Assembly: GCF_000236685.1 (NCBI RefSeq)
Contig: NC_016633.1
Coordinates: 2,604,001 to 2,668,000 of the forward strand
Direction of reading: 5' to 3'
Origin: Sphaerochaeta pleomorpha str. Grapes
Lineage (GTDB): Bacteria; Spirochaetota; Spirochaetia; Sphaerochaetales; Sphaerochaetaceae
DNA: 64,000 nucleotides
The notes beneath the pieces are model-generated. The model ran no database searches. It had not been told where the DNA came from and worked only from the letters and a program-made list of their open reading frames with translations. The position numbers were made by a program, and so were the translations under genes. Positions 1 to 64,000 of this stretch are shown here, piece by piece (the first letter of the stretch is position 1; every line of letters starts with the position of its first letter).

Positions 1-1
1 C

Positions 2-316
2 GACACTTTCCACATGAACATCGAGGAAGATTCCTTACCTGTTGCCATACAGCTTGCAGGTTCCCATCTCAAGGCCTTGCATATCGGTGAAACAAACCGC
101 AAACCGGTCGGACTGGGACGTCAGCCCTGGAAAGAGATCAGATCTGCCCTGGATGCTATCGGCTTTGACGGTCCTTTGGTGGAGGAACCTTTCGTTCTTC
201 CCGGGGGACAGGTTGGTCAAGATATATCTGTGTGGCGCAATTTGTTTGATAATCCCGACTTGGATAAGCTTGCAGCTGATTCCGCGGCCTTTGCACGTCG
301 CACCTTGATACTCTGA
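2..316 (+). CDS. Sugar epimerase/isomerase, D-tagatose 3-epimerase family (3' part only)
   Basis: The gene enters from the left edge, so only about the last 104 residues are present. The reading frame is open before the first ATG at 14 and reads DTFHMNIEE, a stretch typical of xylose-isomerase-like TIM barrels of the D-tagatose/D-allulose 3-epimerase family, where the glutamate near it binds the catalytic metal. The following GSHLKALHIGETNRKPVG segment matches the next conserved strand-loop, with His contributing to substrate or metal binding. Family members interconvert ketohexoses or ketopentoses at C3. The stop codon overlaps the ATG of the xylulokinase gene by one base (TGATG), so the two are translationally coupled. 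An epimerase feeding xylulokinase suggests a ketose or rare-pentose pathway. The exact substrate cannot be told. Confidence 0.8.
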   Translation, partial: DTFHMNIEEDSLPVAIQLAGSHLKALHIGETNRKPVGLGRQPWKEIRSALDAIGFDGPLVEEPFVLPGGQVGQDISVWRNLFDNPDLDKLAADSAAFARRTLIL

Positions 317-1818
317 TGACCGCTCTCTTGGGTATCGATCTGGGGACTTCAAGCGTAAGATCCCTGGTGATGGACGAAGAAGGCCATCTTTTGGCGCTGG
401 CCAGTCAAGAGTATCAATTCGATATGCCCCATCTCAATTGGGCAGAGCAAGATCCTGAGACTTGGTGGAATGCCACAGTCAAGACCTTGAAAGAGGTTTT
501 GTCCAAGGTTGATCCCTCACAAGTAAAAGGTATCGGATTCTCTGGCCAGATGCATGGGCTCGTCCCGCTGGACAAACAGGGGAGACCGGTGCGCAAGGCC
601 ATCATATGGTGTGACAAGAGGACTAGCCTGCAGGTAGCTGAGGCGAAAGCCTTGGTGGAAAAGCAACACCTAGCCTCGCTTGTCCATAATCCGATTGGGA
701 CCGGCTTTTTGGTTCCTTCTTTGCTGTGGTTGAAAGAACATGAGCCAAAGTCCTATGAAAATACTGCCTACCTCATTCTACCCAAGGATTACATTAGGTG
801 TAGGCTCACCGGGAATATCGGAACCGATAGTACCGATGCTTCAGCCACTTTGGCTTTCGATATGCCAAAAGGCTGCTGGTCAGACGAACTTATTGGCTGC
901 TTTGGTTTTTCACGCTCCCTTTTTCCCGACCCGATCGGATACCCTTCGGATATTGCCGGGGAAGTTACAAAAAAGGCTGCAAGCGAGACTGGGTTGAAAG
1001 CTGGCACCAAGGTTGTATTTGGCGGTGCTGACCAAGTGATGCAGGCTATTGGAAACGGATTGCTTTGCCCAGGTGAAGTGTCAGTTACTATCGGCACCGG
1101 AGGACAGGTGCTTTCCCCGCTGGACAGGCCGCTGAGTGACCCTGCCCAGGTTTCCCATGTGTTCTCCTTTTACAAACCGAGGTCTTGGTATTATCTCGGT
1201 GCAACGTTGAGCGGAGGTCTCTCTCTTCGTTGGTTGCGTTCCCTGATCAATACCGATGAGAGCTATAAGGCGATTGATGCTGCTACCTCAAAACTCCCGA
1301 TCGGGTCTGAAAACCTACTCTTTCTTCCTTACCTCTCCGGTGAGCGAACTCCCTATATGGACAGTAATGCCTGCGGAATGTTCTTTGGGCTGGCGTTGCA
1401 TCACACGCCTTACCATTTGTTTCGTGCGGTAATGGAAGGGGTGACTTTCTCCATGAAGGATTGCCTCTCTGTCTATGAGCAGAACTTCGGCGGAACATAT
1501 GCAAGTGTAATTGCTTCAGGCGGAGCTTCCCAGAGCCCTTTGTGGCTTCAGATGCAAGCTGATGTCTTTAATGTCCCTGTCTATAAAGTGGAGATGAAAG
1601 AACAGGCAAGCACAGGTGCCGCAATAACAGCCGGGGTAGGGGTCGGAATATATTCTTCTTATCAAGAAGCTTGCTCACGCATTGTAAAGCGGAGCAAAGA
1701 GCCGGTGGTACCCAATGGTGAAGCGAATAAAAGGTATGCTGAGCATTACGAGATATATCGCGATCTCTATCAGGCTAACAAAGCTATAATGGCTAGGTTG
1801 TCGAATCTTGCCCTGTGA
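316..1818 (+). CDS. xylB: Xylulokinase (FGGY family)
   Basis: The product has 500 residues, the usual size for xylulokinase, and phosphorylates D-xylulose to xylulose 5-phosphate with ATP. The first phosphate-binding motif GIDLGTSSVR is at about residues 6-15. The GFSGQMHG motif near residue 75, characteristic of xylulokinases, and IIWCDKRT follow. The second ATPase-fold half carries FGGADQVMQAIG, TIGTGGQ and the ASGGASQSPLWLQMQADV motif. The ATG overlaps the stop of the upstream epimerase by one base; no strong Shine-Dalgarno is seen, which fits coupling. Other FGGY sugar kinases (erythrulose, ribulose) are possible given the epimerase partner, but GQMHG favours xylulose or a close relative. 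Confidence 0.9.
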   Translation: MTALLGIDLGTSSVRSLVMDEEGHLLALASQEYQFDMPHLNWAEQDPETWWNATVKTLKEVLSKVDPSQVKGIGFSGQMHGLVPLDKQGRPVRKAIIWCDKRTSLQVAEAKALVEKQHLASLVHNPIGTGFLVPSLLWLKEHEPKSYENTAYLILPKDYIRCRLTGNIGTDSTDASATLAFDMPKGCWSDELIGCFGFSRSLFPDPIGYPSDIAGEVTKKAASETGLKAGTKVVFGGADQVMQAIGNGLLCPGEVSVTIGTGGQVLSPLDRPLSDPAQVSHVFSFYKPRSWYYLGATLSGGLSLRWLRSLINTDESYKAIDAATSKLPIGSENLLFLPYLSGERTPYMDSNACGMFFGLALHHTPYHLFRAVMEGVTFSMKDCLSVYEQNFGGTYASVIASGGASQSPLWLQMQADVFNVPVYKVEMKEQASTGAAITAGVGVGIYSSYQEACSRIVKRSKEPVVPNGEANKRYAEHYEIYRDLYQANKAIMARLSNLAL

Positions 1819-2317
1819 GACATCCCGATGGTAAGCAGGTACTGATTTGTTGGGCTTTTCTTGTCTTTTCGGTCCAGCTTTGTTTTTCTGTTTCAATACT
1901 TTTCTTTTCGTTGCAATTTCTTTTGGTGCACTGTGCCAGATAGGCCTCCTGCAAAGCCTCGGCACAGGAATAGCTATTGTTTTGTCCTGCTGCTTCCAGA
2001 CTGAGAGCTACTGCAATTTCGTCATCGTTGAACGATAGAGGCTGAAGTGGCTGTTTCTGACACAGCGATGGGATCGTACATCGGAAAAATCAAAATATTC
2101 CCTAGAGAAGAAATGATGTAAGTTGCAAGTCAGTCCCCTGGAGTCTCTGCAGACTTGCCGCCCATTTTAGGCGATAAACAGCTTGCTCTGTGAACTCTTA
2201 TATCTTTCACGGAGCTCCTTCAGGGGTTTCAAGAGAAAGGCCGCAATGCTACCTCTGGTAGTTTTTATAAGATACTCTACATGGCAATACCCTGCAAATG
2301 TAAAAAATACTATACAA
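1819..2317. other. Intergenic region with hairpins and a possible decayed minus-strand fragment
   Basis: No convincing gene. A 7-bp-arm hairpin (GCAAGTC / GACTTGC) lies at 2125-2158, and a small terminator-like hairpin CTACC-TCT-GGTAG followed by TTTTT is at 2249-2266. On the minus strand the stretch from about 2310 to the stop at 2167 is open and reads a peptide containing IKTTRGSIAAFLLKPLKELR with no usable start codon; it may be the tail of a lost gene, but I cannot name it. Confidence 0.3.
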
Positions 2318-2360
2318 TATGTAATACATATATTACAATATGTCTATAAAAACATATACT
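2318..2360 (+). promoter_or_regulatory. AT-rich dyads and promoter upstream of the membrane protein/XRE pair
   Basis: Three overlapping inverted repeats are packed here: TATGTA-A-TACATA at 2318-2330, TGTAATA-CATA-TATTACA at 2320-2337, and ATATGT/ACATAT arms at 2338-2343 and 2352-2357. A promoter TTACAA (2333-2338), 16-bp spacer, TATACT (2355-2360) overlaps them. The small XRE protein encoded downstream is the obvious candidate ligand, acting as an autorepressor; this is inference. Confidence 0.45.
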
Positions 2361-2388
2361 AATATGCAAGAATCGAGGAGAAAACTGT

Positions 2389-2874
2389 ATGTCATACCAA
2401 GAAAAAAGAACCCTTACGAACATGTTTTCGGGGATTGCCGTTCTCGTAGCCTATTATCTATACGCATTTGGGAAATACCAGAGGGGCTTGGTTGAGGCAA
2501 GTGATTTGAAATTCTGGGCGGGGACCATGTTGATTTTCATAGGAATCGGGGTTGTCGCTTCCATCCTCATCATGATTCTCTTTCATATACTGTATGCCAT
2601 CGCACTTGCAGTGAAACAAGGCAATTGTGACGAAAAAAAAATAAACCAGACGCTCGAATCTTCAATGGTCGAAGACGAGATGGATAAACTGATTGAGTTG
2701 AAATCATTGCGGATTGGGTTCTTGTTTGCAGGGATTGGATTTGTTGGAGCGTTGGTTTCCCTTATGTTTGAACAACCTCCTATGGTCATGCTTAATCTCC
2801 TTTTCTTCTCCTTCAGCGTTGGATCACTATTCGAAGGAGGCCTAAGCCTCTACTACTATAGGAAGGGGCTCTGA
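2389..2874 (+). CDS. Small integral membrane protein paired with an XRE regulator
   Basis: A 161-residue protein with about four hydrophobic helices arranged as two hairpins: roughly residues 10-28 and 44-68, then 105-125 and 130-150. A charged linker (about residues 75-103, KQGNCDEKKINQTLESSMVEDEMDKLIEL) separates the pairs and probably faces the cytoplasm. No catalytic motif is visible. The ATG at 2389 is preceded by GAGGAG. The XRE gene starts one base after this stop, an arrangement seen often in bacteria where a short XRE protein controls a co-transcribed multi-helix membrane protein. Its function is unknown; I do not assign one. Confidence 0.75.
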   Translation: MSYQEKRTLTNMFSGIAVLVAYYLYAFGKYQRGLVEASDLKFWAGTMLIFIGIGVVASILIMILFHILYAIALAVKQGNCDEKKINQTLESSMVEDEMDKLIELKSLRIGFLFAGIGFVGALVSLMFEQPPMVMLNLLFFSFSVGSLFEGGLSLYYYRKGL

Positions 2875-2875
2875 A

Positions 2876-3106
2876 ATGGCGAAGAAAATCGAAATCACCA
2901 ACAATATCAGGACTTTGCGTTTCTTTGCCAAAGAAATGACTCAACAGGAACTGGCAGAGAAAGCTGGAGTCTCCCGGCAGACCATCATAGCGGTAGAGGC
3001 AGGGAAATACTCACCTTCCTTGGAGTTGGCTTTTCGCATTGCAAAGGTATTCGGCGTTCAAATCAGTGAGGTTTTCAGCTATGAAGCCAAAGGGGATAGC
3101 CAATGA
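2876..3106 (+). CDS. Small XRE-family helix-turn-helix regulator
   Basis: A 76-residue single-domain DNA-binding protein. The helix-turn-helix is clear: MTQQELAEKAGVSRQTIIAV (about residues 22-41) followed by EAGKYSPSLELAFRIAKVFG, the pattern of the short Xre/YgzD-type regulators. There is no separate ligand domain. It begins one base after the membrane-protein stop, with a GGAAGGGG ribosome site, and its own stop overlaps the next ATG (ATGA at 3103-3106), so the three genes form one operon. The dyads at 2318-2357 are a likely binding site, giving autoregulation. Confidence 0.9.
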   Translation: MAKKIEITNNIRTLRFFAKEMTQQELAEKAGVSRQTIIAVEAGKYSPSLELAFRIAKVFGVQISEVFSYEAKGDSQ

Positions 3107-4041
3107 AAGCGGTCATATTCGAGAAATCCAGATCGGCGGCGGCGCTTGTTCTCCGTGATATTGAAAAACCTATCCCCCGCAACCGGGAAGTATTGGTGCG
3201 CATCCACGCCTCATCCCTTAATGCACTTGATTATCGAAGCATGCAAATGGGTATCGGTAGCCCGAAAAGCGGAATTTTCGGGGCCGACATTGTGGGCTTG
3301 GTGGAGGCGGTAGGACTGGGAGTCACACGGTTCAAACCAGGCGATAGTGTACTTGGTGACATCTCGGATTGTGGGAGCGGCGGTTTTTCCGAATACGTCT
3401 CAGTGGTAGAGGATGTGTTGGTCCTGAAACCGGCAGGAGTTCCAGATGAGATTGCTGCTGCGGTTCCGGTAGCTGCCGTAACGGCCTTGCAGGCGGTGCG
3501 TGACAAGGGGGCTATGCAACCGGGGTTAAGGGTGCTCATCTATGGGACAAGCGGTGGTGTAGGCACGTATGCTGTCCAATTGGCTGCTTTTTTTGGAGCG
3601 CAGGTGACTGCTGTGTGCAGTGCGCGGAACGTAGCTCAGGCCCATAGCCTTGGTGCAAGTGAAGTCATTGATTATGCCCTTGAGGATGTAACTGCGAGCG
3701 ATAGAAGCTTTGACAGGATAATCGTAATCAACGGCAACCATCTTTTGTCAGCTTACAAGCGAATACTTGCTCCCCACGGAATCTGTGTCATGGTGGGTGG
3801 CTCCCTGCGTCAGATTTTTAAAACAATGCTATTTGGGCCTTTTCTGTCAATTGGCAGCAGAAAAATACGGATGTTAGCTGCAAAGTCGAATGTGAAGGAT
3901 TTGGAATTCGTAATTGGACTGGTTGCAGCCGGCAAGGTCAGACCTGTCATCGATCGGCAATATTCGTTGGAACAGACCTCAGAAGCAATGCAGTACGTGA
4001 GTGAAGGGCATGCTCAAGGCAAAGTGATCATCACTATTTGA
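3103..4041 (+). CDS. Zinc-free medium-chain NAD(P)H:quinone oxidoreductase-like protein
   Basis: A 312-residue medium-chain dehydrogenase/reductase. The GroES-like N-terminal fold is shown by RIHASSLNALDYRSMQMG and GADIVGLVEAVG. The Rossmann nucleotide-binding motif GTSGGVGTYAVQLA is at about residues 148-161. The structural-zinc cysteine cluster of alcohol dehydrogenases is absent, which places it with quinone oxidoreductase/enoyl-reductase-like members that use NADPH. It overlaps the XRE gene by four bases and so is part of the 2389-4041 operon; this suggests a redox or electrophile-response role, but nothing in the sequence shows the substrate. Confidence 0.85.
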   Translation: MKAVIFEKSRSAAALVLRDIEKPIPRNREVLVRIHASSLNALDYRSMQMGIGSPKSGIFGADIVGLVEAVGLGVTRFKPGDSVLGDISDCGSGGFSEYVSVVEDVLVLKPAGVPDEIAAAVPVAAVTALQAVRDKGAMQPGLRVLIYGTSGGVGTYAVQLAAFFGAQVTAVCSARNVAQAHSLGASEVIDYALEDVTASDRSFDRIIVINGNHLLSAYKRILAPHGICVMVGGSLRQIFKTMLFGPFLSIGSRKIRMLAAKSNVKDLEFVIGLVAAGKVRPVIDRQYSLEQTSEAMQYVSEGHAQGKVIITI

Positions 4042-4208
4042 TCGGTGCCTCTGAGAATTCGAGGGGTTTGCCTCGATATTGCTGAAATGTACAAACAGGG
4101 CTGGATGGAACCTACCCCAGATTTTGCTTGAAGCGGGTGTATTGGTAACAGGTACCGCTGAAAGGAAAGGATGGACACAATCTCCCTGAGGTCATTCCAG
4201 CTGGGAAT

Positions 4209-4240
4209 AAAAAATTGGGACCAGTACAGACTGATCCCAA
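4209..4240 (-). terminator. Rho-independent terminator, probably bidirectional
   Basis: Inverted repeat TTGGGACCAGT / ACTGATCCCAA (4215-4240) with one G-T wobble. On the minus strand it is followed by a run of T (complement of AAAAAA at 4209-4214), fitting termination of the TAXI transporter operon; on the plus strand TAAAAAT follows, so it is weaker for the oxidoreductase gene. The rest of 4042-4279 shows no gene. Confidence 0.75.
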
Positions 4241-4279
4241 TAAAAATACCGTCAGGGAATTCCCTCTGGTAACGAACGT

Positions 4280-5266
4280 TTAGAGCAATCCGATTTCCCT
4301 GTAGTAGCGAGCCGCTCCCTCGTGGATAGGCAGACCAGCAAGGTCTTTGACTGCGTCTTTCGGGTTTACTTTCTTCAAAGGTGCCTGGGTGGCTTTCAGT
4401 TCCTCGAAATTCTCCCAGAAGGACTTGGTCAGCTCATAGATGACATCATCATCAACCCTGGCATCGGTGCAGATGGTGAGTTTGATAGCAGAGGTAAGCA
4501 CATCGCTGTCCTGTCCGGGATAGGTTCCGGCAGGAATCGTATAGGCACCATACCAAGGATATTTTTCCTGTAGTTTCCCAATGAGGCTTTCATCGAGATT
4601 GAGCAGTTTGCCACCTGCAGTGGAGAGCATCTCGGTTACTGCGGCATTCGGAATTCCTGCCATAATCCAGGCTCCGTCGAGTTGTTTGTTACGCATGAGG
4701 TCGATGGCTTCCGTGAAGCCGACATACTGCACTCTCAAATCATCTGGATAGCGTATGCCACTGGTATTGAGATGGATGCTGGTTTCAACTTCGGTAGTCG
4801 ATCCCGGGGCTCCCGAGGCAAAGCGTTTGCCTGCCAGGTCTGCAAGCGAATCGATACCGCTGTTGTCGGTTACCACCACCTGGTTGGGATTGGAGTAGAG
4901 GCCGATCATAACGCGCAGGTTGGGGTTTGGCCTTCCCTCAAAGGATCCTATTCCATTGAAGGATTCATACATGATGGAGGTAACCGCCACACCCAGCTGG
5001 GCTTCGCCATCAGCGAGCATGTTGAGGTTTGCAATTCCCCCGGCGCTGGCCTGTGCACTTGCACGTACATTGGGAAGCTTGGTGTTCCACAGGTTGCACA
5101 TGGCTGCACCGAGAGGGTACACAGCCCCCGTGGTAGCCGCGGTCGGGAAGTTGATAACCGTTTTCTGTGCCTTTGCCCCGGTTTCCTGCGCCCCGGCTGC
5201 AAACACCATTGAGCTGGCCAAGAGAGCGACGACTGCGAGCATTACCAGTACTCTGGATTTCTTCAT
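4280..5266 (-). CDS. TAXI-family TRAP transporter solute-binding protein
   Basis: The chosen start (complement of 5264-5266) gives 328 residues and is preceded by AAGGAGAATTAAC; a longer open frame upstream overlaps the permease gene and is not used. A signal peptide, MKKSRVLVMLAVVALLASSM then VFAAGAQE, targets the protein to the periplasm. The mature part begins with INFPTAATTGAVYPLGAAMC and ASAGGIANLNMLADGEAQLG, the typical opening of TAXI (TRAP-associated extracytoplasmic immunogenic) binding proteins, and has LAGKRFASGAPGSTTEV and DLMRNKQLDGAW further on. These proteins capture small acidic solutes such as dicarboxylates, glutamate or similar. The gene starts one base after the permease stop, with its ribosome site inside the permease end, so both are one transcript. 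Confidence 0.92.
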   Translation of the reverse strand: MKKSRVLVMLAVVALLASSMVFAAGAQETGAKAQKTVINFPTAATTGAVYPLGAAMCNLWNTKLPNVRASAQASAGGIANLNMLADGEAQLGVAVTSIMYESFNGIGSFEGRPNPNLRVMIGLYSNPNQVVVTDNSGIDSLADLAGKRFASGAPGSTTEVETSIHLNTSGIRYPDDLRVQYVGFTEAIDLMRNKQLDGAWIMAGIPNAAVTEMLSTAGGKLLNLDESLIGKLQEKYPWYGAYTIPAGTYPGQDSDVLTSAIKLTICTDARVDDDVIYELTKSFWENFEELKATQAPLKKVNPKDAVKDLAGLPIHEGAARYYREIGLL

Positions 5267-5267
5267 G

Positions 5268-7232
5268 TTAATTCTCCTTATTGCGTGATTTTTTCTGTAT
5301 GTATTGGATGACAATGATAGTTCCCAAAAGCAGCAAAGCAATGATATCGGTGAAGAGGTTTGTCTCGATGAACAACAAGCCCGCAATAACAAGCAAGGCT
5401 CTTTCGATGATGTTGAGTCTCGAGAATAGATACCCTTGTAATCCTGCCGATAAGACAATGACCCCGATTGATGACGTTAGGATTGCCCTGATAGTGAGTA
5501 AGAGCGGGGTGTTTGCAACGGTACCTAGCAAAAGGATGGGGTTGTTAAGGAAAAAGAAGGGCAGGATGAACCCAGTCAATCCAAGTTTGACAGCTATGAG
5601 GCTTGTCTTTGTCTGGTCCGAGTCAGCTATCCCGCTGGCAACGTAGCTGCTCATCGCTACCGGGGGAGTGATGTTTGAAAGGCAGGCATAGATCAGGCAG
5701 AACATGTGGGCCGCCATGGGAATTGCCCCGGCCTGTATCAAGACGGGTACAGATACGGTGGACACGATGACATACGCAGCCACCCCGGGAACACCCATGC
5801 CCAAAACGATGCTCATGAGCATGACCATGAAGCCCCCGAGATAGAGTTGTCCCTCCCCGACCACTCGCAAAATGATATAGCCGAAATTCAAGCCCAGACC
5901 TGTGAGGGAAACCGTACCGATTATTACTCCGATGATCGCACAACTCATCCCTACGGAAATGGCTGACCGGGAACCTTCGACAGTAGCCTGGACAATGATT
6001 GACCAGGTCATTCTCGTTTCTTTGCGAAGCCAGGAGGCAAGTATCGTGGCAAAGATGGAGACAACTGCGGCAAAGAGGGGGGTAAAGCCAAAGCTGAGCA
6101 GGGCGATGAGGACGACCAAAGGAAGGACCAGATGCCCTTGTTTCTTGATTACTTCCAACGCTACGGGGATGTTTTCCTTGCTCAGTCCTGAAAGGCCCAG
6201 GCGTTTGGCCTCGAAATGTACTGCAAAGAGGAGCGTAAGGTAGTAGAGGAAAGCAGGGATACAGGCTGCAAGCAACACCGTTGTGTAGCTCACCCCCATG
6301 AACTCGGCCATTACAAAGCCCACAGCCCCCATGATCGGAGGTGCAAATTGCCCGCCTGTTGAGGCAACTGCCTCTACTGCCGCGGCGAATTCTTTCTTGT
6401 ACCCGGTTTTCTTCATCATCGGAATCGTGATAGTCCCTGTCGTCGCGACATTGGCAATTGCCGACCCGTTGATCATACCCAGCAGGGCACTGGCAAGAAC
6501 GGCAACCTTTGCCGGTCCACCTGCAGTTCTTCCCACCAGGGTAAGAGCGATATCATTGATGAATTGACTGAATCCACTGTATTTAAGATAGGAACCGAAG
6601 AGGACAAAGAGGAAGATATAGGTTGCACTGACCCCGATACCTACCCCGAATATTCCTTGGCTGCCCCAGATCATATGGTTGAGGACCCGTTTGAGGCTGA
6701 ACCCGACATGGCCCAGCTCGCCTGGGATGAACCTTCCTAAAAAGTTATAGAGGAAGAATACCAGACCAAGTATGGCCAGGTTCTTGCAGGCACGCCGGCC
6801 GCCCTCAAAGATGAGGAGAAGCGCGATTGCTGCAATTACCAAATCGAGTGTCAGCATATAGCCGCCGCGTTTGGCTATGACCGTGTAGTTTTTCAACAAA
6901 TAGGCAAAGGTAAAGATGGTCAATGCCAGAAGAGCCAAGTCCCAGACAGGGGGCAGGGCTCGCGAGCGGTTTTCCTTTGCATAGGTTGGGAATAACAGGA
7001 AAGTAAACCCTAAAAGGAAGAAAAGATGCCAGGTGCGTAAGGCCATCACATCAATGGTTCCAAGGGTGTTTGCATAGACTTGAAAAACTGCCCATACCAA
7101 AAAGAGGATGGTGGTAATCTGTCCAAGCGGACCTGTATAGGTACGTAATTTGCTATCGGGTTCTTTTTCCCCTAAGAGTTCTTGAGCCTTGACCTCTTCT
7201 TTGGTCAGCGAGGCTTGCGTATGTTGTTCCAT
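5268..7232 (-). CDS. TRAP transporter fused 4TM/12TM permease (TAXI type)
   Basis: A 654-residue permease that fuses the small DctQ-like four-helix part (about residues 35-160) to the large DctM-like part. It imports solute using an ion gradient together with the binding protein encoded next. Characteristic segments are FGSYLKYSGFSQFINDIALTLVGRTAGGPAKVAVLASALLG (split here: FINDIALTLVGR then GGPAKVAVLASALLG), INGSAIANVATTGTITIPMM, VEAVASTGGQFAPPIMGAVG and MGVPGVAAYVIV. I start at the ATG (complement of 7230-7232) because an upstream TTG, 18 codons earlier, has no better ribosome site and family proteins begin with a soluble tail like this one; the ribosome site (GGGG) is weak, so the start is uncertain. 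Confidence 0.92.
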   Translation of the reverse strand: MEQHTQASLTKEEVKAQELLGEKEPDSKLRTYTGPLGQITTILFLVWAVFQVYANTLGTIDVMALRTWHLFFLLGFTFLLFPTYAKENRSRALPPVWDLALLALTIFTFAYLLKNYTVIAKRGGYMLTLDLVIAAIALLLIFEGGRRACKNLAILGLVFFLYNFLGRFIPGELGHVGFSLKRVLNHMIWGSQGIFGVGIGVSATYIFLFVLFGSYLKYSGFSQFINDIALTLVGRTAGGPAKVAVLASALLGMINGSAIANVATTGTITIPMMKKTGYKKEFAAAVEAVASTGGQFAPPIMGAVGFVMAEFMGVSYTTVLLAACIPAFLYYLTLLFAVHFEAKRLGLSGLSKENIPVALEVIKKQGHLVLPLVVLIALLSFGFTPLFAAVVSIFATILASWLRKETRMTWSIIVQATVEGSRSAISVGMSCAIIGVIIGTVSLTGLGLNFGYIILRVVGEGQLYLGGFMVMLMSIVLGMGVPGVAAYVIVSTVSVPVLIQAGAIPMAAHMFCLIYACLSNITPPVAMSSYVASGIADSDQTKTSLIAVKLGLTGFILPFFFLNNPILLLGTVANTPLLLTIRAILTSSIGVIVLSAGLQGYLFSRLNIIERALLVIAGLLFIETNLFTDIIALLLLGTIIVIQYIQKKSRNKEN

Positions 7233-7291
7233 GAATACTACCCCAAAAGTATTCTTCAATCTATTGGGTGTTAAGCCTTTTGTCAATTTGG

Positions 7292-7311
7292 ATATACAGT
7301 ATTTTGTATAT
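7292..7311 (-). promoter_or_regulatory. Candidate operator upstream of the TAXI transporter operon
   Basis: A perfect dyad ATATACA-GTATTT-TGTATAT lies about 60 bases before the permease start. Its form is that of a dimeric regulator site. No regulator gene is adjacent, so the binding protein is unknown. Confidence 0.4.
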
Positions 7312-7822
7312 TTATGTGATTATTATGCTAGGTAAGCTGTTGAGGTCCTATACTTCACTACAAGATGAGCATTCTTGCCTAAGAGAGCCCAGCTGACATT
7401 CCTACCGGTTTATACAGGGGAAAGAAAAATCCATGGTATTTTATTGGTTATACTCTTTACGTTCGATACTCTATGCTCCCTCTTTGCCAAATAGGGCCCT
7501 GGCTTGGGTAAGGTATGAAAACCAAGCAGATTACCAAGGCTATAGGACTTGGGGTTTTTCTGTTTGTCCGGATAACGAACCTCTTGGTTTTTCTGCTCCC
7601 CAAAGAGACGGAAGCTTGGTAGTGATGCCATAAGAGCTTCTTCGACTTCAAGGTTCCCTGCGATAAGCAGGCGAGTAAACAGATTGAGGCATGGACGTAT
7701 ACACCTTTACACTTACTGTATCCATTACTTTTCTTAGGTATTCGCTACTACTGGGTTGTTTTTGCTATATATGATATACTAAGTAATTAGAAAATCTTTT
7801 TAGCGCTTTTCAAAGGAAAAAT
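7312..7822. other. Intergenic region without a recognisable gene
   Basis: Short open frames at 7410-7651 on both strands have no recognisable content or ribosome sites. The AT-rich stretch 7755-7800 (including TATACT at 7775-7780) probably holds the promoter of the downstream outer-membrane protein, but a -35 element at normal spacing is not clear. Confidence 0.3.
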
Positions 7823-8287
7823 ATGAAAAAAACTCTCGTAGTCGTTATTCTCATCATGGCTAGTCTCTTCAGTATATCAGCAGCAAAATATGATAGAGCT
7901 GATGGTTTTGGAATTGGGCTTAGCGCAGGATACCCAGTAGCCGGGGCAGCCTTCAAATATGGTATGGGTGATTTTCGAATCGTGGGAACCCTCGGTTACA
8001 GTTTTAATGACAATGTTGCCCTTGAAGCCGGAGTCCAATATGACTGGGATCGTTTCACTATCGATAGGCTTCCCTTTTACCTGAATATCGGAATCACGGG
8101 AGCAGCCAATTTTAATCCCGCTTTCGATGGTTTTTCCATCAATTTCCCTGTTGGCATCTCCTATTTCTTGATTGAAGTCCCTGTTGAATTCTTTTTCAAA
8201 CTTACACCTGGTCTCAGGGTTCGCTCGAATGCAGTAGTCCCTGATCTCGGGGCTGCACTTGGGGTGTTGTTCTACGTCAACAGATAG
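7823..8287 (+). CDS. Small outer-membrane beta-barrel-like protein
   Basis: A 154-residue exported protein. Residues 1-21 form a signal peptide (MKKTLVVVILIMASLFSIS, then AA|K). The rest alternates short hydrophobic strands rich in glycine and aromatic residues, for example GFGIGLSAGYPVAG, FRIVGTLGYSF, VALEAGVQYDW, FYLNIGITGAA and a final LGAALGVLFYVNR, ending near an aromatic as outer-membrane barrels do. About eight strands could be drawn. This resembles the small spirochaetal barrel proteins grouped under DUF3996, but I cannot confirm the family. ATG at 7823 follows AAAGGA at a good distance. It appears monocistronic; its role (pore, adhesin or structural) is unknown. Confidence 0.65.
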   Translation: MKKTLVVVILIMASLFSISAAKYDRADGFGIGLSAGYPVAGAAFKYGMGDFRIVGTLGYSFNDNVALEAGVQYDWDRFTIDRLPFYLNIGITGAANFNPAFDGFSINFPVGISYFLIEVPVEFFFKLTPGLRVRSNAVVPDLGAALGVLFYVNR

Positions 8288-8314
8288 GAAACTGGCACCT
8301 TCCAGAAGGCAATG

Positions 8315-8446
8315 CCGATTCTATATGCATCAGATACAGAGGCTTTCACCTGTTGCTATCCTCTGGATCTGATCACCGAGCCGATTCTATATGCATCAGA
8401 TACAGAGGCTTTCACCTGTTGCTATCCTCTGGATCTGATCACCGAG
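8315..8446. repeat. Perfect 66-bp tandem duplication
   Basis: The 66-bp unit at 8315-8380 is repeated base for base at 8381-8446. The right-hand copy holds the last 16 codons and stop of the minus-strand MBL-fold gene; the left-hand copy is an identical, untranslated echo of that gene end, sitting between it and the convergent barrel gene. Perfect identity suggests a recent event or an assembly artefact. Confidence 0.95.
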
Positions 8447-9226
8447 CTTGCTTTGCAGGTACCTGATATTTTCAATTCCGGTGCAATGTCCGGTATAGAG
8501 ATTGATCCCTGATTCTTGTATATACCGGACGAATGCATCGAGGTTTTCTTTGCTTTCATTAGCATTTCTCAAGGGATCATGAAAATGGAAGCCTCCGACA
8601 TATGCTCGGATTTTCTGGTTCTTGTATTGTTGCCTTACGCTTTCTATCGAATTGCAAACACCAGTATGGGAACAGGAATTGAATAGTACCAGTTCTCCCT
8701 CGTCTTCGATTACCAAAATTCCTTCATGACTGAAATTATCTGAAACAAGCCCGTCTTTTTCCTTTTTATACAAATTTACATTGAGCTGGGGCTTACTATA
8801 GGCAGTGCAGGTATTTTTTATAAAACAGGCATTTGCATGTATGGAATGATTGTCGTGTAAGGTAGTTATTCTTTTTGCTACTGCCCTGGGGGCTTTTAAA
8901 CTTACATTGAAAGGTAGAAAGCCAAGTACTTTTACATAATACCTGCTGTCAGGATTATCAAACAGGAATATATCTGCTGTAGGATTGATCTGAGCAAAGG
9001 TAGATAGACCCCCTGTATGATCGACATGGGAGTGGGAGAGTACCAGTGTGTCAATTTTTCTGAGGTCATACTGCATCTGTAGTGCATTTTTTGCAAACAA
9101 GGCATTAGGGCCTACATCGAGCAAGATATGGCTATCTTTGGCATCAATAGCAATTGACAGCCCATGCTTTGCTTTTGTCGAGACAAGTTTCGTCGTATTT
9201 TCAAGCAGTACGGAAATGGTAATCAT
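8396..9226 (-). CDS. MBL-fold metallohydrolase
   Basis: A 276-residue single-domain metallo-beta-lactamase-fold protein. The metal-binding motif is HSHVDH at residues 65-70, with further ligands expected at SCSHTGVCNS (about residue 183) and GGFHFHDP (about 210) and a C-terminal TGHCTG histidine. The N-terminus (MITISVLLENTT, HGLSIAI, ILLDVGPN) and the C-terminal TGHCTG match the DHPS-like/MBL subgroup related to 7,8-dihydropterin-6-methyl-4-(beta-D-ribofuranosyl)-aminobenzene-phosphate synthase, a group with mostly unproven reactions. The ATG follows AGAGGAACC at eight bases. The gene's last codons lie in the right copy of a 66-bp tandem duplication, which does not alter the protein. Confidence 0.85.
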   Translation of the reverse strand: MITISVLLENTTKLVSTKAKHGLSIAIDAKDSHILLDVGPNALFAKNALQMQYDLRKIDTLVLSHSHVDHTGGLSTFAQINPTADIFLFDNPDSRYYVKVLGFLPFNVSLKAPRAVAKRITTLHDNHSIHANACFIKNTCTAYSKPQLNVNLYKKEKDGLVSDNFSHEGILVIEDEGELVLFNSCSHTGVCNSIESVRQQYKNQKIRAYVGGFHFHDPLRNANESKENLDAFVRYIQESGINLYTGHCTGIENIRYLQSKLGDQIQRIATGESLCI

Positions 9227-9707
9227 CGGTAGGTTCCTCTTTTCCCAAAGGCGTTTCGCCTCTACTCTTTTTTATCTGGTTTTCCATCAGGGAGAATCAC
9301 ATTCGTTTTTAACTATACCACAGTTTCTATTGCCCAACAGAGCAACGTAGCTCTTGTTCTCCTGCTCATAAAAGGGCAAGGATGCTTCTTCGATGCGGTA
9401 CGCAGAACCCCATACTCCCCATCGGGACGAACGTACGCTGCGTTGGATAATCCTTGTCTTTCCACGCTTTATAGGGAGAAACACATACTAAAGACCTTGG
9501 GTTTTACTTTCACTGCAATCAATTGTGGCAAGCAGAAGCACTTTTTTGCGGACAGCTGATAGCTACCCTTTCTGACAGGAAAAGGGTGTCCCGGAATCCA
9601 GGAGACCCTTTTTCAGTACGTACGGAGGGTTCAGGTAAAAAATAGCTCTATTTTTAAAATATGCTTTCAATCTACGCTTATAAACAAGTATGTAATACTA
9701 TAAGCCA
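9227..9707. other. Intergenic region; isolated terminator-like hairpin
   Basis: No gene is supported. A hairpin with arms AAAAGGGTGTCC / GGAGACCCTTTT (9580-9612, one mismatch) followed by T residues would work as an intrinsic terminator, but there is no intact gene directly upstream on the plus strand, so it may be the remains of a lost transcript. Open frames at 9287-9484 look random. Confidence 0.4.
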
Positions 9708-9716
9708 TGATATAAT
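9708..9716 (+). promoter_or_regulatory. Extended -10 promoter for the orphan-Nudix gene group
   Basis: TG-A-TATAAT (TG at 9708-9709, TATAAT at 9711-9716) is a perfect -10 box with the extended TG motif, about 100 bases upstream of the GTG start at 9813. No clear -35 is seen, as is common for extended -10 promoters. Confidence 0.5.
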
Positions 9717-9812
9717 GCTGTTGGCTTTGGGAAAGGTTTGCAATTAAGAGAAACCTAGATTGCTCTGCAATATTGGAGTCTGAAGGTGTGGTCCTAACCT
9801 AAGAAGTGTATC

Positions 9813-10250
9813 GTGCAGTACTTTTATGGAGACGAAAAACCCTATGAAGCTGAAGAGTTGCTTGCCCTCAATGACGGGTGCCTGTGTGCAATGATTGCAG
9901 CAAAAAAAGGCAGGTGGGGTATGTTTCCGTTGACTTCAGTGCAAGGAATGGGGAGCGGAACATATGGGGGATCGACAGAATATCCGTTTGTCTATGATGA
10001 GTATGAGTACCTTTCCCAATGGAATGCAAATGTGGGGTATCTGTTGCTTCGAAGCGATAAGATCTGGTTGGTTGTAAGGATCAAAGAGGGGAATAAAAAA
10101 CCTTATTCCTATAAGACCCTTGGGGAAAAGCTGAAAAGCAGGCAGCAGGCCTTGGAACTGGCGCTCAAAGACGCTATGGAAATCCTTATGGCGTTTGCAA
10201 AGGATGATTTTGAAAAATCCTTGGCGATTATCGGAAAATTCGATGACTGA
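9813..10250 (+). CDS. Hypothetical protein (145 aa)
   Basis: I do not recognise this protein. It starts with GTG and has 145 residues, with no signal peptide and no membrane helix. It is rich in aromatic residues (GTYGGSTEYPFVYDEYEYLSQW) in the first half and ends with an amphipathic, lysine-rich helical region (LGEKLKSRQQALELALKDAM). The GTG start is the first in-frame option after a stop; the ribosome site (AAGAAG) is weak, and an internal ATG at codon 27 would remove part of the fold. It is followed closely by another orphan gene and a Nudix hydrolase gene, all on the plus strand with gaps of about 60 and 42 bases, so they are probably one operon. Confidence 0.6.
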   Translation: MQYFYGDEKPYEAEELLALNDGCLCAMIAAKKGRWGMFPLTSVQGMGSGTYGGSTEYPFVYDEYEYLSQWNANVGYLLLRSDKIWLVVRIKEGNKKPYSYKTLGEKLKSRQQALELALKDAMEILMAFAKDDFEKSLAIIGKFDD

Positions 10251-10309
10251 GAGGTCTAGCCTCCTGGCAGGATAACCAGGAATGATCGAATCTCTACAGG
10301 AGCATTGCA

Positions 10310-10579
10310 ATGGCGACGAGAAATGAGTGGCGCAAAGACCAAAATGCATTGACCAGGGATATATTGGAACGGGTAGATAGTATTGCCTTCTCGTTTGATC
10401 TGTCTGGACGAAACAAGGGGTGTACGCTCAACCATCTTGACGGGAGCTATGGGTACATTACCCTCCAGGATGCCCTTAGCGGGGACTGGAGAGTGTTCGA
10501 CTATACAACTGATGAGGTGCTTGCTACTTACAATTCAATCTCTGCTGTCATCAAGGGTGGATGGAAGGTAAGCACGTGA
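10310..10579 (+). CDS. Hypothetical protein (89 aa)
   Basis: An 89-residue soluble protein that I do not recognise. It has a basic, helical N-terminus (ATRNEWRKDQNALTRDILERV) and a compact C-terminal half with LDGSYGYITLQDALSGDWRV. The ATG at 10310 is supported by CAGGAG ten bases upstream. Its position between the 145-residue orphan and the Nudix hydrolase suggests one transcription unit; nothing more can be said of its job. Two small hairpins (GAGG/CCTC and CCTGG/CCAGG arms, about 10250-10280) lie just before it. Confidence 0.6.
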   Translation: MATRNEWRKDQNALTRDILERVDSIAFSFDLSGRNKGCTLNHLDGSYGYITLQDALSGDWRVFDYTTDEVLATYNSISAVIKGGWKVST

Positions 10580-10621
10580 GCACAGCATCAGACTTCAAAG
10601 ATGCATACAGGAGGTTAGCTA

Positions 10622-11059
10622 TTGAAAATTCCTTACCATGGAGCCGGGGTGCTTCTCTGGGCTAAAGATGAAGACGATAAGATGGTAATACTTCTCGGCA
10701 AGCGTTCGATTAATCCCGAAAAGGGCAAATGGTCTATTCCGGGAGGGGGGTGGGACCTGAGGAAAGATTCGTTTGACGACAAAGGCCATCCAAATTACCT
10801 CAAAACAGCTATTAAGGAAACCAACGAGGAACTGCATTTCCTCATAGAAGACGTTACCTCAATTGTCCCTATCTGGAGAATCCATATACCTGCCTTTCAC
10901 TTTGCAGTGTATTCCTTTCAATTGCCCAGCCAACGTATATTTCATCATAATTATGAGTTTTTCGAGACAAAGTGGTTCCCTGCAGAAGCTTTGCCTCCAT
11001 CCTGCGTGATGTTTGTGGAATCCCAGGTTGCAGCTGCAATGAGAAAGAAGTCCAAATAA
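10622..11059 (+). CDS. Nudix hydrolase
   Basis: A 145-residue Nudix-fold protein expected to hydrolyse a nucleoside diphosphate linked to another group. The Nudix box is present but stretched: GGGWDLRKDS near residue 40, an insert (FDDKGHPNYL), then AIKETNEELHF, which corresponds to the metal-binding RExxEExGx part with K for R and F for the usual G. The N-terminal strand GVLLWAKDEDDKMVILLGKR and SIPGGGW are typical. Start is TTG at 10622, chosen because AGGAGG lies exactly seven bases before it. It is the third gene of a small group with two orphan proteins. The substrate is unknown. Confidence 0.85.
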   Translation: MKIPYHGAGVLLWAKDEDDKMVILLGKRSINPEKGKWSIPGGGWDLRKDSFDDKGHPNYLKTAIKETNEELHFLIEDVTSIVPIWRIHIPAFHFAVYSFQLPSQRIFHHNYEFFETKWFPAEALPPSCVMFVESQVAAAMRKKSK

Positions 11060-11173
11060 GCATAGCGGAGAATGGGGCTGTAATTCCCCTAAACCGGTAA
11101 ATTCCCTTGAAAACCAAAGGAAAGGCACTTTTACCTGTACGCAGGACGAAGCTACCAGAAAATGACCAAGTTA

Positions 11174-11938
11174 CTATAATGCCTTTGCTATCGCTTGGGC
11201 CAACCCTTGGGGATTCTCCCAAGCCATTGAATGCCCTGCATCCCTGACAACCTGAATTTCTATTCCCTGGGAAGAAAGTTCTTGGTACTCAGGCGTAGGG
11301 AGGGTTCTTTCACCAAAGATGAAGGTTTTTTTACAAGGAAGGGTATACAATATTTCTCTCCAAGAAGGAGTGACTCCTTCTGCTGCAGATTTTGCAATGA
11401 GATAGGTTGCTTTTGGTGACCAGTGTGATAGAGTCGCTGCCCACATGGTATTTCCCGTACTCCTGCTCTCTTCGATCAACTGGAGGAATCCTTTTGCAAG
11501 GAAGGATTCCTGCGATTGGTCCGCGATGAATTTGCTGGTAGAACCTTCTGGGCTTGCATCGAGATTTGCTTCACTCAGGATAATGGAAGAAACCTTTTTC
11601 CTATCCAGATTGGCAAGCGACAGGGCAATTGCGCCTCCCAGGCTATGTCCAAAAACAGTATAGGTATCCCAGTGGAGATGCGAAACCAATTGTTGGAGAC
11701 TGCTGGCATGTTCTTCGACTGAATAGCCAAAATTTTCAGGTTGATCACTATATCCTGATCCGAATATATCCACGGCAACACAATGGGCATGTTTCAATTC
11801 GGATTGTGCCAGTACCTGTGGATAATCAAAGGATCCGGCGCATCCAAGACCATGGATGAAAAGGATGGGAACTCCCTCTCCGGGGAAATCATTATAGCGA
11901 AGTATGCCAGGTACGGTAGGAACAAGAAATTCTTTCAT
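11174..11938 (-). CDS. Alpha/beta-fold hydrolase
   Basis: A 254-residue protein from the ATG (complement of 11936-11938), which follows AGAGGATT. The fold is clear: oxyanion-hole motif LFIHGLG at residues 27-33, nucleophile elbow GHSLGG with Ser99, an acid region at FGERTLP, and the catalytic His in DAGHSMAWENP near residue 238. Such enzymes cleave esters, lactones or C-C bonds; the residues around the active site do not point to a substrate. No signal peptide, so it is cytoplasmic. It is transcribed alone and converges with the Nudix gene. Confidence 0.88.
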   Translation of the reverse strand: MKEFLVPTVPGILRYNDFPGEGVPILFIHGLGCAGSFDYPQVLAQSELKHAHCVAVDIFGSGYSDQPENFGYSVEEHASSLQQLVSHLHWDTYTVFGHSLGGAIALSLANLDRKKVSSIILSEANLDASPEGSTSKFIADQSQESFLAKGFLQLIEESRSTGNTMWAATLSHWSPKATYLIAKSAAEGVTPSWREILYTLPCKKTFIFGERTLPTPEYQELSSQGIEIQVVRDAGHSMAWENPQGLAQAIAKAL

Positions 11939-12374
11939 TGTTGGCAATCCTCTATTTATGCAAAAGGGCCTCAGGTTGAACACTTTATAATGAATCGTAT
12001 ATTGAAGTTTTCTGTATGTCAAACACTAGTGTCCGTACTAACGGTTCTGTCGGTACAGGGAAAAACTTCCACATTTTCAAAATCTACAGCAATCATGATG
12101 CCCCTAGGGAAAACCGATGGTTGCCAATGCACAACTACACCCAAGGTTGTGGATTCTATGGGTTTCAAGTATGGATATTGGCTCCTTCTTTTCCTATAAA
12201 ATCCTGTTAGCAATGCTCTGTTTCAACGATTTCTGTGAAAATATGGATGTTATAACTGGTACTGGCATGCGATTTGATTATGAATCCTGTCCGTATCGTT
12301 GCATGGATAGTGAAACACAAAAGGTTGCATTAGGGGTCTATGTATTGGATACGTGTCACTGATTTCTTTAAGAA
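11939..12374. other. Intergenic region without a recognisable gene
   Basis: Several short frames on both strands (for example 12016-12210) have no ribosome sites or familiar residues. It separates two minus-strand genes and presumably holds the promoter of the alpha/beta hydrolase, which I cannot place. Confidence 0.3.
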
Positions 12375-13313
12375 TCAATAACACACCCTTACATAACGGA
12401 CTAACGCCCCTTTGCTGACTGTGCATCGATCTACAATGGTAAAGCCTGCAGCAGTTATATCGTCGTCCATATCTGAGCAGGTAATTATTACTAGTTTTTT
12501 GGTTATGCCCCTGGAAGAATTAATGATATCCTTCTGTTGTATATAAGTAACATGGGAGAATAATCCATAGGGTAAATCAATAATTGAAACATCATACCTT
12601 TCGGTTATCTCATTCATATCAGCTTTTACAATACAATTATCATATCCAAAGTAAGAAACATTCTGCTTGGCTTGTTCTGAAATGATCCAGCTAATCTCAT
12701 ACCCGACCACAGGAATTGCCAAGGACAAAGCTTCAAGCACTACCGTTCCAATTCCGCAACAAGGATCCACTAATCTAGCTTGTAGCTGCTGTCCAATAGC
12801 AATATTGACAATAGTCCGAGCTATACGTGTTTCTAAGGAATTACTATTTGTGTAAGGTTTCAGATTGTGCTTTTCCCAAGGATTCTCATTCTTTTCGTAT
12901 ATACCAAAAATCCAAAAGCCATCAATGAGTGTAGTACCAAATTGTGTAGAAGGGTTTTTCATATCCACTTCACCCTGAATAACTTTCCCTAAAGCTGTAA
13001 CACTTTGTATCCAGGTTGCATAACCGAGCTCTCCTTCCTCAATTCTAAATCTTGCAAATTTAAAATTGTTACAGGTCAGTTTCTCATCAATTAGAAGCTG
13101 TACTAATTCTTCCAAGGTGGAAGCCGTAAAAAGAATAGAAACTCTTAATTTTATAAAGGGACTACGCGATGGGTCGATGTTTTGAGAAGAAAAAAAATAT
13201 TTTTTGGTTGGGGCCTTTCCAAAAAGGCTTTTCATTTCCAAAAGACATAAATCCTTCTCAATTAAGGGATAATTAATAACATAAAAATAGTTTTGCTCAC
13301 TAGGGTTGCTCAA
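12375..13313 (-). CDS. TRM11/UPF0020-like RNA methyltransferase
   Basis: A 312-residue protein resembling the class I SAM-dependent methyltransferases of the UPF0020/TRM11 type, which form N2-methylguanosine in tRNA or rRNA. The SAM site is DPCCGIGTVVLEAL (about residues 182-195) and VVGYEIS. The catalytic [DN]PPY motif appears as DLPYG (about residue 246), with Leu for the first Pro. The N-terminal 150 residues could be a divergent THUMP-like RNA-binding part (F-A-R-F-R-I-E-E and a CNNFKFARFRI segment) but this is not certain. Start is TTG (complement of 13311-13313) with AAAGG seven bases upstream; an internal ATG would cut into the first strand. Confidence 0.75.
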   Translation of the reverse strand: MSNPSEQNYFYVINYPLIEKDLCLLEMKSLFGKAPTKKYFFSSQNIDPSRSPFIKLRVSILFTASTLEELVQLLIDEKLTCNNFKFARFRIEEGELGYATWIQSVTALGKVIQGEVDMKNPSTQFGTTLIDGFWIFGIYEKNENPWEKHNLKPYTNSNSLETRIARTIVNIAIGQQLQARLVDPCCGIGTVVLEALSLAIPVVGYEISWIISEQAKQNVSYFGYDNCIVKADMNEITERYDVSIIDLPYGLFSHVTYIQQKDIINSSRGITKKLVIITCSDMDDDITAAGFTIVDRCTVSKGALVRYVRVCY

Positions 13314-13453
13314 TAGTATACCTTTCTTTCCTTATGAAAACTTCTCGTCTATGGTAAGCCCATGAGCCACAGGACAGGTTCAAGGCAACAAATCCGCTCA
13401 CTTTTCTACACGTTCGACAAATCGAAACTCTTGCAAGCCCTTCTTGGAACTCT

Positions 13454-13740
13454 TTACTTCATCTTCCTTTCAATCACCTTGAAATGAGTCTTCATGGAAA
13501 AGTTGCCAAAAGCAATAGCTTCGCCACTATTTTCTGTACGGCCTGTTCTTCCTATCCTGTGGATAAAAAAGTTAGGAGAACGAGGCAGTTCATAGTTTAT
13601 TACAGAAGGAAGGATATCGATAGCAATGCCTCTGTAGAGAGGATTGGTAGGAACCAACCCTCTCAATGTTCCCTCCTGAAAGATTGTAAGGAGATCTGCC
13701 TTGGCCTCGATATCATTTTTTTGTAATGTTTCTACAACCT
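13454..13740 (-). pseudogene. DEAD-box RNA helicase fragment
   Basis: Only the end of the helicase C-terminal domain remains, open from about 13740 to the stop at 13454. It reads ETLQKNDIEAKADLLTIFQE, then GTLRGLVPTNPLYRGIAIDI, VINYELPRSPNFFIHRIGRT and GRTENSGEAIAFG, which line up with motifs IV-VI of DEAD-box helicases (VINYDLP, HRIGRTGR). The canonical LVATDVAARGIDI has decayed to LVPTNPLYRGIAIDI. There is no start codon or N-terminal ATPase half. Further upstream on the same strand (13760-13890) a low-complexity stretch in interrupted frame could be the tail of another helicase copy. Confidence 0.8.
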
Positions 13741-14305
13741 TTCTACCTTTGCTTTACGGGCTCCCTTGGATCTGCTTTTTCATCTATCCCAATACCTAGG
13801 ATATCCCTGTTTCCCAGGATTGCTTCTGTTTGAATAGGAGAGGGGGTTGTTAGGTTTGCCTGCCCTAACGTAGTTGCAAGAGACGGCGAGATTCCCAAAG
13901 AACTAAATGAACTATGGACTTAATCCTTTTTCACTACTTATTTAACTTTATCTATCCATTGGGAATCATACGCTATTGCCTCTTGCTAGTACATAGGTGT
14001 TTTGATCATTGCAAGGTATGGGAAAAATCTTCTTGTAACTACCAGGGAAGTTTTATCCCGGCTGAGTCAAGTCTTTGGAATCTGGAATTCCTGAACAAAA
14101 ACAAATAAACAAGGCCATAGACTGTGGACTCTGCGAGTTTCAAAATTGGCACCCAATTTCTTCAAATGCTGTCAGTAATGCCCTTTTTTCACTGGTATTT
14201 CATACTAATATACAAGGCCTTCTCTCCATCGATATTCTGATAATAGGTAGCATATAAGAGCATAAATATTACTATAAAAAGAATTAGGAAAGGAAAAGAT
14301 TCTTG
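13741..14305. other. Intergenic region, mostly AT-rich
   Basis: No gene is supported. Apart from the possible helicase-tail relic at 13760-13890 (minus strand, broken by stops), short frames at 13914-14257 appear random. The right end leads into the TRAP operon promoter. Confidence 0.3.
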
Positions 14306-14373
14306 TTGACAAATGAAAAAATGGTGATACTATGAATTAAAAATTGTATCCAATGTCCAGTATCCACTGGATA
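14306..14373 (+). promoter_or_regulatory. Promoter and candidate GntR operators of the DctPQM operon
   Basis: TTGACA (14306-14311) and TACTAT (14328-14333) are 16 bp apart. Directly downstream are two dyads: ATTG-TATC-CAAT (14343-14354), close to the TTGTATACAA-type sites bound by many FadR/FCD GntR regulators, and TATCCA-C-TGGATA (14361-14373). Both lie where a repressor would block initiation. The GntR/FCD gene at the end of this gene cluster is the likely binder; this is inference. Confidence 0.55.
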
Positions 14374-14398
14374 AAAATTGGGGAAAAAAGGAGAACAC

Positions 14399-15496
14399 AT
14401 GAAAAAGAAGGGTTTTGCTGTTCTGGTTCTTTTGCTTTGTGCGCTAGCACTATTTGCAAATGGATCATCTGAAACCGGTGGAGAGGGAAAGAAGAAGATT
14501 ACCTTGAGAATAGGTTCTGGTCACTCAACTTCAAATCCTTGGATCACTGCCTTGGAAGATTACTTCGTGAAAAATGTTTCTGAACGTGTTAAAAACGAAA
14601 CAAACTATGAAATCAACTGGGTAAAGAACTATGGTGGTTCTGTAATAACCCTTGGAAATGAATTGCAAGGCGTGCAAGATGGACTGGTTGACATCGGATG
14701 CACAATCCTCGTCTTTGAAGCCTCGCGGTTGCCTTTGGTTGACATGGTATATAGTATGCCGTTCTCATGTTCCGATCCTCTTATCGTTGCTGACGTAGTA
14801 AAGGCTATGTATAAAGAATACCCTGAGTTCACCACCGTATATGAAGAGAAGTTCAATCAGCATTATCTTGGTATTGGTGTATCTGATCCGTATGGATTCT
14901 TTTCCACCAAAGAAGTCAAATCTCTTGATGATGTTGCAGGAATGAAGATTGGTGCCGCAGGCATAAATCTTGCCTGGATTGAAGGTTCCGGTGCTGCAGG
15001 AGTTCAGACTTCATTAAATGATACGTACCAGAATTTGCAGACGAACGTTTGTCAGGCAACAATCCAGCCCACCCATTCTTGTATCAATTTGAAGGTTCCT
15101 GAAGTTGCTCCTTATTATTTGGATGCCAATTTCAATGTTGTTCCGTTCAACTCCGTTACCGTAAATAAGCAAACGTGGGATTCCCTTCCAAAGGAAGTTC
15201 AAACAATCTTGACCGAAGTTGGTGATGGATATCTTGATTATGAAGCAAAGTATATTAATTCAGTTCATGAAAAAGATCTGAGTGATGTCGTAAAGATGGG
15301 TGGGAAAGTAATTACTCTTTCAAGAGCAGAGCAAGTGAGATGGGCAGCATCTCTTCCCGATATTGTAAATGACTTGGTAAAGCGGTTGAATAATGCCGGA
15401 TTCAGAGGTTCTGAGATAGTTGAACGCTATTATCAGCTACTTGAAGAAAGAGGTGTTGAGCGTATCCGCAACTGGAACACTGCAAATACAAAATAA
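14399..15496 (+). CDS. TRAP transporter solute-binding protein, DctP type
   Basis: A 365-residue exported binding protein; the start at 14399 is chosen for its AAGGAG site and because it leaves a proper signal peptide (MKKKGFAVLVLLLCALALFA then NGSSETGG). The mature domain begins LRIGSGHSTSNPWITALEDY, the usual DctP entry for carboxylate-binding TRAP proteins, and has DDVAGMKIGAAGINLAWIEG in the second lobe. It hands solute to the DctQM membrane pair encoded next. Enzymes encoded downstream suggest a carboxylate carrying amide, lactone or hydroxy groups, but the ligand is not shown. A 10-bp hairpin follows the stop. Confidence 0.92.
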   Translation: MKKKGFAVLVLLLCALALFANGSSETGGEGKKKITLRIGSGHSTSNPWITALEDYFVKNVSERVKNETNYEINWVKNYGGSVITLGNELQGVQDGLVDIGCTILVFEASRLPLVDMVYSMPFSCSDPLIVADVVKAMYKEYPEFTTVYEEKFNQHYLGIGVSDPYGFFSTKEVKSLDDVAGMKIGAAGINLAWIEGSGAAGVQTSLNDTYQNLQTNVCQATIQPTHSCINLKVPEVAPYYLDANFNVVPFNSVTVNKQTWDSLPKEVQTILTEVGDGYLDYEAKYINSVHEKDLSDVVKMGGKVITLSRAEQVRWAASLPDIVNDLVKRLNNAGFRGSEIVERYYQLLEERGVERIRNWNTANTK

Positions 15497-15502
15497 AGAT
15501 GT

Positions 15503-15537
15503 GAAGTGGCTTTGTTCACTAAGGATGAAGCCACTTC
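15503..15537 (+). terminator. Intercistronic hairpin after dctP-type gene
   Basis: Perfect 10-bp arms GAAGTGGCTT / AAGCCACTTC with a 15-base loop, seven bases after the binding-protein stop. No T-run follows, so it is more likely an mRNA-stabilising or partial-attenuation hairpin that keeps binding-protein mRNA above permease mRNA. Confidence 0.65.
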
Positions 15538-15593
15538 TATATCCTTTGACTGAAGGAATGCAAGGTGTTTACTCATTGATTGGAGGGCAGTGT

Positions 15594-16127
15594 ATGGATG
15601 TGATACGGAAAATAAGTAAGGGATTTGAAAAGTTTCTATCATGGATGGATGGTATTGCATCAATCTCGATTGCTGTAATTATGGTGTTGATCACTGCTGA
15701 TGTGCTTAGCAGATTGCTGTTTAACAAACCTTTTGTTGGAACTGCCGAGATAGTGAGTAGCATTATCATCATTGTCTGTTTTTTGGAGATTCCCTACGTC
15801 TCGATGAGAAAAGGGCATGTCAGGACAACTGTCCTGTATGACATGGTAGGAAGAAAAGGGAAGGATATTATCGATATTGTTGCTTGTCTTCTTGGGATAG
15901 TTGCTTATGGATTAATAATTAAAGCAAGCTTTCCCGGTTTCTTGAATGCAATTGATATCAATGAGGCTGAAATTGCAGGATCTTTCCGAATTACAACGGT
16001 TCCAGGGAGATTTGCCATCATTTTCGGATCCGTATTGATGATATTGGAATTCCTGAATCAGATAATCAAGTACTCCTATGACCTTGTTACGGGAAAATCC
16101 AGTGAAGGTGAAGGAGGATCTAAATGA
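15594..16127 (+). CDS. TRAP transporter small permease, DctQ type
   Basis: A 177-residue protein with four membrane helices (about residues 15-37, 50-70, 88-108, 130-150), the DctQ layout. The start at 15594 has GGAGGG nine bases before it; the longer frame that overlaps the preceding gene and hairpin is not used. LITADVLSRLLFNKPFVGTAEIV is a typical DctQ segment. Its stop overlaps the ATG of the large permease (ATGA). It supports assembly and function of DctM. Confidence 0.9.
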   Translation: MDVIRKISKGFEKFLSWMDGIASISIAVIMVLITADVLSRLLFNKPFVGTAEIVSSIIIIVCFLEIPYVSMRKGHVRTTVLYDMVGRKGKDIIDIVACLLGIVAYGLIIKASFPGFLNAIDINEAEIAGSFRITTVPGRFAIIFGSVLMILEFLNQIIKYSYDLVTGKSSEGEGGSK

Positions 16128-17452
16128 GTCCAATTGTTATTGCGGTTTTCTCGTTGGCTTTGCTGTTGATCCTAATTTTCAGCGGAGTACATTTGAATAT
16201 CTCCTTGATGATTACCAGCTTTGCAACTGTTCTACTGTTTACCGGCAGGATTAATGTTGCAATGAATGTATTGTCCCAGTCTGCATGGGGTTCCGTTCGA
16301 CAATACATGTTTGGAGTAATCCCTCTGTTCGTTTTGATGGGGATGCTTGCAAATCTGTCAGGGGCCAGTAGTGATTTGTATGATGCAGCAGCGCTTATGC
16401 TGAAAAAAGTACGTGGCGGTGTAGGTATTGCTACCGTCATTGCGAATGCTATCTTTGCAGCCATTACCGGGGTTACCGTTGCTTCTGCTGCAATCTTTAC
16501 AAAAATTGCACTTCCTCAAATGAATAGATTGAAATATGAAAAGAAGTTCTCTTTGGGAACGATTGCAGGTTCTGCAATTTTGGGAATGTTGATTCCTCCC
16601 AGCTTGTTGATGATTGTATATGGATCTCAAGCTGATGTTTCCATTGGAAAGCTCTTCGTTGCGGCTATTGTTCCTGGGCTTATTATGACCTTTGCATTTA
16701 TTTTGGTTATAGCGGTCGTAGGAAAAGTAAAGCCTGAATATATTCCTGTGGTAGAAGAACTCTCTGAGTTTGAAAAAGAAAATTATTGGAAAATTGTACT
16801 GAAACCTTGGCCGATTATTATGTTGATTCTTGTTACCCTGGGAGGTATTTGGGGAGGCTTTTTTACTCCGACGGAGGCTGGCGGTATTGGTGCATTTGGT
16901 GCTTTTGTTTTGGTACTCTTTAAGAAGGGATTCAATAGAGAAGAGATTTGGGAGACTCTCTTATCAGCAGGAGCTACCTCAGGGAGTGTTTTAATCCTTC
17001 TCATTTCGGCTTCCACCTACTCAAAAACACTTTCAATGTGCGGAATTATTAATTCGATAAGCTTCTTTGTTGAAGGTCTTACCATTCCTCCTCTTGGTAT
17101 CATCCTGATTTTCATGTTCATACTCATGGTTCTTGGATGTATTCTTGACTCCACTTCAATCCTATTACTGACCACGCCACTGATGTGTCCCATCGTTCAG
17201 GATTTGGGCTATGACATGGTTTGGTTTGGAATCATCATGATTATTGCAATTGAGACTGGAATGGTTACTCCGCCGTTTGGCATGAATGTATTTACGGTTA
17301 AGTCCTCACTACAGGGAATTGAAGGGTATGAGGGTACTACGGTGAATGATATCTTCAAAGGATCGACATGGTATCTGATTGCAATTATTGCTGTTGATTT
17401 ACTGCTGGTTCTTGTGCCAGTTCTTGTTACCTATTTGCCAAACAATATGTAA
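16124..17452 (+). CDS. TRAP transporter large permease, DctM type
   Basis: A 442-residue protein with about twelve hydrophobic segments, the standard DctM length. Recognisable parts are GVIPLFVLMGMLANLSGAS, ITGVTVASAAIFTKIALPQM, LGTIAGSAILGMLIPPSLLM (as SAILGMLIPPSLLMIVYG) and the C-terminal IETGMVTPPFGMNVF. It carries the Na+-coupled translocation path. AAGGAGG precedes the ATG, which overlaps the DctQ stop by four bases. Confidence 0.93.
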   Translation: MSPIVIAVFSLALLLILIFSGVHLNISLMITSFATVLLFTGRINVAMNVLSQSAWGSVRQYMFGVIPLFVLMGMLANLSGASSDLYDAAALMLKKVRGGVGIATVIANAIFAAITGVTVASAAIFTKIALPQMNRLKYEKKFSLGTIAGSAILGMLIPPSLLMIVYGSQADVSIGKLFVAAIVPGLIMTFAFILVIAVVGKVKPEYIPVVEELSEFEKENYWKIVLKPWPIIMLILVTLGGIWGGFFTPTEAGGIGAFGAFVLVLFKKGFNREEIWETLLSAGATSGSVLILLISASTYSKTLSMCGIINSISFFVEGLTIPPLGIILIFMFILMVLGCILDSTSILLLTTPLMCPIVQDLGYDMVWFGIIMIIAIETGMVTPPFGMNVFTVKSSLQGIEGYEGTTVNDIFKGSTWYLIAIIAVDLLLVLVPVLVTYLPNNM

Positions 17453-17484
17453 ATAAAATTAATTCGTGAAAGGAGAAAAGTAAA

Positions 17485-18129
17485 ATGAGCGAAATTAGGA
17501 TCCCGATGGAAAAAACTGCAATTGTGTTGATTGAACCCCAGAATGATTTTTTGTCACACGGTGGAACGATGTTTGCACACATAAAAGAACAACTGGAGGA
17601 GAGAAACGTGATCGCCAATCTTCAGGATTTGCTTGCAAGTGCAAGAGGGAAGGTGGCAAAGATTTTCTACTGTCCGTTTCATCCGTTTGATGCTGGGTTC
17701 CCAGAGTTGAAGAAAGGTGGCCCTGCTTATGAAGGCCTTCGTGGAATAGAGATCGACATGGAAGCTGACTGGGGTACGGGTGCTTGGCTTCGGGGAACAC
17801 CTGGTCCGGAAATCATCAAGGAGTTGACCCCACAGCAAGGCGATGTTGTGGTGGAAGGAAAGAAAACACTAGATGCATTCCATTCAACCGGCTTGGACTA
17901 CTATCTGAGAGCCAATGAGATCGAGTATGTGGCGTTCACTGGTTTTCACACAGATTGGTGTGTTGAATCAACGGCAAGATCGGCCTATGACAAAGGATAT
18001 CGGGTTATCGTTATTGGCGATTGTACTGCCACTGATACACAAGAGGAACAGGATTTCTGTGAGAAATGGATATTCCCTAAGATTGGTAAAGTCATGAATT
18101 ACAAGGAATTTTTAAAGGCCTTGGTATAA
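17485..18129 (+). CDS. Isochorismatase-fold cysteine hydrolase
   Basis: A 214-residue cysteine hydrolase with the Asp-Lys-Cys triad in place: Asp21 in IEPQNDFLSHGG, Lys in VVEGKKTLDAF (126/127) and Cys159 in HTDWCVESTARSAYDKGY. The family includes N-carbamoylsarcosine amidase, biuret and ureidoacrylate hydrolases, maleamate amidohydrolase and nicotinamidase; GFHTDWCVESTAR fits the amidohydrolase side better than true isochorismatase. It lies 32 bases after the TRAP permease with its own AAAGGAG site, so it probably processes the imported compound by removing an amide or carbamoyl group. The exact reaction is unknown. Confidence 0.87.
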   Translation: MSEIRIPMEKTAIVLIEPQNDFLSHGGTMFAHIKEQLEERNVIANLQDLLASARGKVAKIFYCPFHPFDAGFPELKKGGPAYEGLRGIEIDMEADWGTGAWLRGTPGPEIIKELTPQQGDVVVEGKKTLDAFHSTGLDYYLRANEIEYVAFTGFHTDWCVESTARSAYDKGYRVIVIGDCTATDTQEEQDFCEKWIFPKIGKVMNYKEFLKALV

Positions 18130-18166
18130 TTTTCATGCTCTGCTCGTAAATTTCTCGTATTGGTAG

Positions 18167-18223
18167 ATCAAGGGTTAGGTCAATGGAACATTTTATACGG
18201 ATGCTATCGTACCAACCCTTGAT
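18167..18223 (+). other. Long-range intergenic hairpin
   Basis: Arms ATCAAGGGTTAGGT (18167-18180) and ACCAACCCTTGAT (18211-18223) pair over 13 bp with a single bulged A; the loop is 30 bases. No T-run follows. It sits in the only sizeable gap (176 bases) of the gene group and may be a processing or attenuation site. Confidence 0.5.
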
Positions 18224-18305
18224 TTACATACATAGTTTACAGGTAACTATGGTTCCAAAAAACTGAGATCACACAAATATATTGGGACAACTTGGGAGAA
18301 GGTAA

Positions 18306-19106
18306 GTGAATAATGTAAGAATTAGGCCGATGAACACAGGCTTTGTAACAATGATTCCTAGCTTGTATCTGTATCATCATTCCGCCATCAAGTATTATCC
18401 GAATGCATCAAATAAAGAGGAAGATTTTCCAGTTTTCACCTATCTGATTGAGGGTGGCGAAAAGTTGGTCCTTGTTGACACCGGTATGGCTGACACAAAA
18501 CGAGCAGATACATACCATCATCCAGGCTCATATCAACCAAAAGGAATGTCCATCGTAGAGCAGCTCGATACAATTGGATATAAACCCACTGATATTGATA
18601 TAGTTGTATTTACGCATCTTCATTGGGATCATTGCTTCTATATGGAAAAATTTACCAATGCACAATTTATCGTGCATAAAAAAGAATATGAATTTGCCAT
18701 GAACCCAATTCCTCTCTATTACAAATCATATGAGGCACCTGAATTGGGAATCGTCAGACCTTTTGAAGGTATTCAGATGACTTTGGTAGAAGGTGAGACA
18801 GAGATAATCCCGAACGTTCGGGTTTTTGAAACCCCAGGTCATTCAGTTGGCCATCAAGCAGTTGAGGTAGATACCAATACGGGTACCTATATCATCTGTG
18901 GTGATGCCATCTTTATCCTGGATAACCTGAAACCGATTCCGCAGATTCATTACAACATTACGCCTCCTAATAGATATGCAGATATCGTTGAAACCTGGCA
19001 TAGCATTGAGAAGATCAAAAATCGGGCACAGAGTGAAGATAGAATCTTGACGTGTCATGACAGATCAATGCTGGAACGTGTGAAAGATACACCTGTGCTT
19101 GGTTGA
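18306..19106 (+). CDS. MBL-fold hydrolase, N-acyl-homoserine-lactonase-like
   Basis: A 266-residue metallo-beta-lactamase-fold protein with HLHWDH at residues 104-109 inside VVFTHLHWDHCFYMEKF, TPGHSVGHQAVEV (second His) and CGDAIFILDN (bridging Asp). This is the pattern of the AHL-lactonase/4-pyridoxolactonase branch, which opens lactone rings. No signal peptide. Start is GTG at 18306 with AGAAGG just upstream; a nearby ATG is out of frame. In this cluster it is more likely a catabolic lactonase than a quorum quencher, which is inference from neighbours. Confidence 0.85.
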   Translation: MNNVRIRPMNTGFVTMIPSLYLYHHSAIKYYPNASNKEEDFPVFTYLIEGGEKLVLVDTGMADTKRADTYHHPGSYQPKGMSIVEQLDTIGYKPTDIDIVVFTHLHWDHCFYMEKFTNAQFIVHKKEYEFAMNPIPLYYKSYEAPELGIVRPFEGIQMTLVEGETEIIPNVRVFETPGHSVGHQAVEVDTNTGTYIICGDAIFILDNLKPIPQIHYNITPPNRYADIVETWHSIEKIKNRAQSEDRILTCHDRSMLERVKDTPVLG

Positions 19107-19128
19107 TTGCATAATAAGGAGGTTGTTT

Positions 19129-20370
19129 GTGACCATTATTGCTGTCATTGCTAGTTTTGATACAAAATATCATGAAGTAGCATATGTCCAACAACAAATT
19201 GAAGAACTTGGATGTACACCATTCCTAATAGACATTAGTACTGGGCCGAACCCTCCGTTGATTGCGATTACCGCAGATATCCCGAGAGATGATGTTCTCA
19301 GGATGGGAGGATCTTCTTGGGAGACCATCAAAAAATTGGATAAAGGCAATGCAATCAAATCTATGTCTGATTGTGTTTCCAAAGTGATATATACCTTGCA
19401 TAGCGAGCGAAAGATTGATGGTGTCTTGGGTATGGGCGGATTGCAGAACACTATTATATGTTCAGCGGCTTTACGCCAGCTTCCCCTTGGGTTTCCAAAA
19501 TTCATTTGTTCGACTATTGCTAGTGGTAACCGATATTTTGATACTGTTGTTGGAGATAAGGATATTACGGTAATGCCTTCCATTGTCGATTTCGCCGGCA
19601 TTAATCCGATCAGTGAAGTCGTCTTGGCAAATTCTGTGGCAAGTGTAGTAGGAATGGTAAAATATGGAAAGCACGAAATTGATACGCATGGAAAGCACTA
19701 TATAGGTGCAACTTTGATGGGCATCACAAATGATACAGTTATGCGTGCAATAAACAATTTGACTGTAAAAGGGGAAAATGTTATCAGCTTCCATTCCACC
19801 GGTATAGGGGGAAGGGTACTTGATTCACAGATTCGAGATGGCAACATTGCGGCAGTAATGGATCTATGCTTGCATGAAATGACAGCGGAATATTTTGGAG
19901 GCCTTGGATACAGCAAAGGAGCTAACAATCGTTTGCTTGCTGCTGCAGAGATGGGAATCCCCAGTCTCATTTGCCCAGGGGGAATAGACTTTGCCTGTCT
20001 GAGCAAAGAAGATTTTTTTGACGATGAAGACAAACGGGGTTTTGTATGGCATTCCAAGGATTATCTAACGCATACAAGGCTTTGGGAAAGTGAAATCCTC
20101 GATATCACAAGAACAATTATTCAAAGAGTCAATTGCGCAAAAGGGATAACAGAGATTGTGTTGCCTCTTGGTGGACTGAGAACGATGAGCAGACCAGGGG
20201 AGTTTTTCTTCAAACCAGATACTATCAAGAAAATGAAAGTGATTTTCGATGAAGAATTAAAACCTGAAATAGTGTGTAAAGCTTTTGATTTGAATTTTGA
20301 TGATCCGGATTTTGCAGATATTTGTGCTAACGAAATGCTGGCTCTTCTAGAAAAGGGGGGACTACGATGA
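19129..20370 (+). CDS. Tm-1-like ATP-binding (UPF0261 family) protein
   Basis: A 413-residue protein of the UPF0261/Tm-1 N-terminal family, named for the tomato Tm-1 virus-resistance protein. It opens TIIAVIASFDTKYHEVAYVQ and has IDGVLGMGGLQNTIICSAAL, ATLMGITNDTVMRAIN, ENVISFHSTGIGGRVLDSQI and PGGIDFACLSKEDF, all conserved in this family, whose bacterial members bind ATP but lack a firmly assigned reaction. Start is GTG at 19129 because AAGGAGG lies seven bases before it; a TTG ten codons earlier is inside the previous gene. Its stop overlaps the aldolase ATG by four bases, so the two proteins probably act together. Confidence 0.88.
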   Translation: MTIIAVIASFDTKYHEVAYVQQQIEELGCTPFLIDISTGPNPPLIAITADIPRDDVLRMGGSSWETIKKLDKGNAIKSMSDCVSKVIYTLHSERKIDGVLGMGGLQNTIICSAALRQLPLGFPKFICSTIASGNRYFDTVVGDKDITVMPSIVDFAGINPISEVVLANSVASVVGMVKYGKHEIDTHGKHYIGATLMGITNDTVMRAINNLTVKGENVISFHSTGIGGRVLDSQIRDGNIAAVMDLCLHEMTAEYFGGLGYSKGANNRLLAAAEMGIPSLICPGGIDFACLSKEDFFDDEDKRGFVWHSKDYLTHTRLWESEILDITRTIIQRVNCAKGITEIVLPLGGLRTMSRPGEFFFKPDTIKKMKVIFDEELKPEIVCKAFDLNFDDPDFADICANEMLALLEKGGLR

Positions 20371-20987
20371 TGGAAATCATCTCTCAGTATGCCGACCTTG
20401 TTGATTCTCTTATCCTTGCGGCAAGAAAAATGTATTCGTTCCGTTATGAAATGAGTGATGGCGGTAATCTGAGTATGCGAGTACCTGGGAAAGATTGGAT
20501 GATCGTGAAAGGTACAAATGTTGCTTTCGATGAAATAGCCATTTCATCATTGGTAGTCACCGATTTTGAAGGGAATGTCATTGAAGGTAGCTGCAAGCCA
20601 TCAAAAGAGTCTTTGCTTCATGGGGTACTATACAGTGCTTTGCCGCATGTCAATGCAATTATGCATTGTCACTCACCCTATGCCACAGCATGGGCATCTG
20701 ATCATGATTCCCTTGCATTTTCAACGCATCATGCGCGGGAGAAATTGAACTTTTGCCCTGTGGTCGATACCCACTCATATGTTGTTCCCCGAGAATATTT
20801 CACGACGATTGTAAATCTGTTTCAAGAGAACGAAAACCTGAAATCTTTTATTCTGAGGGGTCATGGCCAAGTGACGGTAGGAAAGACGATGAGAGAGGCA
20901 GTGTATCTTGCAGAATTAGTAGAAGAGACGGCACAGATATCGGTGCTCTCCCAAGCTATGAAATATCACGATGAGAAAGGTTTTTAG
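20367..20987 (+). CDS. Class II aldolase/adducin-family protein
   Basis: A 206-residue zinc-dependent class II aldolase, related to L-fuculose-1-phosphate aldolase and L-ribulose-5-phosphate 4-epimerase. Metal ligands are visible in IMHCHSPYATAWA (two His) and ILRGHGQVTVG (third His). The substrate-phosphate region is present as DGGNLSMRV and SLVVTDFEGNV, and the glutamate in KPSKESLLHGVLY is near the expected catalytic acid. Its ATG overlaps the UPF0261 stop, as in several operons where a class II aldolase-like protein cleaves a C-C bond or decarboxylates a hydroxyacid after a preceding kinase or ATP-binding protein. The substrate remains open. Confidence 0.87.
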   Translation: MMEIISQYADLVDSLILAARKMYSFRYEMSDGGNLSMRVPGKDWMIVKGTNVAFDEIAISSLVVTDFEGNVIEGSCKPSKESLLHGVLYSALPHVNAIMHCHSPYATAWASDHDSLAFSTHHAREKLNFCPVVDTHSYVVPREYFTTIVNLFQENENLKSFILRGHGQVTVGKTMREAVYLAELVEETAQISVLSQAMKYHDEKGF

Positions 20988-21262
20988 TAATTTATAAAGA
21001 TGCGTCCTTTGTGGTTGTTTTGCTGAAACTTCTTTACATATTTAAAGTTATGCAGATTTACAGTATGTAAGTGACTTGTTATAATACCTCTATGTTTCTG
21101 ATGGCTTTTTATCAGTAGTGAATGTATTCTCTGCAGGTTATTCTGAGGAATTAAGACATTGATTATTTGGAGAAAACTATATTGGATACGAGATGTAGAA
21201 AATTGTTTTCTGATTGTTAGAGCTGAAGAGATATATCTTTCATGAAATACGGAGTATGAATA

Positions 21263-21925
21263 TTGAGTATGAACCATCAAAAGATCCAACCCACGACAGT
21301 TGCTGATTCTGTCTACCTTCGGATAAAAAATGCAATCATAATTGGTGAATTGAAAGCAGGAGAACATCTTGTCCAGGAGGAGTTCACGAAGGATCTTGGC
21401 GTGAGCCGTACTCCCGTAAGGGATGCTTTCAGAAGACTCGAGTCAGAGGGGCTTGTGGTAAATAGACCATATTATGGTGCTACGGTATTTATGCCATCAA
21501 AAGAACAAGTCCTTGAGATATATGAAATCAGAATACTCATTGAACAATATTGTGCTTCGAGAACCAGTAAAGTAGCTACTGATGACGAACTGAAAACTCT
21601 AAAAAGTATTAACGACAGGATGGCGGAGGTTTCCCCTTCATCAAAAGAGTACATGCAACTTGATTTTGAGTTTCACAAGCATATCGGTGAGCTTTCCGGT
21701 TGTACAAAATCGACATTGGAAATTCTGGAAGGCCTCCTGAATAAAAGTAGCAGTTTCAAATCAATATACTATTCTATGGTCGGTGGATCGCAAGCAACCA
21801 TCGCCATGCATTCTGATATCGTTGAGGCTTTATTCAATCGGGATGAAGAAGCAGTGAAAAAGGCCATAGCCGATCATCTAAACCATGTTCTCAATAGGGT
21901 CATTTCATCAAATATTCTCGTGTGA
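21263..21925 (+). CDS. GntR-family regulator with FCD ligand domain
   Basis: A 220-residue FadR-subfamily repressor. The winged helix spans about residues 10-75 (SVYLRIKNAIIIGELKAGEH, FTKDLGVSRTPVRDAFRRLE, LVVNRPYYGATV). The C-terminal FCD domain carries metal ligands: Asp/His in DFEFHKHIGELSG, His in AMHSDIVEALF and His in AIADHLNHVL. FCD domains bind small carboxylates, fitting control of the carboxylate TRAP operon. I use the TTG at 21263 because GGAG is eight bases upstream; an ATG at 21269 is the alternative. It lies 275 bases after the aldolase and has its own terminator, so it may be separately transcribed. Confidence 0.9.
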   Translation: MSMNHQKIQPTTVADSVYLRIKNAIIIGELKAGEHLVQEEFTKDLGVSRTPVRDAFRRLESEGLVVNRPYYGATVFMPSKEQVLEIYEIRILIEQYCASRTSKVATDDELKTLKSINDRMAEVSPSSKEYMQLDFEFHKHIGELSGCTKSTLEILEGLLNKSSSFKSIYYSMVGGSQATIAMHSDIVEALFNRDEEAVKKAIADHLNHVLNRVISSNILV

Positions 21926-21951
21926 ATTTGAATAGTCAATAGCATTGTTTT

Positions 21952-22001
21952 TTGGGGTTGGCAATTAGATATTATACTTTGCTAACCCCAATTCTATTTT
22001 T
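21952..22001 (+). terminator. Rho-independent terminator of the GntR gene
   Basis: TTGGGGTTGGCAA (21952-21964) pairs with TTGCTAACCCCAA (21979-21991) with a single G-T wobble, followed by TTCTATTTTT. Confidence 0.85.
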
Positions 22002-22891
22002 AAGCGTCCAATGGTCATTTTTACTAACGAACGCCTCTAACGATACAGGGTTCGATTCTTGCTGTCTCTGCCCTTCACTCAGCTCATTTTCCCCGAGGGG
22101 TTTGCTTTCCAGAAGAAGTGCAACCTCTTCTGGATACAGCTGGGATACCATCGATTCCCTTGAAACCTGTTAGGTGCTTTTATCTCTGCGCTGCAGTAGT
22201 TTCCGAACAAAGAATCCTCTTGAAGAGTTTAAGTTCGACTCAACTGGTTTTGCAACAGATGTCTATGCTGGGGTTGAGCAATGCGAGGGAGAATTACCTG
22301 GAAGCATTACGCTTCGTACTGGATACCCCGGAATACGAGGAAGTGAAGAGCAATCCGGAGATCTTGGCGATGTTGCCGGAAGCTCTGGGGGAGTAAATCC
22401 CGAGAATGTTCTTTTCCAGAAAGCCTCTGACCTAGATTCAGAGCATTCGCTTTATCAATATCTTTAATTAGGATGTATCAATAAAAGCTAAAGCGCTTTT
22501 TCTCCACCGTCCGCATGCAGTTCATGCCATTGGTCTGGGGAAACACGGCTTTCACAGCATCAAGAAACCAGTCAGACTGTCAATGCTTGCTATACATAGG
22601 TCCTTGACGCTGCGGTTTTAAAATATTCCAATTAATAACCATATTTCGAACAGAAATATAACCAAGTCTACGCTATCTGAGCATATTGAATAGCCATTAA
22701 TACTTGGAATATGTCCTTCTCATCCTTGAGGAATAAAGTATACTTGTTATCATTATTTGTGAGGAATGCATGACAATGTTATTTGTCTCGGGCCTACGGG
22801 AGATTCCTGAATAAAGCAGACTACTCAGGACCAAGTATTGCAAGAAAGTTGCCAGGTTTTCCTACTGCTTTATAAATCTGAGGAGTTTTTC
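22002..22891. other. Long gene-poor region with possible gene remnant
   Basis: No intact gene. The plus-strand frame 22118-22396 ends in a coding-looking peptide (NARENYLEALRFVLDTPEYE, then EVKSNPEILAMLPEALGE) that could be the tail of a decayed gene; there is no ribosome site or known motif and the upstream part looks random. The 22640-22890 part is AT-rich and should contain the promoter of the EAL protein. Confidence 0.3.
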
Positions 22892-24808
22892 ATGAATTAT
22901 TTTGAAGCCACTTTACTTTCTATGGTGCTTATGTTGGCCATTCTAGTCGATGTTTTACGATTCCCGTTACTTAAAAAAGATCGGGGAAGTCTTTTTTTCG
23001 CCGAGTTGGCGATTGCCTACTCGATATTCCTTGTCATCACAATCCTAATTTGCCTTGGTAGAGAAAATATCATTTCGTATCCAATAGGAATAGGTAGAAT
23101 TCTTTGGGCATTGCATTTTCTTTCTTTCCCTGTTTTATTGGGAATGTGGATGCATTTCAATGCAATAAATGTAATTGACAATGAAAAGCTTGTTAATTTG
23201 CTTTCTCTCGTCCATGCTATTCCTCTCGTGGTGCTTATTATAATTACTCTCATCGATATACCACAACAACGCTTTTACCCGTTCAATCCTGGATATGAGC
23301 ATATGGCTCCGGTCATCGGCACCTACTACATGGTATCTCTATGCTTTTTTTTCTGTCTGGCAATGTTCCTTTCAACATTGGGGCATCGGAAAGAACTGCA
23401 AGGTTCCTTTCTGTTTATCTCAATGCTTTTGCCAATTGCTTTTACCATATCGTTCATGACCTTCTATGCCACACATATTCATGTCATGTTTGTCATGGTG
23501 AACTCCTTCATGATGGTGCTCTACTATCTTATTGGGCAGCGGGATTCAATTAGAGTTGATTCTTTGACAGGATTGCCTTCCTATACGCTCTTGAAGCGTA
23601 AACTTATCAGAATTTTTCGATTAAGATCTTCCTATGCAGTAATTTTCCTTGACATTGAAAATTTCAGATATTTTAACTCCCGATATGGCCAATTCCTTGG
23701 AGACCAAATGCTTGCGAAACTAGCAGAGTTTCTTAAGACTATAGGGAGGGCTAATGAGGTTTATAGGGTTTCTGACGATCAATTTTGCATTTGTCTTCCA
23801 TCCGGTGCAGACGAAACTGCAAAAATTGTAACCGACCAAATAAAAGAAAGAATGAATCAACCCTGGGACCTTAACGGGAGGACTGTTTTCATTCAAGTCA
23901 ACATGGCTGTAATCAACATACCTCAGCAAGCAGAAACTATGGAAGAGTTCAAACAGGCCACTAGCCGATTACTGCTTGAGATAAAAATGCTACGCAATAA
24001 ATCGCTCATTATTTATACCCGTGAAAGTACAGTTGACCATGAACGGAAAATGAATATCATATCTGCACTACGTGAGTCCATCAAATTTACCGAACAGATA
24101 TTGGTATATTATCAACCAATCTATGATGCAAAGACTGAACAACTCGTATCTGCCGAAGCTTTGATAAGAATAGATGATTTACACCTAGGATTCCTTAAGC
24201 CAGACGAGTTTATAACTCTTGCAGAGCAGACCGGATTGATTATGCAACTCACACAAATCATGCTTGCCAAGGTTTGTAGATTCATCAAACAAATTCCTGA
24301 AGAAAATTCCCCATTGAGCCATATCGCCATGAATCTCTCTAGCGAGGACTTCGAATCGAAGGTCATTGGAAAAACTTTGCTAGATATTATTGAACAGGAA
24401 GGTGTCAAACCAAAACGGATTGGGTTTGAAATTACTGAATCGGTGGTGTTGCAATCGTATGAAACGGTATCTGAAGTCATGGTCGAATTATCACTGAAAA
24501 AAATTGCCTTTGCTTTGGACGATTTCGGGACAGGTTATTCAAATCTTCGAGCTTTGATAGATCTACCCTATGATTATGTAAAGTTGGATAAAAGCGTAAT
24601 TCATGCAGCCATGGCAAAGCCTTCCATGCTCTTACTATTGACAGAGATGCTTCAAAAAATGGGTAAATGTGTGATAGCAGAAGGCGTAGAAACCAAAGAA
24701 CAGCTATCCATGGTAAGAAGTGCTGGTATTGAGAGGGTGCAAGGGTATTATTTTTCGAAGCCATTGGAAGAGGAAGTCTTCCGTGATTTGATTTTGCAAG
24801 CGAAATAA
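22892..24808 (+). CDS. Membrane-bound EAL c-di-GMP phosphodiesterase with degenerate GGDEF domain
   Basis: A 638-residue protein. The N-terminal 210 residues hold about seven hydrophobic helices, a likely membrane sensor. A GGDEF domain follows (from DSLTGLPSYTLL, with VIFLDIENFRYFN and LGDQMLAKLAEFL), but the signature is SDDQF at residues 294-298 instead of GGDEF, so it is unlikely to make c-di-GMP. The EAL domain looks intact: EALIR at 422, MNLSSEDF (Asn), EITESVV, ALDDFGTGYSNL, VKLDKS, AEGVET and QGYYFSKP. It should hydrolyse c-di-GMP, perhaps with GTP binding to the dead GGDEF domain. GAGGAG precedes the ATG at 22892; a TTG start further upstream is less likely. Confidence 0.92.
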   Translation: MNYFEATLLSMVLMLAILVDVLRFPLLKKDRGSLFFAELAIAYSIFLVITILICLGRENIISYPIGIGRILWALHFLSFPVLLGMWMHFNAINVIDNEKLVNLLSLVHAIPLVVLIIITLIDIPQQRFYPFNPGYEHMAPVIGTYYMVSLCFFFCLAMFLSTLGHRKELQGSFLFISMLLPIAFTISFMTFYATHIHVMFVMVNSFMMVLYYLIGQRDSIRVDSLTGLPSYTLLKRKLIRIFRLRSSYAVIFLDIENFRYFNSRYGQFLGDQMLAKLAEFLKTIGRANEVYRVSDDQFCICLPSGADETAKIVTDQIKERMNQPWDLNGRTVFIQVNMAVINIPQQAETMEEFKQATSRLLLEIKMLRNKSLIIYTRESTVDHERKMNIISALRESIKFTEQILVYYQPIYDAKTEQLVSAEALIRIDDLHLGFLKPDEFITLAEQTGLIMQLTQIMLAKVCRFIKQIPEENSPLSHIAMNLSSEDFESKVIGKTLLDIIEQEGVKPKRIGFEITESVVLQSYETVSEVMVELSLKKIAFALDDFGTGYSNLRALIDLPYDYVKLDKSVIHAAMAKPSMLLLLTEMLQKMGKCVIAEGVETKEQLSMVRSAGIERVQGYYFSKPLEEEVFRDLILQAK

Positions 24809-25551
24809 TACTGATTGTATTACTATATTTTGATATTTCTCAGACCGTTTAGCATTGACTTTTTCCCCTTGTGCGATTGATTCGTACGAGTTAATGGGTG
24901 CGTTTCAATTCCTTCATTTTTCAGACTGCTGGCCAATATTTCAACTAGACACATGGTTATGGTGGGCTTTGTGAGCAAAACAGTTTCCCAAGGCGGATAC
25001 GGTAGACTTACCTACAAGGAGCGGGAGTTTACATCAGAGGTGCCCCTTGCGCATGCCGGGGTGATGGTAATTCTTTCCGGACTTCCTGTTTGGACGGACT
25101 TTATCGACTTTGAAAGCATCACAAGTGATGCAAGGCTTCTGGAAACCTATGGGGAGGTACTGGTAACCGGGCAGGGAATATGGTTTTTCCCTCGGATATG
25201 ACAAAATAAGTGGTTGATCCATTCTGAACACTTCATCCTTTCTAACGCAGATGATCAAATCGACTGCTGAGAAAGGGGGTAAAGTGTCTATACTCTGGGA
25301 GGTTCTGCGGATATCGAGGGGCAGGATAGGGGAAGTGAAATAATTCTTTTCCCTCAACCTATACAACATGCCAAGAAGAAGTGGTTTTGTTTTGTATTGA
25401 AAGGAACAATGTAACAATGAAGGTTTTTGGAAAATGTTCCCAATTCTCTGGGCCATCCAGTATCAAGTACTTTATTGTGTTGACTTTACCCTTAGGGCAA
25501 GGTGTACGTTAAGGATAGGTGCCAGAGGATTGGCCAAGAGGAGTATAATCC
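24809..25551. other. Gene-poor region with one doubtful small ORF
   Basis: The only frame with coding-like character is 24953-25201 on the plus strand, 82 residues, containing EVPLAHAGVMVILSGLPVW and LLETYGEVLVTGQGIWFF. It has no ribosome site and I recognise no family, so it may be a fragment. The remainder shows nothing. Confidence 0.3.
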
Positions 25552-26385
25552 ATGTTGTCTATCGGAGAATTTTCAAATATCTGTAGGGTTTCCACAAAGA
25601 CGCTTCGCTATTATGCGGAGATAGGGCTGATTCTGCCTGATAAAGTCAACCCTGAAAATGGTTATAGATATTACTCTATTGGGCAATTGGAAACGATGCT
25701 ATATATCAATCGGCTGAAAACGTACAATTTTTCTTTGGAAGAAATCAAGACCATACTTGAATCAGAAGAACTCCAGGACGAAAAACTCTGCTTGGCACTT
25801 ACCAGAAAGAAAAATGAAATTGAGAAAAAAGAACAAGAAATTTCAAGAACGTTAGACCAATTGAGTAATGATATTTCAAGTTTGAAACAAGGCAAATCAA
25901 TTATGTCCTATCTAAAAGGCATTGATATCCAACTTGTGGAAGTCTCAAGGATGTACCTTCTCTCTATGCGAAAAATGATTCAGGAATATGGTTTTTCTGA
26001 AGAATACAGCAATTGTTTTGGTGCCTTATTCAGAAAAATTGCAGATGACAATCTAACTGTAGCCGCTCCTCCAATGGTGCTTTTTCACAGTGCGGAATTT
26101 AGTCCACTTGGTTTGGATACTGAATTTGCCATTCCCGTAAAAGAGTATGTTACCGGTACAAGGGATTTTTCTCCGGGGCTATGCTTGAAGACAGTTCTCG
26201 TTGGTTCTTATTCTGGCCTCTCTTCCGTATACACCAAACAACGCGAATGGGCAGAAGGGGAAGGCTATGAATCCAGCAATGCCCTGTATGAAGTGTACGT
26301 AACTGACCCTTCCCAAGTTACCAAGGAAAGTGAGCTTATAACAGAGATTTATTATCCAGTCAAAAAGAAAGCATCAAATAGTTAG
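25552..26385 (+). CDS. MerR-family regulator with GyrI-like effector domain
   Basis: A 277-residue activator-type regulator. The MerR helix-turn-helix is at residues 1-70 (LSIGEFSNICRVSTKTLRYY, LILPDKVNPENGYRYYSIGQ). A coiled-coil dimer helix follows at about 80-118. The C-terminal half (about 125-272: IDIQLVEVSRMYLLSMRKMI, FSPLGLDTEFAIPV, YSGLSSVYTKQREWAE, YEVYVTDPSQV) has the pattern of the BmrR/GyrI effector-binding fold that senses hydrophobic cations and drugs. The beta-lactamase-like gene begins 95 bases after its stop and is a possible target. RBS is GAGGAG before ATG 25552. Confidence 0.9.
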   Translation: MLSIGEFSNICRVSTKTLRYYAEIGLILPDKVNPENGYRYYSIGQLETMLYINRLKTYNFSLEEIKTILESEELQDEKLCLALTRKKNEIEKKEQEISRTLDQLSNDISSLKQGKSIMSYLKGIDIQLVEVSRMYLLSMRKMIQEYGFSEEYSNCFGALFRKIADDNLTVAAPPMVLFHSAEFSPLGLDTEFAIPVKEYVTGTRDFSPGLCLKTVLVGSYSGLSSVYTKQREWAEGEGYESSNALYEVYVTDPSQVTKESELITEIYYPVKKKASNS

Positions 26386-26479
26386 GCCAGAAAATATGAT
26401 CACACAACTTTTATATAGTCATAGGAACCAAGAAAAAATGCTTGGGTGGAAAGGCATTCTGTGATAAAGGGAAAAGCAT

Positions 26480-27463
26480 ATGAATCAAGAACAATTTGTA
26501 GCGTTGGAAAAGGTAATAAACAAGGATTATAGCAATATTGCAGGCATAGTTGTGCTGAAAGACGGCCAGACGCTCTATGAGCATTACTTTAATGGATGCT
26601 CAGATACTAGCCGGATCCATGTCTATTCAGTGACAAAAAGTATTGTTTCCCTATTGATCGGGATTGCCCTGGATAAGGGATGTATCAAAAGTCTCGACCA
26701 GAAAGTATTGTCTTTTTTCCCGGATTACCTAGTTAAAAAGGGAGAAAGAACAATACAGAAGATTACTCTTGAGAATCTGATGACAATGACAGCTCCGTAT
26801 AAATATAAACACGTTGTTCCTTACGTAAAGTATTTCACAAGTGATGACTCGGTAACGTTTACGCTTGATTTACTGGGAGGTAGGGGACAGATAGGGAAAT
26901 TTAGATACACCCCCCTCATAGGGCCTGATATTTTGTCAGGTATTCTTGTAAAGAGTACCGGGCAATCCGTATTTGATTTCGCGACAGAAAATGTCTTCTC
27001 GCCACTGGGAATTACTGTTAAGAGTAATGTGACTTTTCATAGTAAAGAGGAACAATTTGCATTCAATAAAGCCAAGGATATCAGCGGTTGGGTTGCTGAC
27101 TCGACTGGCGTGAATACAGGAGGATGGGGGCTTACTCTCTCTGCTATGGATATGGCAAAGATAGGCCAGTTATACTTGGATGGCGGAATGTGGAATGGAA
27201 AACAAATTGTTTCAGTGAAATGGATCAACGAGAGTATAAAAGAACATAGCCGATGGGAAAAACTCAATCTGTCCTATGGTTACTTGTGGTGGCTTATCGA
27301 TGAGAAAGAGCATGCTTGTGCAGCTATGGGAGATGGAGGGAATGTGATTTATTTCAATACACAGAAAAAAATAATAATTTCCATTGCTTCTACGTTTGTA
27401 AAAAATGCAAAAGATAGATTGGAACTTATAAAGGAACATATTGAACCAATATTTGAGGATTGA
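26480..27463 (+). CDS. Serine hydrolase, class C beta-lactamase/penicillin-binding-protein fold
   Basis: A 327-residue protein with the SxxK motif SVTK at residues 50-53 (Ser50 nucleophile, Lys53), a tyrosine motif around FRYTPLIGPDILSG near residue 143, and the third motif area at CAAMGDGGNVIYF. GGWGLTLSAMDMAKIGQLYL and YGYLWWLIDE are typical of the beta-lactamase/esterase EstB group. There is no signal peptide, so it probably acts in the cytoplasm as an esterase or amidase and need not confer drug resistance. AAAGGG lies before the ATG. It follows the MerR gene by 95 bases on the same strand. Confidence 0.87.
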   Translation: MNQEQFVALEKVINKDYSNIAGIVVLKDGQTLYEHYFNGCSDTSRIHVYSVTKSIVSLLIGIALDKGCIKSLDQKVLSFFPDYLVKKGERTIQKITLENLMTMTAPYKYKHVVPYVKYFTSDDSVTFTLDLLGGRGQIGKFRYTPLIGPDILSGILVKSTGQSVFDFATENVFSPLGITVKSNVTFHSKEEQFAFNKAKDISGWVADSTGVNTGGWGLTLSAMDMAKIGQLYLDGGMWNGKQIVSVKWINESIKEHSRWEKLNLSYGYLWWLIDEKEHACAAMGDGGNVIYFNTQKKIIISIASTFVKNAKDRLELIKEHIEPIFED

Positions 27464-27835
27464 AGAGTATGGCAAGCTCCCAAAGCCAAGGCAATTCTTG
27501 ACAGTAGGTGAGAGGGTGGGACTTCTTTCTGTTCCCTTCGGTTTTTCCCTTGTCCCAACGGTGAGGCCGAACTCGTTTGGTATGGGCAGGCTGACCTTTA
27601 GATATCTTGAAGGGATGGCATTTCCCAAAAGTTTTTGAGGGTAGGTAAAATGTGAAGGATTAAAGTGTTGCGTGTGAGAGGCTGTCGTTAATCTTCCTGT
27701 TTTTACCTTTTTGGAGAAAAGAACTGCATAAATCCAAGTAACCTAGAGGGTTTTCTTACAATATATGCTTGGTCTTTTTTCTGGTGGTTTCCCCTTCTTC
27801 GGTGTATCATCTTCCCTTGAGGAGCTGTTCTCTAC
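27464..27835. other. Intergenic region without a recognisable gene
   Basis: No supported gene. Stops interrupt every frame except an overlapping plus-strand frame to 27638 that lacks a ribosome site. The promoter of the ABC/two-component operon must lie here; an AT-rich stretch with TTACAATATATG at 27756-27767 is a weak candidate. Confidence 0.3.
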
Positions 27836-28960
27836 ATGAATGCAATCAAGGATACTCCGCCCTTTTTGGAACTCAGGGATGTCAGCAAAACCTATTATCT
27901 TACGAAAAGCCATACAGTGCAGGCTGTAGACTCTGTCTCTTTCTGTATAGGACAGGGTGAATTCGTTACCCTCATAGGACCCTCGGGGTGTGGCAAAAGT
28001 ACGACGCTGCGCATGATCGCAGGATTTCTCAAACCCACCCAAGGGGATATTCTGCTTGAGGGAAAATCTATCACTTCCCTTGGCCCTGAGCAACGAAACA
28101 TCCCCATGGTCTTTCAAAACTATGCACTTTTCCCCCATCTGAACGTTTTTGAGAACATAGCGTATGGTTTGAAGGCGAGAAAGTACTCAGAAGATGCCAT
28201 CGTTCACGATGTAGCCATGATGTGCCAGATGCTGAATCTTGTGGGTATGGAGACTCGGTTTCCTGATGAGCTATCCGATGGGCAACAACAACGAGTGTCC
28301 CTTGCCAGGGCTTTGGTCATAAAACCCAAGATACTTCTTTTTGATGAACCTCTGTCCAACCTTGACGCACGGCTAAGAATCCAGACGCGGGCGGAAATCA
28401 AACGCATGCAACAGATTCTTAAGATTACCGTGCTGTATGTAACACACGACCAACAGGAAGCCCTCAGCATTCCCGATAGGGTAGTGGTCATGCACAAAGG
28501 AAAAATCATCCAGCAAGGAAGACCGAGAGAAATCTACAACAACCCCAAAACCCCCTTTGTTGCTGATTTTATCGGAAATGCCAACTTTTACGAGGCTTGT
28601 GTCGTTTCCGTTGAACCATCCTCCGTCTTGGTTGCCCTGTATGATGAAACTTTCAGTGTTCCCCTGACGCAATGTGACCACCTGCCCATCAAGGGCGAAA
28701 GGATACTGCTTTCCATCAACCCAATCACCATTGCACTTTCCGACTCTCGTGAGGCCTTAGGGGAAAATGGGTATACCGCCATTGTTGAACAGTGCCTGTT
28801 CAACGGCCAATCCTTCGAGTATACAACTACGTTTGGCGATACCAGTCTCAGGGTCCTGCACCCGAATATTCGAGGTGATGCCCTGGAATATGCTACCGGT
28901 ACCCCAGTGATACTGACCTTTCATCCCGAGACGTTCCATGTATATAAAATCAAGGAGTAG
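27836..28960 (+). CDS. ABC transporter ATPase, FbpC/PotA type (first of two in the locus)
   Basis: A 374-residue importer ATPase of the MOI/CUT1-like group. Walker A GPSGCGKST (about residues 46-54), Q-loop in VFQNYALFPH, signature LSDGQQQRVSLARAL, Walker B ILLFDEPLSNLDARL and H-loop YVTHDQQEALS are present, followed by a C-terminal TOBE-type regulatory region. The signature reads LSDGQ, Asp replacing the first Gly of LSGGQ. GAGGAG precedes the ATG. A histidine-kinase gene begins three bases after its stop, and a second ATPase gene (33619) belongs to the same importer type; which ATPase drives the permease is open. Confidence 0.9.
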   Translation: MNAIKDTPPFLELRDVSKTYYLTKSHTVQAVDSVSFCIGQGEFVTLIGPSGCGKSTTLRMIAGFLKPTQGDILLEGKSITSLGPEQRNIPMVFQNYALFPHLNVFENIAYGLKARKYSEDAIVHDVAMMCQMLNLVGMETRFPDELSDGQQQRVSLARALVIKPKILLFDEPLSNLDARLRIQTRAEIKRMQQILKITVLYVTHDQQEALSIPDRVVVMHKGKIIQQGRPREIYNNPKTPFVADFIGNANFYEACVVSVEPSSVLVALYDETFSVPLTQCDHLPIKGERILLSINPITIALSDSREALGENGYTAIVEQCLFNGQSFEYTTTFGDTSLRVLHPNIRGDALEYATGTPVILTFHPETFHVYKIKE

Positions 28961-28963
28961 TCT

Positions 28964-30004
28964 ATGAATAATCGAAAATCCTTGGTTTCCGGCCTTTTGA
29001 TGCTTGAGTTGGTAGGTGAGCATGTTGTAGTCATTTTGCTAACCCAAATCGTTTCCGACGCAACGTTCGCTTTGTCTTTCCAACTCATTTATATGACTGT
29101 ACGCTATACGTACAGCAATCGACCCCTTTTGTTTAATCTGACAACCTGGTTGGCCGGCCCTTTTCTGTTTGCCTTGTTTTCATCACTGCCCTTGCCAGGG
29201 GCACTGCCGATTCTCTTGCTTGGCTCAAGTACGGCCTTTTTGGCAAGATATCGCTATCCTGTCGCCCGGTTCTTTCATTTGCTTCCTAAAAAGAAAACTC
29301 TGCCCACCAAGGAAGCCCATGAACTGATGCTTGCCACACTTGCCCATGAGATACGTACCCCCCTTACCATTATGCAGACGACTGAAAATGTGCTTCTTGA
29401 GGAAATCCCAGGGCCCTTGAATGCACGGCAGAAGAAATTCATGGATTCAATCTTTATCAATACCCAGCGTCTGATTGCCTTCTCTGAGAACATGTTGACC
29501 CTTCTTAAACTGGAGCGTGATTGGCAACCGGATCTGTCAAAGACCATCGATTTGAGAAACCTGATCAGGCAAGTTGTTGAGATCATGGAGCCAATGCTTG
29601 CAAGTAAGACCCAATATATCAAGTGCTCCTTTCCTTCGCTGCTTTCCCATCCGAAAGCAGATGAGGCCTGGATTCGACAAGTGCTGATCAATCTTGTGCA
29701 CAATGCTTCCAAACATACCGATGGGCAAGGATCTATACTCATATCGGTAACACAGGATGAATCACAGGTTGTTGTAACGGTAACCGATAACGGTCATGGT
29801 CTGCTTGGCAGACAACGGGAAACCTTATTTAAGGAATTCTATCAGGAAAAACAGGATATGAAGGAGTATCAGGATGGTTTTGGCCTTGGTCTTACCATCG
29901 TGAGGATGATTATTGAACGCCATCATGGGCAGGTGTATATAACCAGTTCAAGGCAGCAGGGGACCATGGTCTCATTCAGCCTACCGGCAAAGGAGATGCA
30001 GTGA
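28964..30004 (+). CDS. Membrane sensor histidine kinase
   Basis: A 346-residue kinase. Residues 8-100 hold about four or five hydrophobic helices with very little periplasmic loop, so it lacks a normal extracellular sensor domain. The H-box is LAHEIRTPLTIMQ with His128, the N-box is LVHNASKHT, then VTDNGHGL (G1) and GFGLGLTIVRMI (G2). It autophosphorylates and passes phosphate to the regulator encoded next, whose GTG overlaps its stop by four bases. Kinases with short membrane sensors often sense through a partner transporter (for example BceS with BceAB); the neighbouring importer makes this plausible here, but it is inference. Confidence 0.92.
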   Translation: MNNRKSLVSGLLMLELVGEHVVVILLTQIVSDATFALSFQLIYMTVRYTYSNRPLLFNLTTWLAGPFLFALFSSLPLPGALPILLLGSSTAFLARYRYPVARFFHLLPKKKTLPTKEAHELMLATLAHEIRTPLTIMQTTENVLLEEIPGPLNARQKKFMDSIFINTQRLIAFSENMLTLLKLERDWQPDLSKTIDLRNLIRQVVEIMEPMLASKTQYIKCSFPSLLSHPKADEAWIRQVLINLVHNASKHTDGQGSILISVTQDESQVVVTVTDNGHGLLGRQRETLFKEFYQEKQDMKEYQDGFGLGLTIVRMIIERHHGQVYITSSRQQGTMVSFSLPAKEMQ

Positions 30005-30699
30005 AAGGAAGAATTCTGATTGTAGACGATGAACGTGACATTCTGGATGTCCTTGGTTTTGTGCTGGAGGATGCTGGATACGAAACAAGAACTACTGATC
30101 GGGGGGATGAGGTGCTTGGTCTGGTTACGCAATGGAGACCTGATCTTGTAATCCTCGATATCGGACTACCTGGCCTAAGTGGTTTGGAAGTATGTCCTTG
30201 TCTGGTGTCCATGGACATTCCAGTCTTGGTACTCAGCTCCCATGACAGGGATGACCAGATTGTGGAAGGGCTGGAGGTCGGAGCCGAAGACTATGTGTCC
30301 AAGCCTTTCAATCTGAAAGAGCTCTTACTCCGCATCGAAAAAATCCTCAGAAGAACCAAACTGAACGAATGTACAGAGCATGCGATTGCAATAGGTTCTT
30401 TGGCTATCGATTTTCGCACCCAGACAGTATGGGTTGAGGGGGAGATAGTAAACCTCACCCCCACCGAATACAAAATTGTGGAACTGCTTGCAAAGCATGC
30501 CCATACCCCGGTGACAAGCGAGGTTTTGCTCAAGCAGGTATGGAACAGCGAAGACTGGATCCAAGGCGCAGAGATGGTAAAAGTGAACATCAGCCGGGTT
30601 CGCAAGAAACTTGAGAAGGACCCGACAAACCCTAGATATCTGCTAAACCGTTGGGGGTATGGGTATCTGTTGACAGACATTGCAGCCACCGGCAAGTGA
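30001..30699 (+). CDS. OmpR/PhoB-type response regulator
   Basis: A 232-residue regulator: receiver domain about residues 1-118 with ILIVDDERDI acidic pair, phosphoacceptor Asp53 in VILDIGLPGLSG, and LVLSSHD and SKPFNLKELL switch residues; winged-helix DNA-binding domain about 135-228 (VNLTPTEYKIVELLAKHAH, VNISRVRKKLEKDP, RWGYGYLLT). Start is GTG with AAGGAG upstream, overlapping the kinase stop. Its likely target is the promoter region of the binding-protein gene immediately downstream, where a nine-base direct repeat lies. Confidence 0.93.
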   Translation: MKGRILIVDDERDILDVLGFVLEDAGYETRTTDRGDEVLGLVTQWRPDLVILDIGLPGLSGLEVCPCLVSMDIPVLVLSSHDRDDQIVEGLEVGAEDYVSKPFNLKELLLRIEKILRRTKLNECTEHAIAIGSLAIDFRTQTVWVEGEIVNLTPTEYKIVELLAKHAHTPVTSEVLLKQVWNSEDWIQGAEMVKVNISRVRKKLEKDPTNPRYLLNRWGYGYLLTDIAATGK

Positions 30700-30703
30700 G
30701 ATT

Positions 30704-30797
30704 GTTACGGTTTTGTAACTTGCACATATCCTAATAATAGCGTGAAACTGAATGCGTACGCTGGGAAAAACCAATTTCCCAGTCTGTCGTTACGGTT
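30704..30797 (+). promoter_or_regulatory. Candidate response-regulator sites before the binding-protein gene
   Basis: GTTACGGTT occurs at 30704-30712 and again at 30789-30797. The first copy is part of a GTTAC-GGTTTT-GTAAC dyad (30704-30719), followed by an AATAAT -10-like box at 30733-30738. OmpR-type regulators bind direct repeats, so these are reasonable sites for the regulator encoded just upstream. Confidence 0.4.
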
Positions 30798-30816
30798 CTT
30801 AAAAGGGAGGAACGTT

Positions 30817-31845
30817 ATGAAGAAACTGCAAAAGATTGTGTCTGTGCTTGTCCTGATTGCGCTCTGTGTGGTACCTCTGTTTGCCGCTGGTGTACAAGAA
30901 CAAGCGAAAGCAGGTGGAACGCTGAATGTGTATTCCATCATGCCTGAAAAGTATGCCACCAAGGTTTTCGACGAATTCACCAAGGATACAGGTATTAGTG
31001 TGAATTTCGTACGACTGTCTTCAGGTGAAGCTCTTGCCAGAATCATCGCCGAGAAGGCAAACCCCCAAGTCGATGCACTGTGGGGAGGTCCGGCTGATAC
31101 CTATGAAGCTGGTGTACTTGAGGGTGTCTTCGATACCTATGTGCCTGCTGAAGCCGGCAAGATTCCAACTCAGTTCAAGTCCGCGAAAGGCTATTGGACT
31201 GGTATCGGGGTAATTCCCCTTGCCTTCATGAGTAATGTAACCTTCCTTAAGGACAAGGGTCTCGAGGCACCGACCAGCTGGAATGATCTGTTGAATCCAG
31301 CTTATAAAAATAGTCTGCAGATGGCCGATGCCCGTACCAGCGGAACGGCAACCGAACGCATCTATTCCTTAGTCAAGGTAATGGGTGAGGACGAAGCTTT
31401 TGCTTACCAGAAGAAGTTGCATCAGAACATCCAGCTGTACACCAAAGGTGGTGCCGGCGGAGCAATGCCAGTGGCAACAGGTCAGGCAGGGGCCGGAATC
31501 TTTTACATCGTCGATGCCCTGGATATTCAGCAGCAGGGGTATGACTTGGTGCTTTCTTATCCGAAGGAAGGCGTGACCTATGGCGTAGAAGCCTCAGGCA
31601 TAATCAAGGGTGCAAAAAACCTCGACTCAGCAAAAGCCCTCATGGATTGGGCTTCCTCAAAGAGATTGGGCGAGGTTATGGTTGCCAACCAGATCAACTA
31701 CATTCCCACTCGTCCCGATGTAACGGTTACCAATCCTGCATTGGATATGTCTCAGGTAAAATTGATCGAAGCGGATATTGCCTGGAAAGGTGAGAACCGG
31801 ACTCGGCTTGTCGAACGTTGGGTAGCTGACGTTATCCAACAGTAA
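30817..31845 (+). CDS. ABC transporter solute-binding protein, FbpA/AfuA-like
   Basis: A 342-residue exported binding protein. The start at 30817 follows GGGAGG and gives a signal peptide (MKKLQKIVSVLVLIALCVVP then LFAAGVQEQ). The mature part has TLNVYSIMPEKYATKVFDEF, FVRLSSGEALARIIAEKANP, DALWGGPADTYEAG and GQAGAGIFYIVDAL, the layout of the iron/phosphonate/sugar-phosphate group. The tyrosine pair that binds ferric iron in FbpA is not evident, and GGPADTYEAG resembles proteins such as AfuA that bind hexose phosphates, so a phosphorylated sugar or polyol ligand is as likely as iron. A hairpin follows the stop. Confidence 0.9.
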   Translation: MKKLQKIVSVLVLIALCVVPLFAAGVQEQAKAGGTLNVYSIMPEKYATKVFDEFTKDTGISVNFVRLSSGEALARIIAEKANPQVDALWGGPADTYEAGVLEGVFDTYVPAEAGKIPTQFKSAKGYWTGIGVIPLAFMSNVTFLKDKGLEAPTSWNDLLNPAYKNSLQMADARTSGTATERIYSLVKVMGEDEAFAYQKKLHQNIQLYTKGGAGGAMPVATGQAGAGIFYIVDALDIQQQGYDLVLSYPKEGVTYGVEASGIIKGAKNLDSAKALMDWASSKRLGEVMVANQINYIPTRPDVTVTNPALDMSQVKLIEADIAWKGENRTRLVERWVADVIQQ

Positions 31846-31859
31846 AACCTGCAATGGAT

Positions 31860-31896
31860 GGATCGCCACCGGCTTCGGCTCTCTGGCGATCCTTTT
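31860..31896 (+). terminator. Intercistronic attenuator-like hairpin
   Basis: Perfect 9-bp arms GGATCGCCA / TGGCGATCC (31860-31892) with a 15-base loop, followed by TTTTCC, 14 bases after the binding-protein stop. It can partly terminate, leaving less transcript for the permease and second ATPase. Confidence 0.7.
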
Positions 31897-31925
31897 CCAA
31901 ACGCTACGGTACAAAGGAACTTGTC

Positions 31926-33638
31926 ATGTTTGATACGAATGGCTACAAGTCAAAACGGGCATCCTTGATGAAAACAGACCCGGCACTTTTTTCTGCTTTG
32001 GTGGCGGTTTGGCTTTCGTTCGCAATTTTTATCTTTCTGCCTCTGCTGCGACTTCTTGCAACTACCTTTATGGTGAATGGATCCTTCTCTCTTGCCAATC
32101 TGCAGAAGGTGTTTTCCACCAGCTACAATATGAAGGCTTTGTATGGAAGTCTGATTCTTGCCACCTCGGTGAGTATTTCCGGCACTTTTCTAGGATATTT
32201 GTTTGCGCTTGCGGTAACACGCACCTCGCTTCCCAAGCCCTTGAAGGTCTTGCTTGGGGGGATTACCATGCTGCCGTTGATCTCGCCGCCTTTTACCAGC
32301 AGTATTTCCCTGACGTTGGTGCTTGGTCCGAACGGTATGCTGCTCAAAGCACTGGGAATAGGTGATTTTTCCATCTATGGGTTCCTTGGGACCTGGATAT
32401 CGGAGACTCTGACATACTTTCCGGTGGCTTTCATGGTTATAAGCGCAATTCTTAATACGATGAGTGCAACCTTGGATGATGCCGCACTCTCGTTAGGTGC
32501 CTCGCGTTGGAGAATGTTTGGTACGATTACCATCCCTCTCTCGCTGCCCGGTATCGGGAATTCAATCCTGCTGCTCTTCGGTGCGAGCCTAGCCGACTTT
32601 GCCACCCCTTTGATTCTAGGCGGTCATTCGTTCCCGGTATTGCCTACCGAGGCCTATCTCTTGATTACCGGTATGTTCGATTTGAAGGGAGGTGCAACCC
32701 TGTCCTTTTTGCTGCTTGCCCCTGCTTTGCTCGTATTCTTTTTGCAGAGAATGTTACTAGGTAAGAAAAGCTATGTGTCGGTGACCGGAAAGAACGGCGC
32801 AAGAACGGAGTTTGCAAAGCTTCCTCAGGGTTTGAGCATCTTTATTACAGCGGTTTGCACCCTACTGGTGGTCTTTATTCTCTATTTATATGCAATTATC
32901 CTCTGGGGTTCCTTTGTGAAAGTCTGGAGTGTCAATAATACCTTTACGCTCGAACATTATGTGTATGTGTTCAAACATGGGAAGAAAGCAATCACCGATA
33001 CCCTCTTGATCGCTGTGCTTTCTACGGTCATTGGTTCCACACTTGCGGTCATCATCGGGTATGTGGTCCAACGCAAGCAATTCTTTGGCAAACGGTTCTT
33101 TGAGTTCAGCAGTATGCTTAACTATGCACTGCCCGGAACGGTGGTAGGTATTGCATATATCATTGCCTTCAACCAAAAACCGATTCTGTTGACAGGAACC
33201 TTGTCCATTCTTGTTGCTGCCTATGTCTTTCGGTACTATGCGACAGGAATTCGTTCAGTCATCGCTTCCTTGGAACAGATTGACCCTGCCCTGGAGGAAG
33301 CTTCGCTCAGTCTGGGGGCTGGTTCGGTGCATACATTTACTCATGTTACCATTCCTTTGATCATCCCGGCTGTTCTGGCAGGGATGCGCTATTTGTTCAT
33401 TCACTGTATGACGGCCATAAGTGCAACCATCTTTCTGGTTTCCGTCCATTGGATGTTACTTACGACCAGGATTCTGGAAAGTATGACTGAGCTACAGTTT
33501 TCCCAGGCTTCTGCCTTCTCCATTGTTTTGATCGTCATCGTCTTTCTGGTAGATGCCTTGATGATTTTCCTGCTTCGTCTTTCCACCTCCAAATTCCATA
33601 GAACCCAGGAGATTTCCTATGATAAAATCGGCGCTTGA
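31926..33638 (+). CDS. ABC transporter permease, double-domain FbpB type
   Basis: A 570-residue protein that joins two permease halves, about six helices each. Each half has an ATPase-docking EAA loop: LGASRWRMFGTITIPLSLPG (first half, about residue 215) and LGAGSVHTFTHVTIPLIIPA (second half, about residue 480). This duplicated architecture is standard for Fe3+/2-aminoethylphosphonate/hexose-phosphate importers. The ATG at 31926 is preceded by AAGGAAC; a longer frame that begins inside the hairpin region is rejected. The ATPase gene overlaps its end by 20 bases. Confidence 0.92.
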   Translation: MFDTNGYKSKRASLMKTDPALFSALVAVWLSFAIFIFLPLLRLLATTFMVNGSFSLANLQKVFSTSYNMKALYGSLILATSVSISGTFLGYLFALAVTRTSLPKPLKVLLGGITMLPLISPPFTSSISLTLVLGPNGMLLKALGIGDFSIYGFLGTWISETLTYFPVAFMVISAILNTMSATLDDAALSLGASRWRMFGTITIPLSLPGIGNSILLLFGASLADFATPLILGGHSFPVLPTEAYLLITGMFDLKGGATLSFLLLAPALLVFFLQRMLLGKKSYVSVTGKNGARTEFAKLPQGLSIFITAVCTLLVVFILYLYAIILWGSFVKVWSVNNTFTLEHYVYVFKHGKKAITDTLLIAVLSTVIGSTLAVIIGYVVQRKQFFGKRFFEFSSMLNYALPGTVVGIAYIIAFNQKPILLTGTLSILVAAYVFRYYATGIRSVIASLEQIDPALEEASLSLGAGSVHTFTHVTIPLIIPAVLAGMRYLFIHCMTAISATIFLVSVHWMLLTTRILESMTELQFSQASAFSIVLIVIVFLVDALMIFLLRLSTSKFHRTQEISYDKIGA

Positions 33639-34734
33639 ACTTCGTGATGTAACAAAGATATTCCAGAAGGGACGTGAACCTGTCAAAGCGGTGGATTCGG
33701 TGAATCTCACGGTCGAAGAGGGTGAGCTGGTTACGTTTCTCGGGCCCTCTGGCTGTGGTAAGACTACTACGCTGCGCATGGTGGCCGGGTTTGAGCTTCC
33801 CAGTTCCGGATCGATAACCATCAAGGGCAAAGATATTACCAACACCCCGGTAAATAAGCGTGAAATCGGGTTTGTTTTCCAGAACTATGCCTTGTTTCCC
33901 CATATGAGCGTCTACAATAATGTGGCCTACGGCTTGAAAGCCCGGGGTGAGAAGGACGACGAAATCCGGCCAAAGGTTGTCTCTGCCCTTCAACTGGTCG
34001 GGCTGGAGAATACTGAGAACCGTTACCCGAGCCAGCTGTCCGGTGGAGAGCAGCAACGTGTGGCCTTAGCCAGGGTCATCGTAATGGAACCGACTCTTTT
34101 GTTGATGGACGAGCCGCTTTCGAACCTTGATGCCAAGTTGCGCTTGCATATGCGAACCGAGATTCGCAAACTGCAGAAGAAGCTGGGAATTACCTGTCTC
34201 TATGTTACCCATGACCAGAGTGAGGCCCTTACCATGGCCGATCGGATCGTGGTCATGCATAAGGGAAAGGTGGAACAGATTGGTACGCCGTTCGAAATCT
34301 ATAGCAACCCACAATCGTTGTTTGTGGCCGATTTCATTGGACAGGCGAATATCATCACCTTGGAAGTGACAGCCATCGGGGATGAGAATCTAACGGCAGC
34401 TATTCCTGGGGGAGGTTCCTTTACAGCCAGAGCCTTGCGCCCGGATAAGTATAGCCCAATTGATGTGCTCTACAAGGTAGGCAAACCTGCTTCTTTGATT
34501 GTCAGGCCGGAAAGCATTGTCGTGACCAATTTGAGTAACGAGGATGGTCAATTCCCTGCCCAGGTAGTATCGTCCATATTCGTAGGTAGTCATATTGAAT
34601 ATGAATTGCTCCTGCAGAACGACGCAATCGTCAAAGCCTCGATTCCCTTTACCACCGGTATGCAGATGTTTAGTGAAGGATCATCAGTATCTCTTGTCTG
34701 TGATGTGTCGAATTCAGCTTTCCTGCCTGCTTGA
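33619..34734 (+). CDS. ABC transporter ATPase, FbpC/PotA type (second of two)
   Basis: A 371-residue ATPase with fully canonical motifs: Walker A GPSGCGKTT, Q-loop VFQNYALFPHM, signature LSGGEQQRVALARVI, Walker B LLLMDEPLSNLDAKL and H-loop YVTHDQSEALTMAD, then a TOBE region (IVRPESIVV). It overlaps the permease gene by 20 bases and has CAGGAG before its ATG, so it is the natural motor of this importer. It is clearly related to the ATPase at 27836, but the two are well diverged, so they are not a recent duplication. Confidence 0.93.
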   Translation: MIKSALELRDVTKIFQKGREPVKAVDSVNLTVEEGELVTFLGPSGCGKTTTLRMVAGFELPSSGSITIKGKDITNTPVNKREIGFVFQNYALFPHMSVYNNVAYGLKARGEKDDEIRPKVVSALQLVGLENTENRYPSQLSGGEQQRVALARVIVMEPTLLLMDEPLSNLDAKLRLHMRTEIRKLQKKLGITCLYVTHDQSEALTMADRIVVMHKGKVEQIGTPFEIYSNPQSLFVADFIGQANIITLEVTAIGDENLTAAIPGGGSFTARALRPDKYSPIDVLYKVGKPASLIVRPESIVVTNLSNEDGQFPAQVVSSIFVGSHIEYELLLQNDAIVKASIPFTTGMQMFSEGSSVSLVCDVSNSAFLPA

Positions 34735-34790
34735 GAGATAAAAAAAGGGTAGCAAACGAAAGCTTAAGGACTCACAGAATAGTTACATAT

Positions 34791-34828
34791 ACCAAGAACT
34801 CCTTGCGCGATTGCAGGGAGTTCTTGGT
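34791..34828. terminator. Strong 12-bp hairpin after the ABC operon
   Basis: ACCAAGAACTCC (34791-34802) pairs perfectly with GGAGTTCTTGGT (34817-34828), loop 14 bases. No T-run follows on either side, but position and strength suggest transcript-end formation. It also marks the left edge of the decayed region that follows. Confidence 0.6.
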
Positions 34829-34840
34829 GCTATTGGGTAA

Positions 34841-35428
34841 TCAGTATTAGAAAAAATTGCTACACTGAAAACGCAACAAGGTAAAGAGGTAAATTTGTTC
34901 AATGTGACAACAAGTCTACAACAGTTTGATTCAGAAATCACCAGAATCAATATTGACGCCGTGGCTACTAAAAGGATTATCGACAAATTAGAAAAAGAAA
35001 GAAAGTTGCTAGAACAGCAAGTTATAGAAAGCGTAAAGCTGGATAATCCACTTATTGAGGAGCTTCATCAATTGATATCGTCATATTCCGTAAGGCTTGG
35101 ATTGGATGAAAAACATGTAAGTGCAGGGAAACATTACATTTTTACCAACGACTTAAAGTCATTGTCAGGAGCAATACTCCATAAAGTCGTTTTTGTGTTC
35201 AAGATTTCATATGTTAAGCTGATTCAGCATCATACAGGCATTTATTTGCCGATAATTCTGGGCTCTCCAAGTGGACGTGAAGTGAGTATGGAAAATATAG
35301 ACGAAATGATGGATATTCTTGCAAAGGATTTTAAAGATTATCAAATTATCATCGCTTCCATTTATAAAAGCTACGTTTTTCCAAACAAGAACATTATTGA
35401 GTTGACTGACAGACTTCTTCCATTCTAA
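34841..35428 (+). pseudogene. C-terminal fragment of an SMC/Rad50-like ATPase
   Basis: The frame is open from 34841 (just after a TAA) to the stop at 35428, about 195 codons, with no ATG or ribosome site at its beginning. The first part is coiled-coil-like (TRINIDAVATKRIIDKLEKE, RKLLEQQVIES). The end reads GIYLPIILGSPSGREVSMEN then MMDILAKDFKDYQIIIASIY, which resembles the Walker B/D-loop end of SMC-like ATPases, usually LPxILDSPxGRE. Here the Walker B aspartate is Gly (IILGSP), another sign of decay. The N-terminal ATP-binding half is missing. It could be a remnant of a defence or DNA-repair gene. Confidence 0.6.
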
Positions 35429-35594
35429 AACATGAATTTATAGGGGATTGTATGGACTATACATTCATGGTTTCTATAAGACAACTAATTTGTTTAGAGT
35501 AGAAAATAAATTCATTTATGGTTTAAGGTTGGTATTAATTTATATATAAAAGGATTAACATGATATCTTAATCAAATATTTACAATGCTAGGTA

Positions 35595-35848
35595 ATGAAT
35601 GTATGTTTAACGACGAAGAAGTTGCAAAAGCAATGCTCTGAAGAGCGAGAGATGATTAAGGCTTTCGGCCAGAAAATGAGTGCTAAAATACAGCGACGTC
35701 TCATGGAATTGCGTGCAGCTGATTCCCTTGCTGATGTTTCTCATGTACCCCTGTTCGTTGTCATGAATTGGAAAATCGGAGGGGCGTTTTTTCGGTTGAT
35801 TTAGAATACCCCAACCGTCTGCTCTTCATTAGTGCAAATGAACCTATC
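35595..35848 (+). pseudogene. HigB-type toxin gene, frameshifted and truncated
   Basis: The ATG frame reads TTKKLQKQCSEEREMIKAFG, KMSAKIQRRLMELRAADSLA and DVSHVP, a typical HigB/RelE-family mRNA-interferase N-terminus, then shifts. At 35748-35751 a CCCC run has one C fewer than the frame needs: with five C the sequence would continue VPPVRCHELENRRGVFSVDL, the expected toxin core. The toxin sequence carries on in the other frame to ANEPI (35848), where the usual last 20-30 residues are missing and the antitoxin sequence begins at once. The toxin is therefore doubly broken. Confidence 0.8.
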
Positions 35849-36913
35849 TATGAATATTCTCCTGACTACGCAGTTGCCCCAGGCGAGACCTTAGGTGAGG
35901 TGATAGAAAGCCTTTCTATGACGCAAAAGGAACTTGCCAAGAGAACTGGTCTGACAGAGCAAACGATAATTCGTATCCTCAAAGGTATTCAGCCGATAAC
36001 TTTTGAAACTGCGAACAAGCTGGAGATGGTAACGGGTGTCCCTGCCCGGATGTGGAATAATCTGGAGATGCAGTATAGGGAGCAATTGAGTAAAATCAAG
36101 CAAATCAAGGAGCTTGAACAGGGGATTGATTGGTTGCATGGAATTCCGACCAATGAACTGATATCACGGGGAAAAATACCAAGTGAAAACAGCAAAGCAA
36201 GCTTGGTTCAAGAAACCCTTAAATTCTATGGAGTTTCGAGTGTAGAGGCTTGGAATGACATTTGGTGTGACCCGAAAGTAGCAGCCCGACGCTCTGATTG
36301 TTTTGAGACCCAAAGTGGTCCGGCCTCTGCATGGATTCGCCTGGGAGAGTTGCAATCCCAGCAAATTGAGTGTTTGCCGTTCAGCGAAGAACATTTTAAA
36401 AAGGCATTACAGGTAATCCGCACTTTGACAGCAAAGGATCCTGAGGTCTTTATCGGTGAGATGCGCAAAATATGTGCTGAATCTGGGGTTGCCCTGGCAT
36501 TGGTCCGTGAGCTCAAGAAGGTTCCCTGGAATGGAGCTTCCAAGTGGCTTTCTTTGAATAAGGCAATGATTTTGCTGAACTTGAGAGGGAAAGGCGAGGA
36601 TATATTCTGGTTCTCGTTTTTCCATGAGGCCTATCATATACTCCATGGAGAGAAAAAAAGGCTGTATATAGCCGAGAAGAATGGTATTGATGAGGAAGAG
36701 CAGAAAGCCGACCGTTTTGCTGCGGATATCTTGATTCCTGAGAAATACAATACCCAGATTGTTGGTTTTACTACAAAGAAAGAAATACTTGCTTTGGCAA
36801 AGAGTCTTGATATCAGCCCCGGTATCGTAGCAGGTAGATATCGGCATTTGACAGGAAAGTGGACGTTTTTTAAAGATGTAACGAGAACCTTTGACTGGGC
36901 TGAAGATAAATAA
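35768..36913 (+). CDS. HigA-like antitoxin fused to an ImmA/IrrE (M78) metallopeptidase, with a toxin remnant at its N-terminus
   Basis: A 381-residue frame. Residues 1-27 are the tail of the HigB sequence; residues 28-100 are a HigA/XRE domain (YEYSPDYAVAPGETLGEVIE, SMTQKELAKRTGLTEQTIIR); the rest ends in an M78 zinc peptidase with HEAYH at 286-290 and the third-ligand Glu in DEEEQKADRFAADIL (about 310). Such XRE-ImmA proteins act as antitoxins or as regulators relieved by proteolysis. The TTG at 35768 is only the first possible start; no good ribosome site exists and no ATG precedes the HTH except by reading through the toxin, so how or whether it is translated is uncertain. A deletion that removed the toxin end and the antitoxin start explains the fusion. 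Confidence 0.8.
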   Translation: MENRRGVFSVDLEYPNRLLFISANEPIYEYSPDYAVAPGETLGEVIESLSMTQKELAKRTGLTEQTIIRILKGIQPITFETANKLEMVTGVPARMWNNLEMQYREQLSKIKQIKELEQGIDWLHGIPTNELISRGKIPSENSKASLVQETLKFYGVSSVEAWNDIWCDPKVAARRSDCFETQSGPASAWIRLGELQSQQIECLPFSEEHFKKALQVIRTLTAKDPEVFIGEMRKICAESGVALALVRELKKVPWNGASKWLSLNKAMILLNLRGKGEDIFWFSFFHEAYHILHGEKKRLYIAEKNGIDEEEQKADRFAADILIPEKYNTQIVGFTTKKEILALAKSLDISPGIVAGRYRHLTGKWTFFKDVTRTFDWAEDK

Positions 36914-36980
36914 AGCTCTAAATGACCCCTTTAACGGTTCTCTTGGAATATAGGGAAGTCCTTCCTGGAATCGATGATAC

Positions 36981-37808
36981 TCACCTATGAACTATATTAC
37001 TGAAACGCATAGAAAACCTTGTTATCTCCTGGCTTTTGAGAACTGAAGGGCTGATATTAAGAGCATTCACTGTATTGCTGTGCGGTTCAATGCAGATGAA
37101 ACCATCTCCATTGAAAAGAACCCAGTCAGAGAAATTGTCAGAGACAGAAAAAAGGAAGTCATCAATCCTGCACTCAGTACCGTTGCTTTCATATGCCCCT
37201 GAAATGATTAAGGATTTAGGATTGCAACCATAGGCAAAGGACTTCTCTGTTTCCGTAAGCGCCATCATTCTTCCAGTTGGCAGGTACCTGTCATTCCTTT
37301 CATAGGAACGGCCTAACTGCACCGAGAAGAAGTCTGGATTGTCAAAGGTCGTATGGAAGGCCAAGGCGAACGGCATGGGATGGTCCGAAGTGTTCTTGAG
37401 CAGGATTGTATCAGTCAATCCGTTTTCATCCAGTGAAAACAACCGCTCAATCCTGAAGTCGAAAGGGTAAGGGCCCCCCTCGTTTTCGAAGGCAAGTCTT
37501 GCAGACCTGTCCGTAACCTCAACAACTGAGAAGGGAACATCATAGAGAACCCCATGAAGATTCACATTGAATCGTTTTTCATTCACAGGAAGATGGTATT
37601 CTCTCCCTTCAAAGGCGAAGACACCATCCTCTGTCCTGTTCGGAGGAAAGAGAATAGGGCTTCCATTGATGAAAGGACTATTTTCAAGGGCATGCCTGTT
37701 CTCCGGTTCCAAAAGTATTCTGTGACCATCATACCTCAAGGATACCAGGTCTGCCCCGAAGGTCTCATCTATTTTTGCACTCCACTTTGAACATTTCAAC
37801 TCCAACAT
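36981..37808 (-). CDS. Aldose 1-epimerase (mutarotase) family protein
   Basis: A 275-residue galactose-mutarotase-fold protein that interconverts alpha and beta anomers of a free sugar or sugar phosphate. Conserved parts are GSPILFPPNRTEDGVF, NVNLHGVLYDVPF (first catalytic His) and ALAFHTTFDN (second His), with ICIEPHSNTVNAL near the end. Start is the ATG (complement of 37806-37808), with AGAGG eight bases before it; it overlaps the end of the ROK kinase gene by 13 bases, so the two are co-transcribed. It lies in the sugar-use locus and would help present the right anomer to the kinase. Confidence 0.88.
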   Translation of the reverse strand: MLELKCSKWSAKIDETFGADLVSLRYDGHRILLEPENRHALENSPFINGSPILFPPNRTEDGVFAFEGREYHLPVNEKRFNVNLHGVLYDVPFSVVEVTDRSARLAFENEGGPYPFDFRIERLFSLDENGLTDTILLKNTSDHPMPFALAFHTTFDNPDFFSVQLGRSYERNDRYLPTGRMMALTETEKSFAYGCNPKSLIISGAYESNGTECRIDDFLFSVSDNFSDWVLFNGDGFICIEPHSNTVNALNISPSVLKSQEITRFSMRFSNIVHR

Positions 37809-38692
37809 GCAAGGGCCTCTTTCTCTGTTGTTACCCTTGTGCATGCATCCTTGCCTAATGCAAGGTATCTCCCAACTCCCCGGATTGCAGCATCACTTAT
37901 ATTTGCAGCCCTTGATACTGGGATCTCCAGCCCAATGTAGGGAGCCATCAGGTCAAATGCCTTGGATATCTGACCACCCATTACAAGGAAGTCGTAGGCC
38001 TTTTTCGGTATGTAGCTGCTTATTACCTCTCCGATGGATTCTCCCACATCCCTGAATACGGCAAGGGCATTCTTGTCCCCTCCGGTCGCCAGAGCTGCTA
38101 TTTCCCTTACATCGGGCATTGAAAAATCCCCTGAAAGCTTTGCATAGCGTTCACGTATAGCCTTTCTTGAAATAGTATCCTCAACTATCCCGTCTCTGAA
38201 TTTCTTGTTCCAAAGGCTGAAGCAGGGTCTCTGCTCCTGATTGATGAGAATCCTCCCGCCGTGTGACATGGTAAAACCGAAACCAGTGCCGAGCATTATT
38301 CCACAGGGTCTGTCAAATCCCCTAGCTGCACCTTCTGCTATCTCTCCGAGAAGAAACGCGGTGGAATCATGGAGATATTTGACCTCAAGGCCTTCTGCGC
38401 TGAAGACAGGACTAAGGCTCATTCCCCTGACCGAGGTGAATTTCTGGGTCATATTGAAGATTCCGTTCTCGTAGTCGAACGGACCGGGAATACAGATTCC
38501 CACTTCCGTAAATGATGCCAGTGAACGGTTCCTTTCAAGTATTGACTTGAAAGAATCGAGGATCTCCTCTGGTTTGCCGTTACTATTTGTCGGGCTTTCC
38601 CCCAAGGTGCTCTCAATTATCATCCCTTCTGTATCAACAAGTGCGGATTTGATGAAAGTTCCTCCGACATCAAGGGCTAGTTTGTATTGCAT
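37796..38692 (-). CDS. ROK-family sugar kinase without the zinc cluster
   Basis: A 298-residue ROK-fold kinase: ATP-binding ALDVGGTFIKSALVD at residues 6-20, CIPGPFDYENG, catalytic Asp in YLHDSTAFLLGE and LGTGFGFTMSHGG. The CxCGxxGCxE zinc motif found in most ROK kinases should follow, but here the sequence runs ILINQEQRPCFSLWNKKFRD with a single Cys, so zinc binding is lost or replaced. No DNA-binding domain, so it is an enzyme. GGAGGG precedes the ATG. It is divergent from the RpiR regulator gene and followed by the mutarotase gene. The sugar is unknown. Confidence 0.88.
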   Translation of the reverse strand: MQYKLALDVGGTFIKSALVDTEGMIIESTLGESPTNSNGKPEEILDSFKSILERNRSLASFTEVGICIPGPFDYENGIFNMTQKFTSVRGMSLSPVFSAEGLEVKYLHDSTAFLLGEIAEGAARGFDRPCGIMLGTGFGFTMSHGGRILINQEQRPCFSLWNKKFRDGIVEDTISRKAIRERYAKLSGDFSMPDVREIAALATGGDKNALAVFRDVGESIGEVISSYIPKKAYDFLVMGGQISKAFDLMAPYIGLEIPVSRAANISDAAIRGVGRYLALGKDACTRVTTEKEALACWS

Positions 38693-38731
38693 CGTTTTCC
38701 CTCCAAGGGTAAAACTATTTTCTTAAGGGGT

Positions 38732-38760
38732 ATTATACAATAAAACTAGTATTGTACAAT
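38732..38760. promoter_or_regulatory. Operator-like dyad between ROK kinase and RpiR genes
   Basis: ATTATACAATA (38732-38742) and TATTGTACAAT (38750-38760) are inverted arms with one mismatch, separated by AAACTAG. The site lies in the divergent promoter region, so one bound regulator could control both directions. The RpiR protein encoded to the right is the first candidate. Confidence 0.5.
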
Positions 38761-38813
38761 CATAATGATGCATGGTATCTTTTGGTTATTGCCAATATCG
38801 ATTGGGGGTGCCC

Positions 38814-39662
38814 ATGGGTCTTGTATCACGTCTTGAAAATGTTTTTCCATCTCTGTCTCCGATTGAAAAGCGGATCACTAGTTATTTTATGAGCCATGAA
38901 GCAGAACTCGTAGGAAAGCCAATCCTGGATATTGCTCAGGCCTGTGATACCAGTAAAAGTGCGGTCGTGAGGCTGTGCAAACGCATCGGATACAATGGTT
39001 ACAAAGAACTGCAGACTGACCTGAGTGCAGAGAGGGCTTTAAGACAGAGGGACAAAGTCTACGAAAGAAGTGACATTTATCCTCAGAGCAGTACAGCCAG
39101 TATCTGTACCCTTATCACCCATAACAGCATCAGGGTTCTTGAAAGCACGCTTCAAAATCTAGATTTATCCAGTATGGACAAAGCTGTGGATGCCCTATGT
39201 TCTGCTAGGAGAGTTGACCTTTATGGTGTTGGTAACAGTGGAATAGTCGCTGAGGATGCAAATATTAAGCTTAGAAGACTGGATTTTTTTACCACCTGTT
39301 GTACCGATATCCATATGGCGTTGGTCTCTTCATCGACTCTTAATGCGGATGATGTAGCGGTATTCTTTTCCCACTCTGGCACTACAAGTGATATTCTGCA
39401 TATCCTTGAAGTCGTCAAAGCACAGGGAGCCCTCACGGTTGCGGTGACCTGCAGAGGAGGAAATACTCTTAGCAAGAATGCAGACATTGTTCTTGAGACA
39501 GCCAGTTCCGAGAATCTCTCACGTTCAGGTGCCATGGCGAGCAGGATTGCTATGCTTGAGATTGTGGATATGCTCTTCTCCATTATTGCAAGCCGGAACT
39601 ACAAGGATGTGAAGGATATTCTGGACCATACAGCAGACCTGTTCCAGAAAGAGCATGTATAG
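38814..39662 (+). CDS. RpiR/MurR-family transcriptional regulator (HTH-6 plus SIS)
   Basis: I start at the ATG at 38814, 282 residues, because GGGGGTG lies just before it and the protein then begins like other family members (MGLVSRLENVFPSLSPIEKR); an ATG 14 codons upstream lies close to the operator. The N-terminal HTH-6 domain has IAQACDTSKSAVVRLCKRIG, and the C-terminal SIS domain (about residues 110-245: RVDLYGVGNSGIVAEDANIK, FFSHSGTTSDILHILEV) binds a phosphorylated sugar. It probably regulates the flanking sugar-use genes. The two dyads at 38732 and 39679 flank the gene. Confidence 0.92.
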   Translation: MGLVSRLENVFPSLSPIEKRITSYFMSHEAELVGKPILDIAQACDTSKSAVVRLCKRIGYNGYKELQTDLSAERALRQRDKVYERSDIYPQSSTASICTLITHNSIRVLESTLQNLDLSSMDKAVDALCSARRVDLYGVGNSGIVAEDANIKLRRLDFFTTCCTDIHMALVSSSTLNADDVAVFFSHSGTTSDILHILEVVKAQGALTVAVTCRGGNTLSKNADIVLETASSENLSRSGAMASRIAMLEIVDMLFSIIASRNYKDVKDILDHTADLFQKEHV

Positions 39663-39678
39663 GGCTTTTTGATTTCAA

Positions 39679-39746
39679 ACTAGTTTTAAATTTTTTTTAA
39701 AAATTTAAAATTAGTATTTGACTTATGTGAACCATCAACCTAAACT
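39679..39746 (+). promoter_or_regulatory. Long AT-rich dyad and promoter of the sugar-use operon
   Basis: ACTAGTTTTAAATTT (39679-39693) and AAATTTAAAATTAGT (39701-39715) form 15-bp arms with one mismatch and a 7-base spacer. Immediately to the right TTGACT (39718-39723) and TAAACT (39741-39746) are 17 bp apart, a good sigma-70-type promoter. The dyad could be an operator or a hairpin ending the RpiR transcript; it lacks GC pairs, which favours an operator. Confidence 0.6.
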
Positions 39747-39793
39747 GAACACAGGATTTTGCAATCCAATTCATTTAGGAAGGTATCTAGAAA

Positions 39794-41584
39794 ATGAGTT
39801 TCATGTTTCACCCGTATCCGTATGCTGATCCAAATGCTGTGAACCCCATTGATGCGGATTCTGGGATCAAGGATTCCCTTGTTATCGGTTCGCTCAATTG
39901 TGGGAAGAGCCTTAAGAAATTACTTGCAGGCAAGAAGCATATCGTTGCAATAGATGGATATTCTGGCGTTCAATTTGATGTGATAAAAAGGACTTTCGAA
40001 CAGTTCCTTGATGCTGTCTGGATAGATGTTTCTTGCGTGTATAGGGACGACTATCATGACCTTATCGCCCCTAGTCTGCCTATTGACAGGGAAATGGACC
40101 CAGCCCTCCTCTATGGAGTACGTTTCACTGATGGGTATGAGGCACTTCAGGACAATGTGAAGTGCGATGCCCTTAGGGATTTGTGCAGAAAAGAATCCAA
40201 GACAGTAATAGTCTATGGAAGAGGCTGCCTTTCCTCCTTATTAAGAGGTGTCTTTGATGTAAAGATTTGGGTAGACACCACTCCGCGTCAGACTGCATTG
40301 AATTTTAAGTATGGAAAAGTCCTCAACGTCAACAGTACCTCAGCTAAGCCTTTTGGCGAAACAATGAGAAGGAACTATTATGTTGACTTCGAGAATGCAT
40401 TGGCCTTGCGCTGGGACCTCATACGGAGGGATGCCATTGACTTCTATATCAGTGCAGACAATCCCGACAATATGCAGATGATTCCCTATTCTGAATTGAA
40501 AAAAGTGTTTCACCTTGCAGGGCAGAAACCCCTTCACTGTCGTCCTGTCTATCTTGAGGGGGTCTGGGGTGGTTTCTATTTTAAGAACCTGAGAAACCTT
40601 CCAAAGGAAATGAAGAACTGCGCCTGGGTGTTTGATATGATTCCGATGGAGGTATCCCTTGCACTTATCATAGAGGGAAGGGAGCTTGAGGTTCCGTTTT
40701 TTACATATGTCCAACAACAGGGAGAAAATCTTCTTGGAGCTGAGGCCTTTGCACGCTTCGGAGGGTACTTCCCGGTCAGATTCAACTATGATGACACCTA
40801 TCATTCCAATGGCAATATGTCCATCCAGTGTCATCCAGATGCCGAGTATGTGGTAAACAACCATGGTGAGCTTGGACGCCAAGATGAAAGCTACTACGTG
40901 TGTGTAACAGGGCAACAAGCCTGTACCTACCTTGGTTTCAGGGATGAGGATAGCTGTAGTGCGTTCTTCAAAGCTGCACGGCAGGCTGAGAAGACACACG
41001 AGCTCATCGATTACCAGAAGTATGTAAACCCTGTACAATCCGTTCCAGGCTGTCAGGTGATGATTCCCGCTGGGACTATCCATGCCTCTGGAAGAAACCA
41101 GGTCGTACTGGAGATAGGGTCGCTTACGGTTGGCTCGTATACGTATAAGCTTTATGACTATCAGCGAATCGATCCTCAGAGTGGACTACCCAGACCCATC
41201 CACCTCAATGCAGGGGAGAAGGTCATACATGGGGAAAGGACTGCAGACTGGGTCAAAAAGAACATTGTTGACCATGGTTATGTCGTGAGACAGGGCGATA
41301 CCTGGATGGAAAAGGTAGTTGGCGAACACGACCTTCTCTATTTCTCCCTGAGAAATCTTATATTCGAAGACGAAATCGAGGATGATACCAAAGGCACATT
41401 CCATGTCCTTGCCCTTGTGGATGGGGATAGGGTACGTGTCCAGTCACTGGCAGACCCTTCGAAGTACTTTGTTGCCAATAACTTGGATATCCTTGTGGTC
41501 CCCGCTTCGTTCGGAAAATACAGGATCATAAATGAGGGGATTGGAGTTGTCACCGTGCACAAGACAATACTCAAAGAAAACTGA
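39794..41584 (+). CDS. Class I mannose-6-phosphate isomerase-like protein with N-terminal kinase-like domain
   Basis: A 596-residue two-part protein. The C-terminal half is a type I phosphomannose-isomerase cupin: MSIQCHPDAEYV (metal His at 347), then IPAGTIHASGRNQVVLEIG, both standard zinc-site motifs. The N-terminal part (about 25-210) resembles uridine kinases/phosphoribulokinases (HIVAIDGYSGVQFDVIKRTF, VSCVYRDDYHDL), but where a P-loop GxxxxGK[ST] should be it reads DGYSGVQFD without Lys, so it probably does not bind ATP in the usual way. Together they suggest an isomerase for a phosphorylated sugar with a regulatory or substrate-holding N-domain. AGGAAGG precedes the ATG; the next gene starts two bases after the stop. 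Confidence 0.85.
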   Translation: MSFMFHPYPYADPNAVNPIDADSGIKDSLVIGSLNCGKSLKKLLAGKKHIVAIDGYSGVQFDVIKRTFEQFLDAVWIDVSCVYRDDYHDLIAPSLPIDREMDPALLYGVRFTDGYEALQDNVKCDALRDLCRKESKTVIVYGRGCLSSLLRGVFDVKIWVDTTPRQTALNFKYGKVLNVNSTSAKPFGETMRRNYYVDFENALALRWDLIRRDAIDFYISADNPDNMQMIPYSELKKVFHLAGQKPLHCRPVYLEGVWGGFYFKNLRNLPKEMKNCAWVFDMIPMEVSLALIIEGRELEVPFFTYVQQQGENLLGAEAFARFGGYFPVRFNYDDTYHSNGNMSIQCHPDAEYVVNNHGELGRQDESYYVCVTGQQACTYLGFRDEDSCSAFFKAARQAEKTHELIDYQKYVNPVQSVPGCQVMIPAGTIHASGRNQVVLEIGSLTVGSYTYKLYDYQRIDPQSGLPRPIHLNAGEKVIHGERTADWVKKNIVDHGYVVRQGDTWMEKVVGEHDLLYFSLRNLIFEDEIEDDTKGTFHVLALVDGDRVRVQSLADPSKYFVANNLDILVVPASFGKYRIINEGIGVVTVHKTILKEN

Positions 41585-41586
41585 AG

Positions 41587-43620
41587 ATGTATACGCTTGA
41601 AGGAAGAAATATCCTCTATAGGATAAACGAAAAAGGCAACGTGACCTCCTTCCTCTACAAGAAGACAGGAAATGATTACGTGAAATCGGAAGGCCGGTTA
41701 TGGAAGATGATTCTTGCAGGCAAGGGCAGGGAAGTTGAGATCCCCGTATCCTCTATCGATCAGGAATTTACTGCGTCCTGCAATGATAAGAATCTGACAC
41801 TTGTATACGGTTCGATTAAGGTTAGGGGAATTCCTCGTCCAATTTCCGTAATCATTCACATTCAATTGGAGAACGACAGTCTAAAAGTCTGGAGTTCGAT
41901 TGAAAATAATGATGAAGAGCTTTCCGTCATGGAAATCTTTATCAGTGCTGCAAGCGGTGTGCGTAGCATCGCAGGCAACTCAGCTGATGATGCTCTTGCT
42001 TGGCCGTATCTTATGGGAATGAAAATCAAAAACCCTGCTTTCAGTGATCTTTCCGTGTACAGCGGGTTCAGGAAATATGAACGTCATGATCAGTTCCATA
42101 CTGACCTTGACAGTACCTATCCATCCCGGTTAAGCATGAAGTGGTTTGACCTGTATTGTCCGACTGAGGGGCTCTATATAGCCTCGCATGGACTTACCGC
42201 AAATACTATATGCATGCACGTTGAGAGGGATGTAAAGGCTAATCTTCTTTCTCTGGGGGTCTGCAGATATCCGTTCCTTGGTTATGGGGAACGTCAGGAA
42301 AGTGAAGTAACAGTCTACCAGCCTCATGAAGGTGACTGGCATGCAGGGGCAAGGATGTACAGAAAATTCATGACATCCACTGGCCAGTGGAAGAAGGATG
42401 AAAGTCCTTCCTGGGCCAGGGATTTCACTGGGTGGCTCAGGATTATCTTCCAGCCCCAGCATTGTGAGCCGAACTTTACTTTCCATGATATTCCACGCCT
42501 TTACGACCAGGCTGAAAGCTGTGGGATCAAGACCCTGTTCATAATGGGATGGGAACAGGAGGGGTTTGCCAGACAATGGCCTGATTATGTCGTGAGCAGT
42601 GACCTTGGGGGTGAGGATTATTTAAGAAAGGGCATTGAGTACATCCATTCCAAGGGCGGAAAGGTCATCATGTTTTTAAGCTATTCGCTCATTGACCACA
42701 AGAGTGATTTTTATATCAACGGTCCGGGAAAGACCTGTACCATAAAGAATGCTTGGGGAGAGGAGATTCCCTTTGCCGAGACCTATTGCGGGGAGGGAAC
42801 CTATCGTAAGATTACGAACCCTCCTATGCCCATGTACCTTGCCTGTCCTGGAAGCGATGAATGGCAAAGGAAAATGCTTGCCAGTGCCGATGCATGTCTC
42901 AAATTCGGATGTGACGGAGTCCTTTATGACCTTGGAGGACTTCCTGCCTATTTCTGTTTTGACAAACATCACGATCATAGAATTCCCAGTGAAGCCTATG
43001 AGTCCAAGGCAGATAGGTATAGGGAACTGCATGCCCATATCCATGACAGTGGACCAGACAGGATAATTCTGATGGAACATTGCGTTGATATCTTCAATCA
43101 GCATATGGATGTTGTGCACGGGACGAACCACCTGAAGTCAGAAAATGAGTTCATTGAACTCTACAGGTACACATTCCCGGAAGTCGTTATGACCAACAGA
43201 GAAAGCGGAGAGGACGATTCGGATTACAGGAATAACTGTAACAAGACGTTCCTGTATGGACTCAGGTTCGATATGACAATCTTCCGTTGTTGTGGGACTT
43301 TTGATGATATCCCCCTTTACCGTGCCTACCTGAAGCAACTGAATGAAATAAGGCTTGCCCATAGGGATACTCTGCTCGATGGTTGCTTTGTAGACGAATT
43401 TGGCTTTGAGATTAATGATGTAATGGCAGATGGTGCACCTGTATCCTATGATGAAGGGAAACTGAAGGCCAAGTCCTATATGTCGACCTCTGGAAAGCTC
43501 ACTGTTGTCCTCTGGAACAGGACAGACCTTGCCATGGATATTTCCTTGACATTCATTGGAAGTGGATGCAGAGCATCTGTTCATATTTCTGCACAGAGTA
43601 TAGCAGTCTGTGAGAATTAG
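41587..43620 (+). CDS. DUF6259-type putative glycoside hydrolase
   Basis: A 677-residue cytoplasmic protein, no signal peptide. The N-terminal 250 residues are beta-rich. A central barrel-like region follows (WARDFTGWLRIIFQPQHCEP, GIKTLFIMGWEQEGFARQWP, HSKGGKVIMFLSYSLIDHKS), with candidate acid residues in FGCDGVLYDLGG and IILMEHCVD, and a beta-rich C-terminus ends the protein. This is the layout of DUF6259 proteins, distantly like GH36/GH31 alpha-glycosidases. It should hydrolyse an imported oligosaccharide inside the cell, but no linkage can be named. It starts two bases after the isomerase stop. Confidence 0.75.
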   Translation: MYTLEGRNILYRINEKGNVTSFLYKKTGNDYVKSEGRLWKMILAGKGREVEIPVSSIDQEFTASCNDKNLTLVYGSIKVRGIPRPISVIIHIQLENDSLKVWSSIENNDEELSVMEIFISAASGVRSIAGNSADDALAWPYLMGMKIKNPAFSDLSVYSGFRKYERHDQFHTDLDSTYPSRLSMKWFDLYCPTEGLYIASHGLTANTICMHVERDVKANLLSLGVCRYPFLGYGERQESEVTVYQPHEGDWHAGARMYRKFMTSTGQWKKDESPSWARDFTGWLRIIFQPQHCEPNFTFHDIPRLYDQAESCGIKTLFIMGWEQEGFARQWPDYVVSSDLGGEDYLRKGIEYIHSKGGKVIMFLSYSLIDHKSDFYINGPGKTCTIKNAWGEEIPFAETYCGEGTYRKITNPPMPMYLACPGSDEWQRKMLASADACLKFGCDGVLYDLGGLPAYFCFDKHHDHRIPSEAYESKADRYRELHAHIHDSGPDRIILMEHCVDIFNQHMDVVHGTNHLKSENEFIELYRYTFPEVVMTNRESGEDDSDYRNNCNKTFLYGLRFDMTIFRCCGTFDDIPLYRAYLKQLNEIRLAHRDTLLDGCFVDEFGFEINDVMADGAPVSYDEGKLKAKSYMSTSGKLTVVLWNRTDLAMDISLTFIGSGCRASVHISAQSIAVCEN

Positions 43621-43629
43621 GGAGTTTAT

Positions 43630-45060
43630 ATGTTGAATCTATATGAAAAACAGAAAATGGGGCTACTTTTAATTGGTGCTGAACGCTTCAGGCCGCTCGG
43701 AAGCAATACCAAACGGGGTTCGTATCTTGAAAGAAAGACAGCAGAAGCAGATTCTATGGTATCCGATTGCGGGAAATTTGCTGAAGTTGTATTCCCTGGG
43801 ATAGTCTTTACACGCGAGGATGCCGTAAGCGCGATCAAGACCTTTACAAAAGAAGATGTCGACTATGTTCTCTGTGTTTTTCTGTCTTGGGCAGAGGATT
43901 TCGCATGGAACCGTTTCTTGCGGGACATGCCCCCTATCCCGATTCTGTATGCCCACAATGTCAAAGATCAGGTCAATCTTGGAAATACGAGCGATGACGA
44001 CGAGTTTACCGAATACCTGTGCTATGGCGGTCTGGTCGGATCCTTGGAGGCTAGTGGAGACAATATCAGATACAACCGTCCGATGTTTGAGACTGTTTTG
44101 GGAACTTGGAGTGAGGTTCTCAAGAGGTCTTATGTTTTTGGAAAAGCTGCCCATGCGAGGGCACTGCTTAGAAAGAGCAGTATGGGACTTCTTGCCTGTT
44201 TTAATGAAGCCATGTGGTCAACCTATGTAGACCCCTATGATATTTTCATGAAAGTAGGGCCTGAACTCCATTTCCTGTCCGTTGCAGAACTCAGGGATAC
44301 GATTGAGGCAATTCCTGATGGAGAGGTTGCCTCAGTGATGGAAGACCTGAAGCGAACCTATGTGATGGAGGAGGATGTTGACTTGCACAAGTTCTTTGCG
44401 TCTGTCAGAGCCTCAATGGGAATGGAACGCTTGGCTACCCATTATGATCTTGACCTTTTGGTCTTGAATGACATAGACACGGTGCTCTTTCAGCAGGTTG
44501 GACTCCGCCCGGGGTTCTGGCCTACAGCCAATGAAGTAAAGACCCTTGTCGTCCCGGAGGGGGATATTGGCGGAGGCCTTGCGGCATACCTGCTGAAACT
44601 TGTTTCCCAAAAGCGTGTGAATTTCATAGAGCCTTTCCATCTGGATCTTCCAAACGACAACTTTGCAGCGGGCCATGCGGGCCCTAATGACTACAGGGAG
44701 GAAGGAGGTAAGACGCTTATTGCGAGGGATGTACGTTTTGCAAAGACAAAATGGAAATATGCAGGGGCCCCTTTTGCCTGGCATACCTTCAGTCCCGGAA
44801 TAAAGACCATGGTGCACTGTTCAGAAAGAAATGGGTCTTTCATTCTTGTTGCTACGAAGGTTGAATGCCTTCCTACGGAGCATTTTCTAGCAACCTATTC
44901 CCATGGTCTTTTCAGGGCCATAGGGCAAACAAATGAGCAGCTGTTTGAAAAACTCCTCAAAATAGGGGTGACCCAGCATTACTCAATTGTGAGTGGAGAC
45001 TATGTTGAGATTCTCAAAGATCTCGCCTCCCTCCTGGGCTTTGAGTTCTTCAGTCTATGA
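43630..45060 (+). CDS. L-fucose/L-arabinose isomerase-family protein
   Basis: A 476-residue protein with the three-domain plan of fucose/arabinose isomerases, which convert aldoses to ketoses with Mn2+. Signals include YVLCVFLSWAEDFAWNRFL and PPIPILYAHNVKDQVNLGNT in the N-terminal domains, GLLACFNEAMWSTYVDPYDI in the middle, and VNFIEPFHLDLPNDNFAAGH (metal-site Glu and His) toward the C-terminus. It is shorter than FucI (about 590) and close to AraA and the uncharacterised isomerase-family members. It is in one operon with the glycosidase; the sugar is unknown. GGAG lies just before the ATG. Confidence 0.8.
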   Translation: MLNLYEKQKMGLLLIGAERFRPLGSNTKRGSYLERKTAEADSMVSDCGKFAEVVFPGIVFTREDAVSAIKTFTKEDVDYVLCVFLSWAEDFAWNRFLRDMPPIPILYAHNVKDQVNLGNTSDDDEFTEYLCYGGLVGSLEASGDNIRYNRPMFETVLGTWSEVLKRSYVFGKAAHARALLRKSSMGLLACFNEAMWSTYVDPYDIFMKVGPELHFLSVAELRDTIEAIPDGEVASVMEDLKRTYVMEEDVDLHKFFASVRASMGMERLATHYDLDLLVLNDIDTVLFQQVGLRPGFWPTANEVKTLVVPEGDIGGGLAAYLLKLVSQKRVNFIEPFHLDLPNDNFAAGHAGPNDYREEGGKTLIARDVRFAKTKWKYAGAPFAWHTFSPGIKTMVHCSERNGSFILVATKVECLPTEHFLATYSHGLFRAIGQTNEQLFEKLLKIGVTQHYSIVSGDYVEILKDLASLLGFEFFSL

Positions 45061-45099
45061 CCTGTATCCTGCAGTTCATCGCTTCAATGGAGGTTTGTT

Positions 45100-46302
45100 T
45101 TGGATACCTATATATCTGAATCACTTGAGACAGTACAGAAATCCTATCACGATGTCGTAATCGTAGGTGCCGGTGTCTCAGGAATCGCAGCAGCTGTAGC
45201 AGCAAGAAGACAGGGCTTATCTGTATTGCTCGTCGAGAAGTCAATAACCTTTGGGGGTCTTGCGACAGCGGGTCTCATCGGATGGTATGAGCCACTGTGT
45301 GACGGAAAGGGTAACAGGCTCTCCAGTTCGCTTTCTCGGGATTTGTTTGAACTTGCCATTTCCCATAGCTACAGTTGTCTTCCGAAGGAATGGGAAGGCT
45401 TTCCCGTCCAGGTCGATACAAGCCGGCGCTGTGCCACTTTCTTCTCTCCCTCAATTTTCTCAATGGAACTTGATGACTATCTTCAGAAAGAAGGTGTTGA
45501 GGTTCTCCTTGACACTCTGTTTGTAAGGCCTATTATTTCTGATGGGACGGTCTCAGCGATAATCGTTGAAGGAAAGAGTGGACGTAGCGCGCTCGCAGCG
45601 AGGGTTTTTGTCGATTGTTCAGGAGATGCGGATCTCATGGATAGAAGCGGTGTCCCTTGTGAACTGGGTAGAAACTGGTTGACGTATATTGCTTATTTGT
45701 CCGACCTGTCAAACGCCCAGAAGGCAATAGAAAACAAATCCATGCTCTATGCGAGATCTTGGAGGAACAGCGGAGCCGACCTTCTTGGAAATAACCATCC
45801 CAAGGACTTTCCGAAGTATAGCGGAACTACAGAGGAAGAGGTAACAGCCTTTGTCCGCAACGGTCGCCAGAATCTTTTCAATGAGATAAAGGATATGCAA
45901 GCAAATAAGCGTGATATTGTATCTACACCTTCAATGGCGCAGTTCAGGACTACAAGAAGAATCATCGGGGCAAGGACCCTTACAGAATCGGATGAAGGAA
46001 CGTTCCAGCCTGATTCAATAGCGGCTTGTGCAGACTTCATGCATGTGGGTAAGCGGTATGAGGTTCCCTATGGGACACTATACAATCGCGATTTTGGAAA
46101 CCTGCTTTGTGCCGGTAGGATAATATCCTCAACCGGCTGGGGCTGGGAAGTGACCCGGGTCATACCGGTGGCAGTAGCGACTGGGCAGGCAGCAGGGACC
46201 GCCGCATCCTTGGCAGTTCGTAAAGACTGCAGGGTTTCGGAAGTACCGATAGCTGCACTGCAGGCAAATCTAGAGAATCAAGGAGTACATCTTCATATAT
46301 GA
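45100..46302 (+). CDS. FAD-dependent oxidoreductase
   Basis: A 400-residue flavoprotein of the FAD_oxidored (PF12831-like) group. The dinucleotide motif is VVIVGAGVSGIAAAVAARRQ (about residues 20-39), followed by VLLVEKSITFGGLATAGLIG; ARVFVDCSGDADLMDRSGVP is the second conserved FAD-contact region, and GNLLCAGRIISSTGWGWEVT with VAVATGQAAGTAASLAV near the end closes the site. It has no signal peptide. A redox enzyme in a sugar operon could oxidise a sugar ring or hydroxy group. Start is TTG with GGAGG upstream; its stop overlaps the kinase ATG (ATGA). Confidence 0.85.
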   Translation: MDTYISESLETVQKSYHDVVIVGAGVSGIAAAVAARRQGLSVLLVEKSITFGGLATAGLIGWYEPLCDGKGNRLSSSLSRDLFELAISHSYSCLPKEWEGFPVQVDTSRRCATFFSPSIFSMELDDYLQKEGVEVLLDTLFVRPIISDGTVSAIIVEGKSGRSALAARVFVDCSGDADLMDRSGVPCELGRNWLTYIAYLSDLSNAQKAIENKSMLYARSWRNSGADLLGNNHPKDFPKYSGTTEEEVTAFVRNGRQNLFNEIKDMQANKRDIVSTPSMAQFRTTRRIIGARTLTESDEGTFQPDSIAACADFMHVGKRYEVPYGTLYNRDFGNLLCAGRIISSTGWGWEVTRVIPVAVATGQAAGTAASLAVRKDCRVSEVPIAALQANLENQGVHLHI

Positions 46303-48038
46303 GGAACAGATTGCAGAAGAAGGTACCGCTAGTTGCAAGCTTGGTGATGCCAATAAGACTAAAAGTCACCTTGACCTCAGTGCTCATCGCCACCGTAGTC
46401 GCAGTTGTAGCTTCTATTACCTTCTTCTATGCAATAAAGAATATAACACAAAAGACCTTTACGACGAATCTTGAAGCTCTGCAGACCGAGATTGAACAGA
46501 TTTTGGTCTCTGATATGGTGTCTATAGACAATACCGCGAGGCATATAATCCAGAGTGCGAGTGTATTTAACTATCTTTCTAACGGTTCTCTACCGTCAGA
46601 GTATGACGAGTATGAGCTCTTCTCACTCAAAAGTGCCATGGGAAAGGATATATCGCGTCAGCTTTTCTTTAACCCTGCGTTTGAAAGTGGTCTTATACAG
46701 ATTGTCAGGCTGTTCTTGGAAAAAGACATAATAATCACCCAGACAAAGAAAGCGACTGAGCAGAATCTGAATGTTTCAAGCGATATCAGCACTTATCAGT
46801 ATCTACAAGAATCCGGGAATACCGGCAGGCAGGTCTTTGTGAACGAAGGGAGACTTTCCTTTGCCTATCCAATATCCAGTCTTTCAGGTGTTCGCAAGCC
46901 CACGGCATTGATAATAGGATGCAATGTGGATCAGTTCAAACACCGATATGACGCCCTGGTCGAAAGTTTTTCTTCTGCCGTATATGCAGTCTATGACCAG
47001 AACGGTCTCATGCTGTTCTCCTACGGTGACTTGGGAAGCATCTCCCAGAACTATAAGGTTAAGACAAACAAGCTTTCAAACGGGTTCATTTCAACTATTG
47101 CTGTCAGCAATAAGGAACTCACCGGAAAAGTCTCGGATATTACCTTCAAGTATCTCTTATTCTTCTTGGCTTTGATGCCTATACCTCTGCTTGCGGCTTT
47201 CTTTATGACAAGGCGGATGCGTTTCTTTGCAGAAAATTTTATCAAGCACATCAAAAGGGTAGGAGAGGGGGATTTCGCTGTTACTCTTCCCGTGTATGGG
47301 GATGATGAACTAGATGAAATCGGTAAGGCTTTCAACACCATGACCGGCAAGATTAACAGTCTGGTAGAAGAAGTCTACAAGAAACAATTTCTCATCCAGC
47401 AGATGAAAATCCAGCTTCTTCAGAATCAAATGAATCCTCATTTTCTGTTCAACGTGCTTTTCTCCATGAGTACCAGAGCGAAAATGAACAGGGATGAGAC
47501 GCTATATCAGATGACTGTACTCTTGTCGAAATTTCTAAGGACAAATATTGCATCCAATGATTCCATGATGGTTCCGATCAAAAGTGAGATGGATTATGTG
47601 GATACCTATTTGAATATCCAGGCCATGCGCTTCGGGGATAGGCTTGCCTATGAATGGCAGATTCCACGCGAACTCATGGATTGCTATTGCCCAAGGCTTT
47701 CCATTCAGCCGCTTGTCGAAAATTCTGTCATGCATGGAATCGAACCGCTGACTAGGACTGGACACATCGTGATATCTGTTTCTGATGAAAAGGATTTCAT
47801 CATTGTCACTGTTGAGGATGATGGGGTGGGGTTTGATATGTCGCTATCTGAAGATAGAAAAGATGGCAGGGGAAATCATATCGCACTGGATAATCTGCGT
47901 CAGAGGTTGAGGCTTCTCTATGGGGATGAGTGCACCCTCAGAATGGAAAGTGCGGTGGGTATGGGATGTACTGCAAGTTTTAGGATTCCCAAACAGAGGG
48001 AGGAGCAAAAAGATGTCATACCGAATATTATTGGCTGA
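46299..48038 (+). CDS. YesM-type sensor histidine kinase
   Basis: A 579-residue two-helix membrane kinase: helix at about 22-46, an extracellular sensor of about 240 residues, second helix at about 285-305, a HAMP domain (RVGEGDFAVTLPVYGDDELD), then the YesM/LytS His-kinase region LLQNQMNPHFLFNVLFSMST with His381, and an ATPase domain with SIQPLVENSVMHGIEP and VEDDGVGFDM. It pairs with the AraC-type regulator encoded next, whose start lies 26 bases inside its end. These systems usually sense extracellular oligosaccharide and induce the ABC importer downstream. Confidence 0.93.
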   Translation: MRNRLQKKVPLVASLVMPIRLKVTLTSVLIATVVAVVASITFFYAIKNITQKTFTTNLEALQTEIEQILVSDMVSIDNTARHIIQSASVFNYLSNGSLPSEYDEYELFSLKSAMGKDISRQLFFNPAFESGLIQIVRLFLEKDIIITQTKKATEQNLNVSSDISTYQYLQESGNTGRQVFVNEGRLSFAYPISSLSGVRKPTALIIGCNVDQFKHRYDALVESFSSAVYAVYDQNGLMLFSYGDLGSISQNYKVKTNKLSNGFISTIAVSNKELTGKVSDITFKYLLFFLALMPIPLLAAFFMTRRMRFFAENFIKHIKRVGEGDFAVTLPVYGDDELDEIGKAFNTMTGKINSLVEEVYKKQFLIQQMKIQLLQNQMNPHFLFNVLFSMSTRAKMNRDETLYQMTVLLSKFLRTNIASNDSMMVPIKSEMDYVDTYLNIQAMRFGDRLAYEWQIPRELMDCYCPRLSIQPLVENSVMHGIEPLTRTGHIVISVSDEKDFIIVTVEDDGVGFDMSLSEDRKDGRGNHIALDNLRQRLRLLYGDECTLRMESAVGMGCTASFRIPKQREEQKDVIPNIIG

Positions 48039-49521
48039 AGACGAACAGATTGTCAGGGAAGGATTTGATTTTCTCCTGGACTGGGATAGACTCGGATGCA
48101 AGATTGTGAAGAAGGTAAAGGATGGTAATGAGGCAATAGAATTCCTTCGCAGTAATCCTGACAAGATTGATATTGTGATAACCGATATCAATATGCCCAT
48201 TCTCCTTGATGGCAATGACCTCCCGGGAGGACTGGCAGTAGCCAAGTATATCAAAGATACTCTTCCGCGGGTCCAGACAGTGATTCTCACCGCTTATGAC
48301 AATTTTTCTTTCGCCCAGAATGCGATTCGGTTTGACGTAGTGGATTTTGTTCTGAAAAGCGATATTGATATATTTCTTCCAAAAGCCATTGAGAAGGCAA
48401 TTAGTGAAATCGAAAGCAGGAACAAGGATGTTTTGGAGCTTGAGAAAGCCGCAATGGCAGTCAAAAAGAAAAAGCAAGAAAACCAGTATCTTTTGTGCAT
48501 GCGTTCAGAAGCGCTTGGGGTTGTATCCGATAGCATCACATCCGAGGATGGCCGGTTTCTTGTCCTCGCTCTTGAGGTCAATGACAGCGAATCCGGATCC
48601 GGGGACTGTAATTGTATACGCGGTGATGTCCAGGAAACATTCAGGTCAGATACGACAATAATAACCTTTCTCAGCCCAAGATCCTGCTGTATTCTTTTCT
48701 TTGGCAGTTTCAAATTCGCTGATATTCGAAAACAGGTCATAGCTCTGAGAGAGAATCTTTTTTCAAAGGCAATGTTGCTTTTATGCGCTTCAAGTCATGA
48801 GGTGAAGAATTCCGATAAGATTTCTGAGGCCACAAGGAGCGCGCTGGATAGGCTTCACACTATCAGGCAGGATGCAAATTGGTTTTTGACCAATCCCCTG
48901 CCTCTGCTGAAGGCTCGTACAAAGACCATTGCGGAACTGACCAAAGCAAGGGACTATATAGAGTTCAAGGACCTGATTGATGAATACCTGGCCTACGATA
49001 TAGGCTTTCCAACCCTGCGTCTTGATATGGTGAAGCTTGTCAGTGCACTTTCAGACCGATACCCTTCTGTGCAAGGAAAGACAGATGACCAGTTCATCAG
49101 CGATATTCAGTATTCCCAGACGCGCTATCGTCTCAGGCACATTGTCTGCGAATATGCCTACAACCATTTCCGGATAGCAGCACCTGTAGTGAGTACCGAC
49201 AACCTTTTGGTAAAGGAGGCTTTGGCTTATATAAAGCATAACTATACAAAGCCTATCAATCTCAGTATGGTGGCAAACCAACTGAATGTAAGTGATTCCT
49301 ATCTCGGAAGAACCTTCAAGAATGAAATTGGAGAGTCCCTTCTTCATGTCCTTAACGAGCTTCGTATACAGTTTGCCTTGCTGTTGTTGAAAAACCCTAG
49401 CGTCAAGATATTTGAAGTTTCTTCAAAAAGCGGTTTTAGTGACCCAAATTATTTTGCACACGTGTTTTACAGACATACAGGTATGAGCCCGAAGGAATAC
49501 CAAAAGAAGAACACTTTGTAG
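48013..49521 (+). CDS. YesN-type response regulator with AraC DNA-binding domain
   Basis: A 502-residue regulator from the ATG at 48013, preceded by GGGAGGAGC. The receiver domain is about residues 1-130 (LLAEDEQIVREGFDFLL, phosphoacceptor Asp58 in VITDINMPILLDG, VILTAYDNFSFAQNA). The middle region, about 240 residues, is specific to this group. The C-terminal AraC domain (about 400-500: LALAYIKHNYTKPINLSMVA, VSDSYLGRTFKNEIGESLLH, SKSGFSDPNYFAHVFYRHTG, MSPKEY) binds DNA. Likely target is the binding-protein promoter at 49560-49630. Confidence 0.93.
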   Translation: MSYRILLAEDEQIVREGFDFLLDWDRLGCKIVKKVKDGNEAIEFLRSNPDKIDIVITDINMPILLDGNDLPGGLAVAKYIKDTLPRVQTVILTAYDNFSFAQNAIRFDVVDFVLKSDIDIFLPKAIEKAISEIESRNKDVLELEKAAMAVKKKKQENQYLLCMRSEALGVVSDSITSEDGRFLVLALEVNDSESGSGDCNCIRGDVQETFRSDTTIITFLSPRSCCILFFGSFKFADIRKQVIALRENLFSKAMLLLCASSHEVKNSDKISEATRSALDRLHTIRQDANWFLTNPLPLLKARTKTIAELTKARDYIEFKDLIDEYLAYDIGFPTLRLDMVKLVSALSDRYPSVQGKTDDQFISDIQYSQTRYRLRHIVCEYAYNHFRIAAPVVSTDNLLVKEALAYIKHNYTKPINLSMVANQLNVSDSYLGRTFKNEIGESLLHVLNELRIQFALLLLKNPSVKIFEVSSKSGFSDPNYFAHVFYRHTGMSPKEYQKKNTL

Positions 49522-49578
49522 AAAACACGACAGTTTTTCACCCGAAAAGACAAATAATTCGTCTATTTTTCCATTTTT

Positions 49579-49594
49579 TCAGTCCCTATACTGA
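49579..49594 (+). promoter_or_regulatory. Promoter region of the sugar ABC importer
   Basis: TATACT at 49587-49592 is a good -10 box, but no -35 matches, as expected for an activator-dependent promoter. TCAGT-CCCTAT-ACTGA (49579-49594) is a dyad over the -10. TTTTCAGT also recurs at 49576-49583 and 49611-49618. The YesN-type regulator is the probable activator. Confidence 0.45.
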
Positions 49595-49632
49595 ACATAC
49601 AAAAGGTATATTTTCAGTGCCAAGGAGGATGT

Positions 49633-50928
49633 ATGAAAAAATTTTTGACGATTCTAGCTATCTTCGCTCTAGCCATGTGTACGGTATTTGCACAAGGAAG
49701 TCGTGATTCTGCCAGTGCAGTTGATGACGGTACAATTGTAATCAACTATCCGACCTACAGGGTAGGGACAAACGTGACTGCCGGCTATACGAAGGTTCTT
49801 ATCGACAGTTTCAATGAGCATTTCGAAGGCAAGTACAAGGTTGTCATTGAGGAATTGCCAAGTGACGTTGCCTATCAGGAAAAGATGGCAATTCTTGCAA
49901 CAACCAATGATCTTCCGGATATTGTCGAAGGAAAAGGACCAGTCATTGACTTAGCAATCAGGAATGGCCAGGCAGTGGACCTCACCCCATTCTTCGAGAA
50001 AGACCCTGGATTCCGTGCAGAAGTTGGTATGCCTGCAATTGAAAGTAATACCATCAATGGAAAGATTTACGGAGTACCTCCTGAGAATCAGGCTTTCGGA
50101 TACTTCTACAACAAGGAGATGTTCAAGAAGGCTGGTATCAAACCTGCTGAGACCTGGGGGGAATGGATGGACAACCTGGAGAAACTGAAGCGGGCTGGCT
50201 ACATCCCTCTTACATTCTTCACAGGTGAGAACTCATGGACTACCCAGAATGTCCTCGTTTCGATTGTCGGAACTCAGAATGCAGAGTCCAATGCCATGAT
50301 GAATTCCCAGGTAAAGATTGTTGAATGGGATACTCCTGAGATGGTCTATGGTCTTTCGCTTATCCAGAAGATGTTCCAGAACTACTGTTCTGAAGATGCT
50401 GTCGGTGGTGTCTATGCAAACGTAGCCAACTACTTCCTTCAGGAAAAGGCTGCAATCATGCCTAACGGTTCGTGGATGATTCCTGACTTTTCAAATCCTG
50501 ACAAGGCTACACAAGCTTTCTTTGACAAGGTTGGTGTTTCAATGTTCCCGAACAGCGGAATGATTGCAAACTACGATTACGGCTACATGATCTGTACAAA
50601 GGATCCTAAGAAGCTTGAAGCCTGCTGGGAATTCATAAAGTGGTTCAACAATGCTGAAGCCCAGAGAATCAAGCTTGAAGTCGGTGGGTCATTTCCAATC
50701 GGACCTAAGGTAGAGATTACCGACGATTTTAAGGCAAAGAATCCTCTTCTTGCAGATCTTGTTGCGCTCATGGGACAGGTGAAATACACCTATAAAACGA
50801 TGAACAAGCTTGCCTATCCAAACCTCGTATATGATGGATTCCAGACAATCTATCCAGAACTCATCTACAACAAGATTACTCCGCAAGAGATGGTCTTGAA
50901 GATGACAGAGATCTCTAAGAAGAACTAA
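49633..50928 (+). CDS. Sugar ABC transporter solute-binding protein, MalE-like
   Basis: A 431-residue exported binding protein. Signal peptide: MKKFLTILAIFALAMCTVFA then QGSRDSAS. The mature protein is a family 1 carbohydrate-binding protein: VIEELPSDVAYQEKMAILAT, PDIVEGKGPVIDLAIRN, INGKIYGVPPENQAFGYFYN (hinge-ligand region) and AAIMPNGSWMIPDFSN. It delivers oligosaccharide to the two permeases encoded next. AAGGAGG precedes the ATG. No ATPase gene accompanies the importer; a shared MsiK/UgpC-like ATPase elsewhere in the genome would supply energy, as is common for such systems. Confidence 0.93.
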   Translation: MKKFLTILAIFALAMCTVFAQGSRDSASAVDDGTIVINYPTYRVGTNVTAGYTKVLIDSFNEHFEGKYKVVIEELPSDVAYQEKMAILATTNDLPDIVEGKGPVIDLAIRNGQAVDLTPFFEKDPGFRAEVGMPAIESNTINGKIYGVPPENQAFGYFYNKEMFKKAGIKPAETWGEWMDNLEKLKRAGYIPLTFFTGENSWTTQNVLVSIVGTQNAESNAMMNSQVKIVEWDTPEMVYGLSLIQKMFQNYCSEDAVGGVYANVANYFLQEKAAIMPNGSWMIPDFSNPDKATQAFFDKVGVSMFPNSGMIANYDYGYMICTKDPKKLEACWEFIKWFNNAEAQRIKLEVGGSFPIGPKVEITDDFKAKNPLLADLVALMGQVKYTYKTMNKLAYPNLVYDGFQTIYPELIYNKITPQEMVLKMTEISKKN

Positions 50929-50950
50929 GTCTGCATAAGGAGTCCTTGTC

Positions 50951-51814
50951 GTGAAGAGAAATGTCAATTTTGCACTGTATATTCTGCCGACCTTGATTCT
51001 GTTTCTCATCGTCTATGCTGTTCCCCTTGTTGTGCTTTTTGGGACTTCGTTCGGCGATTGGAGGACAGGTGGATCGATCAGCTTTGCAGGAATAAAGAAT
51101 TATGTACAGTTGATACTGCACGATGAGACCTTTCAGGAAGGGTTCAAGAACAACGTGTTGTGGATTCTTTTGCAAGGGACGGTCAATGTGGCAATCGGTA
51201 CGGTATTTGCCCTTATCCTTGCCCGTCGTCCCTTCTTCTGGAAGTTTGCAAGAACTGTCTATATGCTTCCGTCCATTATTTCAAGCGCTGCAATGGGAAT
51301 GCTTTTTGTATGCGTTTTCAATCCACAGTTCGGTATGGTCAATAGCATAATTAGACTTTTCAATCCAAGCTTCAGCCACAACTGGTTCATGGCATACGAC
51401 ACTGCCTTTGCTACGGTAACCTTCACCTGGTTGCCGTATGCAGGCATGGTCATGCTGCTTATACTCACTGAGGTTTCATCAATGGATCACTCCATAATTG
51501 AGGCGGCAATAGTTGATGGTGCTGACCAGCTACAAATGGATCTTAGGATAATACTTCCTAATCTTAAGAACATAATTGGAACTTGTGTGATCCTTGAGAC
51601 AACCCAGATGCTCAAGAAACTTGATATTATCATGCTTACCACCAGAGGAGGTCCTGGGTCAACAACCATGAACCTGCCTATGTTCATATACAAGACATCC
51701 ATGGTTGAGAACAATTTTGGTCTGGCCAACGCAGCGGGTGTACTGTTGACGTTACTGGGATGCCTTACTGTGTTGATCATTAACAATCTGTTCAGGATCG
51801 GGGAGGAGAAATGA
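50951..51814 (+). CDS. Sugar ABC transporter permease, MalF/UgpA-like
   Basis: A 287-residue permease with six helices; the EAA motif is EAAIVDGADQLQMDLRIILP (about residues 183-202). Start is GTG with AAGGAG upstream; stop overlaps the next gene by four bases. It pairs with the other permease to form the import channel for the sugar bound by the preceding protein. Confidence 0.93.
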   Translation: MKRNVNFALYILPTLILFLIVYAVPLVVLFGTSFGDWRTGGSISFAGIKNYVQLILHDETFQEGFKNNVLWILLQGTVNVAIGTVFALILARRPFFWKFARTVYMLPSIISSAAMGMLFVCVFNPQFGMVNSIIRLFNPSFSHNWFMAYDTAFATVTFTWLPYAGMVMLLILTEVSSMDHSIIEAAIVDGADQLQMDLRIILPNLKNIIGTCVILETTQMLKKLDIIMLTTRGGPGSTTMNLPMFIYKTSMVENNFGLANAAGVLLTLLGCLTVLIINNLFRIGEEK

Positions 51815-52677
51815 ACTATATAGCCGATGACAGAAAAGATCCTGCCTACACAATGCTGCTTGTAGTGCTCAAGATCCTTGAAATACTCTTTGTTCTTTTC
51901 ATCTTCGTGGTAGCTTTGGGGCCGCTTCTCTGGGTGTTTCTGTCTTCTTTCAAGTCAAATACCCAAATTCTTTCAAATGCGCTGTCATTGCCTGAGAGTC
52001 TCTCGTTTAAAAACTATAGCATGGCATTCAAGCTGGCTCCCATCACAAAGTTCTATGGAAACAGTGTGATTGTTGCAGTCTGTGCGACATTGCTCAATGT
52101 CGTTGCAGTATCTATGAGCTCGTATGTCCTTGCACGGTTCAAGTTCAGGATGAGAAACTTCTTGAAAATCCTTTTCGGTCTGGCGTTGCTCATCCCTGCT
52201 GCAGCCATAATGCAGCCGCTTTATCTTAATATGAAGGCATTAGGATTCTATGATACGCTTACCGGGCTTATCATCTGTTATGCTGCATTCAGTATACCTG
52301 TTTCCATGTATGTCATGATGAGTTACTACCTTACGATACCCCGCGAACTTGAGGAGGCTGCGGTCATCGATGGGGCAGGTTTCAACACAACCTTCTGGAA
52401 GATAATCTTTCCGCTTGCCAATCCTGCGATGGCCACCTGTGGAGTGCTTGCATTCATTGGTGCCTGGAATGAGTTCCAGATTGCAATGATTCTTACATCC
52501 AGAACAAGTAAAAGAACGCTTCCGATTGCTCTTTTGTATTTCAAGAGCCAGTTTGCAAGTGACTACGGCGCAATGTTTGCAGCCACGATGGTTGTCGTAA
52601 TTCCATCGATAGTCGTATTTATCCTACTTCAGAAGCAAGTTGTCTCCGGCCTCGTAGCTGGAGCAGTAAAGGGCTGA
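51811..52677 (+). CDS. Sugar ABC transporter permease, MalG/UgpE-like
   Basis: A 288-residue permease with six helices; EAA motif EEAAVIDGAGFNTTFWKIIF (about residues 184-203). The first helix region is VLFIFVVALGPLLWVFLSSF (about 26-46). Its ATG overlaps the MalF-like stop (ATGA) and the glycosidase gene begins two bases after its own stop, so the importer and glycosidase are co-transcribed. Confidence 0.93.
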   Translation: MNYIADDRKDPAYTMLLVVLKILEILFVLFIFVVALGPLLWVFLSSFKSNTQILSNALSLPESLSFKNYSMAFKLAPITKFYGNSVIVAVCATLLNVVAVSMSSYVLARFKFRMRNFLKILFGLALLIPAAAIMQPLYLNMKALGFYDTLTGLIICYAAFSIPVSMYVMMSYYLTIPRELEEAAVIDGAGFNTTFWKIIFPLANPAMATCGVLAFIGAWNEFQIAMILTSRTSKRTLPIALLYFKSQFASDYGAMFAATMVVVIPSIVVFILLQKQVVSGLVAGAVKG

Positions 52678-52679
52678 TT

Positions 52680-54773
52680 ATGAAACACACGATCGATTTT
52701 TGCTTTGCTCCGGACATCAACCAGACCTGTATAGGCCTTGTTGATGACAAATATAAGACAATCGTCCGTGAGGACGGAAGTCTGAATTATTTGTGGGAAA
52801 GCGATAAGAACGAAATTGTAGACGGTACCATACCGCCTTTCAGAAAGCGGATCTTGGATAACCAGGAAGGGAATATGGCCTTTAAGTACCGCTTTCTTCC
52901 ACGTTTTTCGCATAGGGATTCCTTTGTGGAGAGAACACAGGACTTCGGAGATCCTTCCATGGCCATTGTTACCACTGTGGAACGTTTTACGGATACTGTT
53001 TTCTCTTGGAAGACCTTCGCCTATGAGAATTCCGATGGTCTTAGGATGGATATTATCCTTTATCGTCTGGAGACCAGCGTTGATTTCGGACATGCTTTGA
53101 CGACTGTCTATCTCCAGGAACTTGGAGACCATTGTGACAGTCCCTCAGCCCAACGCTTTCAAAGCGGTGCCTATACACTACCTGTCGGTGTTGCCAGGAT
53201 TCCTGCCCCGATTGCATATGCTACAGAAGGTGGAAGTGGAATTATAGCTGCCTCAGAGGTGTGGGAGGGTGCTTTTGGGATACTGTATGCAGGTAATCTC
53301 AAAGAGGATGAGTTTACACTGGAGTTCGCTAAGAATGCACTAGCCTGGTGCAAGGGGTATTGGAATAGTGTGAAGCCCTTTCTCAAGGCTTTCAGGGTTC
53401 CTGATCAGAGTGTCCAGAATATGCTTCTATCCTGTGGGCGGAATATTCTTCAGGCACAGGAGCTTGTCGATACGGTCAAAGAGTTTCATGTTGGTCCTAC
53501 AATCTACAGGGGTCTTTGGGTTGTGGATGGATATTACTTTGCGGAATGTGCATATATGATGGGAAGGGAAGACGAGGCATTCTCGCTTCTTCTAGGGATT
53601 CTGAGAAACCAGAAGCCTGATGGTTCGATCCGGATTCTTCCAGACCATCATAAGGAGACGGCAGTTGCAATATCCAATATCGTGCGCCAGTGTGAACTGC
53701 ACAATGACGATGAGAGGCTTCGCGAGCTCTGGCCAACGATTATGCGGGGAATGCTTCATCTGAGATCAATGAGAGACGATTCTCTGAAACTTGGGTCCGA
53801 TTACCCGGCTTGCGGTATGTTCCCTCCTTCATTCGGTGATGGGGGAATATATGGCCCGGAACCAGAGTATACGACTCCGATGAATGTCATTCTAGGGATG
53901 CAGGATGCCTATCGTGCTGGTTTCAGGCTAGGCCTTGAGGGTGCTCAAGAAATCAAGGACTTCTCGGACGAATTGATGGATGTCATGATGAAGGCAATTT
54001 CCCGCGATACAACAAAGACTGCAGAAGGAATACCTTATCTGCCTTTAAGTATGGATAAGACTAGGGATTATAAGCCACAAGCGGGAATCCAGACCATCGC
54101 CAGGGTCGCATTCCATGAGGAATTCGCTACTGACAGTGAAATTGTACGGAATCTTTTCACCCTTATAGACAGCATAGATGATGAGGAAGGTATTCCGTAT
54201 GGTACGGGTTGGCGCCCTGACCAGAGCTTATACACGTATAGCAGTGTGCGTTTCGCACAGTTAATGGTTGCCTGCGGGATGCCGGATAAAGCTGTGGACT
54301 ATCTGTATGCTTTTGCCAACCATGCTTCTGCCAGTAGGGTATGGAGGGAGGAGCAGCCGCTTAAGAGCAAACACTCCTCGGAGGTCTGTGGTGATATGCC
54401 TCACAACTGGGCATCCGTTGAGTTCATTAGACTTGTGAGGAATATGGTGCTCCTAGAAAGGAATGAGGGAATACATCTGCTTCCTGTACTTCCCGATGAA
54501 TGGCTTCCCACCTATGAACATGACCTGATGTTTGAGAAGACTCCTACGAAATTCGGTGAGATTGACCTGCATCTTGAGTACGAAGGTCCTGGTTCCTACC
54601 TGCTTGAATTCCGACGTGGTAAGGGTAATCAGAAACCATCATTTGTGAATCTTACCTGGAAGGGTGAAATCGGAAATATGCCTGAAGGGTTTGAGAAGAT
54701 AGGTGATCATGCTTGGGCAATAGATCCTGAATTGTATAGTTTCTCTTGTATCCTTTACATGCCTGGATGTTGA
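52680..54773 (+). CDS. Six-hairpin (alpha,alpha)6 glycosidase, alpha-rhamnosidase-like
   Basis: A 697-residue cytoplasmic protein. The first 230 residues are beta-rich; a helical barrel follows (about 235-600) in which WVVDGYYFAECAYMMGREDE, AFSLLLGILRNQKPDGSIRI and LYTYSSVRFAQLMVACGMPD are typical six-hairpin repeats; catalytic acids are probably among D and E of WVVDGYYFAE and HEEFA. A small beta domain ends it (IDLHLEYEGPG). The fold resembles GH78, GH95 or GH106-like enzymes, but the family cannot be fixed. It should trim the oligosaccharide brought in by the importer. It starts two bases after the permease stop. Confidence 0.75.
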   Translation: MKHTIDFCFAPDINQTCIGLVDDKYKTIVREDGSLNYLWESDKNEIVDGTIPPFRKRILDNQEGNMAFKYRFLPRFSHRDSFVERTQDFGDPSMAIVTTVERFTDTVFSWKTFAYENSDGLRMDIILYRLETSVDFGHALTTVYLQELGDHCDSPSAQRFQSGAYTLPVGVARIPAPIAYATEGGSGIIAASEVWEGAFGILYAGNLKEDEFTLEFAKNALAWCKGYWNSVKPFLKAFRVPDQSVQNMLLSCGRNILQAQELVDTVKEFHVGPTIYRGLWVVDGYYFAECAYMMGREDEAFSLLLGILRNQKPDGSIRILPDHHKETAVAISNIVRQCELHNDDERLRELWPTIMRGMLHLRSMRDDSLKLGSDYPACGMFPPSFGDGGIYGPEPEYTTPMNVILGMQDAYRAGFRLGLEGAQEIKDFSDELMDVMMKAISRDTTKTAEGIPYLPLSMDKTRDYKPQAGIQTIARVAFHEEFATDSEIVRNLFTLIDSIDDEEGIPYGTGWRPDQSLYTYSSVRFAQLMVACGMPDKAVDYLYAFANHASASRVWREEQPLKSKHSSEVCGDMPHNWASVEFIRLVRNMVLLERNEGIHLLPVLPDEWLPTYEHDLMFEKTPTKFGEIDLHLEYEGPGSYLLEFRRGKGNQKPSFVNLTWKGEIGNMPEGFEKIGDHAWAIDPELYSFSCILYMPGC

Positions 54774-54828
54774 GTCAACAAAAGTACAGAGCTGCTTGCT
54801 TATCCCGGCAATTTACGATAAGGATGTA

Positions 54829-54872
54829 AGCAATGGGGGATTTCTTGTGTGATACAAGTAATCCCCCTTGCT
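54829..54872 (+). terminator. Hairpin at the end of the sugar-use operon
   Basis: AGCAATGGGGGATT (54829-54842) pairs with AATCCCCCTTGCT (54860-54872), one bulged T, and an inner CTTGT/ACAAG stem stacks on it. GTTATGTT follows rather than a T-run. It is the only strong structure after the glycosidase gene. Confidence 0.65.
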
Positions 54873-55488
54873 GTTATGTTCCATAAGCTGGTCCTAGGTT
54901 TGTTTGGGTCAGCAAAGTAATGCAATATCTTTGCTGCACAGTCATGATAGCAATTCAATTTCTGAAGACGAAGGGAAATTCTTAAAAGACATTGTAGAAG
55001 CGATGGGTATGGTGGTTGCGAAGCTGCAATGTAAAAAGCGCCCTTCCATTGGATACCAATGCAGCTACAATGGAATGCAGTGCTACAAAGATTGCCAGGA
55101 AAGAATACGGACTATTTGTTTTACAGATACTAATGCCCGATTTCACCATTTTCTGTGGAAAATGTGGAAGTCCTTCCCAGAACCGATGATATGGTAGCAA
55201 TTTTCTGAAATGTGTCTCCATAAGGAGACTGAGATACTAAGAAAGTGTCTCAAAATGGCTGCTTGTCATGTGAAAGTGTAAACTTAGATGACATTGTATT
55301 GTATATTTTGCTTGTTCTGAATAATAATATATGCATATTTAAATCACTATATGGCAAAGAATAATTCATATTCTGCAATTCTGCTTTTTCTGATTGCAAG
55401 GAAAATATGAAGCGAATATAATGGAAGGGAAAAAAGGCAATGCAACAAAGCTGGGCATTTTTGGGTCTCTACATGAAAGAAGGATCGC
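54873..55488. other. Gene-poor region with a possible zinc-ribbon relic
   Basis: No intact gene. A plus-strand frame 54904-55197 looks partly coding but has no ribosome site; in a neighbouring frame at about 55134-55190 the DNA reads PDFTIFCGKCGSPSQN, a zinc-ribbon-like peptide, suggesting a frameshifted remnant. The region 55290-55480 is AT-rich and holds the promoter of the lipoprotein gene. Confidence 0.3.
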
Positions 55489-56493
55489 ATGAGGAAGAAG
55501 ATAATCAAGACAGTCATGGCCTTAATGACCATGTGTGTGTTGGTACTTACAGGTGGGTGTTACTTGGGTGGATACGATCAGGGCATGGGGGCTTCGTCGA
55601 TCACCCGGGCTGAACTGAATCAGATGATTGAGAACGGTGACGATGTGACGGGCGTGAACACTTCCCAGATTACGGACATGTCCTATCTGTTCTACTGCAA
55701 ATCCAAGTTCAATCAAGATATCTCCGGCTGGGATGTGCACAACGTAACGAACATGTCCGGTATGTTCTTTCATGCATCGGCCTTCAATCAGGATCTCTCA
55801 GATTGGGATGTGGGCAACGTCGCGTACATGTCCGAGATGTTCAATGGTGCAGTATCCTTCAATCAGGATATCTCAAGTTGGGACGTGGGCAACGTCACGA
55901 CCATGTCCGATATGTTCTGGAATGCATCGGCCTTCAGTCAAGAGCTTACAGGCTGGGATGTGCACAACGTAACGAACATGTCCGGTATGTTCTTTCATGC
56001 ATCGGCCTTCAATCAGGATATCTCAGATTGGAACGTGGGCAACGTCACGGACATGTCCTATATGTTCTATAGTGCAGTAGCCTTCGATCAGGATATCTCA
56101 GGCTGGGACGTAGGCAACGTCACGGACATGACAGCTATGTTCAACGGTGCAGCAGCCTTCAATCAGGAGACCTCAGGTTGGGATGTAGGCAACGTTACGA
56201 ATATGACTGTTATGTTCGAGAATGCATCTGCTTTCAACCAAGATATCTCAGGTTGGGACGTGAGCAACGTCACGAACATGTCCGGCATGTTTGAAAATGC
56301 AGTAGCCTTCAACCATGATATCTCTCTCTGGGATGTGGGTAATGTAACGGACATGACCGGTATGTTCTACGATGCATCAACCTTCTGCAAGAACCTCTCG
56401 GGGTGGAATGTCAGTAATGTCACCAAACATAGTAACTTCACAGGTGGAGGATGTCCACTCAGTTCAGATTTACTTCCTGTCTGGATCTATTGA
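55489..56493 (+). CDS. BspA-like repeat surface lipoprotein (DUF285)
   Basis: A 334-residue exported protein. The signal peptide ends in LTGGC with Cys24 as the probable lipid anchor. A short linker (to residue 73) precedes nine complete 25-residue repeats at 74-298 and one partial repeat, each like FNQDISGWDVHNVTNMSGMF. This is the DUF285 (PF03382) repeat that folds as a leucine-rich-repeat-like solenoid and is found in BspA-type adhesins of spirochaetes, mycoplasmas and oral bacteria. The C-terminus (GGGCPLSSDLLPVWIY) has a single Cys and no sorting motif. The protein is monocistronic. Surface exposure and adhesion are known for related proteins, not shown here. Confidence 0.88.
   Translation: MRKKIIKTVMALMTMCVLVLTGGCYLGGYDQGMGASSITRAELNQMIENGDDVTGVNTSQITDMSYLFYCKSKFNQDISGWDVHNVTNMSGMFFHASAFNQDLSDWDVGNVAYMSEMFNGAVSFNQDISSWDVGNVTTMSDMFWNASAFSQELTGWDVHNVTNMSGMFFHASAFNQDISDWNVGNVTDMSYMFYSAVAFDQDISGWDVGNVTDMTAMFNGAAAFNQETSGWDVGNVTNMTVMFENASAFNQDISGWDVSNVTNMSGMFENAVAFNHDISLWDVGNVTDMTGMFYDASTFCKNLSGWNVSNVTKHSNFTGGGCPLSSDLLPVWIY
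55708..56382 (+). repeat. Nine 75-bp tandem coding repeats in the BspA-like gene
   Basis: Nine 25-codon units lie head to tail. Repeats 1 and 4 share 69 identical bases (55726-55794 and 55951-56019), exactly three units (225 bp) apart, so a three-unit block was probably duplicated recently; others differ by 10-30 percent. Confidence 0.9.
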
Positions 56494-56668
56494 TTGGTAT
56501 TTCCATCAAAAAAGGATGTTCACAGAGCATGGTGAATATGGCAATGGAGTCGAGCTGTGCGAATCTGAATCCCCTTCGAATTCGAGGACAATTGGTCCAG
56601 GTAAGTCGTCTTTGCTACACCTTTTGGTACAGCTGCGATGTGAAATATCAACGGAATTAGAAATCATA

Positions 56669-57751
56669 TTAGGTTGATTCCCCAATTATGAGCTCAAAGT
56701 TTGAGAGTATCTGGCTTGGGGGCTTAGATGGATTTTTTAAGCGGTCAAACATATCTATGACTGCAAGGGCAGCTAATTCCTCACATGGCTGGTTAATTGT
56801 TGTAAGCCTAGGAGTATGTTCTGATGCAATGTAAGATCCATCGAACCCAGCAATTCTAAAATCTTCTGGAAAAGAAAATGATTTGCCTTGTATGATTTTC
56901 ATAATCTTTACTGCGAGAAAATCATTGGATGTGATGATATTTTTCGATCCCATGGATTTCAGTTTTACTTCCAAATTATCTTCTTCGGTTATCAAGTGTA
57001 CCCAATCTTTTTGCGGATATATTCCTGCATCGATAAGTGCACTCTGTACGCCCATAAGTCGCATACGTACTGTACGTCCTACATTCGGCATAGTAAAAAA
57101 GTCAATTCTATTTGATCCATTTGATAACATATGCTGGGCTAATGTGTATCCTGCCCTATAATTATCAATAGATATTATATCATGTCCAATGTTTTCAGGA
57201 AATTCAGTGACTCCTGCATCAATTAATATCGTTTGTATACCTGCTCTCTCAAGCTTGTTCAGTAGAAATGTATTAATATCATACCGATCATTTGTTAATT
57301 CAACTGGGGACATAAATATTCCATCAACTTTCTGTTCAATATATAAATCGGTTAGTTTGGATAAACTATTGAAATCAATAGAACCCTGGAAGAAACTACC
57401 TCCCCAAAGGATATTGTAATTATACTTTTCTGATAAACTTGCAATAGAAACTGCTAATCGGCTAAAGAAGCCCTCCATTCGCAGTAGAGGGAATATCAAA
57501 CCGAATATTTTGTTTTCTGAGGCTTCTTTTTTTGGTTTTTTAATTAACCGGCTACCCTGTCCCGCTCTACTTTTTATTAGACCATCGTCTTGAAGTTGTT
57601 TAAGAGCTTTGTGAATTGTGGGGCGAGAAACTGAGTAAAGGCTTGCAAGTTCTACAGCTGTAGGAATTTCATCTCCGACCTTATAGATTGGACTTTTTAA
57701 TTGCTCCAAAAGGTCTAGATAGATATTCAAGTAAAGATTTGTTTTCGACAA
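56669..57751 (-). CDS. GntR-LacI hybrid regulator (AraR-like)
   Basis: A 360-residue regulator that joins an N-terminal GntR winged helix (about 5-75: PIYKVGDEIPTAVELASLYS, VSRPTIHKALKQLQDDGLIK) to a C-terminal periplasmic-binding-protein-like sugar domain (about 90-355: KIFGLIFPLLRMEGFFSRLA, DGIFMSPVELTND, IISIDNYRAGYTLAQHML, FRIAGFDGSYIASEH). The arrangement is that of AraR, which binds its operator until a sugar is bound. Start is TTG (complement of 57749-57751), favoured by AAGGGGGGAG a few bases before it. It is divergent from the RbsB-type importer, now separated by an IS relic, and probably represses it. Confidence 0.92.
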   Translation of the reverse strand: MSKTNLYLNIYLDLLEQLKSPIYKVGDEIPTAVELASLYSVSRPTIHKALKQLQDDGLIKSRAGQGSRLIKKPKKEASENKIFGLIFPLLRMEGFFSRLAVSIASLSEKYNYNILWGGSFFQGSIDFNSLSKLTDLYIEQKVDGIFMSPVELTNDRYDINTFLLNKLERAGIQTILIDAGVTEFPENIGHDIISIDNYRAGYTLAQHMLSNGSNRIDFFTMPNVGRTVRMRLMGVQSALIDAGIYPQKDWVHLITEEDNLEVKLKSMGSKNIITSNDFLAVKIMKIIQGKSFSFPEDFRIAGFDGSYIASEHTPRLTTINQPCEELAALAVIDMFDRLKNPSKPPSQILSNFELIIGEST

Positions 57752-57847
57752 AGGCTCCCCCCTTAATTACTACGCGCAATCTGCATTATATGTTATTGCA
57801 AATGATATCGCTACAAGTATACAAATAAAATGTAAAACAATATATAC

Positions 57848-59203
57848 TAAATGTAAAGTTAAAGGTTTCTTATAAAGTAAAATGACCACTTAATTGCTCC
57901 TTGGCTTTCTTCATCAGCAGGCCTCCAGCAGTTTGACGGTGACATTCCCCAACCCGAATTCTTTCTTCAAACATTGGAACGGTGTAAAGCTGTTGAGGAT
58001 TTTTCTCAGGTAGGTATTCATCCAGTGCTGGATTTCCTTTATCTACTTGTCCTTTCTAGGCGAAACAAAGGTTCCCTTGGGGAGGAATCTCCTGTTGAAT
58101 ATCTCATGAAGTTTTGCCCTCCTAGTGGTGAAAACTATCATGACAGCTAGTGTCCCCCTCTCCGAGGAACAGTAGGGATGGGTGAAATGCAACGCTGTCC
58201 TTTTCCCTTTTGTCAGATCGAGTTCTCCAAGCCTAACACATCGGCGAATTCAACTCCGTTGTCGAGAGGCATCGAGAGAAGTAGCATGTGGAAAAGACGG
58301 TTCCCCAGCTGATGCTCTGTGCCTGCTTCACGGATTTTACGGTCCTGTCCAGTATAATGACCATCAGCTCTATCCTTATTTTCCGTTCCGCAAGCGTCAG
58401 CAGGTATTCGCGTGGACCGTCCTTGGTGTTGTAGAACGTGTTCCCCCCATCTCGTGACCGGACTTTAGGCACTTGAGTACTGCATTGGGACAGTTGCCTA
58501 TGGGCCGGGCCGCAAATTCCCCGTTCGAATGCTTTCTCTTGTTCCCGTTGCCTTTTTTCCTCTTCATAAGGCCTTTCCTCGACTGGTTCCCGATGGTTAC
58601 GCCGGGCATGTCCCCGGCTTCTATCCCGTTGTACAGGGTTTTCTCACAGATTGTTAGCTCCTGTGTCCATGATGCCTCCTGCCCATCCAGCTTCTTTAAA
58701 ATAGCATAGGAACTGTACTTGTGCTCCAAAATCAGATCGGATATTTTTTGCATCAATACATAAGGTCTCCCTGACTTGGGCAACGGTCCCTTGTACTTCA
58801 TTTTCTCCTCTGCATCAATCTGGTGATGGCCTGTATTGTATTCCGTCCTGGAAAACGGGATTCTCAGAGCGCATGCTCTTCCGTTCCTCTCTGCAGTTTC
58901 CTGCTGATCGTTTTGGCACTCTTCCAGAAGATTTTTCCCTGTATGATAGCGCTTCGCTTTTTCCTGTACCCGTTGCTTCCTGCCCATTAATATTACAATT
59001 TCAGCCTCTCAGCCAAAGTAAGATGTCTTCCCCTGTGGTACTTTTCCAGTGTAAACTGCCTGCGTCCAATGGTATCTTCGTGTTTGTTTTGATTTATTGC
59101 TAAACCAATGATAACACGGTTTCCATGGGACTCTTTTTTGTCTTGGTTCTTTCCTTTTTAAATGGATATTTCATATTGCTATTTACGTAAATGTAAAGTT
59201 AAA
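57848..59203 (-). mobile_element. IS30-type insertion sequence relic with 16-bp flanking direct repeats
   Basis: TAAATGTAAAGTTAAA occurs at both ends (57848-57863 and 59188-59203) and would be the target duplication, leaving an element of about 1.32 kb between them, a normal IS30 size. IS30 elements mostly duplicate 2-3 bp, but the IS30-type IS1630 of Mycoplasma makes duplications of about 20 bp, so 16 bp is possible. I could not find clear terminal inverted repeats, so the ends are tentative. The transposase inside is dead. Confidence 0.6.
57914..59080 (-). pseudogene. IS30-family transposase, multiply frameshifted
   Basis: Reading the minus strand from about 59080 to the TGA at 57914 gives IS30 pieces in different frames. 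They are YHRGRHLTLAERLKL (start of the N-terminal helix-turn-helix), AKTISRKLQRG (its recognition helix), GRPYVLMQKISDLILEHKYS and ELTICEKTLYNGIEAGDMPG (58397-58987 frame), PREYLLTLAERKIRIELMVI and LDRTVKSVKQAQ (58233-58472 frame, part of the DDE core), and WMNTYLRKILNSFTPFQCLK (C-terminus). Each is interrupted by frameshifts or stops, so no transposase can be made. Confidence 0.85.
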
Positions 59204-59225
59204 AATCATAAATGTAAAATATATG

Positions 59226-59253
59226 TTGACATATAGATTTTCTGATGTAAAAA
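59226..59253 (+). promoter_or_regulatory. Promoter of the RbsBAC-like importer
   Basis: TTGACA (59226-59231), 16-bp spacer, TAAAAA (59248-59253). Copies of ATGTAAA at 59191, 59212 and 59245, and at 57830 and 57851 on the other side of the IS relic, surround the original divergent promoter region and may be regulator contacts. Confidence 0.5.
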
Positions 59254-59347
59254 TAGGCTTACAGTTAGTGTTCTTCTAATTGTTTCAAAATTAATCTTAT
59301 CTTGATGTTTACTTAAAACTTGAAGATAAGAAATAAAAGGAGCTTCT

Positions 59348-60292
59348 ATGAAAAAGGTAAAAGGGGTTATGTTGTTTCTCGTTTTAATGACGATGAGTGT
59401 TGGTATGCTTTTTGCCAACGGACAGTCAGATAAAAATGATGCAGCAAATGCAATGTCTGTAAATGGTATTTCAATCGGTGTGTCTATTGCTGATCAGTCC
59501 AATGTCTTCTACATAGATATTTTGGATGGTATGCAGGGAGCTATGAAGGATGGCGATCGGCTTATTGCAATGGATGCTGGCTTTGATGTTGCAAAACAGA
59601 TTTCAGATATCGAAGATATGATTCAGCAAGGTGTGAAAGTAATGCTTGTCGACCCGGTCGATTCAAAGGCTATTAAGGCATCTCTTGATGCATGTGCTAA
59701 AGCTGGAATTCCTGTTATTGCATATAATTCTCCTGTTGATGATGCGAGTGCTGTTACGTCCACTGTAGCCTCAGATAACTATATGGCTGGTCAGCTGATC
59801 GGTGAAGAACTTGCTTCTGTACTTGGCAATCAAGGAGAGATTGCAATGTTGACATACAATGTTGCTACAGTATGTCTTGATCGTGCAAATGGTTTTATTG
59901 ATGCTATTTCAAAATACAATAAAATGAAAATTGTTGAATCGCAAGAAATTCAACCTGGGGTAGATACAGCTTTACCTGTAATGGAAAATATTCTTCAAGC
60001 ATATCCAAATCTGACCGGAGTTTTTGCATTGAATGATCCTTCTGCTATTGGAAGTGCTGCGGCTGTCCAGAGTGCTGGATTACTTGATCAGATCAAGATT
60101 GTTGGCGTTGATGGATCCGCTGATGGAAAAGCCGCTATTCGTGACGGTAAGATGTTGGCTTCTGCTGCTCAGCACCCAGTAGATATTGGGAAAATCAGTG
60201 TTGAGACGGCCTATAAAATTATTGCAGGCGAGAATGTACAAGCAAATATTAAAGTGCCTGTTGAGCTGGTTACCAAAGCGAATGCACAGTAA
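59348..60292 (+). CDS. Sugar ABC transporter binding protein, RbsB-like
   Basis: A 314-residue exported binding protein. Signal peptide MKKVKGVMLFLVLMTMSVGM then LFANGQSD. The mature fold is the ribose/galactose type: GVSIADQSNVFYIDILDGMQ, DMIQQGVKVMLVDPVDSKAI, AGIPVIAYNSPVDDASA, GVFALNDPSAIGSAAAVQSA and IVGVDGSADGKAAI. It binds a pentose, hexose or sugar alcohol. AAAGGAG precedes the ATG. The GntR-LacI regulator gene is divergent from it and the ATPase and permease genes follow. Confidence 0.93.
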   Translation: MKKVKGVMLFLVLMTMSVGMLFANGQSDKNDAANAMSVNGISIGVSIADQSNVFYIDILDGMQGAMKDGDRLIAMDAGFDVAKQISDIEDMIQQGVKVMLVDPVDSKAIKASLDACAKAGIPVIAYNSPVDDASAVTSTVASDNYMAGQLIGEELASVLGNQGEIAMLTYNVATVCLDRANGFIDAISKYNKMKIVESQEIQPGVDTALPVMENILQAYPNLTGVFALNDPSAIGSAAAVQSAGLLDQIKIVGVDGSADGKAAIRDGKMLASAAQHPVDIGKISVETAYKIIAGENVQANIKVPVELVTKANAQ

Positions 60293-60330
60293 AATTAACT
60301 AGAGCGAGAATTTGTACTAACACAATATTG

Positions 60331-60365
60331 GCACGACCTCTCTATAAAACTCGAGTGTGTCGTGC
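60331..60365 (+). terminator. Intercistronic hairpin after the RbsB-like gene
   Basis: Perfect 7-bp arms GCACGAC / GTCGTGC with a 21-base loop, 38 bases after the stop, followed by TATTTAAG. It is the third hairpin of this kind directly after a binding-protein gene in the window and may limit read-through or protect the upstream mRNA. Confidence 0.6.
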
Positions 60366-60406
60366 TATTTAAGAACATTAATAAATCAAAGTTTTGATTT
60401 TTATGG

Positions 60407-61951
60407 ATGCAGTCAATGGAAAGTGAAATAGTAAATACATATTTTCTGGAAATGATAAATATCAACAAAACATTTCCTGGTGCAAGGGTTCTTAAAGACG
60501 TCAATCTGAAAATAAGAAGTGGTGAAGTCAGGGCGTTGATTGGCGAGAATGGAGCCGGGAAATCAACTTTAATAAAAATTCTTGGTGGAATCTATTCTAA
60601 AGACGAAGGCGGAGAAATTAGAATAAATGGAAACGTCGTAGAAATTAACAATGTTCATGATGCAAAGAATTATGGAATAAGCATTATTCACCAGGAAATT
60701 TGTTTAGCTGATAATATGACAGTTGCAGATAATTTATTCATGGGAGATGAAATATCTGGGAAAATTGCATGCTTTCTTGATGATAATGAAATGATCAGGC
60801 AAGCTCAAGAAATACTGGATGAGTTAGGCCTTGATATCGATGCTCGATCAAAGGTTGGCAAACTTAGTCTAGCAAAGCAACAGCTTGTTGAAATATGTCG
60901 TGCAATACATACTGATAAGAAGCTTGTTGTTATGGATGAGCCGACATCATCTCTGACCAAAACAGAAATTGATCAGCTTTTTTTACAGTTAGAGAAAATG
61001 AAAAAAGCGAATATTGCAATTATTTATATCTCACACAGGATGGAAGAAATTTTCAAAGTTTCTGATTCGATTACTGTTTTAAGAGATGGTAACCTGGTAC
61101 ATACAGATGTTGCTGAGAATCTTGATCAGGATAAAATAATTGCAATGATGGTAGGGCGAGAGCTTACCGAAATATATAATCCAATAACAAACCAGGCTCG
61201 GGATGAAGAGTGTCTTGTTGTAAAGAACTTTAAAAATAAAAAGCTTAAGGACGTAAGTTTTTCTTTGAGAAAAGGAGAAATACTAGGTTTTTCCGGTCTT
61301 GTTGGTGCAGGACGTACAGAGTTGGCGCGTGCAATATTTGGTATAGATAAAGTTGATTCGGGTGATATTTTTCTGAATGGTGAAAAAATTCAGATTACCA
61401 ACGTATGGCAGGCAATTGGCTATGGCTTGGCTTATGTCCCGGAAAGTCGCAGAACAGAAGGATTGTTTCTGATGCATTCCATTAAATTTAATGCGACTAT
61501 TTCAATTTTAGAAAAGTTTATCAATTTCATAGGGCTAAGTAAGAAGAAAGAAAACATGATTGTTGATGACTATATAAACACATTGGCAATTAAAATGACA
61601 TCAAGCGATCAACAAGTGAAATTTCTATCAGGTGGGAATCAGCAGAAGGTTGTCATCACTAAATGGTTGGCTACCAAACCCAGCATCCTGATACTTGATG
61701 AGCCAACACGTGGGATAGATATAGGGGCAAAGGTTGAAATATATCAATTGATAAATAGGCTTGCCCAGGAGGGTGTATCCATAATCCTCATTTCTTCTGA
61801 AATAGAGGAAGTTATCAATTTGTGTAATCGAATAATAGTAATGTATGAAGGTAGAATTTCAGGTCAATTATATAACGAAGATTCACATAGAATTTCCCAA
61901 GAACAAGTGATGAGGTATGCATCTGGAGGTAATAACAATGCGCATAAATAG
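60407..61951 (+). CDS. Sugar ABC transporter ATPase, RbsA/MglA-like
   Basis: A 514-residue double ATPase. First half: Walker A GENGAGKST, signature LSLAKQQLVEICRA, Walker B LVVMDEPTSSLT. Second half: degenerate Walker A GLVGAGRTELARA, as usual for RbsA/MglA, signature LSGGNQQKVVITKWL, Walker B ILILDEPTRGIDIGA. The ATG at 60407 has no strong ribosome site; ATG 60416 is an equal candidate. The permease gene starts inside its last codons (overlap 14 bases). Confidence 0.93.
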   Translation: MQSMESEIVNTYFLEMININKTFPGARVLKDVNLKIRSGEVRALIGENGAGKSTLIKILGGIYSKDEGGEIRINGNVVEINNVHDAKNYGISIIHQEICLADNMTVADNLFMGDEISGKIACFLDDNEMIRQAQEILDELGLDIDARSKVGKLSLAKQQLVEICRAIHTDKKLVVMDEPTSSLTKTEIDQLFLQLEKMKKANIAIIYISHRMEEIFKVSDSITVLRDGNLVHTDVAENLDQDKIIAMMVGRELTEIYNPITNQARDEECLVVKNFKNKKLKDVSFSLRKGEILGFSGLVGAGRTELARAIFGIDKVDSGDIFLNGEKIQITNVWQAIGYGLAYVPESRRTEGLFLMHSIKFNATISILEKFINFIGLSKKKENMIVDDYINTLAIKMTSSDQQVKFLSGGNQQKVVITKWLATKPSILILDEPTRGIDIGAKVEIYQLINRLAQEGVSIILISSEIEEVINLCNRIIVMYEGRISGQLYNEDSHRISQEQVMRYASGGNNNAHK

Positions 61952-62942
61952 AGGTGTGAAATCGGTTGAAGAAAATAGACTTTATGGATATCTTAGGAAG
62001 AATACCCTAACACAGTTTATTAGAAATAATATGGGTATCTTGATAGGATTGTTTGTTTTATCAGTTATCTTAACAATCTTTACGGAAACCTTTCTGAACA
62101 GTAAAAACCTCCTAACCGTCTTGAGACAGATATGCACGAATTCATTGTTGGCATTCGGTATGACATTCGTTCTCATTATAGGTGAGATTGATCTTACCGT
62201 AGGGTCTGTAGTTGGGGCGAGCGGCGTTGCTGTGGTTATGCTGATAGAGTCAGGGGTTCCCCTTGTTCTCGCATTTCTTATAGCACTTTTGCTAGGGGCT
62301 CTTGTTGGACTCATAAATGGCTTAATAATTGCATTTATAGGGATGCCTTCCTTTATCGTCACTCTGTCAATGATGGGAACGATTCGAGGTGTAGCTTATT
62401 ACATCACTGATGGAAGATCAGTCGCCTGCACAAATTCAGTATTTAATTCAATTGGAAACGGCTATATTTTGGGTGTCCCTATTCCTATTTACGTAGTTGC
62501 CCTCGTAATGATTATTATATCAGTCATACTGTATAGAACTAAATTTGGAAGAAGGATGTATGCGGTAGGAGGTAATGTTACAGCTGCTAAGTATACAGGT
62601 ATTAGGATTAAGAGCATGAAGATTAAAGTATATATGATATCTTCGACACTAGCTGCTCTAGCTGGAATTATGCTGGCTTCGCGTATGTATTCAGGGCAAC
62701 CGACAGCTGGTCAAAACTATGAAGCAGATGCAATTGCGGCAGCGGTTTTGGGAGGTACTAGTTTTACGGGTGGTATTGGCACAATAGGAGGAACCCTTAT
62801 TGGTGCTTTGGTCATAGGCATCCTGAGCAATGGACTTAATCTACTGCATATATCATCCTATATTCAAATGGTTATTAAGGGGATCGTAATCATACTTGCT
62901 GTGGCTTTTGACTTCTTAAAAAACCGCAAAGGAAATGTGTAA
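61938..62942 (+). CDS. Sugar ABC transporter permease, RbsC-like
   Basis: A 334-residue permease with about eight to ten helices. The start at 61938 follows GGAGGT and overlaps the ATPase end. Typical segments are FVLIIGEIDLTVGSVVGASG, YVVALVMIIISVILYRTKFG, AVGGNVTAAKYTGIRIKSMK and AAVLGGTSFTGGIGTIGGTL. It forms the channel as a homodimer with the RbsA-like ATPase. An SDR gene follows after a 145-base gap. Confidence 0.93.
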   Translation: MRINRGVKSVEENRLYGYLRKNTLTQFIRNNMGILIGLFVLSVILTIFTETFLNSKNLLTVLRQICTNSLLAFGMTFVLIIGEIDLTVGSVVGASGVAVVMLIESGVPLVLAFLIALLLGALVGLINGLIIAFIGMPSFIVTLSMMGTIRGVAYYITDGRSVACTNSVFNSIGNGYILGVPIPIYVVALVMIIISVILYRTKFGRRMYAVGGNVTAAKYTGIRIKSMKIKVYMISSTLAALAGIMLASRMYSGQPTAGQNYEADAIAAAVLGGTSFTGGIGTIGGTLIGALVIGILSNGLNLLHISSYIQMVIKGIVIILAVAFDFLKNRKGNV

Positions 62943-62998
62943 TCATCGGGAAATTGTACTGAAAAAATAAAGAGGGATCTATTATTTTAACTACGTTA

Positions 62999-63055
62999 GT
63001 GATTCACATATTTTGGTTCATTAAAAAAATGCAATTCCACACTTATGTGATTCAC
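62999..63055 (+). promoter_or_regulatory. Pair of GTGATTCAC palindromes before the dehydrogenase gene
   Basis: The nine-base palindrome GTGA-T-TCAC occurs at 62999-63007 and 63047-63055, 48 bp apart, within the 145-base gap before the SDR. Flanks are related in reverse (TTAGTGATTCACATA at the first, complement TAAGTGAATCACATA at the second), so they look like two sites for one regulator. Confidence 0.45.
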
Positions 63056-63087
63056 TTAATTGAAATTGGATAATCAAGGAGAAATTA

Positions 63088-63855
63088 ATGAGTATTTTTG
63101 ACAAATTTTCACTGAAAGGAAAGGTTGCAGTTATCACAGGTGGCAACAGAGGTATTGGGCGTGCCATTGCCAATGGTTTTGCTGATGCTGGAGCTACAGT
63201 TGTTATTGCAGCGAGGAATGAGGCAAAAAGTGCTGAAGCTGTTGCTGAAATCAATGCAACCGGAGGACATGCAATCGCGATGAAGATCAATGTTTCGGAT
63301 CGTGCGCAGATAGAGGAAATGGTACAGACTGTTGAAACTGAGATAGGTCCTATTGATGTGCTTGTCAATAACGCCGGTATTGGGTTTCATGCTGATGCTC
63401 TCAAGTTGGAGGATTCAGAATGGAAACGCTTGTTTGATATTAATCTTGAAGGTGTGTGGAAGATGTGCCAGATTGTGGGCCGGGGAATGACAGAAAGGAA
63501 AAGTGGTTCGATAATAAACATTGGGTCTATGTCCGGTTTGATTGTTAATCGACCACAATGGCATTCTCCATATGGTATTTCGAAGGCAGCTGTACATCAT
63601 TTAACTCGGTCTCTTGCTGCGGAGTGGTCACAGTATGGAGTACGAGTAAACGCAATAGCCCCTGGTTATATCAAGACTGAAATTGCCTCCACAGAATATG
63701 AAGATTATCGGCATTATTGGAAGGATGAAGTTCCGATGAAACGATATGGGTCTACTGATGAGATCGCCCCTGCGGCACTATATCTCGCAAGTGATGCTTC
63801 TTCGTTTATGACCGGCGAAGTTATGGTTATTGATGGTGGATATACGTTGTACTAA
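63088..63855 (+). CDS. Short-chain dehydrogenase/reductase (polyol/aldonate type)
   Basis: A 255-residue classical SDR. Cofactor motif TGGNRGIG at residues 17-24, NNAG at 94-97, catalytic Ser147, Tyr162 and Lys166 (GSMSG and PYGISKA). Asp or Arg residues after strand two (AARNEAKS) favour NADP(H). It is most like gluconate 5-dehydrogenase and 2-deoxygluconate 3-dehydrogenase-type SDRs. Its place right after the RbsBAC-like importer suggests that it oxidises or reduces the imported sugar, polyol or aldonate. AAGGAG precedes the ATG. Sequence after the stop to the window end (63856-64000) shows no gene. Confidence 0.9.
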   Translation: MSIFDKFSLKGKVAVITGGNRGIGRAIANGFADAGATVVIAARNEAKSAEAVAEINATGGHAIAMKINVSDRAQIEEMVQTVETEIGPIDVLVNNAGIGFHADALKLEDSEWKRLFDINLEGVWKMCQIVGRGMTERKSGSIINIGSMSGLIVNRPQWHSPYGISKAAVHHLTRSLAAEWSQYGVRVNAIAPGYIKTEIASTEYEDYRHYWKDEVPMKRYGSTDEIAPAALYLASDASSFMTGEVMVIDGGYTLY

Positions 63856-64000
63856 ATCGTACTGTCTCGTAGTTAGGAAGTCAGGTTACCTGCCAGTATC
63901 AATAATTGCAATTGGTAAAGTTGTGGATTGGATATCAACGTTTACGCCTGATGAGATTTTCATTAAATATAGGTAAATTAACCTTTGAGCTTGTAGTTAA

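Follow-up and report, generated by a model that had tools for sequence, protein, structure and literature searches.

Pathways for threonate and erythronate combine a DUF1537 kinase (OtnK) with a class II aldolase decarboxylase (OtnC). A DUF1537 kinase is also used, together with dehydrogenases, in the pathways for D-apiose and isoapionate. These latter pathways involve RuBisCO-like proteins, as stated in a passage of PMC6302742 citing Carter et al. (2018). Another entry by phosphorylation is found in Novosphingobium aromaticivorans. According to the part of PMC13101465 that cites Hall et al. (2025), acetovanillone catabolism in this bacterium begins with MarK, a single-component kinase. PDB entry 9mpy carries the title of Saro_1862, a UPF0261 domain protein of N. 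aromaticivorans with bound acetovanillone. From organism, ligand and date, taken with that part of PMC13101465, we infer that MarK is Saro_1862. A literature search for UPF0261, COG5441 and PF09370 returned no paper on bacterial function.

The operon described here lies in a stretch of 64,000 nucleotides (the window) of the closed, 3.59 Mb genome of Sphaerochaeta pleomorpha str. Grapes, a member of the phylum Spirochaetota. By analogy, it is a variant of the kinase and class II aldolase pathways for acid sugars, with a UPF0261 protein in the putative kinase role. As in the OtnK/OtnC systems, a predicted kinase gene adjoins a gene of the zinc class II aldolase family in a catabolic operon. It differs from them in having UPF0261 in that role, in its entry by a lactonase and a cysteine hydrolase, in the absence of a dehydrogenase among its eight genes, and in that none of its four enzymes (cysteine hydrolase, MBL-fold hydrolase, UPF0261 protein, and aldolase) passes an NCBIfam equivalog cut-off. 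No DUF1537 family match was found by Pfam among the eight operon proteins, so the OtnK type of kinase is missing from them. MarK/Saro_1862 (9mpy) belongs to the same two-domain family as the window protein, with 26-27% identity, shared motifs and a probable kinase function. However, it is tied to an aromatic hydroxyketone, acetovanillone, whereas the window protein is encoded beside a lactonase and an aldolase and its relatives are mostly from gut anaerobes. UPF0261 domains are also found in plant Tm-1 and in bacterial pairs of UPF0261 with a PEP-hydrolase-like TIM barrel, which in several records have ABC importers nearby. In the window, a class II aldolase takes the place of the PEP-hydrolase partner. 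The likeness to the D-apiose and isoapionate pathways lies in the RuBisCO-like proteins of sister clusters (see below) and in the common idea of decarboxylating a phosphorylated oxo-acid; the window operon is without a RuBisCO-like protein, however, and those of the sister clusters score well under the OiaX cut-off. The enzyme families are all known, and no description of their combination as a pathway was found.

Gene content and layout

Eight genes on one strand (+) occupy positions 14306-21925: dctP, dctQ, dctM, CHase (cysteine hydrolase), MBL, UPF0261, class II aldolase and a GntR/FCD regulator. A sequence-only reading of this DNA had listed these genes in this order and on this strand; all are present, and each of the eight proteins has Pfam domain matches. 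The four bases that it gave as shared between the UPF0261 and aldolase genes are found at 20367-20370, and a TTGACA box begins at the start that it gave, 14306. The features are as follows.

14306..14333, +, promoter-like site (TTGACA, 16 nt, TACTAT), 10/12 consensus matches
14344..14366, +, probable GntR operator TTGTATCCAATGTCCAGTATCCA, just 3' of the -10 box, exact match to TTGTATCCAATRTCCRGTRTCCA
14399..15496, +, DctP, TRAP solute receptor, with Gly185 for the canonical carboxylate-binding Arg (Pfam and alignments)
15503..15537, +, stem-loop of 15 pairs in the dctP/dctQ spacer
15597..16127 (start approximate), +, DctQ, small membrane subunit (Pfam)
16124..17452, +, DctM, large membrane subunit (Pfam; above the TIGR00786 dctM cut-off)
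17485..18129, +, CHase, isochorismatase-fold cysteine hydrolase, Glu17-Lys126-Cys159 (Pfam, alignments)
18163..18226 (limits approximate), +, strong stem-loop in the CHase-MBL spacer (folding of the spacer)
18306..19106, +, MBL-fold hydrolase of the AiiA/4-pyridoxolactonase branch, probable lactonase (THLHWDH, H179, D200, H251)
19129..20370, +, UPF0261 (Tm-1-like) protein, probable kinase (Pfam, motifs, fold match)
20367..20987, +, class II (zinc) aldolase family protein; Glu81, His100, His102, His166 (Pfam, alignment)
21181..21189, -, GTATCCAAT half site 5' of gntR (motif match)
21263..21925, +, GntR/FCD regulator (Pfam GntR and FCD)

Promoter-like matches of this kind, taken alone, occur at chance level in the region. 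A similar promoter layout is found 5' of the operator in Lachnospiraceae loci. The UPF0261 gene probably starts at GTG 19129 rather than at TTG 19099. The stem-loop between dctP and dctQ is a probable transcript-end or mRNA-stabilising hairpin, and the CHase-MBL spacer as a whole (18130-18305) has a z of -3.3. Remains of a DEAD-box helicase gene precede the operon.

Conservation, origin and regulation

Nine loci were retrieved with the UPF0261 protein as query; those whose records give an organism belong to Lachnospiraceae or other Clostridia. All eight genes are present in eight of them (one, L010, with frame breaks in several genes), and a later search added a ninth full set, L030. The full-set loci (n = 9, Lachnospiraceae/Clostridia) are L002-L008, L010 and L030. 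Nine other genomes thus have the same eight genes together, which places their grouping far beyond chance. In these relatives, the usual gene order is MBL-UPF0261-aldolase, with GntR on the opposite strand, followed by dctPQM-CHase; L008 has the order dctPQM-CHase-MBL-UPF0261-aldolase, as in the window. CHase clearly stands out as the best-conserved gene of the set, with 86-90% identity between the window and relatives. The mean identity of the other operon genes is 53-75%, and that of DctQ is 67-73% in most relatives. In each full-set genome tested, CHase is confined to the operon locus (a broken copy in L010).

Within its own genus, the UPF0261 protein is found in one of 26 genomes and is absent from the 25 relatives. 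Likewise, CHase is found in one of the 296 genomes of Spirochaetota and is absent from the other 295. Because both proteins are missing from these relatives, the distribution indicates that the operon was acquired horizontally by the spirochaete. In plasmid records, the best CHase matches are from Rhizobium (about 43% identity) with no comparable cluster, and MBL has no match at 1e-30.

The TTGTATCCAATRTCCRGTRTCCA pattern has an exact match in the window and 5' of dctP in L003, L004, L005, L007, L010, and L030, and a near-identical version of this type of operator is found in L002 and L006. It has zero matches in shuffled windows. An inverted type, TTGGACACTGGATACAAT, lies 5' of MBL in L002-L007, L010, and L030. 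Since the motif precedes both Lachnospiraceae transcription units, the two units look like one regulon. The sequence-only reading had taken the genes as one functional unit, and this view gains from the nine loci in which all eight genes occur together, most of them sharing the operator-like motif. Apparently, the operon is a co-regulated catabolic unit, and it is probably under GntR control; the synteny suggests GntR as the protein that binds the TTGTATCCAATGTCCAGTATCCA/TTGTATCCAATRTCCRGTRTCCA motif. Five GTATCCAAT 9-mers occur in the window, three of these outside the operon. When the whole genome was searched with the 11-mer TTGTATCCAAT, 3 sites were found against 1 for the reversed control, and therefore a wider regulon is not claimed.

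The importer, the enzymes and a core module

DctP (PF03480, 3.5e-29), DctQ (PF04290, 3.3e-20), and DctM (PF06808, 3.8e-85) make up a complete three-subunit TRAP importer by Pfam. About 96.8% of the TRAP receptor family retain the main arginine, which limits ligands to carboxylates (PMC4646407). In the window DctP, the residue equivalent to SiaP Arg147 is Gly185, and the residue that marks a carboxylate-specific receptor is thus missing. The same position is Gly (KIGAAG) in all nine aligned DctP sequences. By motif, at least 11 of the 12 DctP paralogues in the same genome have Arg, L053 being the remaining one, and Arg also stands at this position, or one away in the alignment, in the top five PDB homologues. 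In the segment preceding it, another arginine (part of 'G.R.F.T' in several paralogues) has been replaced as well. With the arginine gone, the ligand is likely to be other than a plain carboxylate, which suits a lactone or an amide. The ligand of DctP is therefore probably a small, uncharged compound, a lactone and/or an amide. The loss of the arginine is no proof of this, as other basic residues could bind a carboxylate, and the AlphaFold model of DctP (mean pLDDT 45) is too poor for inspection of the pocket. The uptake of a carboxylate, proposed from the sequence alone, is disfavoured for a receptor lineage without the arginine that specifies carboxylates (PMC4646407).

CHase has the Isochorismatase family domain (PF00857, 5.4e-37). 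It had been described as a 'D-K-C' hydrolase. Lys126 and Cys159 are indeed there, but the Asp is not: Glu17 stands at the '(V/I)D.Q' position in 9/9 aligned sequences, and the catalytic triad is thus no longer Asp-Lys-Cys. Among characterised solved proteins, CHase is closest to amidases of the isochorismatase fold (biuret hydrolase, RutB), with which, as with 3kl2, it shares the fold and the Lys and Cys of the triad. It differs from the amidases in having Glu for the catalytic Asp, which among the PDB relatives listed and aligned is shared only by 3kl2, an uncharacterised protein.

MBL has a Lactamase_B domain (PF00753, 4.5e-22) and the HxHxDH metal motif (H104, H106, D108, and H109, invariant in 13 sequences). 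It is nearest to AiiA and 4-pyridoxolactonase, and its equivalog scores are far under the cut-offs (AiiA, 102 vs 375 bits; 4-pyridoxolactonase, 95 vs 325; AttM, 82 vs 390). It is a probable lactonase.

The UPF0261 protein has both the N and C domains of the family (Pfam, 6e-54 and 8.8e-56). Its AlphaFold model (mean pLDDT 82.5) matches the folds of Tm-1 (Z 34) and 9mpy (Z 29), with a high overall rmsd of about 12 for both, which reflects domain arrangement. The motifs DTK, ST.ASG, FHS.G.GG, and PG..DF are common to the window UPF0261 family and 9mpy, so the protein has both the two domains and the motifs of a MarK-type kinase. Since 9mpy holds acetovanillone and the same organism has the MarK kinase, as given in the cited part of PMC13101465, the window protein is, by analogy, most likely a kinase. 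For the same reason, the statement that UPF0261 proteins have no established bacterial reaction, made in the sequence-only reading, appears outdated. Beyond UPF0261 proteins, the next likenesses of the model are to UDP-GlcNAc 2-epimerases and glycosyltransferases, and DUF1537 kinases are not among the fold matches listed.

The aldolase (Aldolase_II, PF00596, 3.4e-37) has the zinc class II residues Glu81, His100, His102, and His166, none of which varies among 12 sequences. At the position of Glu81, fuculose-1-phosphate aldolases (FucA) also have Glu, and ribulose-5-phosphate 4-epimerase has Asp. The presence of Glu rather than the epimerase Asp makes cleavage or decarboxylation likelier than epimerisation.

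MBL, UPF0261 and the aldolase are also found together outside the full set. Five loci of other Bacillota (L031, L038, L039, L040, and L041) have these three genes with no CHase or TRAP genes nearby. Ribose-type ABC import genes are found in four of them (L031, L038, L040, and L041, read from translations; the L038 receptor was confirmed). A RuBisCO-like protein is encoded in L031, L038 and L040, with MtnW as its best model and weaker matches to RuBisCO III and OiaX; none was seen in the CHase-type loci. TpiA homologues were confirmed in L031 and L038 and an RpiB homologue in L038, and further TpiA/RpiB homologues were read from the sequence in L039 and L040. These sugar ABC importers, RuBisCO-like proteins and TpiA/RpiB homologues point to sugar-acid phosphates. 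In L009, TctC, TctB, TctA and a sulfatase-family enzyme lie directly 5' of MBL-UPF0261-aldolase, and the genome has no CHase. Glycerate kinase genes adjoin the clusters in L007, L008 and L030. As loci differ in their importer and in their deblocking gene (CHase or sulfatase), MBL-UPF0261-aldolase forms the core, around which these other genes are exchangeable. CHase looks like a replaceable deblocking step outside this core: in L009 a sulfatase-family enzyme takes its place, and in several relatives no such enzyme was seen with the core. The sequence-only reading had named as its refuter that the four enzymes lie mostly apart in related genomes: the full set stays together in its nine loci, and it is the core that proves separable and occurs with other importers.

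A proposed pathway and its alternatives

With moderate confidence, we propose a horizontally acquired, GntR-controlled operon for uptake of a neutral lactone or amide, deblocking, ring opening, phosphorylation, and C-C cleavage or decarboxylation. DctPQM would import a small, probably uncharged lactone and/or amide, with no free carboxylate bound in the manner typical of TRAP receptors. CHase would then strip a blocking group (an amide, carbamoyl or comparable acyl/enol bond) in the cytoplasm, and MBL would open the lactone to a hydroxy- or oxo-acid. UPF0261, as a kinase, would phosphorylate this acid. Retro-aldol cleavage or decarboxylation by the zinc class II aldolase would then yield a triose or ketose phosphate for central metabolism. 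Repression by GntR at TTGTATCCAAT-type sites would be lifted by the arrival of the substrate or of an intermediate. The individual reactions, their order, the link between regulator and motif, and the substrate class are deduced from families, residues and neighbourhoods. The plasmid records read count against this model, since in them UPF0261 is found beside a PEP-hydrolase-like TIM barrel and has no aldolase partner. More tentatively, gut Lachnospiraceae and a spirochaete may have in common a route for an unrecognised neutral amide/lactone nutrient. Its TRAP importer would have given up the carboxylate arginine, its Glu-triad CHase would have a new specificity, and UPF0261, working with a class II aldolase, would define a new family of acid-sugar kinases; the lactonase-kinase-aldolase core would be combined with import and deblocking genes that can be swapped.

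In a narrower version of the proposed pathway, the substrate would be a 3-oxo gamma-lactone (tetronic-acid/ascorbate-like). After deblocking by CHase (by the sulfatase in L009), MBL would give a 3-oxo acid, UPF0261 would phosphorylate it, and the aldolase would decarboxylate it, as in the 3-oxo-tetronate 4-phosphate step, to dihydroxyacetone phosphate or erythrulose/xylulose phosphate. Such entry at the oxo level is expected to need no dehydrogenase, and the operon has none. A DctP without the carboxylate arginine suits a lactone, and genes for TpiA and RpiB homologues, as well as for a RuBisCO-like protein with a distant likeness to MtnW and OiaX, are found in sister clusters. The NCBIfam model of 3-oxo-tetronate 4-phosphate decarboxylase is among the matches of the aldolase, but at 76.8 bits, far under the cut-off of 250, and ribulose-phosphate epimerase-like models score higher. 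That the CHase-type loci are without the RuBisCO-like protein also counts against this substrate, and we know of no CHase acting on tetronate/ascorbate-like compounds. We consider it possible but rather doubtful. The scheme of the sequence-only reading, in which an N-acylated or lactonised carboxylate enters by a normal TRAP receptor and undergoes amide removal, ring opening, activation and aldol cleavage, has all of its families in the operon and an amidase-like CHase. It is unlikely as a whole, given the DctP that lacks the carboxylate arginine (PMC4646407) and a CHase that is dispensable to the core. Its later steps, namely ring opening, ATP-dependent activation by UPF0261 and class II aldolase cleavage, continue to be the most plausible reading and are strengthened by the UPF0261 protein of N. 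aromaticivorans, which binds acetovanillone and, if it is MarK, phosphorylates it (PMC13101465).

UPF0261 might instead act as a ligase that depends on a nucleotide, or be a partner without catalytic activity, with the aldolase acting alone. The next-best likeness of its model to UDP-GlcNAc 2-epimerases and glycosyltransferases is consistent with this, as are Tm-1, whose known role is to inhibit viral replication rather than to act as an enzyme (PMC5028733), and L060, where MBL, RpiB, TpiA and aldolase genes have no UPF0261 gene nearby. However, the family motifs are kept, and a solved bacterial homologue has a hydroxyketone ligand for which, by the cited part of PMC13101465, the same organism has a single-component kinase; we regard a function other than a kinase as distinctly improbable. 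A quorum-quenching operon, in which MBL opens N-acyl-homoserine lactones and CHase cuts the amide to feed on or silence the signals, would fit AiiA as the best NCBIfam match of MBL. It was set aside as highly improbable: the score is far under the AiiA cut-off, the sister clusters tie MBL to sugar importers and sugar-phosphate isomerases, and the kinase and aldolase would be idle.

The operon thus offers a compact and testable setting for assigning the UPF0261 reaction outside aromatic catabolism, in a family to which Tm-1, an antiviral protein of tomato, also belongs. Its DctP lineage is offered as a receptor that may break the rule that TRAP importers carry carboxylates. The proposed pathway would also point to a nutrient common to gut Lachnospiraceae and a spirochaete.

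Upstream flank and internal stem-loops

The operon is closely preceded by a remnant of a DEAD-box RNA helicase gene, in which the Q-motif region and HRIGRTGRTENSGEAIAFGNF are still legible. Stem-loops following a receptor gene, like the one after dctP (TRAP receptor), can lift receptor mRNA above permease mRNA. Folding predicts strong hairpins (z = -3.3) in the spacer between the cysteine hydrolase and MBL-fold hydrolase genes (18130-18305), possibly an attenuator or a gene-rearrangement scar.

Features in and beside the operon (window coordinates)
13400-13990, - strand: DEAD-box RNA helicase gene remnant, with stops and frame breaks
15503-15537: stem-loop of 15 pairs, immediately 3' of dctP
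about 18163-18226: long stem in the cysteine hydrolase-MBL spacer

Variants of the cluster in other genomes

In L010 (10001-16494), a Clostridia locus with all eight operon genes, UPF0261, dctM and the cysteine hydrolase gene are interrupted by frame breaks, reflecting either cluster decay or sequencing errors. L009 (4487-11841) is a compact operon, TctCBA-sulfatase-MBL-UPF0261-aldolase, where a sulfatase-family enzyme takes the position of the cysteine hydrolase.

Two clusters (L038 4111-15241 and L040 35-9759) contain RuBisCO-like proteins, which are MtnW-like with scores well below the cut-off. Both also encode UPF0261, a lactonase and a class II aldolase, as well as TpiA-like and RpiB-like proteins and an ABC importer of the ribose type.

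UPF0261 on a Thermomicrobium roseum plasmid

On this plasmid (L013 7992-17158), genes for PEP/pyruvate-binding and PEP-utilising enzymes adjoin UPF0261 and PEP-hydrolase genes, a group possibly similar to two-component phenylethanone kinases.
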